Part shown: in pieces, positions 1 to 39,504 of the stretch | How the letters are laid out: every line of letters starts with the position of its first letter | Numbering within the stretch: the stretch's first letter is position 1 | Assembly (NCBI GenBank): GCA_947311565.1 | Contig: CAMZLH010000050.1 | Location: 1 to 39,504, forward strand | DNA from: an uncultured Nitratifractor sp. | Lineage (GTDB): Bacteria; Campylobacterota; Campylobacteria; Campylobacterales; Sulfurovaceae | Direction: 5' to 3' | Length of the DNA stretch: 39,504 nt | Translations under genes and position numbers: made by a program | Notes under the pieces: generated by a model | What the model was told of the DNA's origin: nothing | Database searches by the model: none | Seen by the model: the letters and a program-made list of their open reading frames with translations, nothing else

Positions 1-72
1 CTGATAATATCTTTTTTTAATTTAACTAGTTTCTTAACTCTTATATATTTAATATTCATTAGCTAAGAGTAT

Positions 73-108
73 ATCCATTATATGGATGTTAATTAATATT
101 ATTATAAT
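73..108 (+). promoter_or_regulatory. Possible adhesin promoter region with a palindrome
   Basis: A perfect 15-base palindrome (ATCCAT-TAT-ATGGAT, 73-87) lies just ahead of a TATAAT box at 103-108, about 64 bases before the adhesin ATG. A second -10-like TACAAT is at 120-125. The palindrome could be an operator or simply AT-rich noise. The TATAAT box fits the AT-rich promoters of this phylum, in which a -35 box is often absent. There is no direct evidence which box is used. Confidence 0.3.
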
Positions 109-171
109 AATTATTTAGCTACAATTTATATGTAGTAATACAAACTAAATATAAAATATGAGGAAATTAAT

Positions 172-594
172 ATGAAACAGTTAAACTATTTAAAAGTATA
201 TATAGCAAGTATAATAGTGCTATCAAGTAATTTATTTGCATACCAAGCATCAGACAATAACGATGCAAATGATAATGGTAATGAAAAAAATGTAGCTATT
301 GGTAAAAATGCATATGCAAAAACAAATAGTAATGCATATGGAAGCACGGCAATTGGTAATGATGCCAATGCCACAGGTAATAATGCTTTGGCTATAGGTA
401 GTCAATCCGAAGCAAGTGTATTGCAAGCAACAGCAATAGGTCCAAACGCTAAGGCATTGAATCAAGGAGCAGTAGCAATTGGAGGCAATACTACTGCATC
501 AGGCGTAGGAGCTATGGCATTTGGTGCAACTGCAGAATCTACTGCAAGAGGATCTATAGCTTTAGGAAATGGCTCAATGCAACCGTTGCATTAG
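172..594 (+). CDS. N-terminal fragment of the adhesin: signal peptide and first head repeats
   Basis: The start ATG has AGGA at 161-164, seven bases upstream. Residues 1-23 form a signal peptide (basic MKQLNYLK, hydrophobic IASIIVLSS, cleavage likely after NLFA). From about residue 41 the protein is YadA-type head repeats with the hallmark AIG/AFG/ALG triads about every 14 residues, which fold as a left-handed beta roll in this family. The last ten residues before the stop come from the wrong frame. The fragment ends at 140 residues without stalk or anchor. If made, it would be exported to the periplasm but could not be surface-anchored. Asn66 lies in DANAT, matching the D/E-x-N-x-S/T sequon used by PglB enzymes. 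Confidence 0.75.
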   Translation: MKQLNYLKVYIASIIVLSSNLFAYQASDNNDANDNGNEKNVAIGKNAYAKTNSNAYGSTAIGNDANATGNNALAIGSQSEASVLQATAIGPNAKALNQGAVAIGGNTTASGVGAMAFGATAESTARGSIALGNGSMQPLH

Positions 595-701
595 GGTATG
601 CTGCACAAGCTACAGGTACTAGATCGACATCTCTTGGTTCGGTAAGTGCTGCAACAGCAGATTTTGCTATTTCTATAGGAGATAGATCTAAAGCAACCGC
701 A

Positions 702-2516
702 GTGTCGGCAATAGCTCTAGGAGAGCAAGCCTCTGCAACTGGGGTATACTCACAAGCATTGGGATACAAAGCAGATAGTTCAGGGGAGTATTCACAAGCA
801 TACGGAATAAGAGCAAACAGTGATGGAGAGTCATCTGCAGCTATAGGAATGGATGCTAATGCAAGTGGATTTGGGTCTCAGGCATACGGCATCGAAGCTC
901 AAGCATCTAATGAGTATACTCAAGCATTTGGGTACGAAGCAAACAGTGCAGGGAAAAATGCTCAAGCATTTGGATACCAAGCAAACAGTTCAGGAGATTA
1001 TTCACAAGCATATGGGATAAGAGCTCAGAGCGGGGGTGCGTCCTCAGTAGCTATAGGGATAGATGCTAACTCTGCAGGGGATAATGCTTTGGCATTGGGT
1101 TCTAATTCATCTGCCGAAGCTGAAAATTCAGTTGCTTTAGGCTCTAATTCTGTAGCTGATGAAGCGGATACTGTTTCGGTAGGCAGTGTGGACGCAGAGA
1201 GACGTATTACAAATGTGGCAGATGGTACAGCTGCGACGAATGCTGTGAATGTATCTCAAACATCTCGTATAGATAGTGTTTCATTAGATGCAGATAATCA
1301 TACTGTAAATATTATAGAAAAAGATATTTTGGGCAATGCGGTTGTTTCTGATAATAGTTTGGATCTTTCTGCTTTGGAGACTACGCAATCTTTGCAGAAT
1401 AAGGCGGACATTGCAACAAATAAAACAGATATCAATACGAATAAGACAGACATTGCAACAAATAAAACGGATATCAATACCAATAAGAGTGATATTGCTA
1501 CTAACAAGACAAATATTGATAATATTAAATCAGACATCAATACAGCTACAACAGATATAGCAACAAATAAGAGTGACATTGCTACAAATAAGAGTAATAT
1601 TGCATCAAATAAAAATGAGATTGCAGCCAATGCAAATAGTATTACAACAAATTCAGAATTAGCATTAACAGGAAATCAATTAAATATCCAAGAAACACAT
1701 GCCGATGGTACTAAAGCATCTGATTTAACAGTAGATCTATCTTCTATAGAGACAAATTTAGGAAAACAAAATAGAGATGATATTGCTACAAATAAGGATA
1801 ATATCAGTAGTAACACTGAAAAAATTATGGCACAAAATTTAATAGTATCTGGTTACGATGAAAGAATTAGTAGCAATACAAGAGGTATAGCTCTAAACTC
1901 TTCTAGAATTTCAGCTAATAGTAGGCGTATCTCTGTGGTAGAAGATAAAATAAAGTATATCGATGTAGATGAAAACAATATTGCTGTAGGTAGAGGTGCA
2001 GTTGCATCTCCCACACAAGCAGTTGCAGTAGGTACAAATGCTCGTGTTGGCAAAGGTGCTACTGGATCTGTTGCAATAGGCTCTAATACGGTAATAAAAA
2101 ATAGTGTAAAAAGCTCTGTAGCTTTAGGCCAGCACTCTGTTGCATCAGAAGACAATACTGTATCTGTTGGTAATGATAAACTTAAAAGACGTATTACTAA
2201 TGTAGCTGATGGTATTAATGATTACGATGCTGTAAATATGAGACAGTATCACTTCTTAGATAAGAAAATAGATACATTAGATAGAAAAGTAAGTGGCACA
2301 CAAGCTATGACAACTGCAATATCCGCATTAGTACCAAACGCAAGATCAGGTAAAAATACCCAATTAAGTTTAGGAGTAGGTAAATATAAAGATGCTACTG
2401 CTATAGCTGTAGGAGCATTTCACTATGTAAATAATAACTTACTATTTAATGCTGCTATCTCTCATGAAAAAGAGGCTGGTACAGCTATACGTGCAGGTGT
2501 AACTTGGGGATTTTAA
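702..2516 (+). CDS. C-terminal fragment of the adhesin: head, neck, stalk, second head, anchor
   Basis: Positions 702-704 are a GTG with no convincing ribosome-binding site, and the frame is open upstream to about 573, so this is the continuation of the adhesin rather than an independent gene. In order it carries more head repeats with SQAYG, TQAFG and SVAIG triads, then a YadA neck (DTVSVGS, RRITNVADGTAATNAVNV; about 1170-1260) and a stalk of heptads such as DIATNKT (1407-1658). The heptads resume at about 1782-1960, a second short head follows at about 1975-2150, then a second RRITNVADG neck at about 2160-2245. The last 85 or so residues are a YadA anchor: a helix entering the pore, then four amphipathic strands ending GVTWGF. 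In the known family the anchor trimerises as a 12-stranded barrel in the outer membrane. Confidence 0.8.
   Translation: MSAIALGEQASATGVYSQALGYKADSSGEYSQAYGIRANSDGESSAAIGMDANASGFGSQAYGIEAQASNEYTQAFGYEANSAGKNAQAFGYQANSSGDYSQAYGIRAQSGGASSVAIGIDANSAGDNALALGSNSSAEAENSVALGSNSVADEADTVSVGSVDAERRITNVADGTAATNAVNVSQTSRIDSVSLDADNHTVNIIEKDILGNAVVSDNSLDLSALETTQSLQNKADIATNKTDINTNKTDIATNKTDINTNKSDIATNKTNIDNIKSDINTATTDIATNKSDIATNKSNIASNKNEIAANANSITTNSELALTGNQLNIQETHADGTKASDLTVDLSSIETNLGKQNRDDIATNKDNISSNTEKIMAQNLIVSGYDERISSNTRGIALNSSRISANSRRISVVEDKIKYIDVDENNIAVGRGAVASPTQAVAVGTNARVGKGATGSVAIGSNTVIKNSVKSSVALGQHSVASEDNTVSVGNDKLKRRITNVADGINDYDAVNMRQYHFLDKKIDTLDRKVSGTQAMTTAISALVPNARSGKNTQLSLGVGKYKDATAIAVGAFHYVNNNLLFNAAISHEKEAGTAIRAGVTWGF
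762..1078 (+). repeat. Duplicated 70-residue block of head repeats
   Basis: Bases from 762 (GYKADSSGEYSQAYGIRA) and from 972 (GYQANSSGDYSQAYGIRA) encode nearly the same sequence. The offset is exactly 210 bases, that is five 14-residue head repeats. The similarity runs on through SSAAIGMDANASG / SSVAIGIDANSAG. This points to internal duplication of a five-repeat unit, a usual way for these adhesins to change head length. Confidence 0.65.
1407..1658 (+). repeat. Twelve 21-base coiled-coil heptad repeats of the adhesin stalk
   Basis: Twelve consecutive 7-residue units follow one another, mostly DIATNKT, DINTNKT or DIATNKS. Ile is at core position a in every unit and Asn at core position d in most of them. 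This is the Asn-at-d pattern known from trimeric autotransporter stalks, where the three Asn side chains hold an anion in the core. At DNA level the units are 21-base near-repeats such as gacattgcaacaaataaaac, so the tract could change length by slippage or recombination. Confidence 0.75.
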
Positions 2517-2561
2517 TAGGCTAATACTATTATTACCTCTTATTAACCCCAATAGGAGCCT

Positions 2562-2587
2562 AAAATATTGCAACTTGCAATATTTTT
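2562..2587 (+). terminator. Rho-independent terminator after the adhesin
   Basis: An 11-base perfect stem (aaaatattgca / tgcaatatttt) with a three-base loop (2573-2575) ends in a run of five T at 2583-2587, 46 bases after the adhesin stop codon. The A-rich left arm means it could also act on the minus strand, ending recQ transcription. Nothing else convincing is seen between 2588 and 2693. Confidence 0.75.
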
Positions 2588-2693
2588 CAAGGGAAGAGTA
2601 GATGAATATTTGGAGCTGTAACTATCTATTACTTTTGTTAGTTATAGAGATTTTTTACACTCGCTAATATATGGAACATAAGGAGTCTACTCT

Positions 2694-4481
2694 TTAACTA
2701 CTTAGGCTCTTAAGTAACTTTAAAAACTCTTCTCCATATCGCTCAAATTTTATCTCTCCAATACCATTTATCTCTAACATCTGATCTTTTGTTTGAGGAG
2801 TAGCAATACTTAACTCTTTTAGTGTCTTATCTGAAAAAACTATATATGGTGGGACTCCAGCTTTACTAGATATATCTCTTCTAAGAGCTCTCAGTTTTTC
2901 AAATATATCTTGATTATAATCTGAGCTATCTATAGGCTCTTTTTTAGTTTTTATTTTTCTTATAACTAACCTTCTCTCATCTATATTTAATCTTCTCTCT
3001 CCTTTTAAAATTTCAAGTCCAACTTTGCTTATTTTATATACTTTAAACTCTCCTACTACAATTGCATTAATCTCTATTAGTCTATCTGAAATACTTAGCC
3101 ACTGCTCTTTTGTGTAGTGCTCTCCAATATTGTAAACAGTTAAACTATTATGCCCATTTTGTATAACTCTTTGCTCTTTACTACCCTTTAAAATAGAGAC
3201 AATATAGTGTAGTCCAAACTGCTGATTGGTTCTATATATTGCTGATAAAAACATCTGTGCATCTTTAGTGATATCAATCTCTACTCTACCCTCATCTAAG
3301 CAGTTATCACATAGATTACTACAAGAATCAATTATATCTCCAAAATATTTTGCTATTGCTTTATGTCTGCACTCTTGTGATTTTACTAAGCGTATAAAGT
3401 TTTCTAACTTATTAAATGCCTCTATTTTATACTTACTCTCTGGCAGCTCTGCTATAAATCTCTTTTGGGTAATAATATCTTGTACACCATATAGAAGAAG
3501 TGTGGTAGATTTTAATCCATCTCGCCCCGCTCGACCCATCTCTTGGTAGTAATTTTCAACACTTTTTGGTAAGTTAAGGTGTACAACAAACCTAATATTC
3601 GACTTATCAATACCCATTCCAAATGCAATTGTAGCTACAATAATATCTATCTTATCCTCTACAAATTCACTAAAAGCTAACTTCTTATCTTCTGCAGGTA
3701 GTGCTGCATGATATGCTTTAGCACGAAACCCTTTACTCTCTAAATATTTAGATATACTCATAGTTGAACGTCTTGATTGAGTATATATAATTCCAGATTC
3801 TCCCTTAAAGCCTTGTAAAAACTCTATAAGTTGTCTCTTTCCATCTTTTACTCTGTAATCTATATTTATATTTAAATTATCTCTAAAAAGTGGTGCTCTT
3901 AAAATTAATGGTTTATTTAAATTTAGATTATTTACAATATCTTGCTCAACCTCTTTAGTAGCTGTAGCTGTAAAAGAAGCTATTGAAATATTAGGAAACT
4001 GCTCTTTAATTAGAGTAAGTTTTCTATAATCTTCTCTAAACTCATGTCCCCACTCAGATAGGCAGTGTGCTTCATCTATTACAAAGTAGTTAATCTCTAT
4101 CCTCTTTAGTATAGTTAAAAAGTACTCATTAACTAATCTCTCTGGCGCTACATATAGCATCTTTATTTTTCCATTTATGAGTGCATGCTCAATAGCTCTT
4201 ATCTCTTCTAAATTCTGCATTGAGCTTATCATCTCAGCACTAATTCCTCTAGCTTTAAGAGCAACAACTTGATCATGCATTAGTGCAATTAATGGAGAGA
4301 CAACAATAGTTACACCACTTAAGATAAGTGTAGGTAACTGATAACACAAAGATTTACCACCACCAGTTGGTAATATCATAAGTAAATCTTGCCCACTCAA
4401 TATTGCATCTACAGCCTCTTCTTGATTAGCTCTAAAGGAGCTAAAGCCAAAATATTTATTTAAAGTATCAATTTTTTCCAT
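2694..4481 (-). CDS. recQ: ATP-dependent DNA helicase RecQ
   Basis: RecQ is a 3'-5' superfamily 2 DNA helicase that acts in recombination and repair of stalled forks. The helicase core shows motif I TGGGKS (residues 39-44), DEAH (136-139) and SFTATAT (about 169-175). Motifs V and VI read FGMGIDKSNIRFVVH and QEMGRAGRDG. Next comes the RecQ zinc site (CRHKAIAKYF ... CSNLCDNC), the winged-helix RQC region, and a C-terminal HRDC domain ending at INGIGEIKFERYGEEFLKLL. At 595 residues it is close to the usual length (about 600). It is alone on this strand between two terminators, so probably monocistronic. No strong ribosome-binding site precedes the ATG. Confidence 0.96.
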   Translation of the reverse strand: MEKIDTLNKYFGFSSFRANQEEAVDAILSGQDLLMILPTGGGKSLCYQLPTLILSGVTIVVSPLIALMHDQVVALKARGISAEMISSMQNLEEIRAIEHALINGKIKMLYVAPERLVNEYFLTILKRIEINYFVIDEAHCLSEWGHEFREDYRKLTLIKEQFPNISIASFTATATKEVEQDIVNNLNLNKPLILRAPLFRDNLNINIDYRVKDGKRQLIEFLQGFKGESGIIYTQSRRSTMSISKYLESKGFRAKAYHAALPAEDKKLAFSEFVEDKIDIIVATIAFGMGIDKSNIRFVVHLNLPKSVENYYQEMGRAGRDGLKSTTLLLYGVQDIITQKRFIAELPESKYKIEAFNKLENFIRLVKSQECRHKAIAKYFGDIIDSCSNLCDNCLDEGRVEIDITKDAQMFLSAIYRTNQQFGLHYIVSILKGSKEQRVIQNGHNSLTVYNIGEHYTKEQWLSISDRLIEINAIVVGEFKVYKISKVGLEILKGERRLNIDERRLVIRKIKTKKEPIDSSDYNQDIFEKLRALRRDISSKAGVPPYIVFSDKTLKELSIATPQTKDQMLEINGIGEIKFERYGEEFLKLLKSLSS

Positions 4482-4500
4482 ATAGTATCTTTTTAAATAT

Positions 4501-4506
4501 AGTATA
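4501..4506 (-). promoter_or_regulatory. Possible recQ -10 box
   Basis: On the minus strand TATACT lies about 20 bases before the recQ ATG in very AT-rich DNA. It would give a leader of only about 13 bases. Other weak boxes are nearby, so this is a tentative choice. Confidence 0.3.
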
Positions 4507-4672
4507 TCTAAAAATTTTAAACACCCATTTGATATAATTATTTTATTAAGAGATATTTATATTAATATTTTACTACTACTAAATCTTAAAGTATAAACCA
4601 TATAGAAAAGTATAATAATTGAAAGCTATTGAAGTTATATTAGTGGTAAAATTATGATTAGATGCAATAAGA

Positions 4673-4708
4673 AAGAGTAAATATTAATTTATTATAATAT
4701 TTACTCTT
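4673..4708 (-). terminator. Terminator of the S10-spc-secY-map-infA operon
   Basis: A perfect 13-base stem (aagagtaaatatt / aatatttactctt) with a ten-base loop at 4686-4695 begins 19 bases after the infA stop codon. On the minus strand it is followed by a moderately T-rich tail (TTCTTATTG). It closes the ribosomal operon at infA. The rest of 4482-4727 is AT-rich and holds no gene that I can support. Confidence 0.75.
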
Positions 4709-4727
4709 GAATTATAAAGTTATCTTG

Positions 4728-4946
4728 CTATTTATATCTAAAAGTAATTCTACCTTTATCTAATGAGTATGGAGTAAGTTCAACTTTTACTTTATCTCCT
4801 GGTAGAATTTTAATGTAGTGCATTCTCATTTTACCAGCTATGTGACATAATACATTATGACCATTCTCTAGCTCTACTCTAAAAGTAGCATTTGGTAGTG
4901 CCTCTACAACTTTACCATCAATCTCTATTACATCATCTTTTGCCAT
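4728..4946 (-). CDS. infA: Translation initiation factor IF-1
   Basis: IF-1 binds the A site of the 30S subunit during initiation. The 72-residue protein is a single OB fold of exactly the usual length, with family landmarks [36 protein letters not shown] and [11 protein letters not shown]. The ribosome-binding site GAGGAG sits five bases before the ATG, and the gene follows map by 13 bases. It is the last gene of the operon. The usual followers in many bacteria (rpmJ, rpsM, rpsK, rpsD, rpoA, rplQ) are not here; a terminator and recQ come instead. Confidence 0.97.
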
Positions 4947-4959
4947 TTTTGCTCCTCGT

Positions 4960-5715
4960 TTATGGATTAGTTAAAATTACGGCTTTCCCGTTTACTACTG
5001 CTACTTGGTGTTCATAGTGACTTCCATATAATTTATCACTACTTATAACACTCCACTTATCTTCTAAAATAATTGGATCTGCCTCTTTTTGGCATACCAT
5101 AGGCTCTAAACAAAAAACCATTCCATTTTTTATCTTAGGACCTTGATTTACCTTGCCATCAACATAATTAGGGATATTAGGTTCATCGTGAGGTTTTTTA
5201 CCAATACCGTGACCACAAAAGTCTCTGAGTGGTACAAAACCTGCATCAATTATAGATTTCTCTAGTATGCTACTTAACTCTTTAAATCTCATACCAGCCT
5301 CTATAGACTCTATTGCAGTATACAATGTATCTTTAGAGCAGTCAATAAGCTTTTGGTTCTCTACAGATATCTCTCCTACTGGCATAGTAATTGCAGCATC
5401 ACCATAGTAGTCATCTAATATTGTTCCAATATCTAAACCTAAAATATCACCATTTTTTACTTTGTAATCGGTAGGAATACCATGAATAATAACCTCATTA
5501 ATCGAGGTACAAACAGAAGCAGGGAAACCATATAATCCTTTAAAAGATGGTTTTGCCCCCTGTTTCAAAATAAACTCTTCACCTAAGGCGTCTATCTCTT
5601 TAAGAGTCATTCCCTCTTTTACTATAGAGCGAAGATACTCTAAAGTCTGCCCAACTATAGCGCCAGCACGGCGCATAGTATCTATTTCAGCAGCTTTTCT
5701 TAATATAATGGCCAT
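4960..5715 (-). CDS. map: Type I methionine aminopeptidase
   Basis: This enzyme removes the initiator Met from nascent proteins. The five metal ligands of the pita-bread fold are visible: Asp95, Asp106, His169 (FCGHGIG), Glu204 (FCLEPM) and Glu235 (SHYEHQ). His77 lies in the EVIIHGIP loop. At 251 residues it is normal for type Ia, with no N-terminal zinc-finger extension. Its ATG shares one base with the secY stop (TAATG), so the two are probably translationally coupled. A position between secY and infA is a common bacterial arrangement. Confidence 0.97.
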
Positions 5716-6974
5716 TATAGACCTATATTACCTGGCGTTTGATATTGACCCATAACTTTTTGAGCCTCTATCTTTCTCATTGTATCAAGTGCTACTTGAA
5801 CAATAATTAAAACAGCAGTTCCACCAAAGTAGAAAGAAGCACCAAGTTGATTAATTACTATAAATGGAATTGTAGATATTATAGCTAGGTATAATGAACC
5901 CCAAACAGTCAACTTGCTTGCTACATCATTTAAAAACTCTTTTGTCTGCTCTCCTGGTCTTACACCTGGTATAAAGCCACCTTGTTTCTTTAAGTTATCA
6001 GCAATATCTTTAGCATTAAACTGAATAGATGCATAGAAGAATGCAAAGAAAATAACAAGTAAGAACATTAATAAATTGTATAGTAATCCACCTGGTGCTA
6101 ACGCATCACCAATAGCTAAAATAGTTGGATTAGTGCTAGACTTTAATATTGTTAATGGGAACATTAAAATTGCACTAGCAAAAATTGGAGGAATAACTCC
6201 AGAAATATTTACACGTATAGGGATATAGTTCATAATTTTTTTACTTTTTTGTTGCATAAGCGTCTTTCTTGAATAACTAATAGGTACACGACGCTCCCCT
6301 AACTCTACATAAATAATTGTTAAAATTGTTAAAACCATTATAATGAATATACCAATAACTACTGAAAAGTCCATAGTTCCAGAGTTAACTTGTGAAATTG
6401 TTTTACCAATAGCACTTGGTATTCCAGATACAATACCTGCAAAGATAATTAATGAAATACCATTACCAATACCTCTTTGAGTAATCTGCTCACCAAACCA
6501 CATTAAAAGCATAGTACCTGTAAGCATTGAGAAAACTGCTAAAGTGATAAATGATGTCATATCTATTAATACTGCACCTTGTGGTCCACTACCCATATGT
6601 TGTAGTCCTACTGCAACACCTATAGCTTGAACAACCGTAATAAATATTGTGAAGTATCTAATAATTTGCATATATTTTTGCATTCCATCACGCTCTTTTT
6701 TCATCTGTCCAAGAGCTGGGAAAGTAGCAGCTAGAAGCTCCATAACAATTGAAGCTGTAATATAAGGCATAATACCTAATGAAATAATACTTAGTCTAGA
6801 GATAGCATTACCACTAAACATATTAGCAAGACCTAAAGCGTTATTAGAGTTTTGATCAAAAAACTGTTTAATAACATCTAAGTCAACCCCAGGAACTGGG
6901 ATATAAGCTAATACACGATAAGCAAAAAGAAAACCTAGAGTAACAAGTATCTTTTGCGTAAGTGTACTACCCAT
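5715..6974 (-). CDS. secY: Protein translocase subunit SecY
   Basis: SecY is the channel subunit of the SecYEG inner-membrane translocon. The 419-residue protein has about ten hydrophobic segments. Family landmarks are the N-terminal FRxLAYIPVPGVD-type stretch (here AYRVLAYIPVPGVD), GIMPYITASIVMELL, the cytoplasmic loop ERRVPISYSRK that contacts SecA or the ribosome, and KKQGGFIPGVRPGEQT. The N terminus is short compared with E. coli but fits the family in this phylum. It follows rplO with a two-base gap and overlaps map by one base. Confidence 0.97.
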   Translation of the reverse strand: MGSTLTQKILVTLGFLFAYRVLAYIPVPGVDLDVIKQFFDQNSNNALGLANMFSGNAISRLSIISLGIMPYITASIVMELLAATFPALGQMKKERDGMQKYMQIIRYFTIFITVVQAIGVAVGLQHMGSGPQGAVLIDMTSFITLAVFSMLTGTMLLMWFGEQITQRGIGNGISLIIFAGIVSGIPSAIGKTISQVNSGTMDFSVVIGIFIIMVLTILTIIYVELGERRVPISYSRKTLMQQKSKKIMNYIPIRVNISGVIPPIFASAILMFPLTILKSSTNPTILAIGDALAPGGLLYNLLMFLLVIFFAFFYASIQFNAKDIADNLKKQGGFIPGVRPGEQTKEFLNDVASKLTVWGSLYLAIISTIPFIVINQLGASFYFGGTAVLIIVQVALDTMRKIEAQKVMGQYQTPGNIGL

Positions 6975-6976
6975 AA

Positions 6977-7375
6977 CTATTTACCACTTGTAGTTACTGC
7001 GTCATCTTTTATCTTAGCAGCTAAATCTTTAGCACCACTACCGATAAGTTTAACACTCTTTACACTCTTAGAGATTTTATGAACACCTCTAATAGCCTCT
7101 AAAGTAATCTCATCTAGCTCTGCAACAGCTTTAATTTTCTCTACATTGATTACATATGGCTTTACAACTCTTGATGTAAAACCAATTTTAGGTAATCTTT
7201 TTGCAAGTGGCATCTGTCCACCCTCGAAGTTTCTCTTTCTAGAGTAACCTGAACGAGACTTTTGACCCTTTTGACCACGACCAGCAGTCTTTCCTGTACC
7301 CGAACCTTGACCACGACCTACTCTCTTTTTAGCATGAGTAGAACCTGGAGCTGGTTGAAGATTATGTAAACTCAT
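6977..7375 (-). CDS. rplO: 50S ribosomal protein L15
   Basis: L15 is a late-assembly protein of the large subunit. The N-terminal tail is glycine- and lysine-rich ([20 protein letters not shown]), followed by [22 protein letters not shown], which marks the family; the extended tail threads into 23S rRNA. The protein has 132 residues. It directly follows rpsE: rpmD (L30), which normally sits between rpsE and rplO, is absent, as is usual in Campylobacterota. Confidence 0.96.
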
Positions 7376-7384
7376 ATCTGCTCC

Positions 7385-7828
7385 TTAACCTTTAATTCTT
7401 GTTAATGCATCTATTGTACATCTAACAAGGTTATTTGGATTGTTTGAACCAATCGATTTTGCAATTATATCTTTAATACCTGCAAGTTCGATTACTGGTC
7501 TAGCAGCACCCCCTGCAATTGTACCTGTACCTTCACTTGCTGGTCTAAGTACAATTCTACTTGCTTTATACTTATGCTCAACATCGTGTGCAATTGTTGT
7601 GCCTTTAATATTAACTTTTACTAAATTTTTAAATGCATCATCAACTGCTTTTTTAATTGCATCTGGAACCTCTTTAGCCTTACCATAGCCATAACCTACA
7701 GTACCATTTTTGTCACCAATTACAACAAGTGCAGTAAATCTAAATCTTCTACCACCCTTTACAACTTTAGTAACACGACCGATGTTTACTACGATCTCTT
7801 CGAAATCATCTCTATTAATATTTTCCAT
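7385..7828 (-). CDS. rpsE: 30S ribosomal protein S5
   Basis: S5 is a decoding-fidelity protein of the small subunit. The double-stranded-RNA-binding-like N-terminal domain ([26 protein letters not shown], shown here as [15 protein letters not shown]) is followed by [17 protein letters not shown]. The C-terminal domain carries [16 protein letters not shown] and ends with the [15 protein letters not shown] type helix. At 147 residues it is compact compared with E. coli (167). Ten bases separate it from rplO. Confidence 0.97.
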
Positions 7829-7837
7829 CAGATTTCC

Positions 7838-8194
7838 TTAAAATTTAATTCCAGACTCTCTTAGAGCCTCAGCAAATGATGCTACTATACCGTGATAAAG
7901 GTAGCCATTTCTATCGAATACAATTGTCTCAACACCAGCACTTTTAAGCTTGTCGCCTAAATCTTTAGCTACTGCAACAGCACCCTCTTTGTTCGACTTA
8001 ACACCAAGTTTAATACCATCAGAGTAAGCTAGTGTATGACCTTTTGTATCATCTATAGCTTGTGCGTAGAAGTGTTTATTAGACCTAAACACAGTTACTC
8101 TTGGTGTACTTTCACAACCAGAGATACTACCACGAACTCTTCTTTTACGCTGAATAAAACGTCTATTTTTAGTTTTTTGAATACTTTTTAACAT
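7838..8194 (-). CDS. rplR: 50S ribosomal protein L18
   Basis: L18 binds 5S rRNA and helps form the central protuberance with L5. The basic N terminus (KTKNRRFIQRKRRVRG) and the domain with TPRVTVFRSNKHFYAQAIDD, then VFDRNGYLYHGIVASFAEALRESG at the C-terminal end are family hallmarks. It has 118 residues. It lies between rplF and rpsE with short gaps, as expected for the spc operon. Confidence 0.96.
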   Translation of the reverse strand: MLKSIQKTKNRRFIQRKRRVRGSISGCESTPRVTVFRSNKHFYAQAIDDTKGHTLAYSDGIKLGVKSNKEGAVAVAKDLGDKLKSAGVETIVFDRNGYLYHGIVASFAEALRESGIKF

Positions 8195-8205
8195 ACCTAG
8201 GCTCC

Positions 8206-8742
8206 TTACTTACCAGCTGCTTTACCAGCTTTTCTAATGATAACTTCATCAGTATACTTAACACCTTTACCCTTATATGGCTCTGGCGGACGGAAGCTTC
8301 TAATTACAGCTGCAACTTGACCAACTTGTTGTTTGTCTGTACCATTAATAGTTATAATATTCTTCTCAACTTTAATCTCAACACCCTCTGGAATATCAAA
8401 ATTAACTGGATGTGAAAAACCAAGTTGTAGTTCTAAAATTTTACCATTTACTGCTGCTCTATAACCAACACCATTAATCTCTAAAGATTTAGTAAAACCT
8501 TTATCTAAACCGATAAAGATATTATTTAATAGTGATCTATATAGTCCCCAGTAAGCAGATGATTGTTTAGTCTCATCTACTCTAGTAAGTTTAACTTCTT
8601 TATCTTCAATATCAATATTAACTCTATTATGAGTCTCTAATCTCTTCTCTAAGCTACCTTTTTTAGCAACTATTACAGTGCCATCTAATGCAACTTCTAC
8701 TCCAGAAGGGATTACTACAGGTTCTTTTCCAACTCTTGACAT
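8206..8742 (-). CDS. rplF: 50S ribosomal protein L6
   Basis: L6 lies near the sarcin-ricin loop and factor-binding site of the large subunit. The start [17 protein letters not shown] and the C-terminal motif [18 protein letters not shown] are diagnostic. Two homologous alpha/beta halves are apparent over 178 residues, the usual length. The upstream gene rpsH ends 12 bases before. Confidence 0.97.
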
Positions 8743-8754
8743 TATCTACCTCCC

Positions 8755-9153
8755 TTACCAAACACTACAGATGATTTCACCACCAACGCCAAGCTCTTTA
8801 GCTTTATCGTTTGGTAAAACACCCTTATTAGTTGATACGATTAGTGTTCCATAACCGTTTTTAAAACTCTTGATAGCTTCACTATTTTTATGAATACGAC
8901 GACCAGGTTTAGATATTCTTTTAATCTCATTAATAACTGATCTTTCATTATCATCATACTTTAAAGTAACTTTAATAGCTTTCTTGTTACTACCTAAATC
9001 CTCTACGCTATATTTTTCTAAATAACCCTTCTCTACAAGAATAGAAACAATAGCCTCAATCATTTTTGAGTGTAGAAGAGTTGTAGTGTCAAGTCTTCTC
9101 ATGCCTGCATTTCTTATTCGAGTAAGAGAGTCTGCAATGTTGTCTGTCATCAT
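8755..9153 (-). CDS. rpsH: 30S ribosomal protein S8
   Basis: S8 is a primary binder of the 16S rRNA central domain, and in E. coli it is also the repressor of the spc operon. The N terminus [18 protein letters not shown] and the C terminus [20 protein letters not shown] match the family. Two ATG codons are adjacent (MMTD). AAGGAG lies six bases before the first and nine before the second, so the first is kept, although either could be used. It has 132 residues. Confidence 0.96.
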
Positions 9154-9167
9154 CTTTTACTCCTTAA

Positions 9168-9353
9168 TTACCAGCTTGCTTTACGCATGCCTGGGATTAG
9201 ACCTTCTGAGGCCATCTTTCTTAAACATATTCTACAAATACCAAAATCTTTATATACAGAGTGTGGTCTTCCGCAGATTGAACATCTAGTATAGCCTTGA
9301 ACAGAGAACTTAGGCTTTCTTTTTGCTTTTGCAATCATTGACTTCTTAGCCAT
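9168..9353 (-). CDS. rpsN: 30S ribosomal protein S14, zinc-binding type Z
   Basis: This is the short 61-residue form of S14. It keeps the zinc ribbon CSICGRPHS ... CRICLRKMA, four cysteines in two CxxC pairs, and ends with [11 protein letters not shown]. Type-Z S14 is common in Campylobacterota, Firmicutes and others; zinc-free paralogues replace it in some genomes under zinc starvation. Its ATG overlaps the rplE stop by one base (TAATG). Confidence 0.97.
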
Positions 9354-9898
9354 TACTTCTTTCCTTTCGCAAATGGCATACCTAACTTCTCTAAAAGTGC
9401 GTATGCTGCTTTATCATCTTCTGTGTTTGTAATAATAGAGATATTCATACCATGAGTCTTCATAATAGAGTCATAACTAACTTCTGGGAACATTAATTGC
9501 TCATCTAAACCAAAGTTATAGTTACCTCTACCATCAAAACCACGTCTTGGAACACCTCTAAAGTCTTTAACTCTTGGTAGCGCAATAGATACTAACTTAT
9601 CTAAGAAGTTATACATATTTTCGCCTCTAAGAGTAACTTTAATACCACTTGGAGCACCCTCTCTAGCTTTAAAACCTGCAACAGACTTCTTAGCAACTGT
9701 AACTACTGCTTTTTGACCAGCAATTAAAGAGATAGTATCAGCCATATTAGCGATAAGTTTATTATCTTTACCCTCTTCACCAGCACCAACACTAATTACA
9801 ATCTTCTCTAGTTTAGGTACTAACATAGCATTATCGATACTTAACTCTTCTTTTAGAGTTGGTACCAATGAGTTATATTTCTCTTTTAATCTACTCAT
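9353..9898 (-). CDS. rplE: 50S ribosomal protein L5
   Basis: L5 binds 5S rRNA and contacts P-site tRNA in the central protuberance. Landmarks are [19 protein letters not shown] at the start, [36 protein letters not shown], and [16 protein letters not shown]. It has 181 residues, the usual length. There is one base overlap with rpsN downstream and two bases between it and rplX. Confidence 0.97.
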
Positions 9899-9900
9899 AA

Positions 9901-10134
9901 CTACGCCTCAACTTTTTTTACATTAGAGATATGAATTGGCATCTCTTTATCATTAAAGCCACCATCTTTATTCTCTTCAGTAGGCTTAACGCTCTTTTTA
10001 ACTACTTTACAACCTGCAACGATAACAGCATCTTTTTTAGTAAGTACTTTTAAAACCTCACCAGTTTTGCCTTTATCATTACCAGCGATAATCATTACAG
10101 TATCGCCTTTTTTAATCTTAAACTTCTTAGCCAT
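9901..10134 (-). CDS. rplX: 50S ribosomal protein L24
   Basis: L24 is an assembly initiator with a KOW domain, seen here as [20 protein letters not shown] near the N terminus. I place the start at the ATG at 10134 ([11 protein letters not shown], 77 residues). It lies in a TAATG overlap with the rplN stop, and GGAGG precedes it by seven bases. A TTG six bases further upstream would add two residues but has poorer spacing. Confidence 0.95.
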
Positions 10135-10502
10135 TACCAAACCTCCGGTGCAAGTGATACAATCTTCATGAAACCTGCATATCTTGTCTCTCTACTTACA
10201 GGTCCAAAGATACGAGTACCAATTGGCTCTTTTTTATCATCAATAATTACTGCTGCATTATCGTCAAATCTAATTAAAGAGCCATTCTCTCTTTGAATCT
10301 CTTTTTTAGTTCTAACTACAACTGCTTTTACAACTTTACCTTTTTTAACTTTTCCATTTGGAGTAGCTTTCTTTACAGAAGCAACAATAATATCACCAAC
10401 AGATGCATATCTTCTCTTAGAACCACCAAGAACTTTAATACACATAATCTCTTTAGCGCCACTATTATCAGCTACATTCAATCTTGTAAAACTCTGAATC
10501 AT
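10134..10502 (-). CDS. rplN: 50S ribosomal protein L14
   Basis: L14 sits at the subunit interface, where it forms intersubunit bridges. The 122-residue length and the sequence [20 protein letters not shown], with [15 protein letters not shown] and [10 protein letters not shown] near the end, are strongly conserved in the family. One-base stop-start overlaps link it to rpsQ upstream and rplX downstream. Confidence 0.97.
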
Positions 10503-10750
10503 TAGCCCTCTCCTCTTTGTGTAATCTCAATAAGACGGAAAGCTTTTCTTTTAGATAATGGACGACACTCAATAGCATCAATCAAATCACCTACATTTGC
10601 TTCATTCTTCTCATCGTGAACTAGATATTTTTTAAATCTCTTAACAGTTTTGTGATATCTTGGGTGAAGCACCTTTCTCTCAACTAAAACTGTAGCTGTT
10701 TTATCACCAGCTTTTTTTATTACTTTTCCAGATATTACTCTTTTTGGCAT
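10502..10750 (-). CDS. rpsQ: 30S ribosomal protein S17
   Basis: S17 is an OB-fold primary binder of 16S rRNA. Over 82 residues it shows [38 protein letters not shown] and the C-terminal [16 protein letters not shown], all typical. It lies ten bases after rpmC and shares one base with rplN. Confidence 0.96.
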
Positions 10751-10760
10751 CTCTTACCCT

Positions 10761-10952
10761 TTACTTAACTGAAGCAGCACTAATTGCTGTTTTAATTTTT
10801 GCAACATCTTTTTTAGCAGCTCTAAGCTCTGCTGTATTATTTAGTTGCATAGTTTTTAGTTTAACTTTTAAAGTAAAAACCTCTAATCTTTTCTCTTTAA
10901 GTAGCTCATTTAAATCTGCTACACTTTTGTCTTGAAGATCAGTATATTTCAT
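10761..10952 (-). CDS. rpmC: 50S ribosomal protein L29
   Basis: L29 is a small two-helix protein near the peptide exit tunnel, where trigger factor and SRP bind in other bacteria. The start [20 protein letters not shown] is characteristic; the total is 63 residues. Its start overlaps the end of rplP by 14 bases. Confidence 0.93.
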
Positions 10953-11364
10953 TGCTATCTTCCCTTGAAATAATTTTTGTCTTAAATGGCAATTTATGGC
11001 ATGCTAGCGTAAGTGCTGCTCTTGCTAAATCTTCGTTAACTCCTGCCATTTCAAAGATAATTCTACCAGGCTTAATATTCATAACCCACTTCTCAACAGC
11101 ACCTTTACCTTTACCCATTCTTGTCTCTAATGGTTTTTTAGTTAAAGGTTTATCTGGAAATACTCTAATCCAAGTTTTACCAGTTCTGTTTACTTTTCTA
11201 GTCATTGCAATACGAGCAGACTCAATTTGACGAGAATCAATTCTACCAGCTTCTGTAGCTTTAATAGCAAATTCTCCAAACTCTATCTTATTACCACGGA
11301 AAGCTTTACCACGGTTTCTACCCTTTTGTTGCTTTCTCCACTTAGTTCTCTTTGGCATCAACAT
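10939..11364 (-). CDS. rplP: 50S ribosomal protein L16
   Basis: L16 helps position A-site tRNA and complete 50S assembly. It begins [20 protein letters not shown], and GTKI-type changes aside the central [13 protein letters not shown] and [10 protein letters not shown] segments are classical. At 141 residues it is normal. The upstream ATG (MLMPKR) is kept because GGAGAG lies close before it and many family members begin this way. Its end overlaps rpmC by 14 bases. Confidence 0.96.
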
Positions 11365-11366
11365 GA

Positions 11367-12062
11367 CTACTCTCCTCTTCTTCTATTGTTTCTTCTTGAA
11401 GGACGAGAATCTTTCTTCTCTGGCTGAATACCTTTTTGAAGTACTTCACCTTTAAAGATCCAAACTTTAATACCTACATTACCATAAGTTGTTAAAGCCT
11501 CTGTAAATCCGTAATCGATTTTAGCTCTAAGTGTATGTAGAGGAACTCTTCCCTCTAGGTACCACTCAGTTCTAGCCATCTCTGCACCTGCAAGTCTACC
11601 TGAAACAGAAACTTTAATTCCTCTAGCACCTTGTTTTAAAGCTCCTTGAATAGCTTTTTTCATAGCACGACGGAAAGCAACACGACGCTCTAATTGTTGA
11701 GCAACACTCTCAGCAACTAATTGAGCATTAGCTAAAGGCTTCTTCTCTTCTTTAATATTAATAGCTACATTTTTATTGATTAGCTTTTGAAGATTAGCTT
11801 TTAACTTCTCGATATCTGCACCTTTTTTACCAATTACGATACCTGGTCTTGCAGTTACGATTGTAATTCTAATTTTCTTTATAGTTCTCTCAATAATAAT
11901 ATTACTAACACCTGCAAACATAAGCTCTTTTTTAAGAATCTTACGAATTCTATAATCCTCTTCAATAAATGAAGGAGCTCTATCTTTAGCTGGGAACCAT
12001 CTTGAATCCCAGTTTCTATTAATTCCTAGTCTAAGACCTATTGGATTAACTTTTTGACCCAT
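11367..12062 (-). CDS. rpsC: 30S ribosomal protein S3
   Basis: S3 lines the mRNA entry channel. The N terminus [20 protein letters not shown], the KH domain with [14 protein letters not shown], and the C-terminal domain with [20 protein letters not shown] are all present. The tail is very basic ([12 protein letters not shown]). The total is 231 residues. It follows rplV with a two-base gap. Confidence 0.97.
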
Positions 12063-12064
12063 AT

Positions 12065-12406
12065 TTATGCATCCTTTCCATCATTTTTGCTAGCAGGAGC
12101 TACCTCTACTAGAATATGAGAAGTAGGTTTTAAAATTCTCGTTGCCGTACCTCTAGCTCTTGGTCTCCAACGCTTCATATAAGAAGCTCTATCAACTCTA
12201 CAAGAAGTTACTACTACCTCTTCTGGTTCAAAACCACCATTAGCAACAGCAGATGCAATTACACCTGAAATTACACTAGCAGCTTTATTTGGCATAAACT
12301 CTAATGCCGCAATTGCATGCTCAGCATTCATACCTTGAACCTCTCTAGCTACTAATCTAGCTTTAGTAGGTGAAACTCTTACAAATTTTAATAATGCTCT
12401 ACTCAT
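12065..12406 (-). CDS. rplV: 50S ribosomal protein L22
   Basis: L22 lines the peptide exit tunnel with a long beta hairpin. Markers are [18 protein letters not shown] near the start, and the hairpin region with [20 protein letters not shown], where macrolide-resistance changes occur in other bacteria. It has 113 residues, with one base between it and rpsS. Confidence 0.96.
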
Positions 12407-12407
12407 C

Positions 12408-12686
12408 TTATCCTACCTTCTTCTGAACAGAACCTTTATGGCCCTTAAATGTTCTAGTTGGTGCAAATTCACCTAGTTTATAACCAATATGCCCCTCTGT
12501 AACAAATACAGGAACAAATTGTCTACCATTGTGAACATTAATTGTTAAGCCAATCATCTCAGGGAAAATCACCGATCTTCTTGACCAAGTTTTGATAGGC
12601 TTATGTGAGCCCTCTTCTTTTGCTTTTAAAACCTTTTTCATTAGATGATCATCTATGAATGGGCCTTTTTTTAACGATCTTGCCAT
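12408..12686 (-). CDS. rpsS: 30S ribosomal protein S19
   Basis: S19 is in the 30S head, next to S13. [19 protein letters not shown] at the start and [17 protein letters not shown] at the end are near-invariant in the family. It has 92 residues, the usual length. It sits between rplB and rplV. Confidence 0.97.
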
Positions 12687-12696
12687 CTTCTACCCC

Positions 12697-13527
12697 TTAC
12701 TTTTTCTTACGTCTTGAGATAATTAACTTATCACTAGCTTTTTTCTTTCTAGTCTTGAAGCCTTTTGTTGGCATACCCCAAGGAGAAACTGGATGACGAC
12801 CAGAGTTAGTTTTACCTTCACCACCACCATGTGGGTGATCGATTGGGTTCATTGCACTACCTCTAGTTTGTGGTCTAATACCTCTGTGTCTATTTCTACC
12901 AGCTTTACCAATAACCATGTTAGCGAAATCTTCGTTACCAATAGTTCCTATTGTTGCCATGCACTCACCTAAAATATATCTCATCTCACCAGAAGGTAAT
13001 CTTAATGATACATACTTTCCATCTCTACCCATGATTTGAGCGTAACTACCAGCACTTCTTGCTAGTTTACCACCCTGACCTGGATTCATCTCGATATTAT
13101 GTACAAGTGTACCAATTGGTATATTCTTTAATTTCATTGCATTACCAGCTTTAATATCTAAGCCTGCTTCAGCAGATAAAATTGTATCACCAACTTTAAG
13201 ACCTTTTGGTTGAAGTACATATCTCTTTTCACCATCTACATAGTTAATTAGACAAATTCTACAGTTTCTATATGGGTCATACTCTACTGTTGCTACTTTA
13301 CCTTCAATACCAAATTTATTTCTTTTAAAATCGATAATTCTATAAAGTTTTTTAGCACCAGCCTCTTTATGACGAGATGTGATTCTACCATAGCTATTTC
13401 TACCAGCATGTGCAGGAAGTTTCTTAAGAAGACCTCTTACAGTAGGCTTAGATGTAATGTCGCTATTATCAATTGTAGTTAAAAATCTACGTGACGGTGT
13501 ATATGGTTTATATGTTTTAATTGCCAT
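12697..13527 (-). CDS. rplB: 50S ribosomal protein L2
   Basis: L2 is a core large-subunit protein needed for peptidyl transferase assembly. It starts [15 protein letters not shown], has the OB-like and SH3-like domains, and ends with the highly conserved [14 protein letters not shown] region, whose His residues lie close to the catalytic centre, then [13 protein letters not shown]. It has 276 residues, a normal length. Confidence 0.97.
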
Positions 13528-13536
13528 CTTCTATCC

Positions 13537-13818
13537 TTATACGCTTAGGCTTTCGATTTTAGCATCTTCTGGTAGCTTAACATAGAACTTTTTGCTATCA
13601 GCACGCTTACCCTCGATACCCTTAAATCTTTTAACTTTTCCGTTTACTCTCATAGAGTTAACTCTAAGTGGTTTAATACCAAAATACTCTCTAAATATCT
13701 CTTTTAGTGAGTTTTTAGTAACTCTTGTACTTGTCTGAACAACAATTACACCATCCTCTTGAAGGTTAAGACTCTTCTCTGTGTAAATAATTGCTTTAAT
13801 ATCTGTAATATTTGCCAT
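13537..13818 (-). CDS. rplW: 50S ribosomal protein L23
   Basis: L23 is at the tunnel exit and is the docking site for trigger factor and SRP. The 93-residue sequence includes [20 protein letters not shown] and [17 protein letters not shown]-like residues (here [12 protein letters not shown]). It is more divergent than its neighbours, but size and position between rplD and rplB make the call safe. Confidence 0.94.
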
Positions 13819-13819
13819 C

Positions 13820-14410
13820 TTAACTCTCTTTTATTAGATTTTCCCAAACAGATTTTTCAATAACAATTGCATGGTATGCAGCTGCTAAATATCCGTTTAG
13901 CTCATTTGGCTCTATCAGGTAGCACTTCTCTAAGTTTCTAAATGCCATAAATGTTTTATCATCGATTAACTCTTTTACAAAAAGAACATCTCTTTGTTCA
14001 AAGCTTTTAAATAGAGTGTTTGCATCTTTAGTTTTACCAGATGTAACCTCTATTGAATCAACAACAAAAACTTTATCATTAGCTACTTTCTCTGCAATTG
14101 CATGCATAAGAGCTAATCTTTTTTGCTTTTTATTAACTTTTTGAGTATAGTTTTTTGCATTTGTTGGACCAAATACAACACCACCACCTCTAAACTGAGG
14201 AGCTCTAATAGAACCTTGTCTAGCACGACCTCCACCTTTTTGAGCAAATGGTTTTTTACCACCACCACTTACTGCACTTCTATTTTTTGTATGTGCATTA
14301 CTAGCTCTTAAGTTAGCTGCATATGCTTTACAATATAGATATAGGTTATGAGGATGAACCTCTAAAAAACTTTGTGGTAAATCTGCTGTTTTTACTACTG
14401 TATTACTCAT
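13820..14410 (-). CDS. rplD: 50S ribosomal protein L4
   Basis: L4 lines the exit tunnel. In E. coli it also represses the S10 operon by binding the leader. The extended loop is recognisable as [20 protein letters not shown] and [19 protein letters not shown]. It has 196 residues. The ATG overlaps the rplC stop by four bases (ATGA). Whether it controls the leader at 15313-15448 here is untested. Confidence 0.96.
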
Positions 14411-14988
14411 TTAACTATCCTTACCATTCCTCTTGCTCCCTTGTGCCCTGGTACTGCACCTTTTAGGATTAAGATTCCATTCTCTTCATCAAAACTTATT
14501 ACTTCGTTTTTAACAGTAATTTTTGTATTACCATATTGACCTGGCATTTTTTGTCCTGGTTGAACACGACCTGGCCACTCACACATACCAATTGATCCGA
14601 TTCTTCTACCAAATCTATGACCGTGCGATGCTGGACCACCAGCAAAATTGTGACGCTTCATACCACCACTAAAACCTCTACCTTTAGAGTTAAAAGATGA
14701 TTTAATAACTTTTGCCTCTGCAAGTGGAGCTATGCTTAAATCACCAGTTTCGGTACCTTCTGCTACTTCAATTGTTTTAAAACGATTAAACTCTTTGCTT
14801 ACATCAAACTTTTTTTGTTGACCCTCGATAGCTTTGTTTATCTTTTTACCGCTATGATAAGCAACTAAAGCTTTTCCATCTTCTCTTACTTCACATACTT
14901 TAGACTCAACTACTTTAAGTAGAGTAACAGGAGTACTTGGTACACCAACAGTTCTGCTCATACCAATTTTTTCTACAATAAATTCCAT
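14407..14988 (-). CDS. rplC: 50S ribosomal protein L3
   Basis: L3 is one of the first proteins to assemble on 23S rRNA and reaches towards the peptidyl transferase centre. The region [20 protein letters not shown] followed by [11 protein letters not shown] and [15 protein letters not shown] is diagnostic. It has 193 residues. AAGGAG lies before the ATG with good spacing, 12 bases after rpsJ. Confidence 0.96.
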
Positions 14989-15000
14989 ATCTTCTCCTTA

Positions 15001-15312
15001 CTACTTATCCATTTGGCGGATTTCAACTTCCACCTCTGGCGCCAAATCTAATTTCATTAATGAATCGATTGTATCAGTCGAAGCTGCTACAATATCTATC
15101 ACTCTTGAGTGTATACGAATTTCGAATTGCTCTCTACTATCTTTGTTCACATGTGGCGAACGAAGAACAGTATATCGTTTAATCTTTGTTGGTAAAGGTA
15201 TTGGTCCTCTTAACTCTGAACCCGTTCTCTTTACAGCATCTACAATTGATTGTACTGATCTATCTAAAACTCTATGATCATAAGCTTTAAGCTTTAATCT
15301 GATTCTTTCCAT
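15001..15312 (-). CDS. rpsJ: 30S ribosomal protein S10
   Basis: S10 is a small-subunit head protein and, as NusE, part of antitermination complexes. The 103 residues show [40 protein letters not shown] and [11 protein letters not shown]. It is the first gene of the operon; AAGGA lies nine bases before the ATG. A leader of roughly 135 bases separates it from the promoter. Confidence 0.97.
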
Positions 15313-15448
15313 AAAATCTTTTCCTTATAAAGAACTCGTTGCTCTTAACAACATAAATTTTGTTTTTATAGTGCCGCAACACTCGATACACAGGGCATCT
15401 GCATAGAACCATCTTAATAAATGATAACTCTGTGCAAATGCCTATTGC
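15313..15448 (-). promoter_or_regulatory. Leader of the S10 operon with two competing stems
   Basis: On the minus strand GGCATTTGCA (15442-15433) can pair with TGCAGATGCC (15403-15394) over ten bases with one G-U. An alternative stem pairs TGCACAG with CTGTGTA just downstream; it shares the TGCA, so the two stems exclude each other. Near the gene a smaller GTTG/CAAC hairpin precedes the ribosome-binding site. S10 operons of gamma-proteobacteria have an L4-responsive leader. Nothing here resembles that structure in sequence, so regulation is inferred only from length and pairing. Confidence 0.4.
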
Positions 15449-15455
15449 GACGGAA

Positions 15456-15461
15456 ATTATA
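15456..15461 (-). promoter_or_regulatory. -10 box of the S10 ribosomal operon
   Basis: TATAAT on the minus strand (context CAGTATAATTTCC) lies about 145 bases upstream of rpsJ. It is preceded by T-rich stretches with no clear -35 box, the typical sigma70 pattern of this phylum. Transcription would start near 15448. A weaker TATAAA nearer the gene (around 15365-15370) might be a second start. Confidence 0.65.
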
Positions 15462-15505
15462 CTGAAATAATTTTCTATTTAGGTTAAATATAACATATTT
15501 TAGTG

Positions 15506-15540
15506 TAATATATTTAAAAAGTTTCCTTATAAAAAGGAAA
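15506..15540 (+). promoter_or_regulatory. Possible promoter and hairpin ahead of the AAA ATPase gene
   Basis: A -10-like TAATAT (15506-15511) is followed by a short perfect hairpin (tttcctt / aaggaaa, loop 15529-15533). The hairpin ends just before AAAGG at 15541-15545, which serves the ATG at 15552 with six-base spacing. The hairpin could shelter or expose this binding site or mark the transcript start; nothing shows which. Confidence 0.3.
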
Positions 15541-15551
15541 AAAGGTGCCTA

Positions 15552-16619
15552 ATGTCAATTTTAGATATTTTTTTTATTAATAGACCAAAAAACTCTATAT
15601 TTTATAATCGAAAACTTGAACTACCTAGTAGTGGCTCCTTTAATCTATATGGAGCTAGAGGTGTTGGCAAGAGTGCTTTAATTGTTGATTGGTTAAAAGA
15701 GTTAGATAAAAATAGTTATCTATATATTGATGCTGAGGATCCAAAATTTATCTTAGATGATATTGATATTATTGAGCTAAATAGTTTTATTAAAGAGGAG
15801 TCCATTAAAACATTAATTATTGACCACTACTTTGATGGTTTTTTAGAGGATGTACCTACTGTTGATAGATATATTATTGTATCAAGATATAGAATCGATA
15901 TAGTCAATAGACACTATAAGCTACTCCCCTTAGATTTTGAAGAGTTTTTTAGTTTCTCTAAATTTAACTCTATAGAGACAGCTTTTAGTAAATTTACAAA
16001 ACATGGAACTCTGCCATCAATAGTTGTTTCAGGTATTAACTCTTTTGCTTCTAGAGAGTATTTTTTTGAAAAGTTTGAACCCCAAATAGGAAAAGTAGTT
16101 TTAATACTATCTATGTATCAATGTCAAATTGCTACTAATAACCAGATATATAAGAGAGCTAAAGATTATTTTAGAATATCTAAAGATCAAATATATAATA
16201 CAATAAAAGAGTTGATTGATGAGGAGGTAGTATATACTATAGAGAATTATGAAAAGGGTTTTGGTAAGAAAATTATTCTTTATGATTTTGCAATAGCAAA
16301 ATATCTAAATGGTTCACTTAATTATCAGTTAATATTTGACTCTATTATTGCTGTTGCATTATTAAAACACAATATCAAGATAAAAGCTATTAGCAAACCA
16401 TATGGTTATGTTACAGATAAGAGCGAACTAATATTAGTATCACCACTAGAAGAGGAGGAGGAGTTGTGGACTAAAATACAGAAAAACTTTAGTATTTATA
16501 GTAAATTAAGACCAATAAAAGTCACTATAATTACCAACTCAAGTAGCTACTCATTTAATATTAACAAAATAGAGTTTACTGCCCTGCCTTTTTATGAGTG
16601 GGTTACTGGATTAAATTAA
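15552..16619 (+). CDS. AAA-type ATP-binding protein of unknown role (AAA_14/DUF4143-like)
   Basis: The 355-residue protein has a P-loop GARGVGKS (residues 34-41) and a Walker-B-like LIIDHYFD (about 88-95), followed by a sensor-like YIIVSRYR strand and LLPLDFEEFFSF. That last stretch resembles the L-xPL-xF-EF pattern of archaeal/bacterial AAA_14 ATPases that carry a C-terminal DUF4143 nuclease-like domain. Residues 170-240 look like a winged helix (YKRAKDYFRISKDQIYNTIK). The C-terminal part is alpha/beta and unassigned. Function is unknown; such ATPases have no established reaction. It is divergent from the S10 operon and its tail overlaps that of the next gene by 17 bases in convergent orientation. 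Confidence 0.8.
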   Translation: MSILDIFFINRPKNSIFYNRKLELPSSGSFNLYGARGVGKSALIVDWLKELDKNSYLYIDAEDPKFILDDIDIIELNSFIKEESIKTLIIDHYFDGFLEDVPTVDRYIIVSRYRIDIVNRHYKLLPLDFEEFFSFSKFNSIETAFSKFTKHGTLPSIVVSGINSFASREYFFEKFEPQIGKVVLILSMYQCQIATNNQIYKRAKDYFRISKDQIYNTIKELIDEEVVYTIENYEKGFGKKIILYDFAIAKYLNGSLNYQLIFDSIIAVALLKHNIKIKAISKPYGYVTDKSELILVSPLEEEEELWTKIQKNFSIYSKLRPIKVTIITNSSSYSFNINKIEFTALPFYEWVTGLN

Positions 16620-17304
16620 ATATTAAATAGAGTATTGGTTGGTGTATTAAATATATTATTAAAGAGTTAGTACCTAAAATTTTTAAGTATCTATTAATTA
16701 TTGAATTATTAGTAAGCAACTCTCTATTAAAGAGATAGTTTTCTAATTTTAAATTTACTACAAATACTCCAATTAAAACTGTACTAAACCAAGGTATAAT
16801 AGATACTAAATCTACAGTATGATATTTTGGTAGATTCAAAATTGGTGCAATAGTATTAAAGAGTGCATGCATATTAAAAGTGAAAAAATAGTAAGAGATA
16901 AAGATTACAACTGCCAATATTAGTGGTGCATACCCTCTATTAATAAAAGGTAGTGATAAAATAGTAAAGGTAAATATTGCGTGTATAATACCAAAATAGA
17001 CCCACGCTGTTGGAAAAATTATATAAGTAGCCAGAGATACAAAAATAGAAGATAGAAGCAGTAATATTAAGCGTTTTATTAACTTTCTCCAATTAATTCC
17101 ACCTCTATAGGCTAATGCTAAACTTACCCCAACTATAAATAGAAAAATAGATACTATAACAATTCTAAAAGATACCCAAAAAATATCTCTAGTTATCTCT
17201 ATATTTATATATCCAAAGTGCCTTAAGTCGTAAGATATATGAAAAGTTATCATTAAAACAATGGCAACTCCTCTAAGTGTATCTAATCCAGATAACCTAT
17301 TCAT
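16603..17304 (-). CDS. DUF1624 / HGSNAT-like membrane acetyltransferase
   Basis: This is an integral membrane protein of 233 residues with about seven hydrophobic segments. Its N terminus RLSGLDTLRGVAIVLMITFH matches the DUF1624 family (heparan-alpha-glucosaminide N-acetyltransferase catalytic domain), where the Arg-Gly and first-helix His (here His22) are conserved. The family is thought to move acetyl or acyl groups across the membrane onto sugars; the substrate here is unknown. It overlaps the YbgC gene by eight bases and follows it, so the two are probably co-transcribed. Its 3' end overlaps the convergent ATPase gene. Confidence 0.75.
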   Translation of the reverse strand: MNRLSGLDTLRGVAIVLMITFHISYDLRHFGYINIEITRDIFWVSFRIVIVSIFLFIVGVSLALAYRGGINWRKLIKRLILLLLSSIFVSLATYIIFPTAWVYFGIIHAIFTFTILSLPFINRGYAPLILAVVIFISYYFFTFNMHALFNTIAPILNLPKYHTVDLVSIIPWFSTVLIGVFVVNLKLENYLFNRELLTNNSIINRYLKILGTNSLIIYLIHQPILYLIFNLIQ

Positions 17305-17668
17305 AAAATAGCTCTAAAAATCTCTCATCTAGTTTAGCAGGTTTACTATTTTTAAGATATACTAAAGTTATTTCCATAGAAAATATCTTACTATTCTCTT
17401 TATATATAGTCTGTTCTAAAACAAAGCTCACTCTACTCTTAGAGACTATTTTACTCTTTATCTCTAAAATATCTCCAAGAGTTGCCATATTTATATATTG
17501 ACAACTTAAATCTTTAACAATATAGCCACTATTACTCTCTTTATCAAAGGGTGTCAAGCCATTGCTAAATAGCACTTCACTTCTCGCCCTTTCACAAAAA
17601 TTTATATATTTAGAGTGATAAACTATACCACCAATATCTGTATCTTCAAAATAGACTCTAATCTTCAT
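17297..17668 (-). CDS. ybgC: YbgC/FadM-family acyl-CoA thioesterase
   Basis: This is a 123-residue hotdog-fold thioesterase. The active-site motif is FEDTDIGGIVYHSKYINFCE, with catalytic Asp11 and His18 close by, and ERARSE follows. YbgC enzymes hydrolyse short-chain acyl-CoA or acyl-ACP and in many proteobacteria lie beside tol-pal genes. Here the partner is a membrane acyltransferase instead, and no tol gene is seen. A TATAAT box lies at 17722-17727 on this strand, giving a leader of about 45 bases. Confidence 0.88.
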   Translation of the reverse strand: MKIRVYFEDTDIGGIVYHSKYINFCERARSEVLFSNGLTPFDKESNSGYIVKDLSCQYINMATLGDILEIKSKIVSKSRVSFVLEQTIYKENSKIFSMEITLVYLKNSKPAKLDERFLELFYE

Positions 17669-17721
17669 TATTTACCTACACCTACTAAAAATTTTATTAT
17701 CTCAAGTTTTAAGATATTACA

Positions 17722-17727
17722 ATTATA
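17722..17727 (-). promoter_or_regulatory. -10 box for ybgC and the DUF1624 gene
   Basis: TATAAT on the minus strand, in context TTTTGTTATAATTGT, lies about 54 bases upstream of the ybgC ATG. It is the only good -10 match on this strand in the divergent gap 17669-17865. Confidence 0.5.
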
Positions 17728-17813
17728 ACAAAATTACTATCAGTTTATGCATTAGGTTTTACTAAAATTATAGAGGATGTTTAGTCTACCTTAAATAATT
17801 CTGATTAAATAGT

Positions 17814-17819
17814 TATAAT
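17814..17819 (+). promoter_or_regulatory. -10 box for comM
   Basis: TATAAT (context agttataatgtac) lies 47 bases upstream of the comM ATG. A further TATTAT near 17855 is so close to the ATG that, if used, the message would be nearly leaderless. No ribosome-binding site is visible before 17866. Confidence 0.45.
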
Positions 17820-17865
17820 GTACATATTTTAACTACTGATATAGATTTTTTGATATTATTATAGT

Positions 17866-19401
17866 ATGGAAGATAAAAATAGTATTATAGTAAATCACTT
17901 AATGTGTGCAACTCTTGATGGAGTAGACGCTAAGATTGTAGATGTAGAGGGTAGTCTAACTAAAGGGTTACCAACATTTAATATAGTTGGTTTAGTTAGT
18001 AGCGATATACAAGAGGCAAGAGAGAGGGCTAAAAATGCTCTTTTAGCACAAGGGTATGAGCTACCACCATTAAAGATTACAATTAATCTATCACCTAGTG
18101 ATATTAAAAAGAGTGGCACCCATTTTGATTTAGTTGTAGCTTTGCTTATTGCGCTCGGAGATAGATTAATAGAGCATAAAGGTATTTTTGTATTTGGAGA
18201 GCTAGGATTAGATGGAAAAGTTAAGAGCTCTTCTCTAATATTTCCACTAATTTTATCTCTAAAAGAGCAAGGTTTAATTAAGAAAGCTATTGTTCCAAGA
18301 GAGTCTATTGATTCACTTAAATATATAGATGATCTAGAGCTCTATCCTGTAGATACTTTAAAAGAGGCAACAGAAGTGTTGAGCTTAAGTGAATTGATAG
18401 ATCCAGTAATTTTTAGTACAAATTATAGTTATGAAAAATTAACTATAGACAATAGAGAGTACTACTATACAAAAGAGTACACAGAGGATTTTGCATCAGT
18501 AAAAGGGCAAGAACTTGCTATTAGAGCTGCTCTTATTAGTGCAGCAGGTATGCATAATTTACTGCTAAATGGGAATCCCGGTAGTGGTAAAAGTATGATT
18601 GCAAAGAGAATAAGATATATTATGCCACCACTTAGTAAAGAGGAGATTCTATCTATCGCTAGACACCAATTTTTAGGTGGTCTGTCTCCATCTTTTAATC
18701 CAATTAGACCTTTTAGATCACCTCATCACACTGCAACTAGTGCTGCAATATTTGGTGGTGGATCTCATACTGCTAAAATAGGTGAAGTTGCATTAGCAAA
18801 TAAAGGAGTACTATTTTTTGATGAACTACCACACTTTAACTCCAAAGTTTTAGAGGCACTTAGAGAGCCTCTGCAAGATAGAGAGGTAAATATTGCTAGA
18901 GTAAATAGTAAGATTAGCTATAGTGCAAACTTTCTATTTATTGGAGCTATGAATCCATGTCCTTGTGGAAATTTATTAAATAAACATAAAGAGTGCAGAT
19001 GTACTACTCATGAGATAAAGAGATATAAAAATAGATTAAGTGACCCCTTTTTAGATAGAGTAGAGCTATATGCAGTAATGCAAGAGATTGATTTTAATAA
19101 AAAAGCTACTTATAGTTCTAAAGAGTTGCACTCTATGGTTATAAAGGCATTTAGTTCTCAAAAAAAACGGAAACAGATTAGCTTTAACGGAGATTTAAGC
19201 GAGATTGAAATTGATAGATTTTGTATTTTAGATGATATCTCTAAAGATATTTTGCAAAAAGCTACAGAGAGATTCTCACTATCTTATCGATCTATATCTA
19301 ATATTAAAAAAATTGCAAGAACTATAGCAGATATAAATGAATCAGATATAATTGGTAAGAGAGAGATTTTAGAAGCCTTAAGCTATAGGCGAAGAGAGTA
19401 G
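17866..19401 (+). CDS. comM: ComM/YifB-family Mg-chelatase-like AAA+ ATPase
   Basis: ComM is a hexameric branch-migration helicase that helps integrate foreign DNA during natural transformation; homologues are also widespread in non-competent bacteria. The N-terminal ChlI/Lon-type domain (residues 12-170, GLPTFNIVGL) is followed by the AAA+ core: Walker A GNPGSGKS (236-243), RPFRSPHHT (281-289), Walker B VLFFDE (315-320), the insert MNPCPCGN (362-369) with its Cys cluster, and the Mg_chelatase_C end. The 511-residue length is typical. The start may instead be Met13 (17902), where family members often begin (CATLDGVDAK); neither has a clear ribosome-binding site. Confidence 0.93.
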   Translation: MEDKNSIIVNHLMCATLDGVDAKIVDVEGSLTKGLPTFNIVGLVSSDIQEARERAKNALLAQGYELPPLKITINLSPSDIKKSGTHFDLVVALLIALGDRLIEHKGIFVFGELGLDGKVKSSSLIFPLILSLKEQGLIKKAIVPRESIDSLKYIDDLELYPVDTLKEATEVLSLSELIDPVIFSTNYSYEKLTIDNREYYYTKEYTEDFASVKGQELAIRAALISAAGMHNLLLNGNPGSGKSMIAKRIRYIMPPLSKEEILSIARHQFLGGLSPSFNPIRPFRSPHHTATSAAIFGGGSHTAKIGEVALANKGVLFFDELPHFNSKVLEALREPLQDREVNIARVNSKISYSANFLFIGAMNPCPCGNLLNKHKECRCTTHEIKRYKNRLSDPFLDRVELYAVMQEIDFNKKATYSSKELHSMVIKAFSSQKKRKQISFNGDLSEIEIDRFCILDDISKDILQKATERFSLSYRSISNIKKIARTIADINESDIIGKREILEALSYRRRE

Positions 19402-19489
19402 CAAATAGTTTAAGCAGTAACATTTTTCATTTTTTTAAAAAAAAGATAGAAAATTCTTCTCTTTATATCAAGTTATTAATATTTTTTAG

Positions 19490-19495
19490 TATAAT
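19490..19495 (+). promoter_or_regulatory. -10 box for the SYLF protein gene
   Basis: TATAAT in context TTTTTTAGTATAATATT lies 28 bases before the ATG, and GAGG at 19512-19515 is the ribosome-binding site. A T-rich stretch precedes it, as expected for this phylum. The two genes downstream are probably one transcript. Confidence 0.6.
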
Positions 19496-19522
19496 ATTAA
19501 AAACTAGAGACGAGGAAAATTT

Positions 19523-20050
19523 ATGAAAAAGTTACTTACTGTAATATTTTCTATTCTATTAGCAACTTCTAATTTAAATGCTAGCGAAGCATATTCACCA
19601 AAAAAGATTCTTAAGACTCTGCAGCTATTCTATGCAGACTTTAAAGGTGGTGATGAACTAATAAGAAAAAGTGTAGGATATTTAATATTTCCTGATGTAT
19701 ATAAAGCTGGCTTAGTTGTTGGTGGAGAGTATGGTGAGGGTGCTTTAGTTCAAAAAGGTGCAATTACTAGCTATTACAAAATGTTTAGCACATCGATAGG
19801 ACTTCAAGCTGGTGCACAAAAGCGTTCACTTATGATACTTTTTTTAACAAAAGAGTCACTTAATAGATTTATTAATAAAGAGGAGTGGAAAGTAGGTGTA
19901 GATGGTAATATTGCTATAATGAACTGGAGTAAAGGTAGCGATTTGTCCTCTATAGATGTAAAAAAAGATACTGTTGCAATAGTATTTAATGATGTAGGAA
20001 TAATGGCAAATATCTCTTTAGAGGGAACTGTTTTTCAAAGAATGAAGTAG
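19523..20050 (+). CDS. SYLF-domain (Ysc84-type) lipid-binding protein, exported
   Basis: Residues 1-20 are a signal peptide (MKKLLTVIFSILLATSNLNA). The rest is a SYLF domain: KSVGYLIFPDVYKAGLVVGG, GEGALVQKG, SIGLQAGAQKRSLMILFLTK and DTVAIVFNDVGIMANISLEG follow the family pattern. In yeast and mammals SYLF domains bind phosphoinositides; bacterial members are periplasmic or outer-membrane-associated proteins whose role is not defined. It has 175 residues. The following deacetylase gene begins directly after its stop codon with no gap, suggesting coupled expression. Confidence 0.85.
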   Translation: MKKLLTVIFSILLATSNLNASEAYSPKKILKTLQLFYADFKGGDELIRKSVGYLIFPDVYKAGLVVGGEYGEGALVQKGAITSYYKMFSTSIGLQAGAQKRSLMILFLTKESLNRFINKEEWKVGVDGNIAIMNWSKGSDLSSIDVKKDTVAIVFNDVGIMANISLEGTVFQRMK

Positions 20051-20842
20051 ATGACAAAAATAATTTTAATTACCCTAGCCATACTTTTTATATTTGTAGA
20101 CCTATCATTAGTTACCTACAAATATCTACACAAAGATAGTAAAAAAACAGTTGTTCACCCTATACATAAAGCTAAGCCAAACTATAAATATAGCGTATTC
20201 TTAACAAGCGATGATGGTCCACTAACTGGAAGTAAATATCTAGATCAATTAATTAGAGATTATGAAGTTCCATTTACACTTTTTCTAGTTGGCAAGATGG
20301 TTAGTACAAATAGAGATTTAGTACCAAGTCTAAATAGATATAGAATTAATAAATATGCTTTGTTAGGAAATCACAGCTTTACACATGCTAATGCTCACTA
20401 TAAGAGATTCTATAAAAATTCAGATAATGTAGAGAAAGATTTTTTACAAAATAATAGATATTTAAAATTGGATTCTAATATAGCAAGACTACCTGGTAGA
20501 AACGTCTTTGCAATTGATGGTCTCTCAAAAGGTGATCTTAATGCTAAGAGTGCTGCTATACAAATAGCACATAATCATGGTTATAAATTTTTTGGCTGGG
20601 ATTACGAGCTACACCATGAACAAAATGGTGTTATTAAGCAACAAAGTGCACTATATCACTATAAAAAAATAAAAAGACTACTTAAAGAGAATAAAACCTT
20701 TAGAAAAGATCAAATAATTATATTAATGCATGATCAAATGTTTACATCTATAACTACACAGAAAACCGTTGGTGAGCTTATTTTACTACTGCAAAATGAT
20801 ACTAATATCAAACTAAAAAAATTAGATGAGTACAAAATATAG
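20051..20842 (+). CDS. Polysaccharide deacetylase family protein (NodB homology), membrane-anchored
   Basis: One N-terminal hydrophobic segment (about residues 4-24) should anchor or export the protein. The carbohydrate-esterase-4 motifs are present in order: TSDDGP (52-57, metal-binding and catalytic Asp), NHSFTHA (107-113, metal His residues), RLPGRN (146-151), GWDYELHH (about 182-189) and ILMHD (224-228, catalytic His). This family removes N-acetyl groups from peptidoglycan, chitin-like or exopolysaccharide sugars. The substrate cannot be told. The length is 263 residues. Its stop is followed by a convergent metal-regulator gene 49 bases away. Confidence 0.85.
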   Translation: MTKIILITLAILFIFVDLSLVTYKYLHKDSKKTVVHPIHKAKPNYKYSVFLTSDDGPLTGSKYLDQLIRDYEVPFTLFLVGKMVSTNRDLVPSLNRYRINKYALLGNHSFTHANAHYKRFYKNSDNVEKDFLQNNRYLKLDSNIARLPGRNVFAIDGLSKGDLNAKSAAIQIAHNHGYKFFGWDYELHHEQNGVIKQQSALYHYKKIKRLLKENKTFRKDQIIILMHDQMFTSITTQKTVGELILLLQNDTNIKLKKLDEYKI

Positions 20843-20891
20843 AGATAAAGCTTTATATATTACCTCACTAAGTAAAATTACTAGACCCTTA

Positions 20892-21191
20892 CTATTTACC
20901 GTAACTCTTTAAAATCTCTAACAGTGCATCCATCTTATCTGTTGCCTCATCTATATCTTTTGATTCTTTAATCTGTGTAACTAGGTGCTCTTTTGCAAAG
21001 TGCTCTATGTAAGAGTGAATCATTGAGTTTACTGCACCCTTTATTGTGCTAAGTTGTCTAATTACCTCATAGGCATCTTGGGTTTTATTGCACTCTAAGT
21101 CATCTACAAGTTTCTCTCTTATAGAGTCAACTTGCCCTTTAATTCTATTAATTCTACCAATTAATTTTTTATTCTCTTTTGAACAACTCAT
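20892..21191 (-). CDS. CsoR/RcnR/FrmR-family metal-responsive repressor
   Basis: This is a 99-residue all-helical DUF156 regulator. The family start NKKLIGRINRIKGQVDSIRE and the segment ECNKTQDAYEVIRQLSTIKG are plain. Ligand positions are Cys34, His59 and Glu63, with His64 next to it, and an N-terminal Cys3. Copper-type CsoR has Cys-His-Cys, nickel/cobalt RcnR has His3-Cys-His-His, and formaldehyde sensor FrmR has Cys-His-Glu. This set is FrmR-like plus a Cys at the RcnR His3 position, so the effector is open. Its ATG shares one base with the stop of the permease gene (TAATG), so regulator and transporter are one operon, and the permease is its likely target. Confidence 0.88.
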   Translation of the reverse strand: MSCSKENKKLIGRINRIKGQVDSIREKLVDDLECNKTQDAYEVIRQLSTIKGAVNSMIHSYIEHFAKEHLVTQIKESKDIDEATDKMDALLEILKSYGK

Positions 21192-22252
21192 TACTTTCTC
21201 CTAAATGTGTAGTATAAAGCTAATGCAAAAAACAAAACTGTACTAGCAATATCTATATTACTTAAGCCCTCTACACCTTGTTTTATAGAGATTATATCTA
21301 AATTTGAGATAGTGTTATCTAATAAAAATCCAAAAGCTATACTTAGAGTTGCTATTACTCCAATATATATTGCCAAAGATCTCTTTCCAAACATTGATAC
21401 AACAACACCCATTGTAACAGTACTAGTAGCAGGACCAGCACTTAAAAATATAAATGCTGCACCAGGGCTCATACCTGCAACTATAAATGCTGCGGCAATT
21501 GGCAAAGATGATGTAGCACAAACATAGAGTGGCATTGCAACTAATATTACCAAAAAGTAGCTAGCTATTTGGTTTTCAAATATGCTGTTTAAAATATCTT
21601 TTGGTATAAATGTTGTAAATAGTGCTCCTAAAATTAAACCTATTAGTAGAGATTTTGCTATATCACCAAAGAGGGTATTGAAAGCGTAATTAAAGACTTG
21701 TTTAATGCTAAATCCACTACCTTTTTTAGTGCTAGAGCAGCAACTACTTGTGCTGCAACAACTACTGCTACTAAATGTGTTAACTTTAGATATATTAGGG
21801 CTACTTTGTAAAGAGAATTTGGGTTTAGAAACTATTTTCTCTTTACCGAAAATATTCTCTAATATACCTACAGTTATTGCAATTATCATTGATGTAACTA
21901 CTCTATATATTGTAAAAAACCACCCAAAGATACTGTAGGTTGCTAAAATAGAGTCTACGCCTGTAATTGGAGCAGATATTAAAAAGCTCTCTACTGCTCC
22001 ACTGCTTGCGCCCTCTTTTTGTAAAGATTTTGCAAACGGAATAACAGAGCAGGAACAAACAGGCAAAGGTGTACCAAATATAACAGCTTTAAAAACAGAA
22101 GCAAAAGAGCTTTTTCCAAGATGTTTAGAGACAAAATCTTCTGCAATTAGTTGCTTTAATACCCCTGCAATGAGTAAACCTAAAAGTATAAAAAAGCTCA
22201 TAGCACTAGCTAGAAGAAACAAATTTTCAAAAAATTTATATAGTAACTCCAT
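21191..22252 (-). CDS. SO_0444-type Cu/Zn efflux permease (DUF318 / UPF0718 family)
   Basis: This is a polytopic inner-membrane protein of 353 residues with about eight to ten hydrophobic segments in two halves. The first half contains TPLPVCSCSVIPFAKSL with CSC at residues 66-68, and the second PLYVCATSSLPIAAAF; both are hallmarks of this permease family. Between them is a cytoplasmic-looking linker with two Cys-Cys pairs (165-166 and 171-172, SSCCSTSSCCSST), suited to binding a soft metal. The family is annotated as a Cu/Zn exporter, by homology only. AAGGA precedes the ATG by six bases. The metal-type repressor is co-transcribed downstream. Confidence 0.87.
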   Translation of the reverse strand: MELLYKFFENLFLLASAMSFFILLGLLIAGVLKQLIAEDFVSKHLGKSSFASVFKAVIFGTPLPVCSCSVIPFAKSLQKEGASSGAVESFLISAPITGVDSILATYSIFGWFFTIYRVVTSMIIAITVGILENIFGKEKIVSKPKFSLQSSPNISKVNTFSSSSCCSTSSCCSSTKKGSGFSIKQVFNYAFNTLFGDIAKSLLIGLILGALFTTFIPKDILNSIFENQIASYFLVILVAMPLYVCATSSLPIAAAFIVAGMSPGAAFIFLSAGPATSTVTMGVVVSMFGKRSLAIYIGVIATLSIAFGFLLDNTISNLDIISIKQGVEGLSNIDIASTVLFFALALYYTFRRK

Positions 22253-22270
22253 AATTTATCCTTAAAATAA

Positions 22271-22290
22271 TATAGTGGGGTATAGTATAT
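22271..22290 (-). promoter_or_regulatory. Candidate operator and promoter of the permease-repressor operon
   Basis: TATAGT-GGGG-TATAGTATAT is the only G tract in an otherwise AT-rich divergent region and lies about 20 bases before the permease ATG. CsoR/RcnR-family operators are short G or C tracts flanked by A/T-rich half-sites, which fits. On the minus strand it overlaps candidate -10 boxes (TATACT and TATATT), as expected for a repressor site. Confidence 0.45.
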
Positions 22291-22352
22291 TTAGTTAAAC
22301 TTAATTTATTATTAATGGCTTTAAGAGTGTAACTATTTTAGCAACATTTAAG

Positions 22353-22358
22353 TATAAT
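22353..22358 (+). promoter_or_regulatory. -10 box for glnS
   Basis: TATAAT in context TTTAAGTATAATAATAAC is 29 bases before the glnS ATG. AAGG at 22374-22377 is the likely ribosome-binding site, with ten-base spacing, slightly long. Confidence 0.55.
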
Positions 22359-22387
22359 AATAACAATTTAATCAAGGTAGTAAACTT

Positions 22388-24640
22388 ATGAGTATAAAAA
22401 GAGATTTTTTAAGAAAAATAGTAGAAGAAGATGTAAAAAGTGGCAAATATAAAGAGGTAACTACAAGGTTTCCACCAGAGCCAAATGGATTTCCACATAT
22501 TGGGCATGCTAAATCTATTGCACTCAACTTTGGTATTGCAAAAGATTTTGGTGGCAAGTGTAATTTAAGAATGGATGACACAAACCCAACAACAGAAGAT
22601 ACAAAATATGTAGAGGCACTAAAAGATGCAGTAAATTGGCTCGGATTTGAGTGGAGTGGTGATGTTAGGTTTACATCTGACTATTTTGATAAGTTGTATG
22701 AGTGGGCAAAAGAGCTTATAAAAATGGAAAAAGCTTATGTAGATAGCCTAAGCGAAGATGAGATTAGAGAGTATAGAGGCACAGTAACAACAGCAGGTAA
22801 AAGAAGTAAATATGCAGATAGAAGTGTAGATGAGAACTTAGAGCTTTTAGAGAGAATGAAAAATGGTGAATTTAAAGATGGAGAGCACATTTTAAGAGCC
22901 AAAATTGATATGAGTTCACCTAATATGAAGATGAGAGATCCTCTGATTTATAGAATAAGAAACCACTCTCACTTTAGAGCAGGAGATAAGTGGGCAATAT
23001 ATCCAATGTATGATTTTGCTCACTGCCTCTCTGACTATATAGAAGGAGTATCTCACTCTATTTGTACATTAGAGTTTGAGAATAATAGAGATATATACAA
23101 CTGGGTAATTGATACACTAGAGCTAGAGCATCCAAGACCATATCAACATGAGTTTGCAAGGTTAAATATAAACTATACAGTAATGAGCAAAAGAAAACTT
23201 TTAGAGCTTGTAGAGGGTGACTATGTTTCAAGTTGGGATGATCCAAGGCTTCCTACAATTGCTGGGCTTAGACGAAGAGGTTATACACCAGAGTCAATTT
23301 TAAATTTTTGCGAAAGTATAGGTGTTGCAAAGGCAAACTCTGTTGTAGATATTGCTCAACTAGAGTTTGCAATTAGAGATGATTTAAACCTAAAAGTTCC
23401 TCGTGTTATGTGCGTTACGAAGCCATTGAAAGTAACAATTGCAAACTATAAAGGTAGCCAAGAGGATATTGAAGCATCTTTATATCCAAAAGATGTACCA
23501 AAAGATGGTAGCCGAGTTTTACCATTTTCTAAAGAGATATATATAAACCAAGATGACTTTAGTCAAAATCCACCAAAAGGCTACTTTAGGCTAACACCAC
23601 AGCAGCCAGTTAGACTTAAATATGCTTATATAATTGAGTGCAAAGAGGTGGTAACTAATGAAAGTGGAGAGGTGATAGAGATTGTAGCAAACTACTACCC
23701 AGATTCAAAAAGTGGAGAAGATAAGAGTGGTATTAAAGTTAAAAGTGCAATTCAATGGGTAGAGGCTAATAGCTCCATAGAGGCAGAGCTTAGAGTTTAC
23801 GATAGACTATATAAAAATGAAGCTCCTAATGGCATTGAAGACTTAAACGAAAACTCACTGCAAGTAATAAAAGGGGCCCTAATAGAGCCATATGCCATAA
23901 ACTCTAATGAGGAGAGATTTCAATTTGAAAGAGAGGGCTACTTTTACAAAGAGCCAATAGACTACACAAATGAGAAGCCAATATTTAATAAGATTGTAAG
24001 CCTTAAAGATTCTTGGGCGAAAAAAGATCTACCTAAAAAAGTTACAAAAGAGCCAAAAAAAGAGAGTCAAAAGCCATCTAAAAGTGGTGAGATGGCAGAG
24101 CTTAGCGATAATCAAAAAGTAATTTTTGAAAATCTTATTAAAGAGCATAATATAAATAACCAACTAGCAAGTATTTTAGCAACAGATGATACTCTATATA
24201 GCTTTTTTGTCACTGCAGTTAATGAGCATAAAAGTGCCGTAACAATTGCTAATATGGTTGCAAATGATGTTTCAAAAGAGCTAAAGGTTAACTCTATTGA
24301 TGAGGTTAATTTTACACCTAAAACTATTGCTTTATTAGCAAAAATGGTAGATGAAGAGCTAATATCATCTAAAATTGCCAAAGAGGTGTTTGAGATAGTA
24401 GTAAAAGATGGTGGTAGCCCAGAGGATATTGTTGAGGAAAAAGGTTTAAAACAAATTAGTAACCCAGAAGAGATATTGCCAATAATTAAAGATATAATAA
24501 CTCAAAATCAAGAGAAAGCAGAGCAGTATAGATCAGGAAATAAAAAGCTATTTGGTTTCTTTATTGGACAAGTTCTAAAAGCAACAGGTGGTAAAGCTAA
24601 TCCAAAAATTGTAAATGAGTTGGTAACGCAAGAACTTTAA
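22388..24640 (+). CDS. glnS: Glutaminyl-tRNA synthetase with C-terminal YqeY/GatB-like domain
   Basis: GlnRS charges tRNA-Gln directly with glutamine. The class I signatures are PPEPNGFPHIGH (residues 29-40) and VMSKR (265-269); the GlnRS rather than GluRS family is shown by NLRMDDTNPTTED and YDFAHCLSDYIEGVSHSICT. The catalytic and anticodon-binding parts end near residue 546 (KEPIDYTNEK, LKDSWAKKD). A Lys-rich linker (547-570) then leads to about 180 extra residues ending NKKLFGFFIGQVLKATGGKA, the conserved end of YqeY and GatB tails. At 750 residues it is much longer than E. coli GlnRS (about 550). A comparable fusion is known in Deinococcus, where the tail aids tRNA binding. Confidence 0.95.
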   Translation: MSIKRDFLRKIVEEDVKSGKYKEVTTRFPPEPNGFPHIGHAKSIALNFGIAKDFGGKCNLRMDDTNPTTEDTKYVEALKDAVNWLGFEWSGDVRFTSDYFDKLYEWAKELIKMEKAYVDSLSEDEIREYRGTVTTAGKRSKYADRSVDENLELLERMKNGEFKDGEHILRAKIDMSSPNMKMRDPLIYRIRNHSHFRAGDKWAIYPMYDFAHCLSDYIEGVSHSICTLEFENNRDIYNWVIDTLELEHPRPYQHEFARLNINYTVMSKRKLLELVEGDYVSSWDDPRLPTIAGLRRRGYTPESILNFCESIGVAKANSVVDIAQLEFAIRDDLNLKVPRVMCVTKPLKVTIANYKGSQEDIEASLYPKDVPKDGSRVLPFSKEIYINQDDFSQNPPKGYFRLTPQQPVRLKYAYIIECKEVVTNESGEVIEIVANYYPDSKSGEDKSGIKVKSAIQWVEANSSIEAELRVYDRLYKNEAPNGIEDLNENSLQVIKGALIEPYAINSNEERFQFEREGYFYKEPIDYTNEKPIFNKIVSLKDSWAKKDLPKKVTKEPKKESQKPSKSGEMAELSDNQKVIFENLIKEHNINNQLASILATDDTLYSFFVTAVNEHKSAVTIANMVANDVSKELKVNSIDEVNFTPKTIALLAKMVDEELISSKIAKEVFEIVVKDGGSPEDIVEEKGLKQISNPEEILPIIKDIITQNQEKAEQYRSGNKKLFGFFIGQVLKATGGKANPKIVNELVTQEL

Positions 24641-24644
24641 GTAA

Positions 24645-24664
24645 AAAGAGGTTTAAGCCTCTTT
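24645..24664 (+). terminator. Likely terminator after glnS
   Basis: A seven-base perfect stem (aaagagg / cctcttt) with loop tttaag lies four bases after the glnS stop. Its right arm ends in three T but no longer T run follows, so termination may be partial. Confidence 0.5.
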
Positions 24665-24743
24665 GGTATAGAAAATTCTACACAATAATTAAATAAGACA
24701 AAAATTATCCTATATAAATTTGCTATAAACTATTTATTTGTGC

Positions 24744-24749
24744 TATTAT
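24744..24749 (+). promoter_or_regulatory. Possible -10 box for acs
   Basis: TATTAT (context gtgctattatagttg) lies 32 bases before the acs ATG. AGGAG at about 24766-24770 is a good ribosome-binding site. Confidence 0.4.
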
Positions 24750-24775
24750 AGTTGTAAAAAATATTAGGAGTTAAT

Positions 24776-26725
24776 ATGAGTAAAGAAGTTTTTAACCCAA
24801 ATCCAGAGTTTAGTAAACAAGCAAGAGTAAAGAGTATGGATGAGTATTGGGAGTTACAAAATAGAGCAAAAGATGATTATGAAGGCTTTTGGGATGGGTT
24901 TGCAAAAGAGAAGATAGATTGGATAGAGCCATATAATAAAGTTTTAGATGAGAGCAAAGCACCATTTTATAAGTGGTTTGTAGATGGCAAGATGAATGTT
25001 TGTAACCAGTGTGTTGATAGACATTTAAAAGATAAAGGTGACAAAATTGCAATTCTTTTTGAAGGCGACAAGGGTGATGTTGAGAAAATTACATACAATG
25101 ATCTTAGTAAAAGAGTAAATAAGTTTGCAAACCTATTAAAAGAGAATTTTGGTATTAAAAAAGGTGACAGAGTTGTTCTTTATATGCCAATGATTCCAGA
25201 AGCTGCTATTGCAATGCTAGCTTGTGCTAGAGTTGGTGCAATTCACTCTATTGTATTTGGTGGCTTTAGTGCAGAGGCTTTAAAAGATAGAATAGAAGAT
25301 GCTAGTGCAAAGCTTGTAATTACAGCAGATGGAGCTTTCAGAAAAGGTAAACCATACTTGCTAAAACCTGTTGTAGATGAAGCACTATCTCTTGGTGGCA
25401 AAAGCATAGAGGCTGTTTTAGTTGTTAAAAGAAACAACGAAGAGATAGCATGGGTTGATGGCAGAGATCACAATTTTAATGAATTAATAGAAGCAAAAAG
25501 TGATATTTGTGACTTTGAATTAATGGATAGTGAAGATCCATTATTTTTACTATACACGTCAGGCTCAACAGGCAAGCCAAAGGGTGTTCAACACAGTAGT
25601 GCAGGTTATATTTTATGGGCTCAAATGACAATGGAGTGGGTATTCGATGTTAAAGGTGATGATATATTTTGGTGTACTGCCGATATTGGTTGGATTACAG
25701 GGCACACATATATTGTTTATGGTCCATTAGCAGCTGGAACTACAACTTTAATGTTCGAGGGTGTACCAACTTATCCAGACGCAGGTCGTGCTTGGAAGAT
25801 GGTTGAGACTCATAAAGTTAACCAATTCTATACTGCACCAACTGCAATTAGAGTTCTGCACAAAATGGGCGAAAATGAGCCATCTAAATATGATTTGAGC
25901 TCTTTAAAAGTATTAGGAACAGTAGGTGAGCCAATAGACCCACCGGCTTGGAAGTGGTACTACGAAGCAGTAGGTGGCTCTAAATGTGCTATTGTTGATA
26001 CTTGGTGGCAAACTGAAACAGGTGGGCATATGATTAGCCCAATACCAGGTGCTACACCAATTAAACCAGCTTGTGCAACATTTGCACTTCCTGGAATTAT
26101 GGCAGAGATAATAAATAGTGATGGAGAGCCTAAAGAGGTTGGAGAGACAGGACTATTATGTATTACAAAGCCATGGCCAAGCATGATTAGAACTATCTGG
26201 AACGATGATGAGAGATATGTAAAATCATACTTTTCAGATGCAAAAAAAGATGGAAAAGCAGTCTACTTTAGTGGAGATGGTGCCGTGCTAGATGAAGATA
26301 ACTACATTACAATTACAGGGCGTGTTGATGATGTAATTAATGTAAGTGGACACAGAATGGGAACAGCCGAAATAGAAGCTGCTGTTAAAAAAGATGACTC
26401 AGTAGCAGAGGTAGCAGTAATTGGAGTACCACACGAGATAAAAGGTGAGTCTATATTTATATATGTTGTCTTAAAAGATGGCAGCAATAGTGAAGATATT
26501 AAGAGTCATATTAACTCTATCTTATCAGATGAGATAGGAAATATAGCAAAAGCCGACGATATAGTAGAAGTTCCTGGTCTTCCAAAGACAAGAAGTGGAA
26601 AGATTATGAGAAGAATTTTAAGAGCTATTGCAAAAGGCGAAGAGATCACTCAAGATACTTCAACACTCGAAGACCCTAGTATAGTTGCTAAAATAGAAGA
26701 TGCAGTAGCCAAAGTAAAAAAATAG
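24776..26725 (+). CDS. acs: Acetyl-CoA synthetase (acetate-CoA ligase, AMP-forming)
   Basis: Acs activates acetate to acetyl-CoA via acetyl-AMP, for acetate assimilation. The ANL-family P-loop [11 protein letters not shown] (260-270), the acetate-pocket and AMP motif TWWQTETGG (409-417), hinge region [15 protein letters not shown] (515-529) and catalytic-lysine segment [11 protein letters not shown] are all present. The catalytic Lys609 is the residue that is acetylated in Salmonella Acs. At 649 residues it is full length. A small gene for a thiamine-binding-family protein follows 45 bases later, after a weak hairpin. Confidence 0.97.
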
Positions 26726-26727
26726 AG

Positions 26728-26743
26728 CTAAACTTTTGTTTAG
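26728..26743 (+). terminator. Weak hairpin after acs
   Basis: CTAAAC-TTTT-GTTTAG forms a six-base stem directly after the acs stop codon. It lacks a T run, so it is at best a weak terminator or a 3' end stabiliser. Confidence 0.3.
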
Positions 26744-26770
26744 AGTTAAATTAGTTTTAAAAGGTTGAGT

Positions 26771-27067
26771 ATGAGTGCATTAATAGAGTTTGCAATATTT
26801 CCAACAGACCACGGTGAGAGCAAGAGTGAGTTTGTTGCAAGGGTTATAAAGATGATTCAAGAGAGCGGAGTGCCATATCAGTTTACACCAATGGGAACTA
26901 TTATAGAGACCCAAACAGTTGCTGAGGGCTTAGAGATTGTGCAAAAGGCTTATGAGATTTTGCAAGTTGACTGCAATAGAATATATAGTACAATCAAAAT
27001 AGACTACCGAGCAGGAAAAAACAATCGCTTAGAGTCAAAGGTTAAATCGGTTGAAGCTAAGCTTTAA
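26771..27067 (+). CDS. MTH1187-family thiamine-binding protein (DUF77)
   Basis: This is a 98-residue ferredoxin-like protein of the DUF77/thiamine-binding family. Its pattern is ALIEFAIFPTDHGESKSEFV at the N terminus, then YQFTPMGTIIET (family core YQLTPMGT-like) and RIYSTIKIDYRAGK. Members form tetramers and some bind thiamine or related compounds; the cell role is not settled. I start at the ATG at 26771, because AAGG sits six bases before it; a TTG two codons upstream lies almost on the AAGG. Confidence 0.85.
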   Translation: MSALIEFAIFPTDHGESKSEFVARVIKMIQESGVPYQFTPMGTIIETQTVAEGLEIVQKAYEILQVDCNRIYSTIKIDYRAGKNNRLESKVKSVEAKL

Positions 27068-27104
27068 CCAAACTTTATAGAGCCTCCTTTTAATTATTTT
27101 TTGG

Positions 27105-27110
27105 TACAAT
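27105..27110 (+). promoter_or_regulatory. Possible -10 box for metK
   Basis: TACAAT after a T-rich run (TTTTTTGGTACAATCTG) lies 33 bases before the metK start. AAAGGAG at about 27131-27137 is a strong ribosome-binding site for the TTG start. No SAM riboswitch-like structure fits in this short leader. Confidence 0.45.
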
Positions 27111-27142
27111 CTGCTTAATATTTCTATTTAAAAGGAGCTATC

Positions 27143-28345
27143 TTGTATCTTTTTACAAGCGAAGTTGTTAGCCCAGGTCATCCAGATAAGTGTGCAGATA
27201 TAATTGCAGATAGTATTGTGGATAAGTTAATTATAGGTGACTCTAGCTCTAGAGTTGCTTCAGAGGTTTTTGTAGCAGGTAAACATGTTGTAATTGGTGG
27301 AGAGGTTACATCTAGTACTAACTTAACAAGTGAAGATTATGAAAAAATTGTTCACAATGCACTTGTAGAGATTGGCTATAACGGTAACCCATACTTTACA
27401 AAAGAGGAGTGTTTGTACCCTGAAGATGTAGAGGTTCAAGTTTTACTTAATTCTCAGTCACCAGATATTAACCAAGGAGTTGATAGAGAAGATGGAGAGA
27501 TTGGTGCTGGTGATCAAGGGATTATGTTTGGTTATGCCGATAGTGAGACTAAAGAGTATATGCCAAGTGCAATTACTTATGCAAGAGTTTTAATGCAAAA
27601 GGTTTATGAGTATGCCAAGTCTAATCCATCTAAGCTTGGTGTTGATATAAAGACACAAGTTACAATAGATTATGAGACAAAAGATAATTTCGAGAGTTGT
27701 AATCCTAAAAAGATTCACACCATTGTTGTATCTGCTCCTTGTGTATCAAGTATGAGTATAGATGAGGTTAGAGAGTTAATTCAAACTCTTATAGATGATG
27801 CAGGACTTCCTAAAGAGCTTTATAGTAAAGATGATTGTATTATTCATATTAATCCAACAGGCAAGTATGTATCACACTCATCTTTGCATGATTCTGGTCT
27901 AACTGGTAGAAAACTAATCGTAGATAGCTTTGGTGGGTATGCTCCTATTGGTGGTGGTGCTCAAAGCTCTAAAGATTATACTAAAGTTGATCGTTCTGGT
28001 CTTTATGCTGCTAGATATATTGCAAAACATATTGTTGCTGCAAAACTTGCTAAAAAATGTGTAGTTCAGCTATCTTACGCTATCGGAGTTGCAAAGCCAA
28101 CATCTATTGCAGTAGATACCTATGGAACAGTAGTTGAGGGATTAGATGATAATAAGTTGTCGCAATTTATTATGGATAACTTTCCTTTAACACCAAATTG
28201 GATTACAAAAAAGTTTAAACTAGATAAACCATCTAAAGATACTTTCCTTTATGCAGATGTTGCAGCAAGAGGTCAGGTAGGGCAGAGTGACTACCCATGG
28301 GAGAAGTTGGATAACTTAGATATGTTTAAAAAACTTAATGGCTAA
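27143..28345 (+). CDS. metK: S-adenosylmethionine synthetase
   Basis: MetK makes S-adenosylmethionine from methionine and ATP. Residue 1 is encoded by TTG (27143-27145), supported by AAGGAG five bases upstream. Landmarks are SEVVSPGHPDKCADIIADS, GAGDQGIMFGYA (the ATP motif), HINPTGKYV and the second signature, here PIGGGAQSSKDYTKVDRS. The QSSKDY form replaces the widespread FSGKDPTKVDRS and is what I know from Campylobacter relatives. It has 400 residues. The glycan locus starts only six bases after its stop. Confidence 0.96.
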   Translation: MYLFTSEVVSPGHPDKCADIIADSIVDKLIIGDSSSRVASEVFVAGKHVVIGGEVTSSTNLTSEDYEKIVHNALVEIGYNGNPYFTKEECLYPEDVEVQVLLNSQSPDINQGVDREDGEIGAGDQGIMFGYADSETKEYMPSAITYARVLMQKVYEYAKSNPSKLGVDIKTQVTIDYETKDNFESCNPKKIHTIVVSAPCVSSMSIDEVRELIQTLIDDAGLPKELYSKDDCIIHINPTGKYVSHSSLHDSGLTGRKLIVDSFGGYAPIGGGAQSSKDYTKVDRSGLYAARYIAKHIVAAKLAKKCVVQLSYAIGVAKPTSIAVDTYGTVVEGLDDNKLSQFIMDNFPLTPNWITKKFKLDKPSKDTFLYADVAARGQVGQSDYPWEKLDNLDMFKKLNG

Positions 28346-28351
28346 CTCTTT

Positions 28352-29194
28352 ATGGATAAGAGGAGGCTAACCCCAACAGATATAGTTGTATATAAAGAGA
28401 TAGGCAAGGATGAGATAGATTTTAAAGAAATAATTAAAGTTATATATAGCTATAAAAGATTTATATCTCTATTTTTTGTCGTCTCTTTATTGTTAGCTCT
28501 GCTATATCTATTTATTACTAAACCAATATATAGGGTAGATGCACAGATAGAGTTAGGTTCATATATTAAATATAATAATAACATTCAAAAGAGAGTTTTT
28601 TTTACAAAACCAGATAAGATAATAGATATAGTTAAGTATAAGTTTGATCGTAAAATAGATAACAGATCAATATATCCAAAGATAGAGATAGTCCAAAGTA
28701 GTGGTTTGTTAAGCATAAGTGTAGAAGATTATAGTAACCAAGGTGCATTAAATTACCTAAAAGAGATTATTAATTTTATCAAGAGTAAAGAGTTAGTTAG
28801 TATATTAGCATATAAAAAATTTCTTAAAAAAGAGTTATATATATTAGATGATACTGAAAAAGAGTATAAAGGAAATCTGAAAAAATTATATAAGAGGCTA
28901 AATAGCCCACTAAATAGTAAAATAGAAGAGAGTATAATATTTCAAATATCAGAATATAATAAATTAATCAGTAGTATAAAATTGGATAAAAATAGATATC
29001 AATATATACTTTCAGTCATAACTGAGGTAAACTTTACTAATGAGATAAAAAAGAGTACCAAACCCATTAAACCTAAGTACAATTTAATACTATTAATAGC
29101 TTCTATAGCTAGTATTCTTAGTGCCATTTTTATAGTTTTTCTAATTGAATTTATAAAAGAGGGTAGTGATAAATTAGTTTTAAAAGGTAACTAA
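28352..29194 (+). CDS. Wzz-like chain-length determinant protein
   Basis: The 280-residue protein has the Wzz topology: an N-terminal transmembrane segment (about 37-55), a long helical periplasmic region with coiled-coil character, and a second segment (about 244-267) preceded by the Pro-rich KPIKPKYN typical of these co-polymerases. No tyrosine-kinase domain is present, so it is the simple Wzz type. It would set the length of the polymer made by the EpsG/Wzy-like protein downstream. No clear ribosome-binding site precedes its ATG; it may be translated by readthrough coupling from metK. Its stop overlaps the flippase start by one base. Confidence 0.75.
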   Translation: MDKRRLTPTDIVVYKEIGKDEIDFKEIIKVIYSYKRFISLFFVVSLLLALLYLFITKPIYRVDAQIELGSYIKYNNNIQKRVFFTKPDKIIDIVKYKFDRKIDNRSIYPKIEIVQSSGLLSISVEDYSNQGALNYLKEIINFIKSKELVSILAYKKFLKKELYILDDTEKEYKGNLKKLYKRLNSPLNSKIEESIIFQISEYNKLISSIKLDKNRYQYILSVITEVNFTNEIKKSTKPIKPKYNLILLIASIASILSAIFIVFLIEFIKEGSDKLVLKGN

Positions 29195-30687
29195 TGCTTC
29201 GTAAAAATTTATTGATAAATATATTTATAACTTTATCTATAGGTATATTATCTTTTATTATTAATAAAGTTTTTGCAGATATATTAGGTAAAGAAGCACT
29301 AGGGCTTATGAGTTTGATGACTCAACTTATATCATATTTAAATTTAGTAGATATGGGTATAACAACAGCTGCAACATATGCATTATATAAGCCTCTTTCT
29401 AATAGTAACTACAAAGAGTCTAGTATAATTATATCTACTATAGATAGTTATTTTAAAGTCATATCTATAATTATTATTTTATTTGGTTCTATAATTGCTC
29501 TAGTTTTACCTTATATTGCAAATAGTAGTACTTTTGGCAATATAATCTATATTTATTGGGGTTTATATCTATTAAATACTGCATGGTCTTATCTAAATGC
29601 AAAATATAGTATTTTATTTATAGCTAATCAAGAGTATGGATATATGCGATTAATATCTGGAAGTTCAAGAATATTAGCAATGATTTTACAACTTATAGCA
29701 TTAATATATTTTAAATCTTTTTTACTTTTTATAGCAGTTTTAAGTTTGCAAAATATAATAAACTATATCTTTTTTAAATTTAAATTAATAAAAGATTATC
29801 AGTGGTTTGTTAATACAAAAGATAGATATAGTCAAATAAAAATAGATATGAAGAATATGTTCTGGCATAAAATTGGAGAGGTAGTTGTTTTTAGTACAGA
29901 CTATATAATTATATCTATCTATTTATCATTAAAGATAGTTGCAGTGTATGCAACATATATGATTATATATAGTATGATATCAACAGTAGTTAATATTATT
30001 ACTCCTGTACTGGCACCATATACAGGTAATTTCATAGCCAAGAAGAGTTTAGATAGTAGCTATAAACTTTGGCAAAAGTTTCACTCATTGTATGTATTTA
30101 TAGCAACTTTCGTTGTAACTATCTCTTACTTTACAATTAACACTTTTGTAGAACTTTGGATGGGGAAAGAGTACATCTTGTCTAACAATATAGTAATTTT
30201 AATTCTAATTAACTTATATATAGGTATATCAAGAGGTGCTTTAGAGACATTTAAAAATAATACAGGAGTATATAGTGATATTTATAATCCAATACTAGAG
30301 AGTACAATTAATTTGCTATTATCTTTGATACTAGTTAACTATATTGGTTTAGCAGGTGTAGTTGTGGGTACAGTAGTATCTAATTTAATAGTTATCTATA
30401 TACTAAAACCTCTTGTAGTTTTTAAAAAATCATTTCAAAAGCCTATGAAACAGTATATATTAGAATACTCAAAATATACTGTTTTAACACTTTTATCTAT
30501 ATACTTTTCAACTACTATATTAAGATATATACCTACAAATATAGATAGCTGGAGTCTATTTATAATATATTTTGGTAAAGTTACATTTGTATCTTTTGTT
30601 ATAACTTTAATAGTATTTTTAATAGATAATAACTTTAAAGTATTTTTAAGTAGTTTAATTAAAAAGGCTATAAAAAATTATGATTAA
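29194..30687 (+). CDS. Wzx-like lipid-linked oligosaccharide flippase
   Basis: This protein of 497 residues has about 12-14 hydrophobic segments and the pattern of MATE/MOP exporters: GKEALGLMSLMTQLISYLNL near the start (compare LGxxxyGl in Wzx), a charged middle loop with MFWHKIGEVVVFSTDYIIIS, and a second half with GLAGVVVGTVVSNLIV. It would flip an undecaprenyl-linked repeat unit to the periplasmic side. In C. jejuni N-glycosylation that step is done by the ABC protein PglK, which is not found here. One-base TAATG overlap with the Wzz-like gene and eight-base overlap with the next. Confidence 0.82.
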   Translation: MLRKNLLINIFITLSIGILSFIINKVFADILGKEALGLMSLMTQLISYLNLVDMGITTAATYALYKPLSNSNYKESSIIISTIDSYFKVISIIIILFGSIIALVLPYIANSSTFGNIIYIYWGLYLLNTAWSYLNAKYSILFIANQEYGYMRLISGSSRILAMILQLIALIYFKSFLLFIAVLSLQNIINYIFFKFKLIKDYQWFVNTKDRYSQIKIDMKNMFWHKIGEVVVFSTDYIIISIYLSLKIVAVYATYMIIYSMISTVVNIITPVLAPYTGNFIAKKSLDSSYKLWQKFHSLYVFIATFVVTISYFTINTFVELWMGKEYILSNNIVILILINLYIGISRGALETFKNNTGVYSDIYNPILESTINLLLSLILVNYIGLAGVVVGTVVSNLIVIYILKPLVVFKKSFQKPMKQYILEYSKYTVLTLLSIYFSTTILRYIPTNIDSWSLFIIYFGKVTFVSFVITLIVFLIDNNFKVFLSSLIKKAIKNYD

Positions 30688-31684
30688 AGTAAGTATAATA
30701 ATACCGGCATATAATGCAGAGAAATATATATTTAGATCACTACATAGTGCTTTAAATCAGACTTTACAAGATTTAGAAGTAGTTGTTGTAAATGATGGTT
30801 CAACCGATAGAACTAAAGCTATAGTGGAAGATATAGCGACTAAATATAGCAGAGTTAAAGTTTTAAATATAGAAAATTCTGGTGTATCAAATGCTAGGAA
30901 TATAGGTATTAATAACTCACAAGGTAAGTATATACAGTTTTTAGATAGTGACGATTGGATAGAGCCTAGTATGTCATTAGATATGTATAATTTTGCAGTT
31001 AATAAAAAGTGTGATATAGTAGTTTCAAATTTATATAGAGATGATGACTTAGGAAATTTGGAAATTTGGAAAGATTTAAAAACAGATATCTATCTATACT
31101 CTAAAGATGATTATTTAAAAGAACTTTTTAATAATCGGGCTTATCACTCTGTGTGGAATAAGATATATAAAAAAGAGATATTTAATGATATCTCTTTTCC
31201 AAAGAATATATCTCTAGGTGAAGATTTAGTTATGATGGTAGATATATCTTTAAATGCAGATAATATAGGTAAAATAGATAAAGCTTATTATCACTATATT
31301 ATAAATCCAAATAGTATAACAGAAGATGGTAAATCTAAAAAATTTTATCAACTATTTGATGCATATAGTATTATAGAAGATAGATTACATAAAGCCAAAA
31401 AACATAGTAAATATTACAGAAGTTTTAGTAGTAAAAAGTTTAATGATTTTAGTGCATTTATACACCAAAAGCCATATTATCATGATGATGGATATATTAA
31501 AAGCTTTAATCAATTTATAGAGTATTTACATAGTAAACCAAAGATAGAAAATAGTTCTAACAAATTAAAACAGATATTAATGAGATACTTGATCTCTTTT
31601 CCATATATTCTAAATGTCAAGATTATAATTAGTACAATTACAAGTTTAAAAAAATTTAAACATATGTTTAGAGATGGAGTATAA
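30680..31684 (+). CDS. Family 2 glycosyltransferase
   Basis: This is a GT-A fold enzyme of 334 residues. VSIIIPAYNAEKYIFRSLHS at the N terminus, VVNDGSTDRT (37-45) and the nucleotide-sugar/metal motif DSDD (89-92) followed by WIEP are classic GT2. GEDLVMMVD near residue 190 is the ED acceptor motif. No transmembrane segment is seen, so it should act at the cytoplasmic face on a lipid-linked acceptor. The donor sugar is unknown. Confidence 0.9.
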   Translation: MIKVSIIIPAYNAEKYIFRSLHSALNQTLQDLEVVVVNDGSTDRTKAIVEDIATKYSRVKVLNIENSGVSNARNIGINNSQGKYIQFLDSDDWIEPSMSLDMYNFAVNKKCDIVVSNLYRDDDLGNLEIWKDLKTDIYLYSKDDYLKELFNNRAYHSVWNKIYKKEIFNDISFPKNISLGEDLVMMVDISLNADNIGKIDKAYYHYIINPNSITEDGKSKKFYQLFDAYSIIEDRLHKAKKHSKYYRSFSSKKFNDFSAFIHQKPYYHDDGYIKSFNQFIEYLHSKPKIENSSNKLKQILMRYLISFPYILNVKIIISTITSLKKFKHMFRDGV

Positions 31685-32744
31685 ATTGAAAAAAAGATTA
31701 CTAAATATAACAGGCTCTTTAGGTGGAGGTATAAATAGTGTTGTTAATAGTATATCTAAGGAGTTAAGTAGTATATATAGTATTGATTTTTATATATTAA
31801 GAAAAACAGAGCACATTTCAATACTAGGGTGGCTTAAAAGATTTATTACTATTAAAAAAATTATGCAAAATCAAGATCTTATACACTATCATGGTGGCTG
31901 GCTAATGGCTCTAGCACTACTTTATAAAAAGCCAAAAGCTTCATTAGTTATCTCCCCTCATGGTGCATTAGATAGGGTTTCACTAAAAAAGAGTAGGTAT
32001 AAAAAATTATTTGTAAAATATATCTATATGAAAAGAGCCTACTTAAATGCTAATATTATACACGCACTCACTGATAAAGAGGCAGCAGATATAAGGGCTT
32101 GGGGCATAGATACACCTATAGAGATAATTCCAAATGGCATAGACTTTAAAGATAAACTAGATATTAATTTAGAGCTAAAGAGAAGGCTAAAAGATTTATC
32201 AAAAGATAGGAGAGTATTTTTATCTCTTTCAAGAGTTCATAAAGCAAAAGGTATAGAGATACTTATAGATGCTTTTTCTTTAGTAGATAGTAGAGAGTTT
32301 TGTCTATTTATTGTTGGAGAAGGAAGCAAAGAGTATATATCTTTTTTAGAGCATAAAATTAAAAAATTATCACTTGATAATAGTATATTCTTATTAGGTC
32401 CACTTTATAATGAAGATAAAAATAGTGTTTATGAAATATCAGATATATTTATACTATCATCTTTTAATGAAGGATTTCCATTAACAGTTTTAGAAGCATA
32501 TAGGCAGAAAAAAGCTGTAATAACTACAACAGCAACTCCCTTTAAGTGGATAGTAGAAAATGAGAGTGGATGGTATATAAAACCAACAAAGAGTGAGTTA
32601 AAAAGAGTATTAGAAGAGGCTTTATTAAAAGATTTAGGTGAGTTATCAACTATGGGAAGCAATGGATTTAACTATAGTTTAAAGAATTATAATTTAAATA
32701 CTATTACAAAAAGATATAATTTAATGTATAGTAAATTAATTTAA
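31674..32744 (+). CDS. Family 4 glycosyltransferase (GT-B)
   Basis: This is a GT-B fold enzyme of 356 residues. The N-terminal domain has the glycine-rich GSLGGGINSV loop and SPHGALDRVSL. The C-terminal GT1-type domain has FLSLSRVHKAKGIEILIDAF and the E-x7-E motif in SSFNEGFPLTVLEAY that holds the nucleotide sugar. Two starts are possible: the ATG at 31674 (11-base overlap with the GT2 gene) or a TTG at 31686 that has GGAG six bases upstream. The latter is at least as likely and would remove four residues. Confidence 0.88.
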   Translation: MEYKLKKRLLNITGSLGGGINSVVNSISKELSSIYSIDFYILRKTEHISILGWLKRFITIKKIMQNQDLIHYHGGWLMALALLYKKPKASLVISPHGALDRVSLKKSRYKKLFVKYIYMKRAYLNANIIHALTDKEAADIRAWGIDTPIEIIPNGIDFKDKLDINLELKRRLKDLSKDRRVFLSLSRVHKAKGIEILIDAFSLVDSREFCLFIVGEGSKEYISFLEHKIKKLSLDNSIFLLGPLYNEDKNSVYEISDIFILSSFNEGFPLTVLEAYRQKKAVITTTATPFKWIVENESGWYIKPTKSELKRVLEEALLKDLGELSTMGSNGFNYSLKNYNLNTITKRYNLMYSKLI

Positions 32745-32756
32745 GAGGTATATATA

Positions 32757-33848
32757 TTGAGTAGCTATATATTTTATACATCTATACTGATTTTTTCTAC
32801 ACTAAGTGCATATTTATATGAGAAGAGCCTAGATTATAAAAGATATATATTCTATTTTTTTGCTTTTTTTATACCTTTTATTTTTATAGCAATTAGATTG
32901 AATATGGGTACAGATTATAGTAGTTACGTAGATATCTTTAATGAGATATCAAATGGAAAAGATTTAAGAATAGAGTATGGGTATACCCTATTAAATAAAT
33001 TAGTGCAGATTGTTGGGTTAAATGTTCAATGGGTATTTGCAATAATGGGATTTTTTACTATATATTACTCTTATAGAAGTTTGCCTAAAGATGCTTTTAC
33101 AATAGGAGTATTTTTATTTATAACTATATACTATTTTCAAGGTAGCTATAATCAAATACGACAAGGATTAGCAGTTGCAATTATGTCGTATGCATTTAAG
33201 TATATTTATGAAAAAAATATACTTAAATATATTTTATACTCTGTAGTATCTTCTCTGTTTCATTTTCCTACAGCTATGATTCTATTTTTTATATATTTTA
33301 TAGGAAATATACGATTGAATAGATTTGTTATGATAGCTATTGTAGTAGTTGTATTTGTAGCCGTAGAGCAACATTTAATAGCAGACTACTTAAAATTATT
33401 TATGAGTATATTCCCTTCAGACTATATAGACTATCTTGATGGAAAGTTTGGCTCATCTAACTATAGTAGATATGGAATGTTAATGCCTTTTTTACAAAGC
33501 CTATTATCTATAATAGTATTTTATAATAAAGATAGAGTAACTGCTATATACCCACAAGCTAATATTTTAATTAACCTATATCTACTTTACGAACTCTTTT
33601 ATTTGTTGCACTTTGAGATAACAATATTTAACAGATTACAATATATGTTTGTATTTGCTTTTATAATATCTTTACTATACTTTATTCTATCATTTAATAG
33701 CAGAAGAAGAGTAATAGTTCTCTATATATTATCCTTGAGCTACTTTTTAATATTTCTTAGATTTATACATAATGGTAGCACTACAAAGGTAGATAGTACA
33801 CATATTAATCCATATAAAAATATTATTTTTGATAAAGGAGATCAATGA
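32757..33848 (+). CDS. EpsG-family polysaccharide polymerase (Wzy-like)
   Basis: This is a polytopic membrane protein of 363 residues with about ten segments. FIAIRLNMGTDYSSYVDIF and GSYNQIRQGLAVAIM, with HFPTAMILFFIYF after, match the EpsG group, which polymerises or extends lipid-linked repeat units and functionally replaces Wzy. It starts at TTG (32757), with GAGG upstream. With a Wzz-like protein and flippase in the same operon it suggests that the glycan is polymeric. Other EpsG members act in exopolysaccharide synthesis. Confidence 0.8.
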   Translation: MSSYIFYTSILIFSTLSAYLYEKSLDYKRYIFYFFAFFIPFIFIAIRLNMGTDYSSYVDIFNEISNGKDLRIEYGYTLLNKLVQIVGLNVQWVFAIMGFFTIYYSYRSLPKDAFTIGVFLFITIYYFQGSYNQIRQGLAVAIMSYAFKYIYEKNILKYILYSVVSSLFHFPTAMILFFIYFIGNIRLNRFVMIAIVVVVFVAVEQHLIADYLKLFMSIFPSDYIDYLDGKFGSSNYSRYGMLMPFLQSLLSIIVFYNKDRVTAIYPQANILINLYLLYELFYLLHFEITIFNRLQYMFVFAFIISLLYFILSFNSRRRVIVLYILSLSYFLIFLRFIHNGSTTKVDSTHINPYKNIIFDKGDQ

Positions 33849-34876
33849 ATTATAAAGTAGATTTTGTATTGCCATGGGTAGATAGTAGCGATAGGGAGTG
33901 GCAAAAAGAGAAGGAGCAGTATAATCTAATAGAAGATAATGACATTAACTCTAACTCTAGATATAGAGATATGGGGACATTGAAATATGTTTTAAGAGGT
34001 ATAGAAAAAAACTGTCCATGGTATAATAAAATATATATCATAACTACAGGACACTACCCCAAGTGGCTTGATATAGATCATAAAAAAATTGTTTTAGTTA
34101 AACATGAAGATATATATTTTGATAAATCTCATCTACCTACATTTAACTCCAACTCTATAGAGATGAATATTTTAAATATTCAAGAGTTAAGTGATAAGTT
34201 TATATACTTAAATGATGATATGATAATACTTAGAGAAGTTACGAAAGATAGATTCTTTAAAAATAGTAAACCTATTGATTTTTTTTCTCATAGTTGGATT
34301 AAAAGAGGTAAACTATTTGAAAAGATTAGAGGTAGAGATAGTTGGATACACTCTTTGAATAATAATATAGAACATATAAATAAAAGCTACTATCCTTACA
34401 AAGTAGATAGAGAGAAACTTTTTCATAAAAGTTATCCGACAAGAGTAATAATTGCAAATTTTTTACTAAAATATATATATAAAAAAATATTTTGGCTAGA
34501 GCACTGGCACCACCCTCAACCATATTTAAAAAATACACTTAAAGAAGCATATAAAAATTTTCATAATGATATGCTACAGTGCTCTAAAAATAGATTTAGA
34601 TCAAATAGTGATTTGACTCCATATCTATATAGATATATCCATTTAGTAAAAGGTGATTTTGAGCCATACTATAATAATGACTCTATTGTCTCTAACTTAA
34701 ATAGTATTGATATATTATACAGTTTGATAGAAAAAATTGATAGTAATATAGATATAAAATTTGCATGTTTTAATGATTCTACTAATTTAATAGATGATGA
34801 GTATGATATAATCACTGAGAAGTTAAATCATTTTTTAGATAAATATCTTCCCGAAAAAGCCTCTTTTGAGCTATAG
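33845..34876 (+). CDS. Stealth-family sugar-phosphate transferase
   Basis: Stealth proteins transfer hexose-1-phosphate to make phosphodiester-linked polysaccharides such as meningococcal capsules, and resemble the animal GlcNAc-1-phosphotransferase. Conserved region 1 is VDFVLPWVDSSD (residues 5-16). Conserved region 2 covers RYRDMGTLKYVLRGIEKN through KIYIITTGHYPKWLD and DKFIYLNDDMIIL (39-129). The region with HWHHPQPYLK and FHNDMLQCSKNRFRSNSDLT corresponds to the later conserved blocks. It has 343 residues. The gene shares four bases with the polymerase gene. It predicts a phosphate bridge in the glycan. Confidence 0.88.
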   Translation: MNYKVDFVLPWVDSSDREWQKEKEQYNLIEDNDINSNSRYRDMGTLKYVLRGIEKNCPWYNKIYIITTGHYPKWLDIDHKKIVLVKHEDIYFDKSHLPTFNSNSIEMNILNIQELSDKFIYLNDDMIILREVTKDRFFKNSKPIDFFSHSWIKRGKLFEKIRGRDSWIHSLNNNIEHINKSYYPYKVDREKLFHKSYPTRVIIANFLLKYIYKKIFWLEHWHHPQPYLKNTLKEAYKNFHNDMLQCSKNRFRSNSDLTPYLYRYIHLVKGDFEPYYNNDSIVSNLNSIDILYSLIEKIDSNIDIKFACFNDSTNLIDDEYDIITEKLNHFLDKYLPEKASFEL

Positions 34877-34884
34877 GAGTTTGT

Positions 34885-35694
34885 ATGAAGTTTTCAGTTT
34901 TAATCTCTATTTATTATAAAGAGAGAGCATCCTATTTTAATAGATGTATGCAGAGTATTTGGGATGAGCAGAGTATAAAACCAAATGAGATAGTATTAGT
35001 AGAAGATGGAGAGTTAACTTTAGAGCTTTATGACTTAATAGATAAGTGGGAACAGAAGTTAAATGGTATATTAATTCGTTTACAATTAGATACAAATGTA
35101 GGACTTGGAGATGCTTTAAATATTGGACTACACTCGTGTAACTTTGAGTTAATAGCACGAATGGATAGTGATGATATAGCTAGGAGAGATAGGTTTGAAA
35201 AACAACTAAAAATATTACAAAACGGCGTTGATATTTGTAGCTCTTGGGTAAGTGAATTTGATATTGACGAAAGAGAGATAATATCATATAGGAGAGTTCC
35301 AGAACTTCATAAAGATATTCTAATATTTTCAAAGAGTAGAAATCCACTAAATCACCCAGCAGTTATGTATAAAAAGAGTAAAGTTTTAGATGCTGGTGGA
35401 TATAAAAAGATGTTATGGTTTGAAGATTACTATCTATGGATAAGAGTATTATTAAGTGGTGCGAAGTTTTATAATATACAAGAGCCACTTGTTAATATGC
35501 GTTCAGGCTTTGCTCAGCTTGAAAGAAGAAGTGGTTTAAGCTATGCAAAAGCTGAATTTAAGTTTCAAAAAGAACTTTTAAATTTAGAATTTATTACTGT
35601 TTTTAGGTTTATAAAAAACCTGTTAGTTCGATTAATTGTAAGAATATCACCAAAAAAAGCTGTTAAAATAGTGTATAAATTAATTAGACGATAA
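34885..35694 (+). CDS. Family 2 glycosyltransferase (AmsE-like)
   Basis: This is a 269-residue GT-A enzyme with FSVLISIYYKERASYFNRCM, EIVLVEDGELT and the motif ARMDSDDIARRDRFEKQ (DSDD at 94-97). LNHPAVMYKKS and WFEDYYLWIRVL complete the pattern seen in AmsE-type capsule and exopolysaccharide transferases. It is the last gene before the small gap 35695-35748, which contains a hairpin and a new promoter. Confidence 0.9.
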   Translation: MKFSVLISIYYKERASYFNRCMQSIWDEQSIKPNEIVLVEDGELTLELYDLIDKWEQKLNGILIRLQLDTNVGLGDALNIGLHSCNFELIARMDSDDIARRDRFEKQLKILQNGVDICSSWVSEFDIDEREIISYRRVPELHKDILIFSKSRNPLNHPAVMYKKSKVLDAGGYKKMLWFEDYYLWIRVLLSGAKFYNIQEPLVNMRSGFAQLERRSGLSYAKAEFKFQKELLNLEFITVFRFIKNLLVRLIVRISPKKAVKIVYKLIRR

Positions 35695-35723
35695 TATAAA
35701 ACCTTTTATTAATAAGTTTTATA
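35695..35723 (+). terminator. Hairpin between the GT2 and initiating transferase genes
   Basis: TATAAAAC (35695-35702) pairs with GTTTTATA (35716-35723) around a 13-base loop, directly after the stop codon of the upstream gene. It is AT-rich and has no long T run. It may give partial termination, or only separate the two transcription units. Confidence 0.35.
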
Positions 35724-35724
35724 C

Positions 35725-35730
35725 TATAAT
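35725..35730 (+). promoter_or_regulatory. -10 box for the initiating transferase and pglB
   Basis: TATAAT (context tactataatttct) lies 24 bases before the ATG at 35749. It could give the last two genes of the locus their own transcription. Confidence 0.45.
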
Positions 35731-35748
35731 TTCTATAAAAAGAGTAAA

Positions 35749-36750
35749 ATGTTATACTTTATACTTGCATTTACAATATCTATAGTAATATCGCTATTTA
35801 TTATTTACTATAGTCATAAACATGAAATATTTATAGACTGCAATGAGAGTGATAAACCACAAAGATTTCATGAAGTTGCAACACCTAGATCTGGTGGTAT
35901 TGGTATAATAGGAGGCTTTATACTCTTACTCTTTTCTGTATTTGGCATAAAGCTACTAATTCCTACAATTTTAGCTTTCATATCTGGAATATTTGAAGAT
36001 TTTAACAACTCGTTAAGTGCAAGAACTAGATTAATACTACAAGCTATTGCAGCAGTATTTGGCATATATCTATTAAATGCAATAATATTATATCTAGGGC
36101 TAGGAATACACCTTCCCCTGTGGTTTGGATATCTATTTACAATTTTTGTCATAGTAGGCTTAATGAACGCTATTAATATTATAGATGGATTTAATGGATT
36201 AGCAAGTGGTATTACAATAGTTATAATTATATCTTTTGGATACATTGCATATATACAAGATAATCAAGAGTTATTAAAAGTTATATATATAGTACTTGGT
36301 TCAATATTTGGATTTTTTCTCTTAGTATTTCCTAAGGGCAAGATATTTCTTGGAGATGGTGGCGCATATCTACTTGGTTTTATTGTAGCTATTGTAGGAA
36401 TTTTCTTAGCAAATAAATATAGTAGCGTTAGCCCTTGGTATGTTTTAGCAGTGCTAATATATCCTGTTTGGGAGGTAGCATTTTCTATAGTTAGAAAGCT
36501 ATCTATAGGATTATCTCCTCTAGAACCAGATGGCTACCATTTACATATGTTAGTCTACAAACATCTAGTTAAAAGTAATCCTATGGCATCACTATTTATT
36601 GTAGTTTTAACAATACCTTTTACGCTCTATGCTACTATACATGCACACAACTCTTTTTTAAATATAAAGATTTCTATCGCTTTTATAGTAACATATACAT
36701 TGTTATATCTATACCTTTATAAGAAAAGTAAATTGGAGGAGACAAAATGA
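35749..36750 (+). CDS. WecA/MraY-type undecaprenyl-phosphate glycosyl-1-phosphate transferase
   Basis: This polytopic enzyme (333 residues, about ten segments) starts glycan synthesis by putting a sugar-1-phosphate on undecaprenyl phosphate. The family landmarks are KPQRFHEVATPRSGGIGI (residues 36-53), FEDFNNSLSARTRL (82-95, the acidic pair), NAINIIDGFNGL (140-151), FLGDGGAYLLG (200-210) and the C-terminal cytoplasmic His loop DGYHLHMLVYK (261-271). It is not the small monotopic PglC used by C. jejuni. The WbpL/WecA group is therefore the better comparison. It overlaps pglB by four bases. Confidence 0.9.
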   Translation: MLYFILAFTISIVISLFIIYYSHKHEIFIDCNESDKPQRFHEVATPRSGGIGIIGGFILLLFSVFGIKLLIPTILAFISGIFEDFNNSLSARTRLILQAIAAVFGIYLLNAIILYLGLGIHLPLWFGYLFTIFVIVGLMNAINIIDGFNGLASGITIVIIISFGYIAYIQDNQELLKVIYIVLGSIFGFFLLVFPKGKIFLGDGGAYLLGFIVAIVGIFLANKYSSVSPWYVLAVLIYPVWEVAFSIVRKLSIGLSPLEPDGYHLHMLVYKHLVKSNPMASLFIVVLTIPFTLYATIHAHNSFLNIKISIAFIVTYTLLYLYLYKKSKLEETK

Positions 36751-38933
36751 AAAAGGCAAGTCTATTAATTATAATAGCTTTTATATTCTCAATATTTTTA
36801 AGATTTAACTATGTCGATACGATACAATCTAAATCAGAATTTAAATATAATGGCGAATATATTATAAATACTAATGATGGCTATACTTTTGCAAAAGGTG
36901 CAAAAGAGATAGCTAGTGGAGAGTACAAAGATAGAGAAGAGCGAGCAAAGTTTGATAATATAGCACTCGATGAGGGTATATCAAAAGTAACTGCTTTAAT
37001 TGTTAAAATAACAAATATAAAAGCAGAGAGTGTTATATTCTACATAAGTGCAATATTTAGCTCTTTAGTGGTTATACCTGTTATATTGATAGGCTGGAGT
37101 ATTGGCTCTTTAGAGGTTGGTTTCATAGCTGCACTTTTAAGCTCTATAGCATGGAGCTACTACAATAGAACAATGCTTGGTTACTATGATACAGATATGT
37201 TAAATATAGTCTTTCCATCTCTTCTACTATGGAGTTTAATAGGTGCAATAAAGAGTAAAAAAAGTATATACTTAATAATTACTTCTATAGAGATTATTGC
37301 ATACAGGTGGTGGTACCCAGCTAGCTACTCAATAGATTTTAGTTTAATAGCAATGGTTGGTATATATTTGGCTACTGTACAATATTTCAAAAAAGATTAC
37401 TTAGTTGATTTAAAAAACTCTTTAAGTAGTAGTTCATTAAATAGAGTAACCTCTTTCTATTTAGCATTAGTAGCTTTTATGCTTATAGGTATTAATAACC
37501 TGCCAGATATAGCAAGAGTATCTATTGCTGTAGTACTCTATGCGATATACCTTAAAAATAAAGATATATTTAAAAAGTATATATGGTATATTTTAGGCAT
37601 TGCAATTGTTATGTTCTTGGCTACTGGTGGGCTTGATCCAATTATTAGTAAATTAAACTACTATGTATTCAAGAGTGATATTACAAAGGTAGGAGATAGT
37701 TTAAATTTACACTTTTTTAATGTTGCAAAAACAATTAGTGAAGCTGGAGCTATTCCATTTAATACTGTTGCAAATAGAATTAGTGGAAATATGGTAATAT
37801 TTATTCTCTCTATAGTTGGCTTTATTGCACTCTTAGTTAAACATAGATACCTTATTTTAGCTCTACCGCTAATTATTCTAGGAGTTATATCATACAGTAG
37901 TGGTTTGCGCTTTACAATATATGCTGTAGTTCCTTTAGCACTAGGAGTAGCATATTTAATTGTTTATGTATCAAAATATATATCTAACAATTACATAAAA
38001 GGTAGAGAGATATATTTTATATCACTATCTCTTTTAACTATGGCTATCTTATACCCAAATATAAAACATATAATACAATACGACAAGCGTATTAGACCAG
38101 TTTTTATTAAAAGTGAAATAGATGCTTTAGATAAAATTAAAAATAAAATGGATAAGAAAGATTATATAGTTGCTTGGTGGGACTATGGTTATCCACTAAA
38201 ATTTTATAGCAGATTAAACACATTGACAGATGGTGCTATACATAATGGTGCAGTTAATTTTCCTGTTAGCTACTCGCTAATTGAACCACAAAATAGAAGT
38301 GCTAAAATGGCTAGGTTAAGTGTTGAGTATCATGAAAAACGTTTCTTATTACCTAATAGCGATAAAGATAAAAATAGAACCGATATAGAATATATGATTT
38401 TAGATAACGGCTATAAAAGTGCTAATAAATTCTTAAACGATATTGATACTATTAAGTTACCAAAGAAAACTCGTGATGTCTACCTATATCTTCCAGAGAG
38501 AATGTTAAGAATATTCCCGGTAGTAAATAAATTTAGTGATTTAAATATTGAGAATGGAGAGAGCTATAATAGTGGATTCTTTTTAAGTTACTCTAACTAT
38601 AAAATAGCTAATAACAATATATATCTACCATATAATAATCGAATTGATGTTAAAAAAGGTATTTTAATATACAATAACAAATCTATAAAAATTAATAAGT
38701 TAATAGTTACAAACTATAAAAATGGCAAGTTCGCTAAGAGAGCTAATATATTTGATATAACTTCTAAAATTAATGTAATATATGTAAAGAGTAGTAGAAG
38801 AGTTATAATACTAGACGATAAAATGTTAAACTCAACATATATTCAGCTATTCCTACTTGAAAATTATGAAAAAGATCTATATGAGCCAGTAATATTAACT
38901 CCATTAGTAAAGATATTTAAATTAAAAATTTAA
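36747..38933 (+). CDS. pglB: PglB-type oligosaccharyltransferase (STT3 family)
   Basis: PglB transfers a lipid-linked glycan to Asn in the periplasm. The 728 residues comprise about 13 N-terminal membrane segments and a periplasmic C-terminal domain. Metal-binding acidic residues are Asp44 (NTNDGY) and Asp148/Asp150 (GYYDTDM); the external-loop-5 motif TISE is at 329-332 and Arg344 (NRISG) lies 12 residues after that Glu. In the C. lari and C. jejuni enzymes the same spacing holds the Arg that requires Asp/Glu at position -2 of the sequon. WWDYG is at 477-481 and the bacterial MI motif is MLRI (586-589). All catalytic features are intact. Confidence 0.95.
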   Translation: MKKASLLIIIAFIFSIFLRFNYVDTIQSKSEFKYNGEYIINTNDGYTFAKGAKEIASGEYKDREERAKFDNIALDEGISKVTALIVKITNIKAESVIFYISAIFSSLVVIPVILIGWSIGSLEVGFIAALLSSIAWSYYNRTMLGYYDTDMLNIVFPSLLLWSLIGAIKSKKSIYLIITSIEIIAYRWWYPASYSIDFSLIAMVGIYLATVQYFKKDYLVDLKNSLSSSSLNRVTSFYLALVAFMLIGINNLPDIARVSIAVVLYAIYLKNKDIFKKYIWYILGIAIVMFLATGGLDPIISKLNYYVFKSDITKVGDSLNLHFFNVAKTISEAGAIPFNTVANRISGNMVIFILSIVGFIALLVKHRYLILALPLIILGVISYSSGLRFTIYAVVPLALGVAYLIVYVSKYISNNYIKGREIYFISLSLLTMAILYPNIKHIIQYDKRIRPVFIKSEIDALDKIKNKMDKKDYIVAWWDYGYPLKFYSRLNTLTDGAIHNGAVNFPVSYSLIEPQNRSAKMARLSVEYHEKRFLLPNSDKDKNRTDIEYMILDNGYKSANKFLNDIDTIKLPKKTRDVYLYLPERMLRIFPVVNKFSDLNIENGESYNSGFFLSYSNYKIANNNIYLPYNNRIDVKKGILIYNNKSIKINKLIVTNYKNGKFAKRANIFDITSKINVIYVKSSRRVIILDDKMLNSTYIQLFLLENYEKDLYEPVILTPLVKIFKLKI

Positions 38934-38958
38934 TAAACTATAAGCTAGATTATAAAAG

Positions 38959-38991
38959 AGCTATTTTAAGATAGTTATCTAAGAGATAGCT
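38959..38991. terminator. Possible bidirectional hairpin between convergent genes
   Basis: AGCTAT (38959-38964) and ATAGCT (38986-38991) can pair around an inner AGATA/TATCT hairpin, in the 45-base gap and first codons between pglB and the convergent gene. The stem is short and AT-rich and its right arm lies inside the neighbouring reading frame, so it is weak. Confidence 0.3.
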
Positions 38992-39425
38992 GTTTTAATA
39001 AAACGTTTCTCTTTTAACTCTTTAATCTTCTCAGCTAAATATACACGCATATCTACACAATCATCAGAGTTATAGAGTATATCGTTAGCCTCTTTTAATA
39101 GAGTTGCTGAGAACATAAAATACTCTACTGCATCTATTAATGTATTTATATAGTCACACGTATATTTTTTAGGCTCATCTTGAGCTAATATTTTATAGAT
39201 TTTAATCACCTCTTTAAAATATCTCTTACCTAACTCTCTACTCTTAGGGCTTCTTGCATAATATTTAGATATCTTATCTAATTTTTTTGCTATAGCTGGC
39301 ATATCCTCTTTTTTGGCAATATTATGAATATTTAAACTACTATATCGAAGTTGCTTTTTCCTGACTTCACCTATTAATCCACCACAAACCCCATAAAACC
39401 ATAGTTTTGTAAAAAAAGTAGGCAC
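38979..39425 (-). CDS. Hypothetical helical protein
   Basis: I do not recognise this 148-residue protein. From about residue 42 it is strongly helical and charged (KKLDKISKYYARSPKSRELG, LGKRYFKEVIKIYKILAQ, YVAEK-like LAEKIKELKEKRF at the end), perhaps a bundle of TPR-like helices. The first 40 residues (TKLWFYGVCGGLIGEV) are of different character. The start used is GTG sharing one base with the TAG of the upstream frame (TAGTG), as in several other gene pairs here, but no ribosome-binding site is seen. A later start at the ATG 39302 (MPAIAKK) is possible; GAGG lies two bases before it, which is close. It is convergent to pglB and need not be part of the glycan locus. Confidence 0.55.
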   Translation of the reverse strand: MPTFFTKLWFYGVCGGLIGEVRKKQLRYSSLNIHNIAKKEDMPAIAKKLDKISKYYARSPKSRELGKRYFKEVIKIYKILAQDEPKKYTCDYINTLIDAVEYFMFSATLLKEANDILYNSDDCVDMRVYLAEKIKELKEKRFIKTAIS

Positions 39426-39504
39426 TACACTATATAAGGTTTTTTATGAAGTTTAACATCCATAAGTTTATAAATTTTTTCAGCATCAAGGGTAAAAGAT
39501 GAAG
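39425..39504 (-). CDS. C-terminal end of an unidentified protein (runs off the window)
   Basis: On the minus strand an open frame enters from the window edge and ends at the TAG 39427-39425 after 25 residues (SSFTLDAEKIYKLMDVKLHK, then KPYIV). The composition looks like real coding sequence, and the TAG overlaps the start codon of the next gene by one base. Too little is visible to name it. Confidence 0.45.
   Translation of the reverse strand, partial: SSFTLDAEKIYKLMDVKLHKKPYIV

What the first reader, a model, noticed from the sequence alone, without database searches (positions are those of the whole stretch)
571..594. Single-base frameshift splits a trimeric autotransporter adhesin
The head-repeat pattern continues without a break if reading slips back one base near 575-576, giving GNGSNATVALG. 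The second frame is then free of stops to 2516. Similar places in the gene read ggctctaat, here ggctcaat, so one T appears to be lost. It may be a switched-off surface adhesin, a strain polymorphism, or a sequencing error. There is no homopolymer or short repeat at the site, so ordinary slipped-strand phase variation is not supported.
Basis: seen in the sequence. Interest (0 to 1): 0.65.

Follow-up and report, generated by a model that had tools for sequence, protein, structure and literature searches.

The report
Broken surface-adhesin gene, deletion in head
A gene for a hair-like bacterial surface adhesin is cut in two reading frames by a small loss of DNA in its repetitive head region, most likely a recent switch-off of one strain's adhesin and of a kind already known from other bacteria.

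Summary
ORF 172-594 (signal peptide, YadA-head repeats) ends out of frame inside a head repeat. The same protein continues in frame 3, open to 2516, with head, stalk and YadA anchor. Codon statistics flip from frame 1 to frame 3 at the same place.

Head units here and in relatives are almost strictly 14 residues (42 nt). The junction unit is 29 nt, 13 short; no 10-residue unit occurs among 103 spacings from 9 other genomes. Either about 13 nt went in one event, or a smaller lesion hit an already short unit; a repeat-profile test does not decide.

No homopolymer, slippery heptamer or credible internal start was found. The genome also holds an IS-cut copy of the adhesin's 5' end and an orphan anchor. 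Best reading: recent loss of function in a dispensable trimeric autotransporter; assembly error is not excluded. Similar frameshifted TAAs are published. Interest is low.

The parts
1..206 (+). Leader (upstream region and first codons), duplicated at G000:C39:1857-2062 (-) at 97% identity; the window is contig C50 and starts at its base 1
160..166 (+). Shine-Dalgarno-like GAGGAAA upstream of ATG 172
   Evidence: read; upstream stretch printed
172..594 (+). 5' piece of the adhesin gene, frame 1, 140 aa: signal peptide (by eye, residues 1-23) and YadA-head repeats; ends at TAG 592-594
556..584 (+). Head unit holding the lesion: 29 nt instead of 42, 13 nt short of the repeat register
576..592 (+). 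Perfect 8-bp inverted repeat with a 1-nt loop, starting exactly where frame 3 takes over
576..2516 (+). 3' piece of the adhesin gene, frame 3: head, coiled-coil stalk, second short head, neck/stalk, YadA anchor; no usable start of its own found
1397..1625 (+). 21/42-nt tandem repeats of the coiled-coil stalk (NKTDI/NKSDI)
2334..2513 (+). YadA-like membrane anchor (PF03895, 55 bits)
2562..2586 (+). 12-bp perfect palindrome followed by T-rich sequence, likely the adhesin gene's transcription terminator (inferred)

Best explanation
The locus is a trimeric autotransporter adhesin (type Vc secretion, YadA-like) gene inactivated by an out-of-frame loss of DNA in one repeat of its head; the net shortfall against the repeat register is 13 nt. 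Translation would start at 172 and give a 140-residue secreted head fragment. It would lack stalk and anchor and so could not trimerise in or cross the outer membrane. The 3' piece lacks a signal peptide and a credible start, so no surface adhesin is made (inferred). The 3' frame is still stop-free, so the loss is recent or is an assembly artefact. A hairpin at the palindrome on the junction is a plausible but unproven trigger. The adhesin is a patchy accessory gene in its family, and other copies in this genome are also decayed. Shown: the two frames, the domains, the register shortfall, the palindrome, the remnants. Inferred: loss of function, recency, mechanism.
For: Domains on both pieces and a frame flip in codon statistics at the junction. 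Strict 14-residue register with a single misfit at the junction (14-residue layers are also described for TAA heads in PMC9543794, passages). Intact single-frame relatives in G001 (705 aa) and G008 (744 aa). No slippery heptamer and no well-placed Shine-Dalgarno start for frame 3. Eight conserved window genes have near full-length NCBIfam matches, so the contig is not generally error-ridden (RecQ, Map, SecY, S8, L2, YifB, GlnRS-YqeY, AcsA). Decayed copies in the same genome: a 5' leader cut after about 12 codons by an rve-type IS on C39, and a 66-residue orphan anchor on C66. Patchy family: YadA_head in 9 of 175 family genomes.
Against: There are no reads and no sibling strain; the junction lies only about 575 bases from a contig end, in a gene whose first 206 window bases are repeated elsewhere. 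The 3' frame of 646 codons has no stop; at 3.75% stops per random substitution this allows up to 78 neutral substitutions at 95%, so it does not prove decay. A frame-3 product by rare slippage cannot be excluded.
Confidence: 0.62

Rival explanations
1. Assembly or sequencing artefact: the strain has an intact gene and the assembler or consensus dropped part of a repeat unit near the contig end or at the hairpin.
For: Draft of 73 contigs; junction near the contig end; leader repeated on C39; hairpin at the junction; the gene is made of similar 42-nt units; downstream frame untouched. The relative G009's adhesin also breaks at contig ends inside its repeats.
Against: Eight conserved genes checked in the window are near full length. 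The head units here differ in DNA, and the nearest 42-nt tandem array is at 921-1015, so a collapse should remove whole units, not 13 nt.
Confidence: 0.25
2. Loss of one base in a head layer that was already four residues short. This competes with the single 13-nt loss inside the best explanation, not with inactivation itself.
For: Profile score 12.5 bits for a 1-nt gap at 573-578 plus a 12-nt in-frame gap at 584/585, against 7.3 for one 13-nt gap. Natural indels in TAA heads are reported at the layer boundary (PMC9543794, passages), where the 12-nt gap would fall.
Against: No 10-residue layer in 103 spacings from 9 other genomes or 23 of this gene's own. The two-gap model has far more placements to choose from, and it needs two lesions in one unit.
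Confidence: 0.3
3. Programmed ribosomal frameshifting or other recoding makes the full protein at low level.
For: Both frames overlap openly between about 453 and 591 (frame 3 open for 687 codons), and a hairpin lies right after the junction.
Against: No X XXY YYZ heptamer in 455-591. The hairpin region folds little better than shuffles (z -1.25). The head register would still be 10 residues. Relatives do not share the two-frame layout.
Confidence: 0.03
4. Reversible phase variation of the adhesin.
For: Reversible frameshifts in mononucleotide repeats are proposed to switch the Bartonella TAA badE (PMC11466379, passages). This gene has an A7 run at 284-290 and a T7 run at 12-18 upstream.
Against: The lesion is not in a repeat tract: no run of 4 or more in 541-610 and no direct repeat flanking it closely. 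The A7 run reads in frame.
Confidence: 0.05

Closest known systems
Trimeric autotransporter adhesins, YadA/BpaC/SadA type (type Vc secretion)
   Same: 14-residue YadA-head layers, coiled-coil stalk, neck/stalk motif, 60-residue YadA anchor; closest solved chains BpaC 7o23 (E 8e-27), 2yo0, YadA head 1p9h and YadA anchor 2lme
   Different: The gene is split over two frames inside a head layer; host appears to be a Campylobacterota (Sulfurovaceae-like) bacterium, inferred from nearest RecQ records
Bartonella henselae badA with strain-specific frameshifts and neighbouring badA pseudogenes (PMC8859334, passages)
   Same: TAA silenced by a frameshift in some isolates, one of them with the stop in the head domain, with TAA pseudogenes elsewhere in the genome
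   Different: Here the remnants lie on other contigs, and no sibling isolates are held to show on/off variation
Bartonella badE contingency locus (PMC11466379, passages)
   Same: Frameshift early in a TAA gene removes the adhesin
   Different: badE changes through 9-base mononucleotide repeats; none lies at this junction
Quasipalindrome-associated template-switch mutations (PMC7202029, PMC3820800: titles and start of abstracts only)
   Same: Small lesion at a perfect short palindrome without a homopolymer
   Different: No ancestral sequence is held, so whether the palindrome arose in the event is unknown

Membership tests
Trimeric autotransporter adhesin (type Vc) | YadA-like C-terminal membrane anchor | tested here: met
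   PF03895 at 2334-2513, 55 bits, cut-off 22.7
Trimeric autotransporter adhesin (type Vc) | YadA-head repeats and stalk | tested here: met
   PF05658 in both pieces, PF05662 in the 3' piece
Trimeric autotransporter adhesin (type Vc) | One open frame from signal peptide to anchor | tested here: not met
   Frame 1 stops at 594; head, stalk and anchor continue in frame 3. So it is a broken member, not a functional one
Trimeric autotransporter adhesin (type Vc) | Signal peptide | tested here: inconclusive
   N terminus MKQLNYLKVYIASIIVLSSNLFA read by eye; no predictor run
Trimeric autotransporter adhesin (type Vc) | Trimer on the cell surface, adhesion | not testable with these tools
   needs protein work
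Phase-variable contingency locus | Repeat tract at the frame break | tested here: not met
   No run of 4 or more at 541-610; no tandem repeat there
Programmed -1 frameshift | Slippery heptamer in the overlap | tested here: not met
   Scan of 455-591 found none
Quasipalindrome template-switch mutation | Inverted repeat at the lesion | tested here: met
   Perfect 8-bp arms, 1-nt loop, 576-592; but 254 of 2000 synonymous shuffles also give one
Quasipalindrome template-switch mutation | Ancestor had an imperfect repeat that the mutation perfected | not testable with these tools
   no sibling sequence held

The most novel reading that the evidence does not exclude
The palindrome on the junction is the product of a hairpin-templated (template-switch) event that rewrote part of one head layer. 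Such events, with IS cutting of a near-identical second leader (C39), would be a recurrent route by which this lineage turns its adhesins off and on without simple-sequence repeats.
Probability: 0.06. Interest if true: 0.5.

Novelty: new member of a known kind. Interest (0 to 1): 0.2.

Why it matters
It is a case of adhesin loss in an environmental Campylobacterota lineage where YadA-type heads are rare (9 of 175 family genomes). It also shows that the repeat register can tell how much is missing, where a frame check alone suggests a single base. If real, it means surface attachment by this adhesin is dispensable in the sequenced strain. It does not open a new mechanism.

Tried and rejected
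Searching for named relatives of the adhesin in genome contigs found none. RecQ-centred loci gave named relatives (80 loci kept of 156), but none of the RecQ loci I searched, apart from the window's own, carries the adhesin or valS by tblastn, so they give no orthologous site. I first thought the contig start marked a de Bruijn node shared with C39 (62 identical bases). I dropped this because the contig ends that do overlap share other lengths, most clearly 129 bases (84 ends examined of 146: all 73 starts, 11 far ends). Programmed frameshifting, internal start and slipped-strand variation were tested and rejected. I expected the repeat profile to favour one 13-nt gap; it did not. The palindrome looked striking (five distinct ones in 39.5 kb) but weakened under a synonymous-shuffle control, 254 of 2000. 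The IS copy at the end of C41 is not in an adhesin context. Papers on Sulfurovum with 'trimeric autotransporter' (1 paper) or 'YadA' (18 papers, 8 listed) showed nothing on point in the listings; I opened none of them. A listing on Illumina sequence-specific errors was not followed up.

Full report
What is there. The window is contig C50 of a 1.69 Mb draft genome in 73 contigs, estimated 99.99% complete, window GC 31%. Its gene content (PglB, GlnRS-YqeY, ribosomal genes) and the named records nearest to its RecQ (MAGs labelled Campylobacteraceae, Nitratifractor sp. and Sulfurovum sp.) point to a Sulfurovaceae-like Campylobacterota; this placement is inferred. At the left end, ATG 172 opens a frame that runs to TAG 592-594 and codes for a signal-peptide-like N terminus and YadA-head repeats. 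From 576 the same repeat pattern continues in frame 3, which is open to TAA 2514-2516 and codes for head, coiled-coil stalk, a second short head, neck/stalk and a YadA anchor. Codon log-odds learned from 17 other window genes favour frame 1 in windows starting up to 487, are mixed at 532, and favour frame 3 from 577 on.

How much is missing. TAA heads are built of 14-residue layers (PMC9543794, passages seen, which also mentions rare loop insertions or deletions and 15-residue layers in UspA1). In this gene the layers are spaced 18, then 14 five times, then the junction, then 14 fourteen times; G001, G008 and G009 show 18, 14 six times, 20, 14 four times. A profile-based count over adhesins of 9 other genomes gave 103 spacings of up to 24 residues, 72 of them 14 and none 10. 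This count ignored candidates closer than 9 residues, spacings over 24, and the G009 3' piece. A cruder regex count had sub-motif spacings of 4 to 11, also none of 10. Reading across the junction by slipping one base would give a spacing of 10. In DNA the junction unit (556 to 584) is 29 nt against 42, so 13 nt are missing from the register. Against my own preference, the position profile scores a 1-nt gap near 573-578 plus a 12-nt in-frame gap at 584/585 at 12.5 bits and the best single 13-nt gap at 7.3 bits. The two-gap model has many more placements, so I call this undecided.

A palindrome at the junction. AATGCAAC-C-GTTGCATT (576-592) is a perfect inverted repeat with a one-base loop and begins exactly where frame 3 takes over. 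Only five distinct perfect repeats with arms of 8 or more and loops of 4 or fewer occur in the 39.5 kb window, and by the script's count it is the only one with at least three G/C per arm. Hairpin-linked template switching is a known source of small lesions at such sites (PMC7202029, PMC3820800; listing and start of abstracts only). But when the gene's codons were shuffled among synonyms with the residues kept, 254 of 2000 shuffles also put such a repeat over the junction, so the support is modest. The same feature could also promote a sequencing or assembly error (inference).

Can the gene still work? No X XXY YYZ heptamer lies in 455-591, and no frame-3 start codon up to 1392 has more than 4 of 6 Shine-Dalgarno matches (those with 4 are TTG and GTG codons at 1089 or later, beyond most of the first head), while the real start has GAGGAAA. 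The RNA after the junction folds little better than shuffles (z -1.25). There is no homopolymer of 4 or more at 541-610; the longest runs near the gene are T7 at 12-18 and A7 at 284-290, away from the lesion. So recoding, internal initiation and slipped-strand switching are not supported. The 3' frame has no stop in 646 codons; with 3.75% of random substitutions creating one, up to 78 neutral substitutions (4%) are allowed at 95%. The lesion is thus recent, or not real.

Surroundings. The first 206 bases have a 97% copy on C39 (200 of 206; first 62 identical). There the leader lies downstream of valS and the coding part ends after about 12 codons at an rve-type insertion sequence; no adhesin follows on the fetched far side, and no target duplication is visible at its ends. 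A partial copy of that IS ends contig C41, outside any adhesin context. C66 holds a lone 66-residue YadA anchor (49 bits), 58% identical to this one. So one frame-broken gene and two remnants were found, and no intact adhesin, in searches of the own genome. In the family, YadA_head occurs in 9 of 175 genomes, and in the genus 4 of 12 match the 5' piece. Among the 9, G043's adhesin also carries a stop inside its head: an in-frame TGA at G043:C7:11241 with head, stalk and anchor continuing after it. G009's is divided between two contig ends; G001, G008, G114, G126, G134 and G153 show long open frames. The gene is patchy and seems easily lost.

Comparison with the literature. In Bartonella henselae two of eight isolates lack BadA because of frameshifts, one with the stop in the head, and badA pseudogenes flank the gene (PMC8859334, abstract and passages). 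In B. krasnovii badE, frameshifts in 9-base mononucleotide repeats arise under host passage (PMC11466379, passages). In Brucella melitensis a TAA locus is reduced by deletions including single-base ones (PMC7688925, passages). A TAA gene broken by a small deletion is therefore a known kind of event. I found no paper on such an adhesin in Sulfurovum by the searches (listings only).

Verdict. A real two-frame split of a trimeric autotransporter adhesin gene. The most likely cause is a recent out-of-frame loss in one head layer, net 13 nt against the register, leaving a non-functional gene. An artefact of a draft contig end is the main rival and needs reads. Interest is low: an ordinary kind of gene decay, with a small unexplained palindrome.

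Noticed in passing
window 1-206; G000:C39:1857-2062 (-) (L041): Adhesin leader duplicated downstream of valS, cut after about 12 codons by an rve-type IS without visible target duplication; second locus or strain allele unknown.
   Followed up: partly
G000:C66:3340-3537 (L020 1501-1698): Orphan 66-residue YadA anchor without head or stalk, next to other truncated genes (amino-acid permease-like and aconitase/leuC-like fragments, by eye).
   Followed up: partly
L252 1742-1744 (G043:C7:11241): A family relative's adhesin has an in-frame TGA in its head, with 578 open codons after it: a second head-broken adhesin in the family.
   Followed up: partly
window 2562-2586: 12-bp perfect palindrome with T-rich tail after the adhesin's stop, a likely terminator.
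   Followed up: no
window 28352-38933: Polysaccharide/glycosylation cluster: glycosyltransferases, a Stealth-family protein (33845-34876), WecA-like transferase and PglB-like oligosaccharyltransferase.
   Followed up: no
window 15552-16619: AAA_14 ATPase-like protein lying between the ribosomal gene cluster and YifB; similar-looking ATPase proteins occur several times on C66 (L042, by eye).
   Followed up: no

Follow-up and report, generated by a model that had tools for sequence, protein, structure and literature searches.

To our knowledge, all characterised bacterial N-glycans are short and fixed. Vaccine bioconjugation depends on PglB accepting O-antigen polymers in engineered cells. In the pgl system of Campylobacter jejuni, an STT3-type PglB acts with the clustered glycosyltransferases PglA, PglH, PglI and PglJ, the initiator PglC, the diNAcBac synthesis enzymes PglD/E/F and the flippase PglK, by which the donor is flipped to the periplasm, and the glycan is of fixed length and made without a polymerase. 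The Wzx/Wzy/Wzz O-antigen pathway instead comprises a WecA-type initiator, Wzx, EpsG/Wzy, Wzz and glycosyltransferases encoded in one operon. Acinetobacter baumannii PglL, an O-linking, WaaL-related enzyme, shares K units with the capsule pathway and transfers single K units (PMC6333632). Also within Campylobacterota, the WecA/Wzk/WaaL pathway for LPS in Helicobacter pylori mixes components of LPS synthesis with components of N-glycosylation (PMC2841628). When Wzy and Wzz are present in E. coli, PglB gives a glycoprotein ladder (PMC2927510). Pneumococcal serotype 4 capsule and Francisella O-antigen are substrates of several PglBs, transfer of a Gal-ended O-antigen required a mutant PglB, and the native glycan of H. 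pullorum PglB1 is a pentasaccharide with a HexNAc end (PMC11164674).

The window analysed here, a stretch of 39,504 nucleotides, contains an operon that has parts in common with each of these systems. Like C. jejuni pgl, it combines a PglB of the STT3 type whose catalytic residues are the same, a cluster of glycosyltransferases and a donor that would be flipped to the periplasm. It differs in having a WecA-type initiator and a PST-type Wzx where C. jejuni has PglC and PglK (no PglK ABC flippase is encoded within the operon), in that PglF was not found, and in encoding EpsG/Wzy and Wzz, so that the contrast with the classical pgl pathway drawn in a preliminary description of this DNA holds. All members of the O-antigen pathway named above are present, but the operon ends in an N-oligosaccharyltransferase gene and the WaaL-like ligase is encoded on another contig. 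The likeness to A. baumannii lies in a single lipid-linked repeat-unit pool for both a Wzy polymer and a protein oligosaccharyltransferase, as is implied here, whereas the window enzyme is STT3-type and predicted to be N-linking. The H. pylori hybrid is the mirror image, with a PglK-like flippase and WaaL and no PglB, against Wzx, Wzy and PglB in the window. Bioconjugation in waaL-negative E. coli likewise joins PglB, supplied with O-antigen clusters, to WecA-primed, Wzy/Wzz-made chains; that combination is man-made, while the one in the window is natural and genetically linked. Taken together, the E. coli ladders, the single units of A. baumannii and the H. pylori hybrid make both polymer transfer and single-unit transfer possible readings of the locus.

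We found no published description of a Wzx/Wzy/Wzz–pglB arrangement in the open-access papers searched, in agreement with the earlier statement that no natural pathway of this exact form was known to have been described. The architecture itself, however, was already present in public genomes, including a type-strain genome of 2010, where it apparently went unremarked. The arrangement is real and recurrent, and is a new combination of known modules that includes no new kind of enzyme.

Gene content of the operon

The genome has a size of 1.69 Mb on 73 contigs, is rated 99.99% complete, and was examined by searches and in selected stretches; the window is its entire contig C50, ending at position 39504. 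Positions 28352–38933 form a single tightly packed operon of nine genes, all on the + strand, in the order wzz, wzx, GT2, GT4, EpsG-family wzy, Stealth, GT2, WecA-type initiator and pglB. Intergenic gaps range from -11 to +54 bp, with a 4-bp overlap of wecA and pglB. No terminator-like site was found on the + strand within the operon, the first being at 39172, and an ORF 3' of pglB (38979–39425) is without a Pfam match. The G+C content of the operon is 26.3%, compared with 33.3% upstream. Searches with Pfam and NCBIfam models placed Wzx, EpsG/Wzy, Wzz, the WecA-type initiator and PglB where the preliminary description had put them; the Stealth gene is a further member, missing from its list. 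Assembly of unrelated genes by chance was ruled out by the tight packing and by recurrence of the pairing in other genomes. Near the contig start (702–2516), a gene for a 604-aa trimeric autotransporter (YadA/BimA-like) was observed.

The first gene (28352–29194) encodes a Wzz-like chain-length determinant of 280 aa with two TM segments and no kinase domain (PF02706, E=2.8e-8); the score is above the cut-off, but the match covers only the N-terminal two thirds of the model. The protein is 24–30% identical to Wzz proteins adjoining pglB elsewhere. It is followed by a PST-type Wzx flippase of 497 aa with about 11 TM segments by hydropathy (29194–30687; Polysacc_synt PF01943, E=4.5e-9), a GT2 glycosyltransferase of 334 aa (30680–31684; PF00535, E=6.3e-38) and a GT4 glycosyltransferase of 356 aa (31674–32744; PF00534, E=1.2e-25). 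The predicted EpsG-family Wzy-type polymerase (363 aa, TTG start, 32757–33848; PF14897, E=1.5e-44) retains the invariant or nearly invariant family positions R47, G51, D53, Y57, R135, Q136, H169 and R293.

The Stealth-family gene (33845–34876) encodes 343 aa that match Stealth_CR2 (PF11380, E=1.2e-42) as well as CR1, CR3 and CR4, and its product is 50% identical to that of a Stealth gene adjoining pglB in another genome (G029, locus L055). Stealth proteins are sugar-1-phosphate transferases (cf. PMC5974469, PMC10668966), and with such a gene in the operon the repeat unit may contain a phosphodiester. The second GT2 glycosyltransferase (269 aa, 34885–35694; PF00535, E=1.2e-15) perhaps adds the second sugar; it is 42–45% identical to products of pglB-adjacent genes in four relatives (L043, L057, L068 and L070). 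The WecA-type polyprenyl-phosphate HexNAc-1-P transferase (333 aa, about 10 TM segments, 35749–36750; Glycos_transf_4 PF00953, E=2.1e-29) is 50–57% identical to products of genes beside pglB in six relatives and keeps the conserved Asp and Gly positions of the WecA alignment. The Asp-Asp motif of WecA/MraY-type enzymes reads Glu-Asp in this protein and in five close relatives (L043, L051, L057, L068 and L070).

The last gene, pglB (36747–38933), encodes an STT3-type N-oligosaccharyltransferase of 728 aa (PF02516/PF21436/PF18527; STT3-PglB core PF21436, E=2.4e-42) that scores 503 bits over residues 5–728 against NCBIfam NF050801 and does not reach the equivalog cut-off of 1300. The alignment with C. 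lari PglB (5ogl) spans residues 2–727 (E=3e-123). As counted from this alignment, D44, D148/D150 and E332 correspond to C. lari D56, D154/D156 and E319, and R344, R388 and W477–G481 to R331, R375 and WWDYG; the same catalytic positions are invariant across an alignment of ten sequences. The enzyme is thus full length and has the catalytic set of C. lari PglB, bearing out its earlier designation as complete. R331 of PglB is linked to the acidic residue at -2 in bacterial sequons, and since its equivalent is kept, the predicted acceptor sequon of the window PglB is D/E-X-N-X-S/T.

Recurrence in relatives and origin of the locus

Among 119 relatives of the order, PglB occurs in 98 and EpsG in 18, and by position EpsG lies near pglB only in the window; among loci read later, this was the case only in L263. 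Of 138 partly overlapping pglB loci, 26 had WecA and at least 16 had Wzx by our own HMMs, counts that are lower bounds owing to contig ends and HMM reach. Many related pglB loci contain Wzx or WecA and no detectable polymerase. Six relatives have a wecA–pglB neighbourhood in which WecA is an orthologue of the window protein. When 399 genomes of the order were searched with a Wzz alignment, 30 loci were retrieved, and in seven of them, not counting the window, the distance between pglB and wzz is at most about 1.5 kb; four of the Wzz proteins in the alignment had been picked for nearness to pglB, which biases the search towards such loci. Among seven genomes selected without regard to Wzz, three have Wzz within 30 kb of pglB (random expectation P about 0.001), which is no test of function because glycan genes cluster anyway.

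The genomes G132 (L261), G144 (L262) and G179 (L264) have the gene order wzx, polytopic polymerase candidate, wecA, WbpM-like, wzz and pglB, while G240 (L263) has EpsG, wecA, WbpM, wzz and pglB, with no wzx in the stretch read. In G132, taken as Sulfurospirillum deleyianum, wzz adjoins pglB within a Wzx/Wzy-type cluster, a pairing also present in such clusters of other Sulfurospirillaceae. Because this cultured type strain appears to carry the arrangement, the question of what PglB transfers is testable now. G129 (L266), taken as Nautilia profundicola, likewise has wzz next to pglB in a cluster of this type, but the two genes are divergent. The polymerases of these loci gave matches to EpsG in L263 (E=1.1e-27), Wzy_C in L266 (E=1.7e-13) and TIGR04370 in L206/L264 (isolate CTSoil_042, E=1.2e-12); the candidate of L262 has a sub-threshold Wzy_C match, and those of L261 (445 aa) and L267 (386 aa) are assigned from topology and position alone. 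One further locus, L093, was rejected as a same-operon case since its polymerase is about 7 kb from pglB with oppositely oriented genes between.

All eight comparison genomes encode PglB, seven of them in single copy, and S. deleyianum, L262, L263, L206/L264 and N. profundicola have one PglB each. A WaaL-like protein is encoded in seven of the eight, mostly away from the pglB cluster. Given this co-occurrence, clusters of wzz, wzx/wzy and pglB may serve LPS and protein together.

Several variants were observed among the loci. In L245 (N. profundicola) and L246 (G155), where wzz and pglB diverge, the gene after wzz encodes a WcaJ-type initiator of ~300 aa without the usual N-terminal half. In the complete genome G085 (L085, 4174–5485), an O-antigen ligase/polymerase-like gene upstream of pglC–pglB is split into two ORFs, perhaps by a frameshift or as a phase-variable gene. 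Two tandem EpsG-family genes are present in G043 (L109, 6347–8526).

The window PglB is 32–34% identical to PglBs of its own genus and 44–49% to homologues from Arcobacteraceae, Sulfurospirillum and others. In the PglB tree it lies closest to Arcobacteraceae, with modest support (0.72 at the innermost node, then 0.95). Together with the low G+C content of the operon, the divergence from its own genus suggests that the locus was acquired as a block. PglB had no match in 72,556 plasmid records searched for a plasmid origin.

A second metK paralogue (27143–28345, + strand; TIGR01034) ends 6 bp upstream of wzz and probably has no function in the glycan pathway. It is 84% identical to Sulfurimonas metK, 44–46% to metK genes of the genus and 43% to the other copy in the same genome, on C53. 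A metK-linked transfer of the whole locus may have occurred: the Sulfurimonas-like metK speaks for it, while against it stand the Arcobacteraceae-grouping PglB and the same-genus genome G007, in which a metK of the window type (88%) has a different context and is followed by unrelated genes. In Sulfurimonas, pglB is often located one or two genes after metK, with a radical-SAM-like (MqnE-like) gene of ~350 aa between (L148, L164, L175, L176, L180, L190, L193, L195 and L196).

Routes of the glycan

The window PglB is the sole STT3 protein of the genome, and the operon WecA is the sole WecA-type protein besides a presumed MraY. No PglF was found, the best PF02719 match in the genome scoring 57.6 bits compared with 384–393 bits for authentic PglF/WbpM. 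A PF02397 search of the genome retrieved no short PglC-type initiator gene; it matched a WbaP-like protein of 441 aa and, where a contig begins, a fragment of 129 aa that is closest to an EPS-type initiator. Searches for STT3, PglF and PglC-type genes therefore gave no separate pgl cluster of the diNAcBac type. With only one STT3 and one WecA protein, the lipid-linked glycan of the operon is the most obvious donor for PglB, and the shared operon and sole WecA imply that one repeat unit serves both polymer and protein. The genome further encodes a WaaL-like protein (C9, beside a GT2), a Wzm/Wzt pair in an O-polysaccharide-type cluster (C67), a Wzc-like protein (C22) and a Wza-like protein (C52); none of the WaaL-like, Wzc-like and Wza-like genes is linked to the operon. 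A separate pgl cluster together with a WaaL-type ligase had been named at the outset as evidence against a polymer-transferring system: the ligase-like protein is there, the cluster was not found. Given the WaaL-like protein, a protein-only route is no more likely than shared use of the glycan.

In the most likely reading, PglB provides a WecA-primed Wzx/Wzy/Wzz pathway with a second outlet, through which repeat units and probably polymers pass to Asn. As read from the sequence, WecA would place HexNAc-1-phosphate on undecaprenyl phosphate to start the chain. Still in the cytoplasm, both GT2 enzymes, together with GT4 and Stealth, would extend it to a short repeat unit that probably contains a phosphodiester. 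Wzx would flip this unit, EpsG/Wzy would link units in the periplasm and Wzz would set the modal chain length. PglB would then move single units and polymers to Asn in D/E-X-N-X-S/T of periplasmic and surface proteins, and some of this pool may reach lipid A-core through WaaL, which is encoded elsewhere. We put the probability that PglB transfers an Und-PP-linked mixture including polymers from this pathway onto Asn at roughly 55%. Counting against polymer transfer, O-antigen clusters normally include Wzz and Wzy, and the one here may be such a cluster that happens to hold pglB. The WaaL-like proteins, the single K units moved by the well-studied A. baumannii PglL, the scarcity of EpsG near pglB in relatives, the partial Wzz match and the polymerases assigned from topology and position count against it as well. 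At a little short of even odds, several Campylobacterota lineages would naturally N-glycosylate via Wzy, with PglB attaching polymerised chains of Wzz-controlled length that here possibly contain phosphodiesters. If so, evolution already does what bioconjugation engineers, these bacteria would have surface proteins bearing N-linked polysaccharide and be a source of polymer-adapted PglB enzymes, and LPS and N-glycan evolution would be linked within Campylobacterota.

The same genes could be used by a division of labour in which PglB moves newly flipped single units and the EpsG/Wzy polymer goes to lipid A-core via WaaL. The WaaL-like proteins encoded on C9 and in all but one of the eight comparison genomes fit such a split, as does the precedent of A. 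baumannii PglL with its single K units, and LPS would need Wzz and Wzy anyway. We nevertheless consider it rather unlikely, as the operon is without a ligase gene, the separate Wzm/Wzt cluster could feed WaaL, and PglB in E. coli transfers Wzy polymers when these are supplied. That the operon is an O-antigen or exopolysaccharide locus in which pglB is a passenger or serves a different lipid-linked glycan is improbable: glycan genes do cluster and are exchanged as blocks, and the low G+C content and a PglB unlike those of the genus are consistent with such an acquisition, but this is the sole STT3 alongside the sole WecA, diNAcBac genes were not found, wecA overlaps pglB, the active site is intact and several families share this gene neighbourhood. 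Very improbable is an EpsG-family protein that is not a polymerase (adding, e.g., a single residue), with PglB receiving a fixed oligosaccharide and Wzx replacing PglK, since, for all the related pglB loci that have Wzx or WecA without a detectable polymerase, the EpsG-family match is strong, its conserved residues are kept, and Wzz in the same operon would be without known purpose absent polymerisation.

Contig C23 (L101, 1–2042) carries a truncated Wzy_C-family gene with transposase-like fragments, perhaps the remnant of an older polysaccharide cluster.
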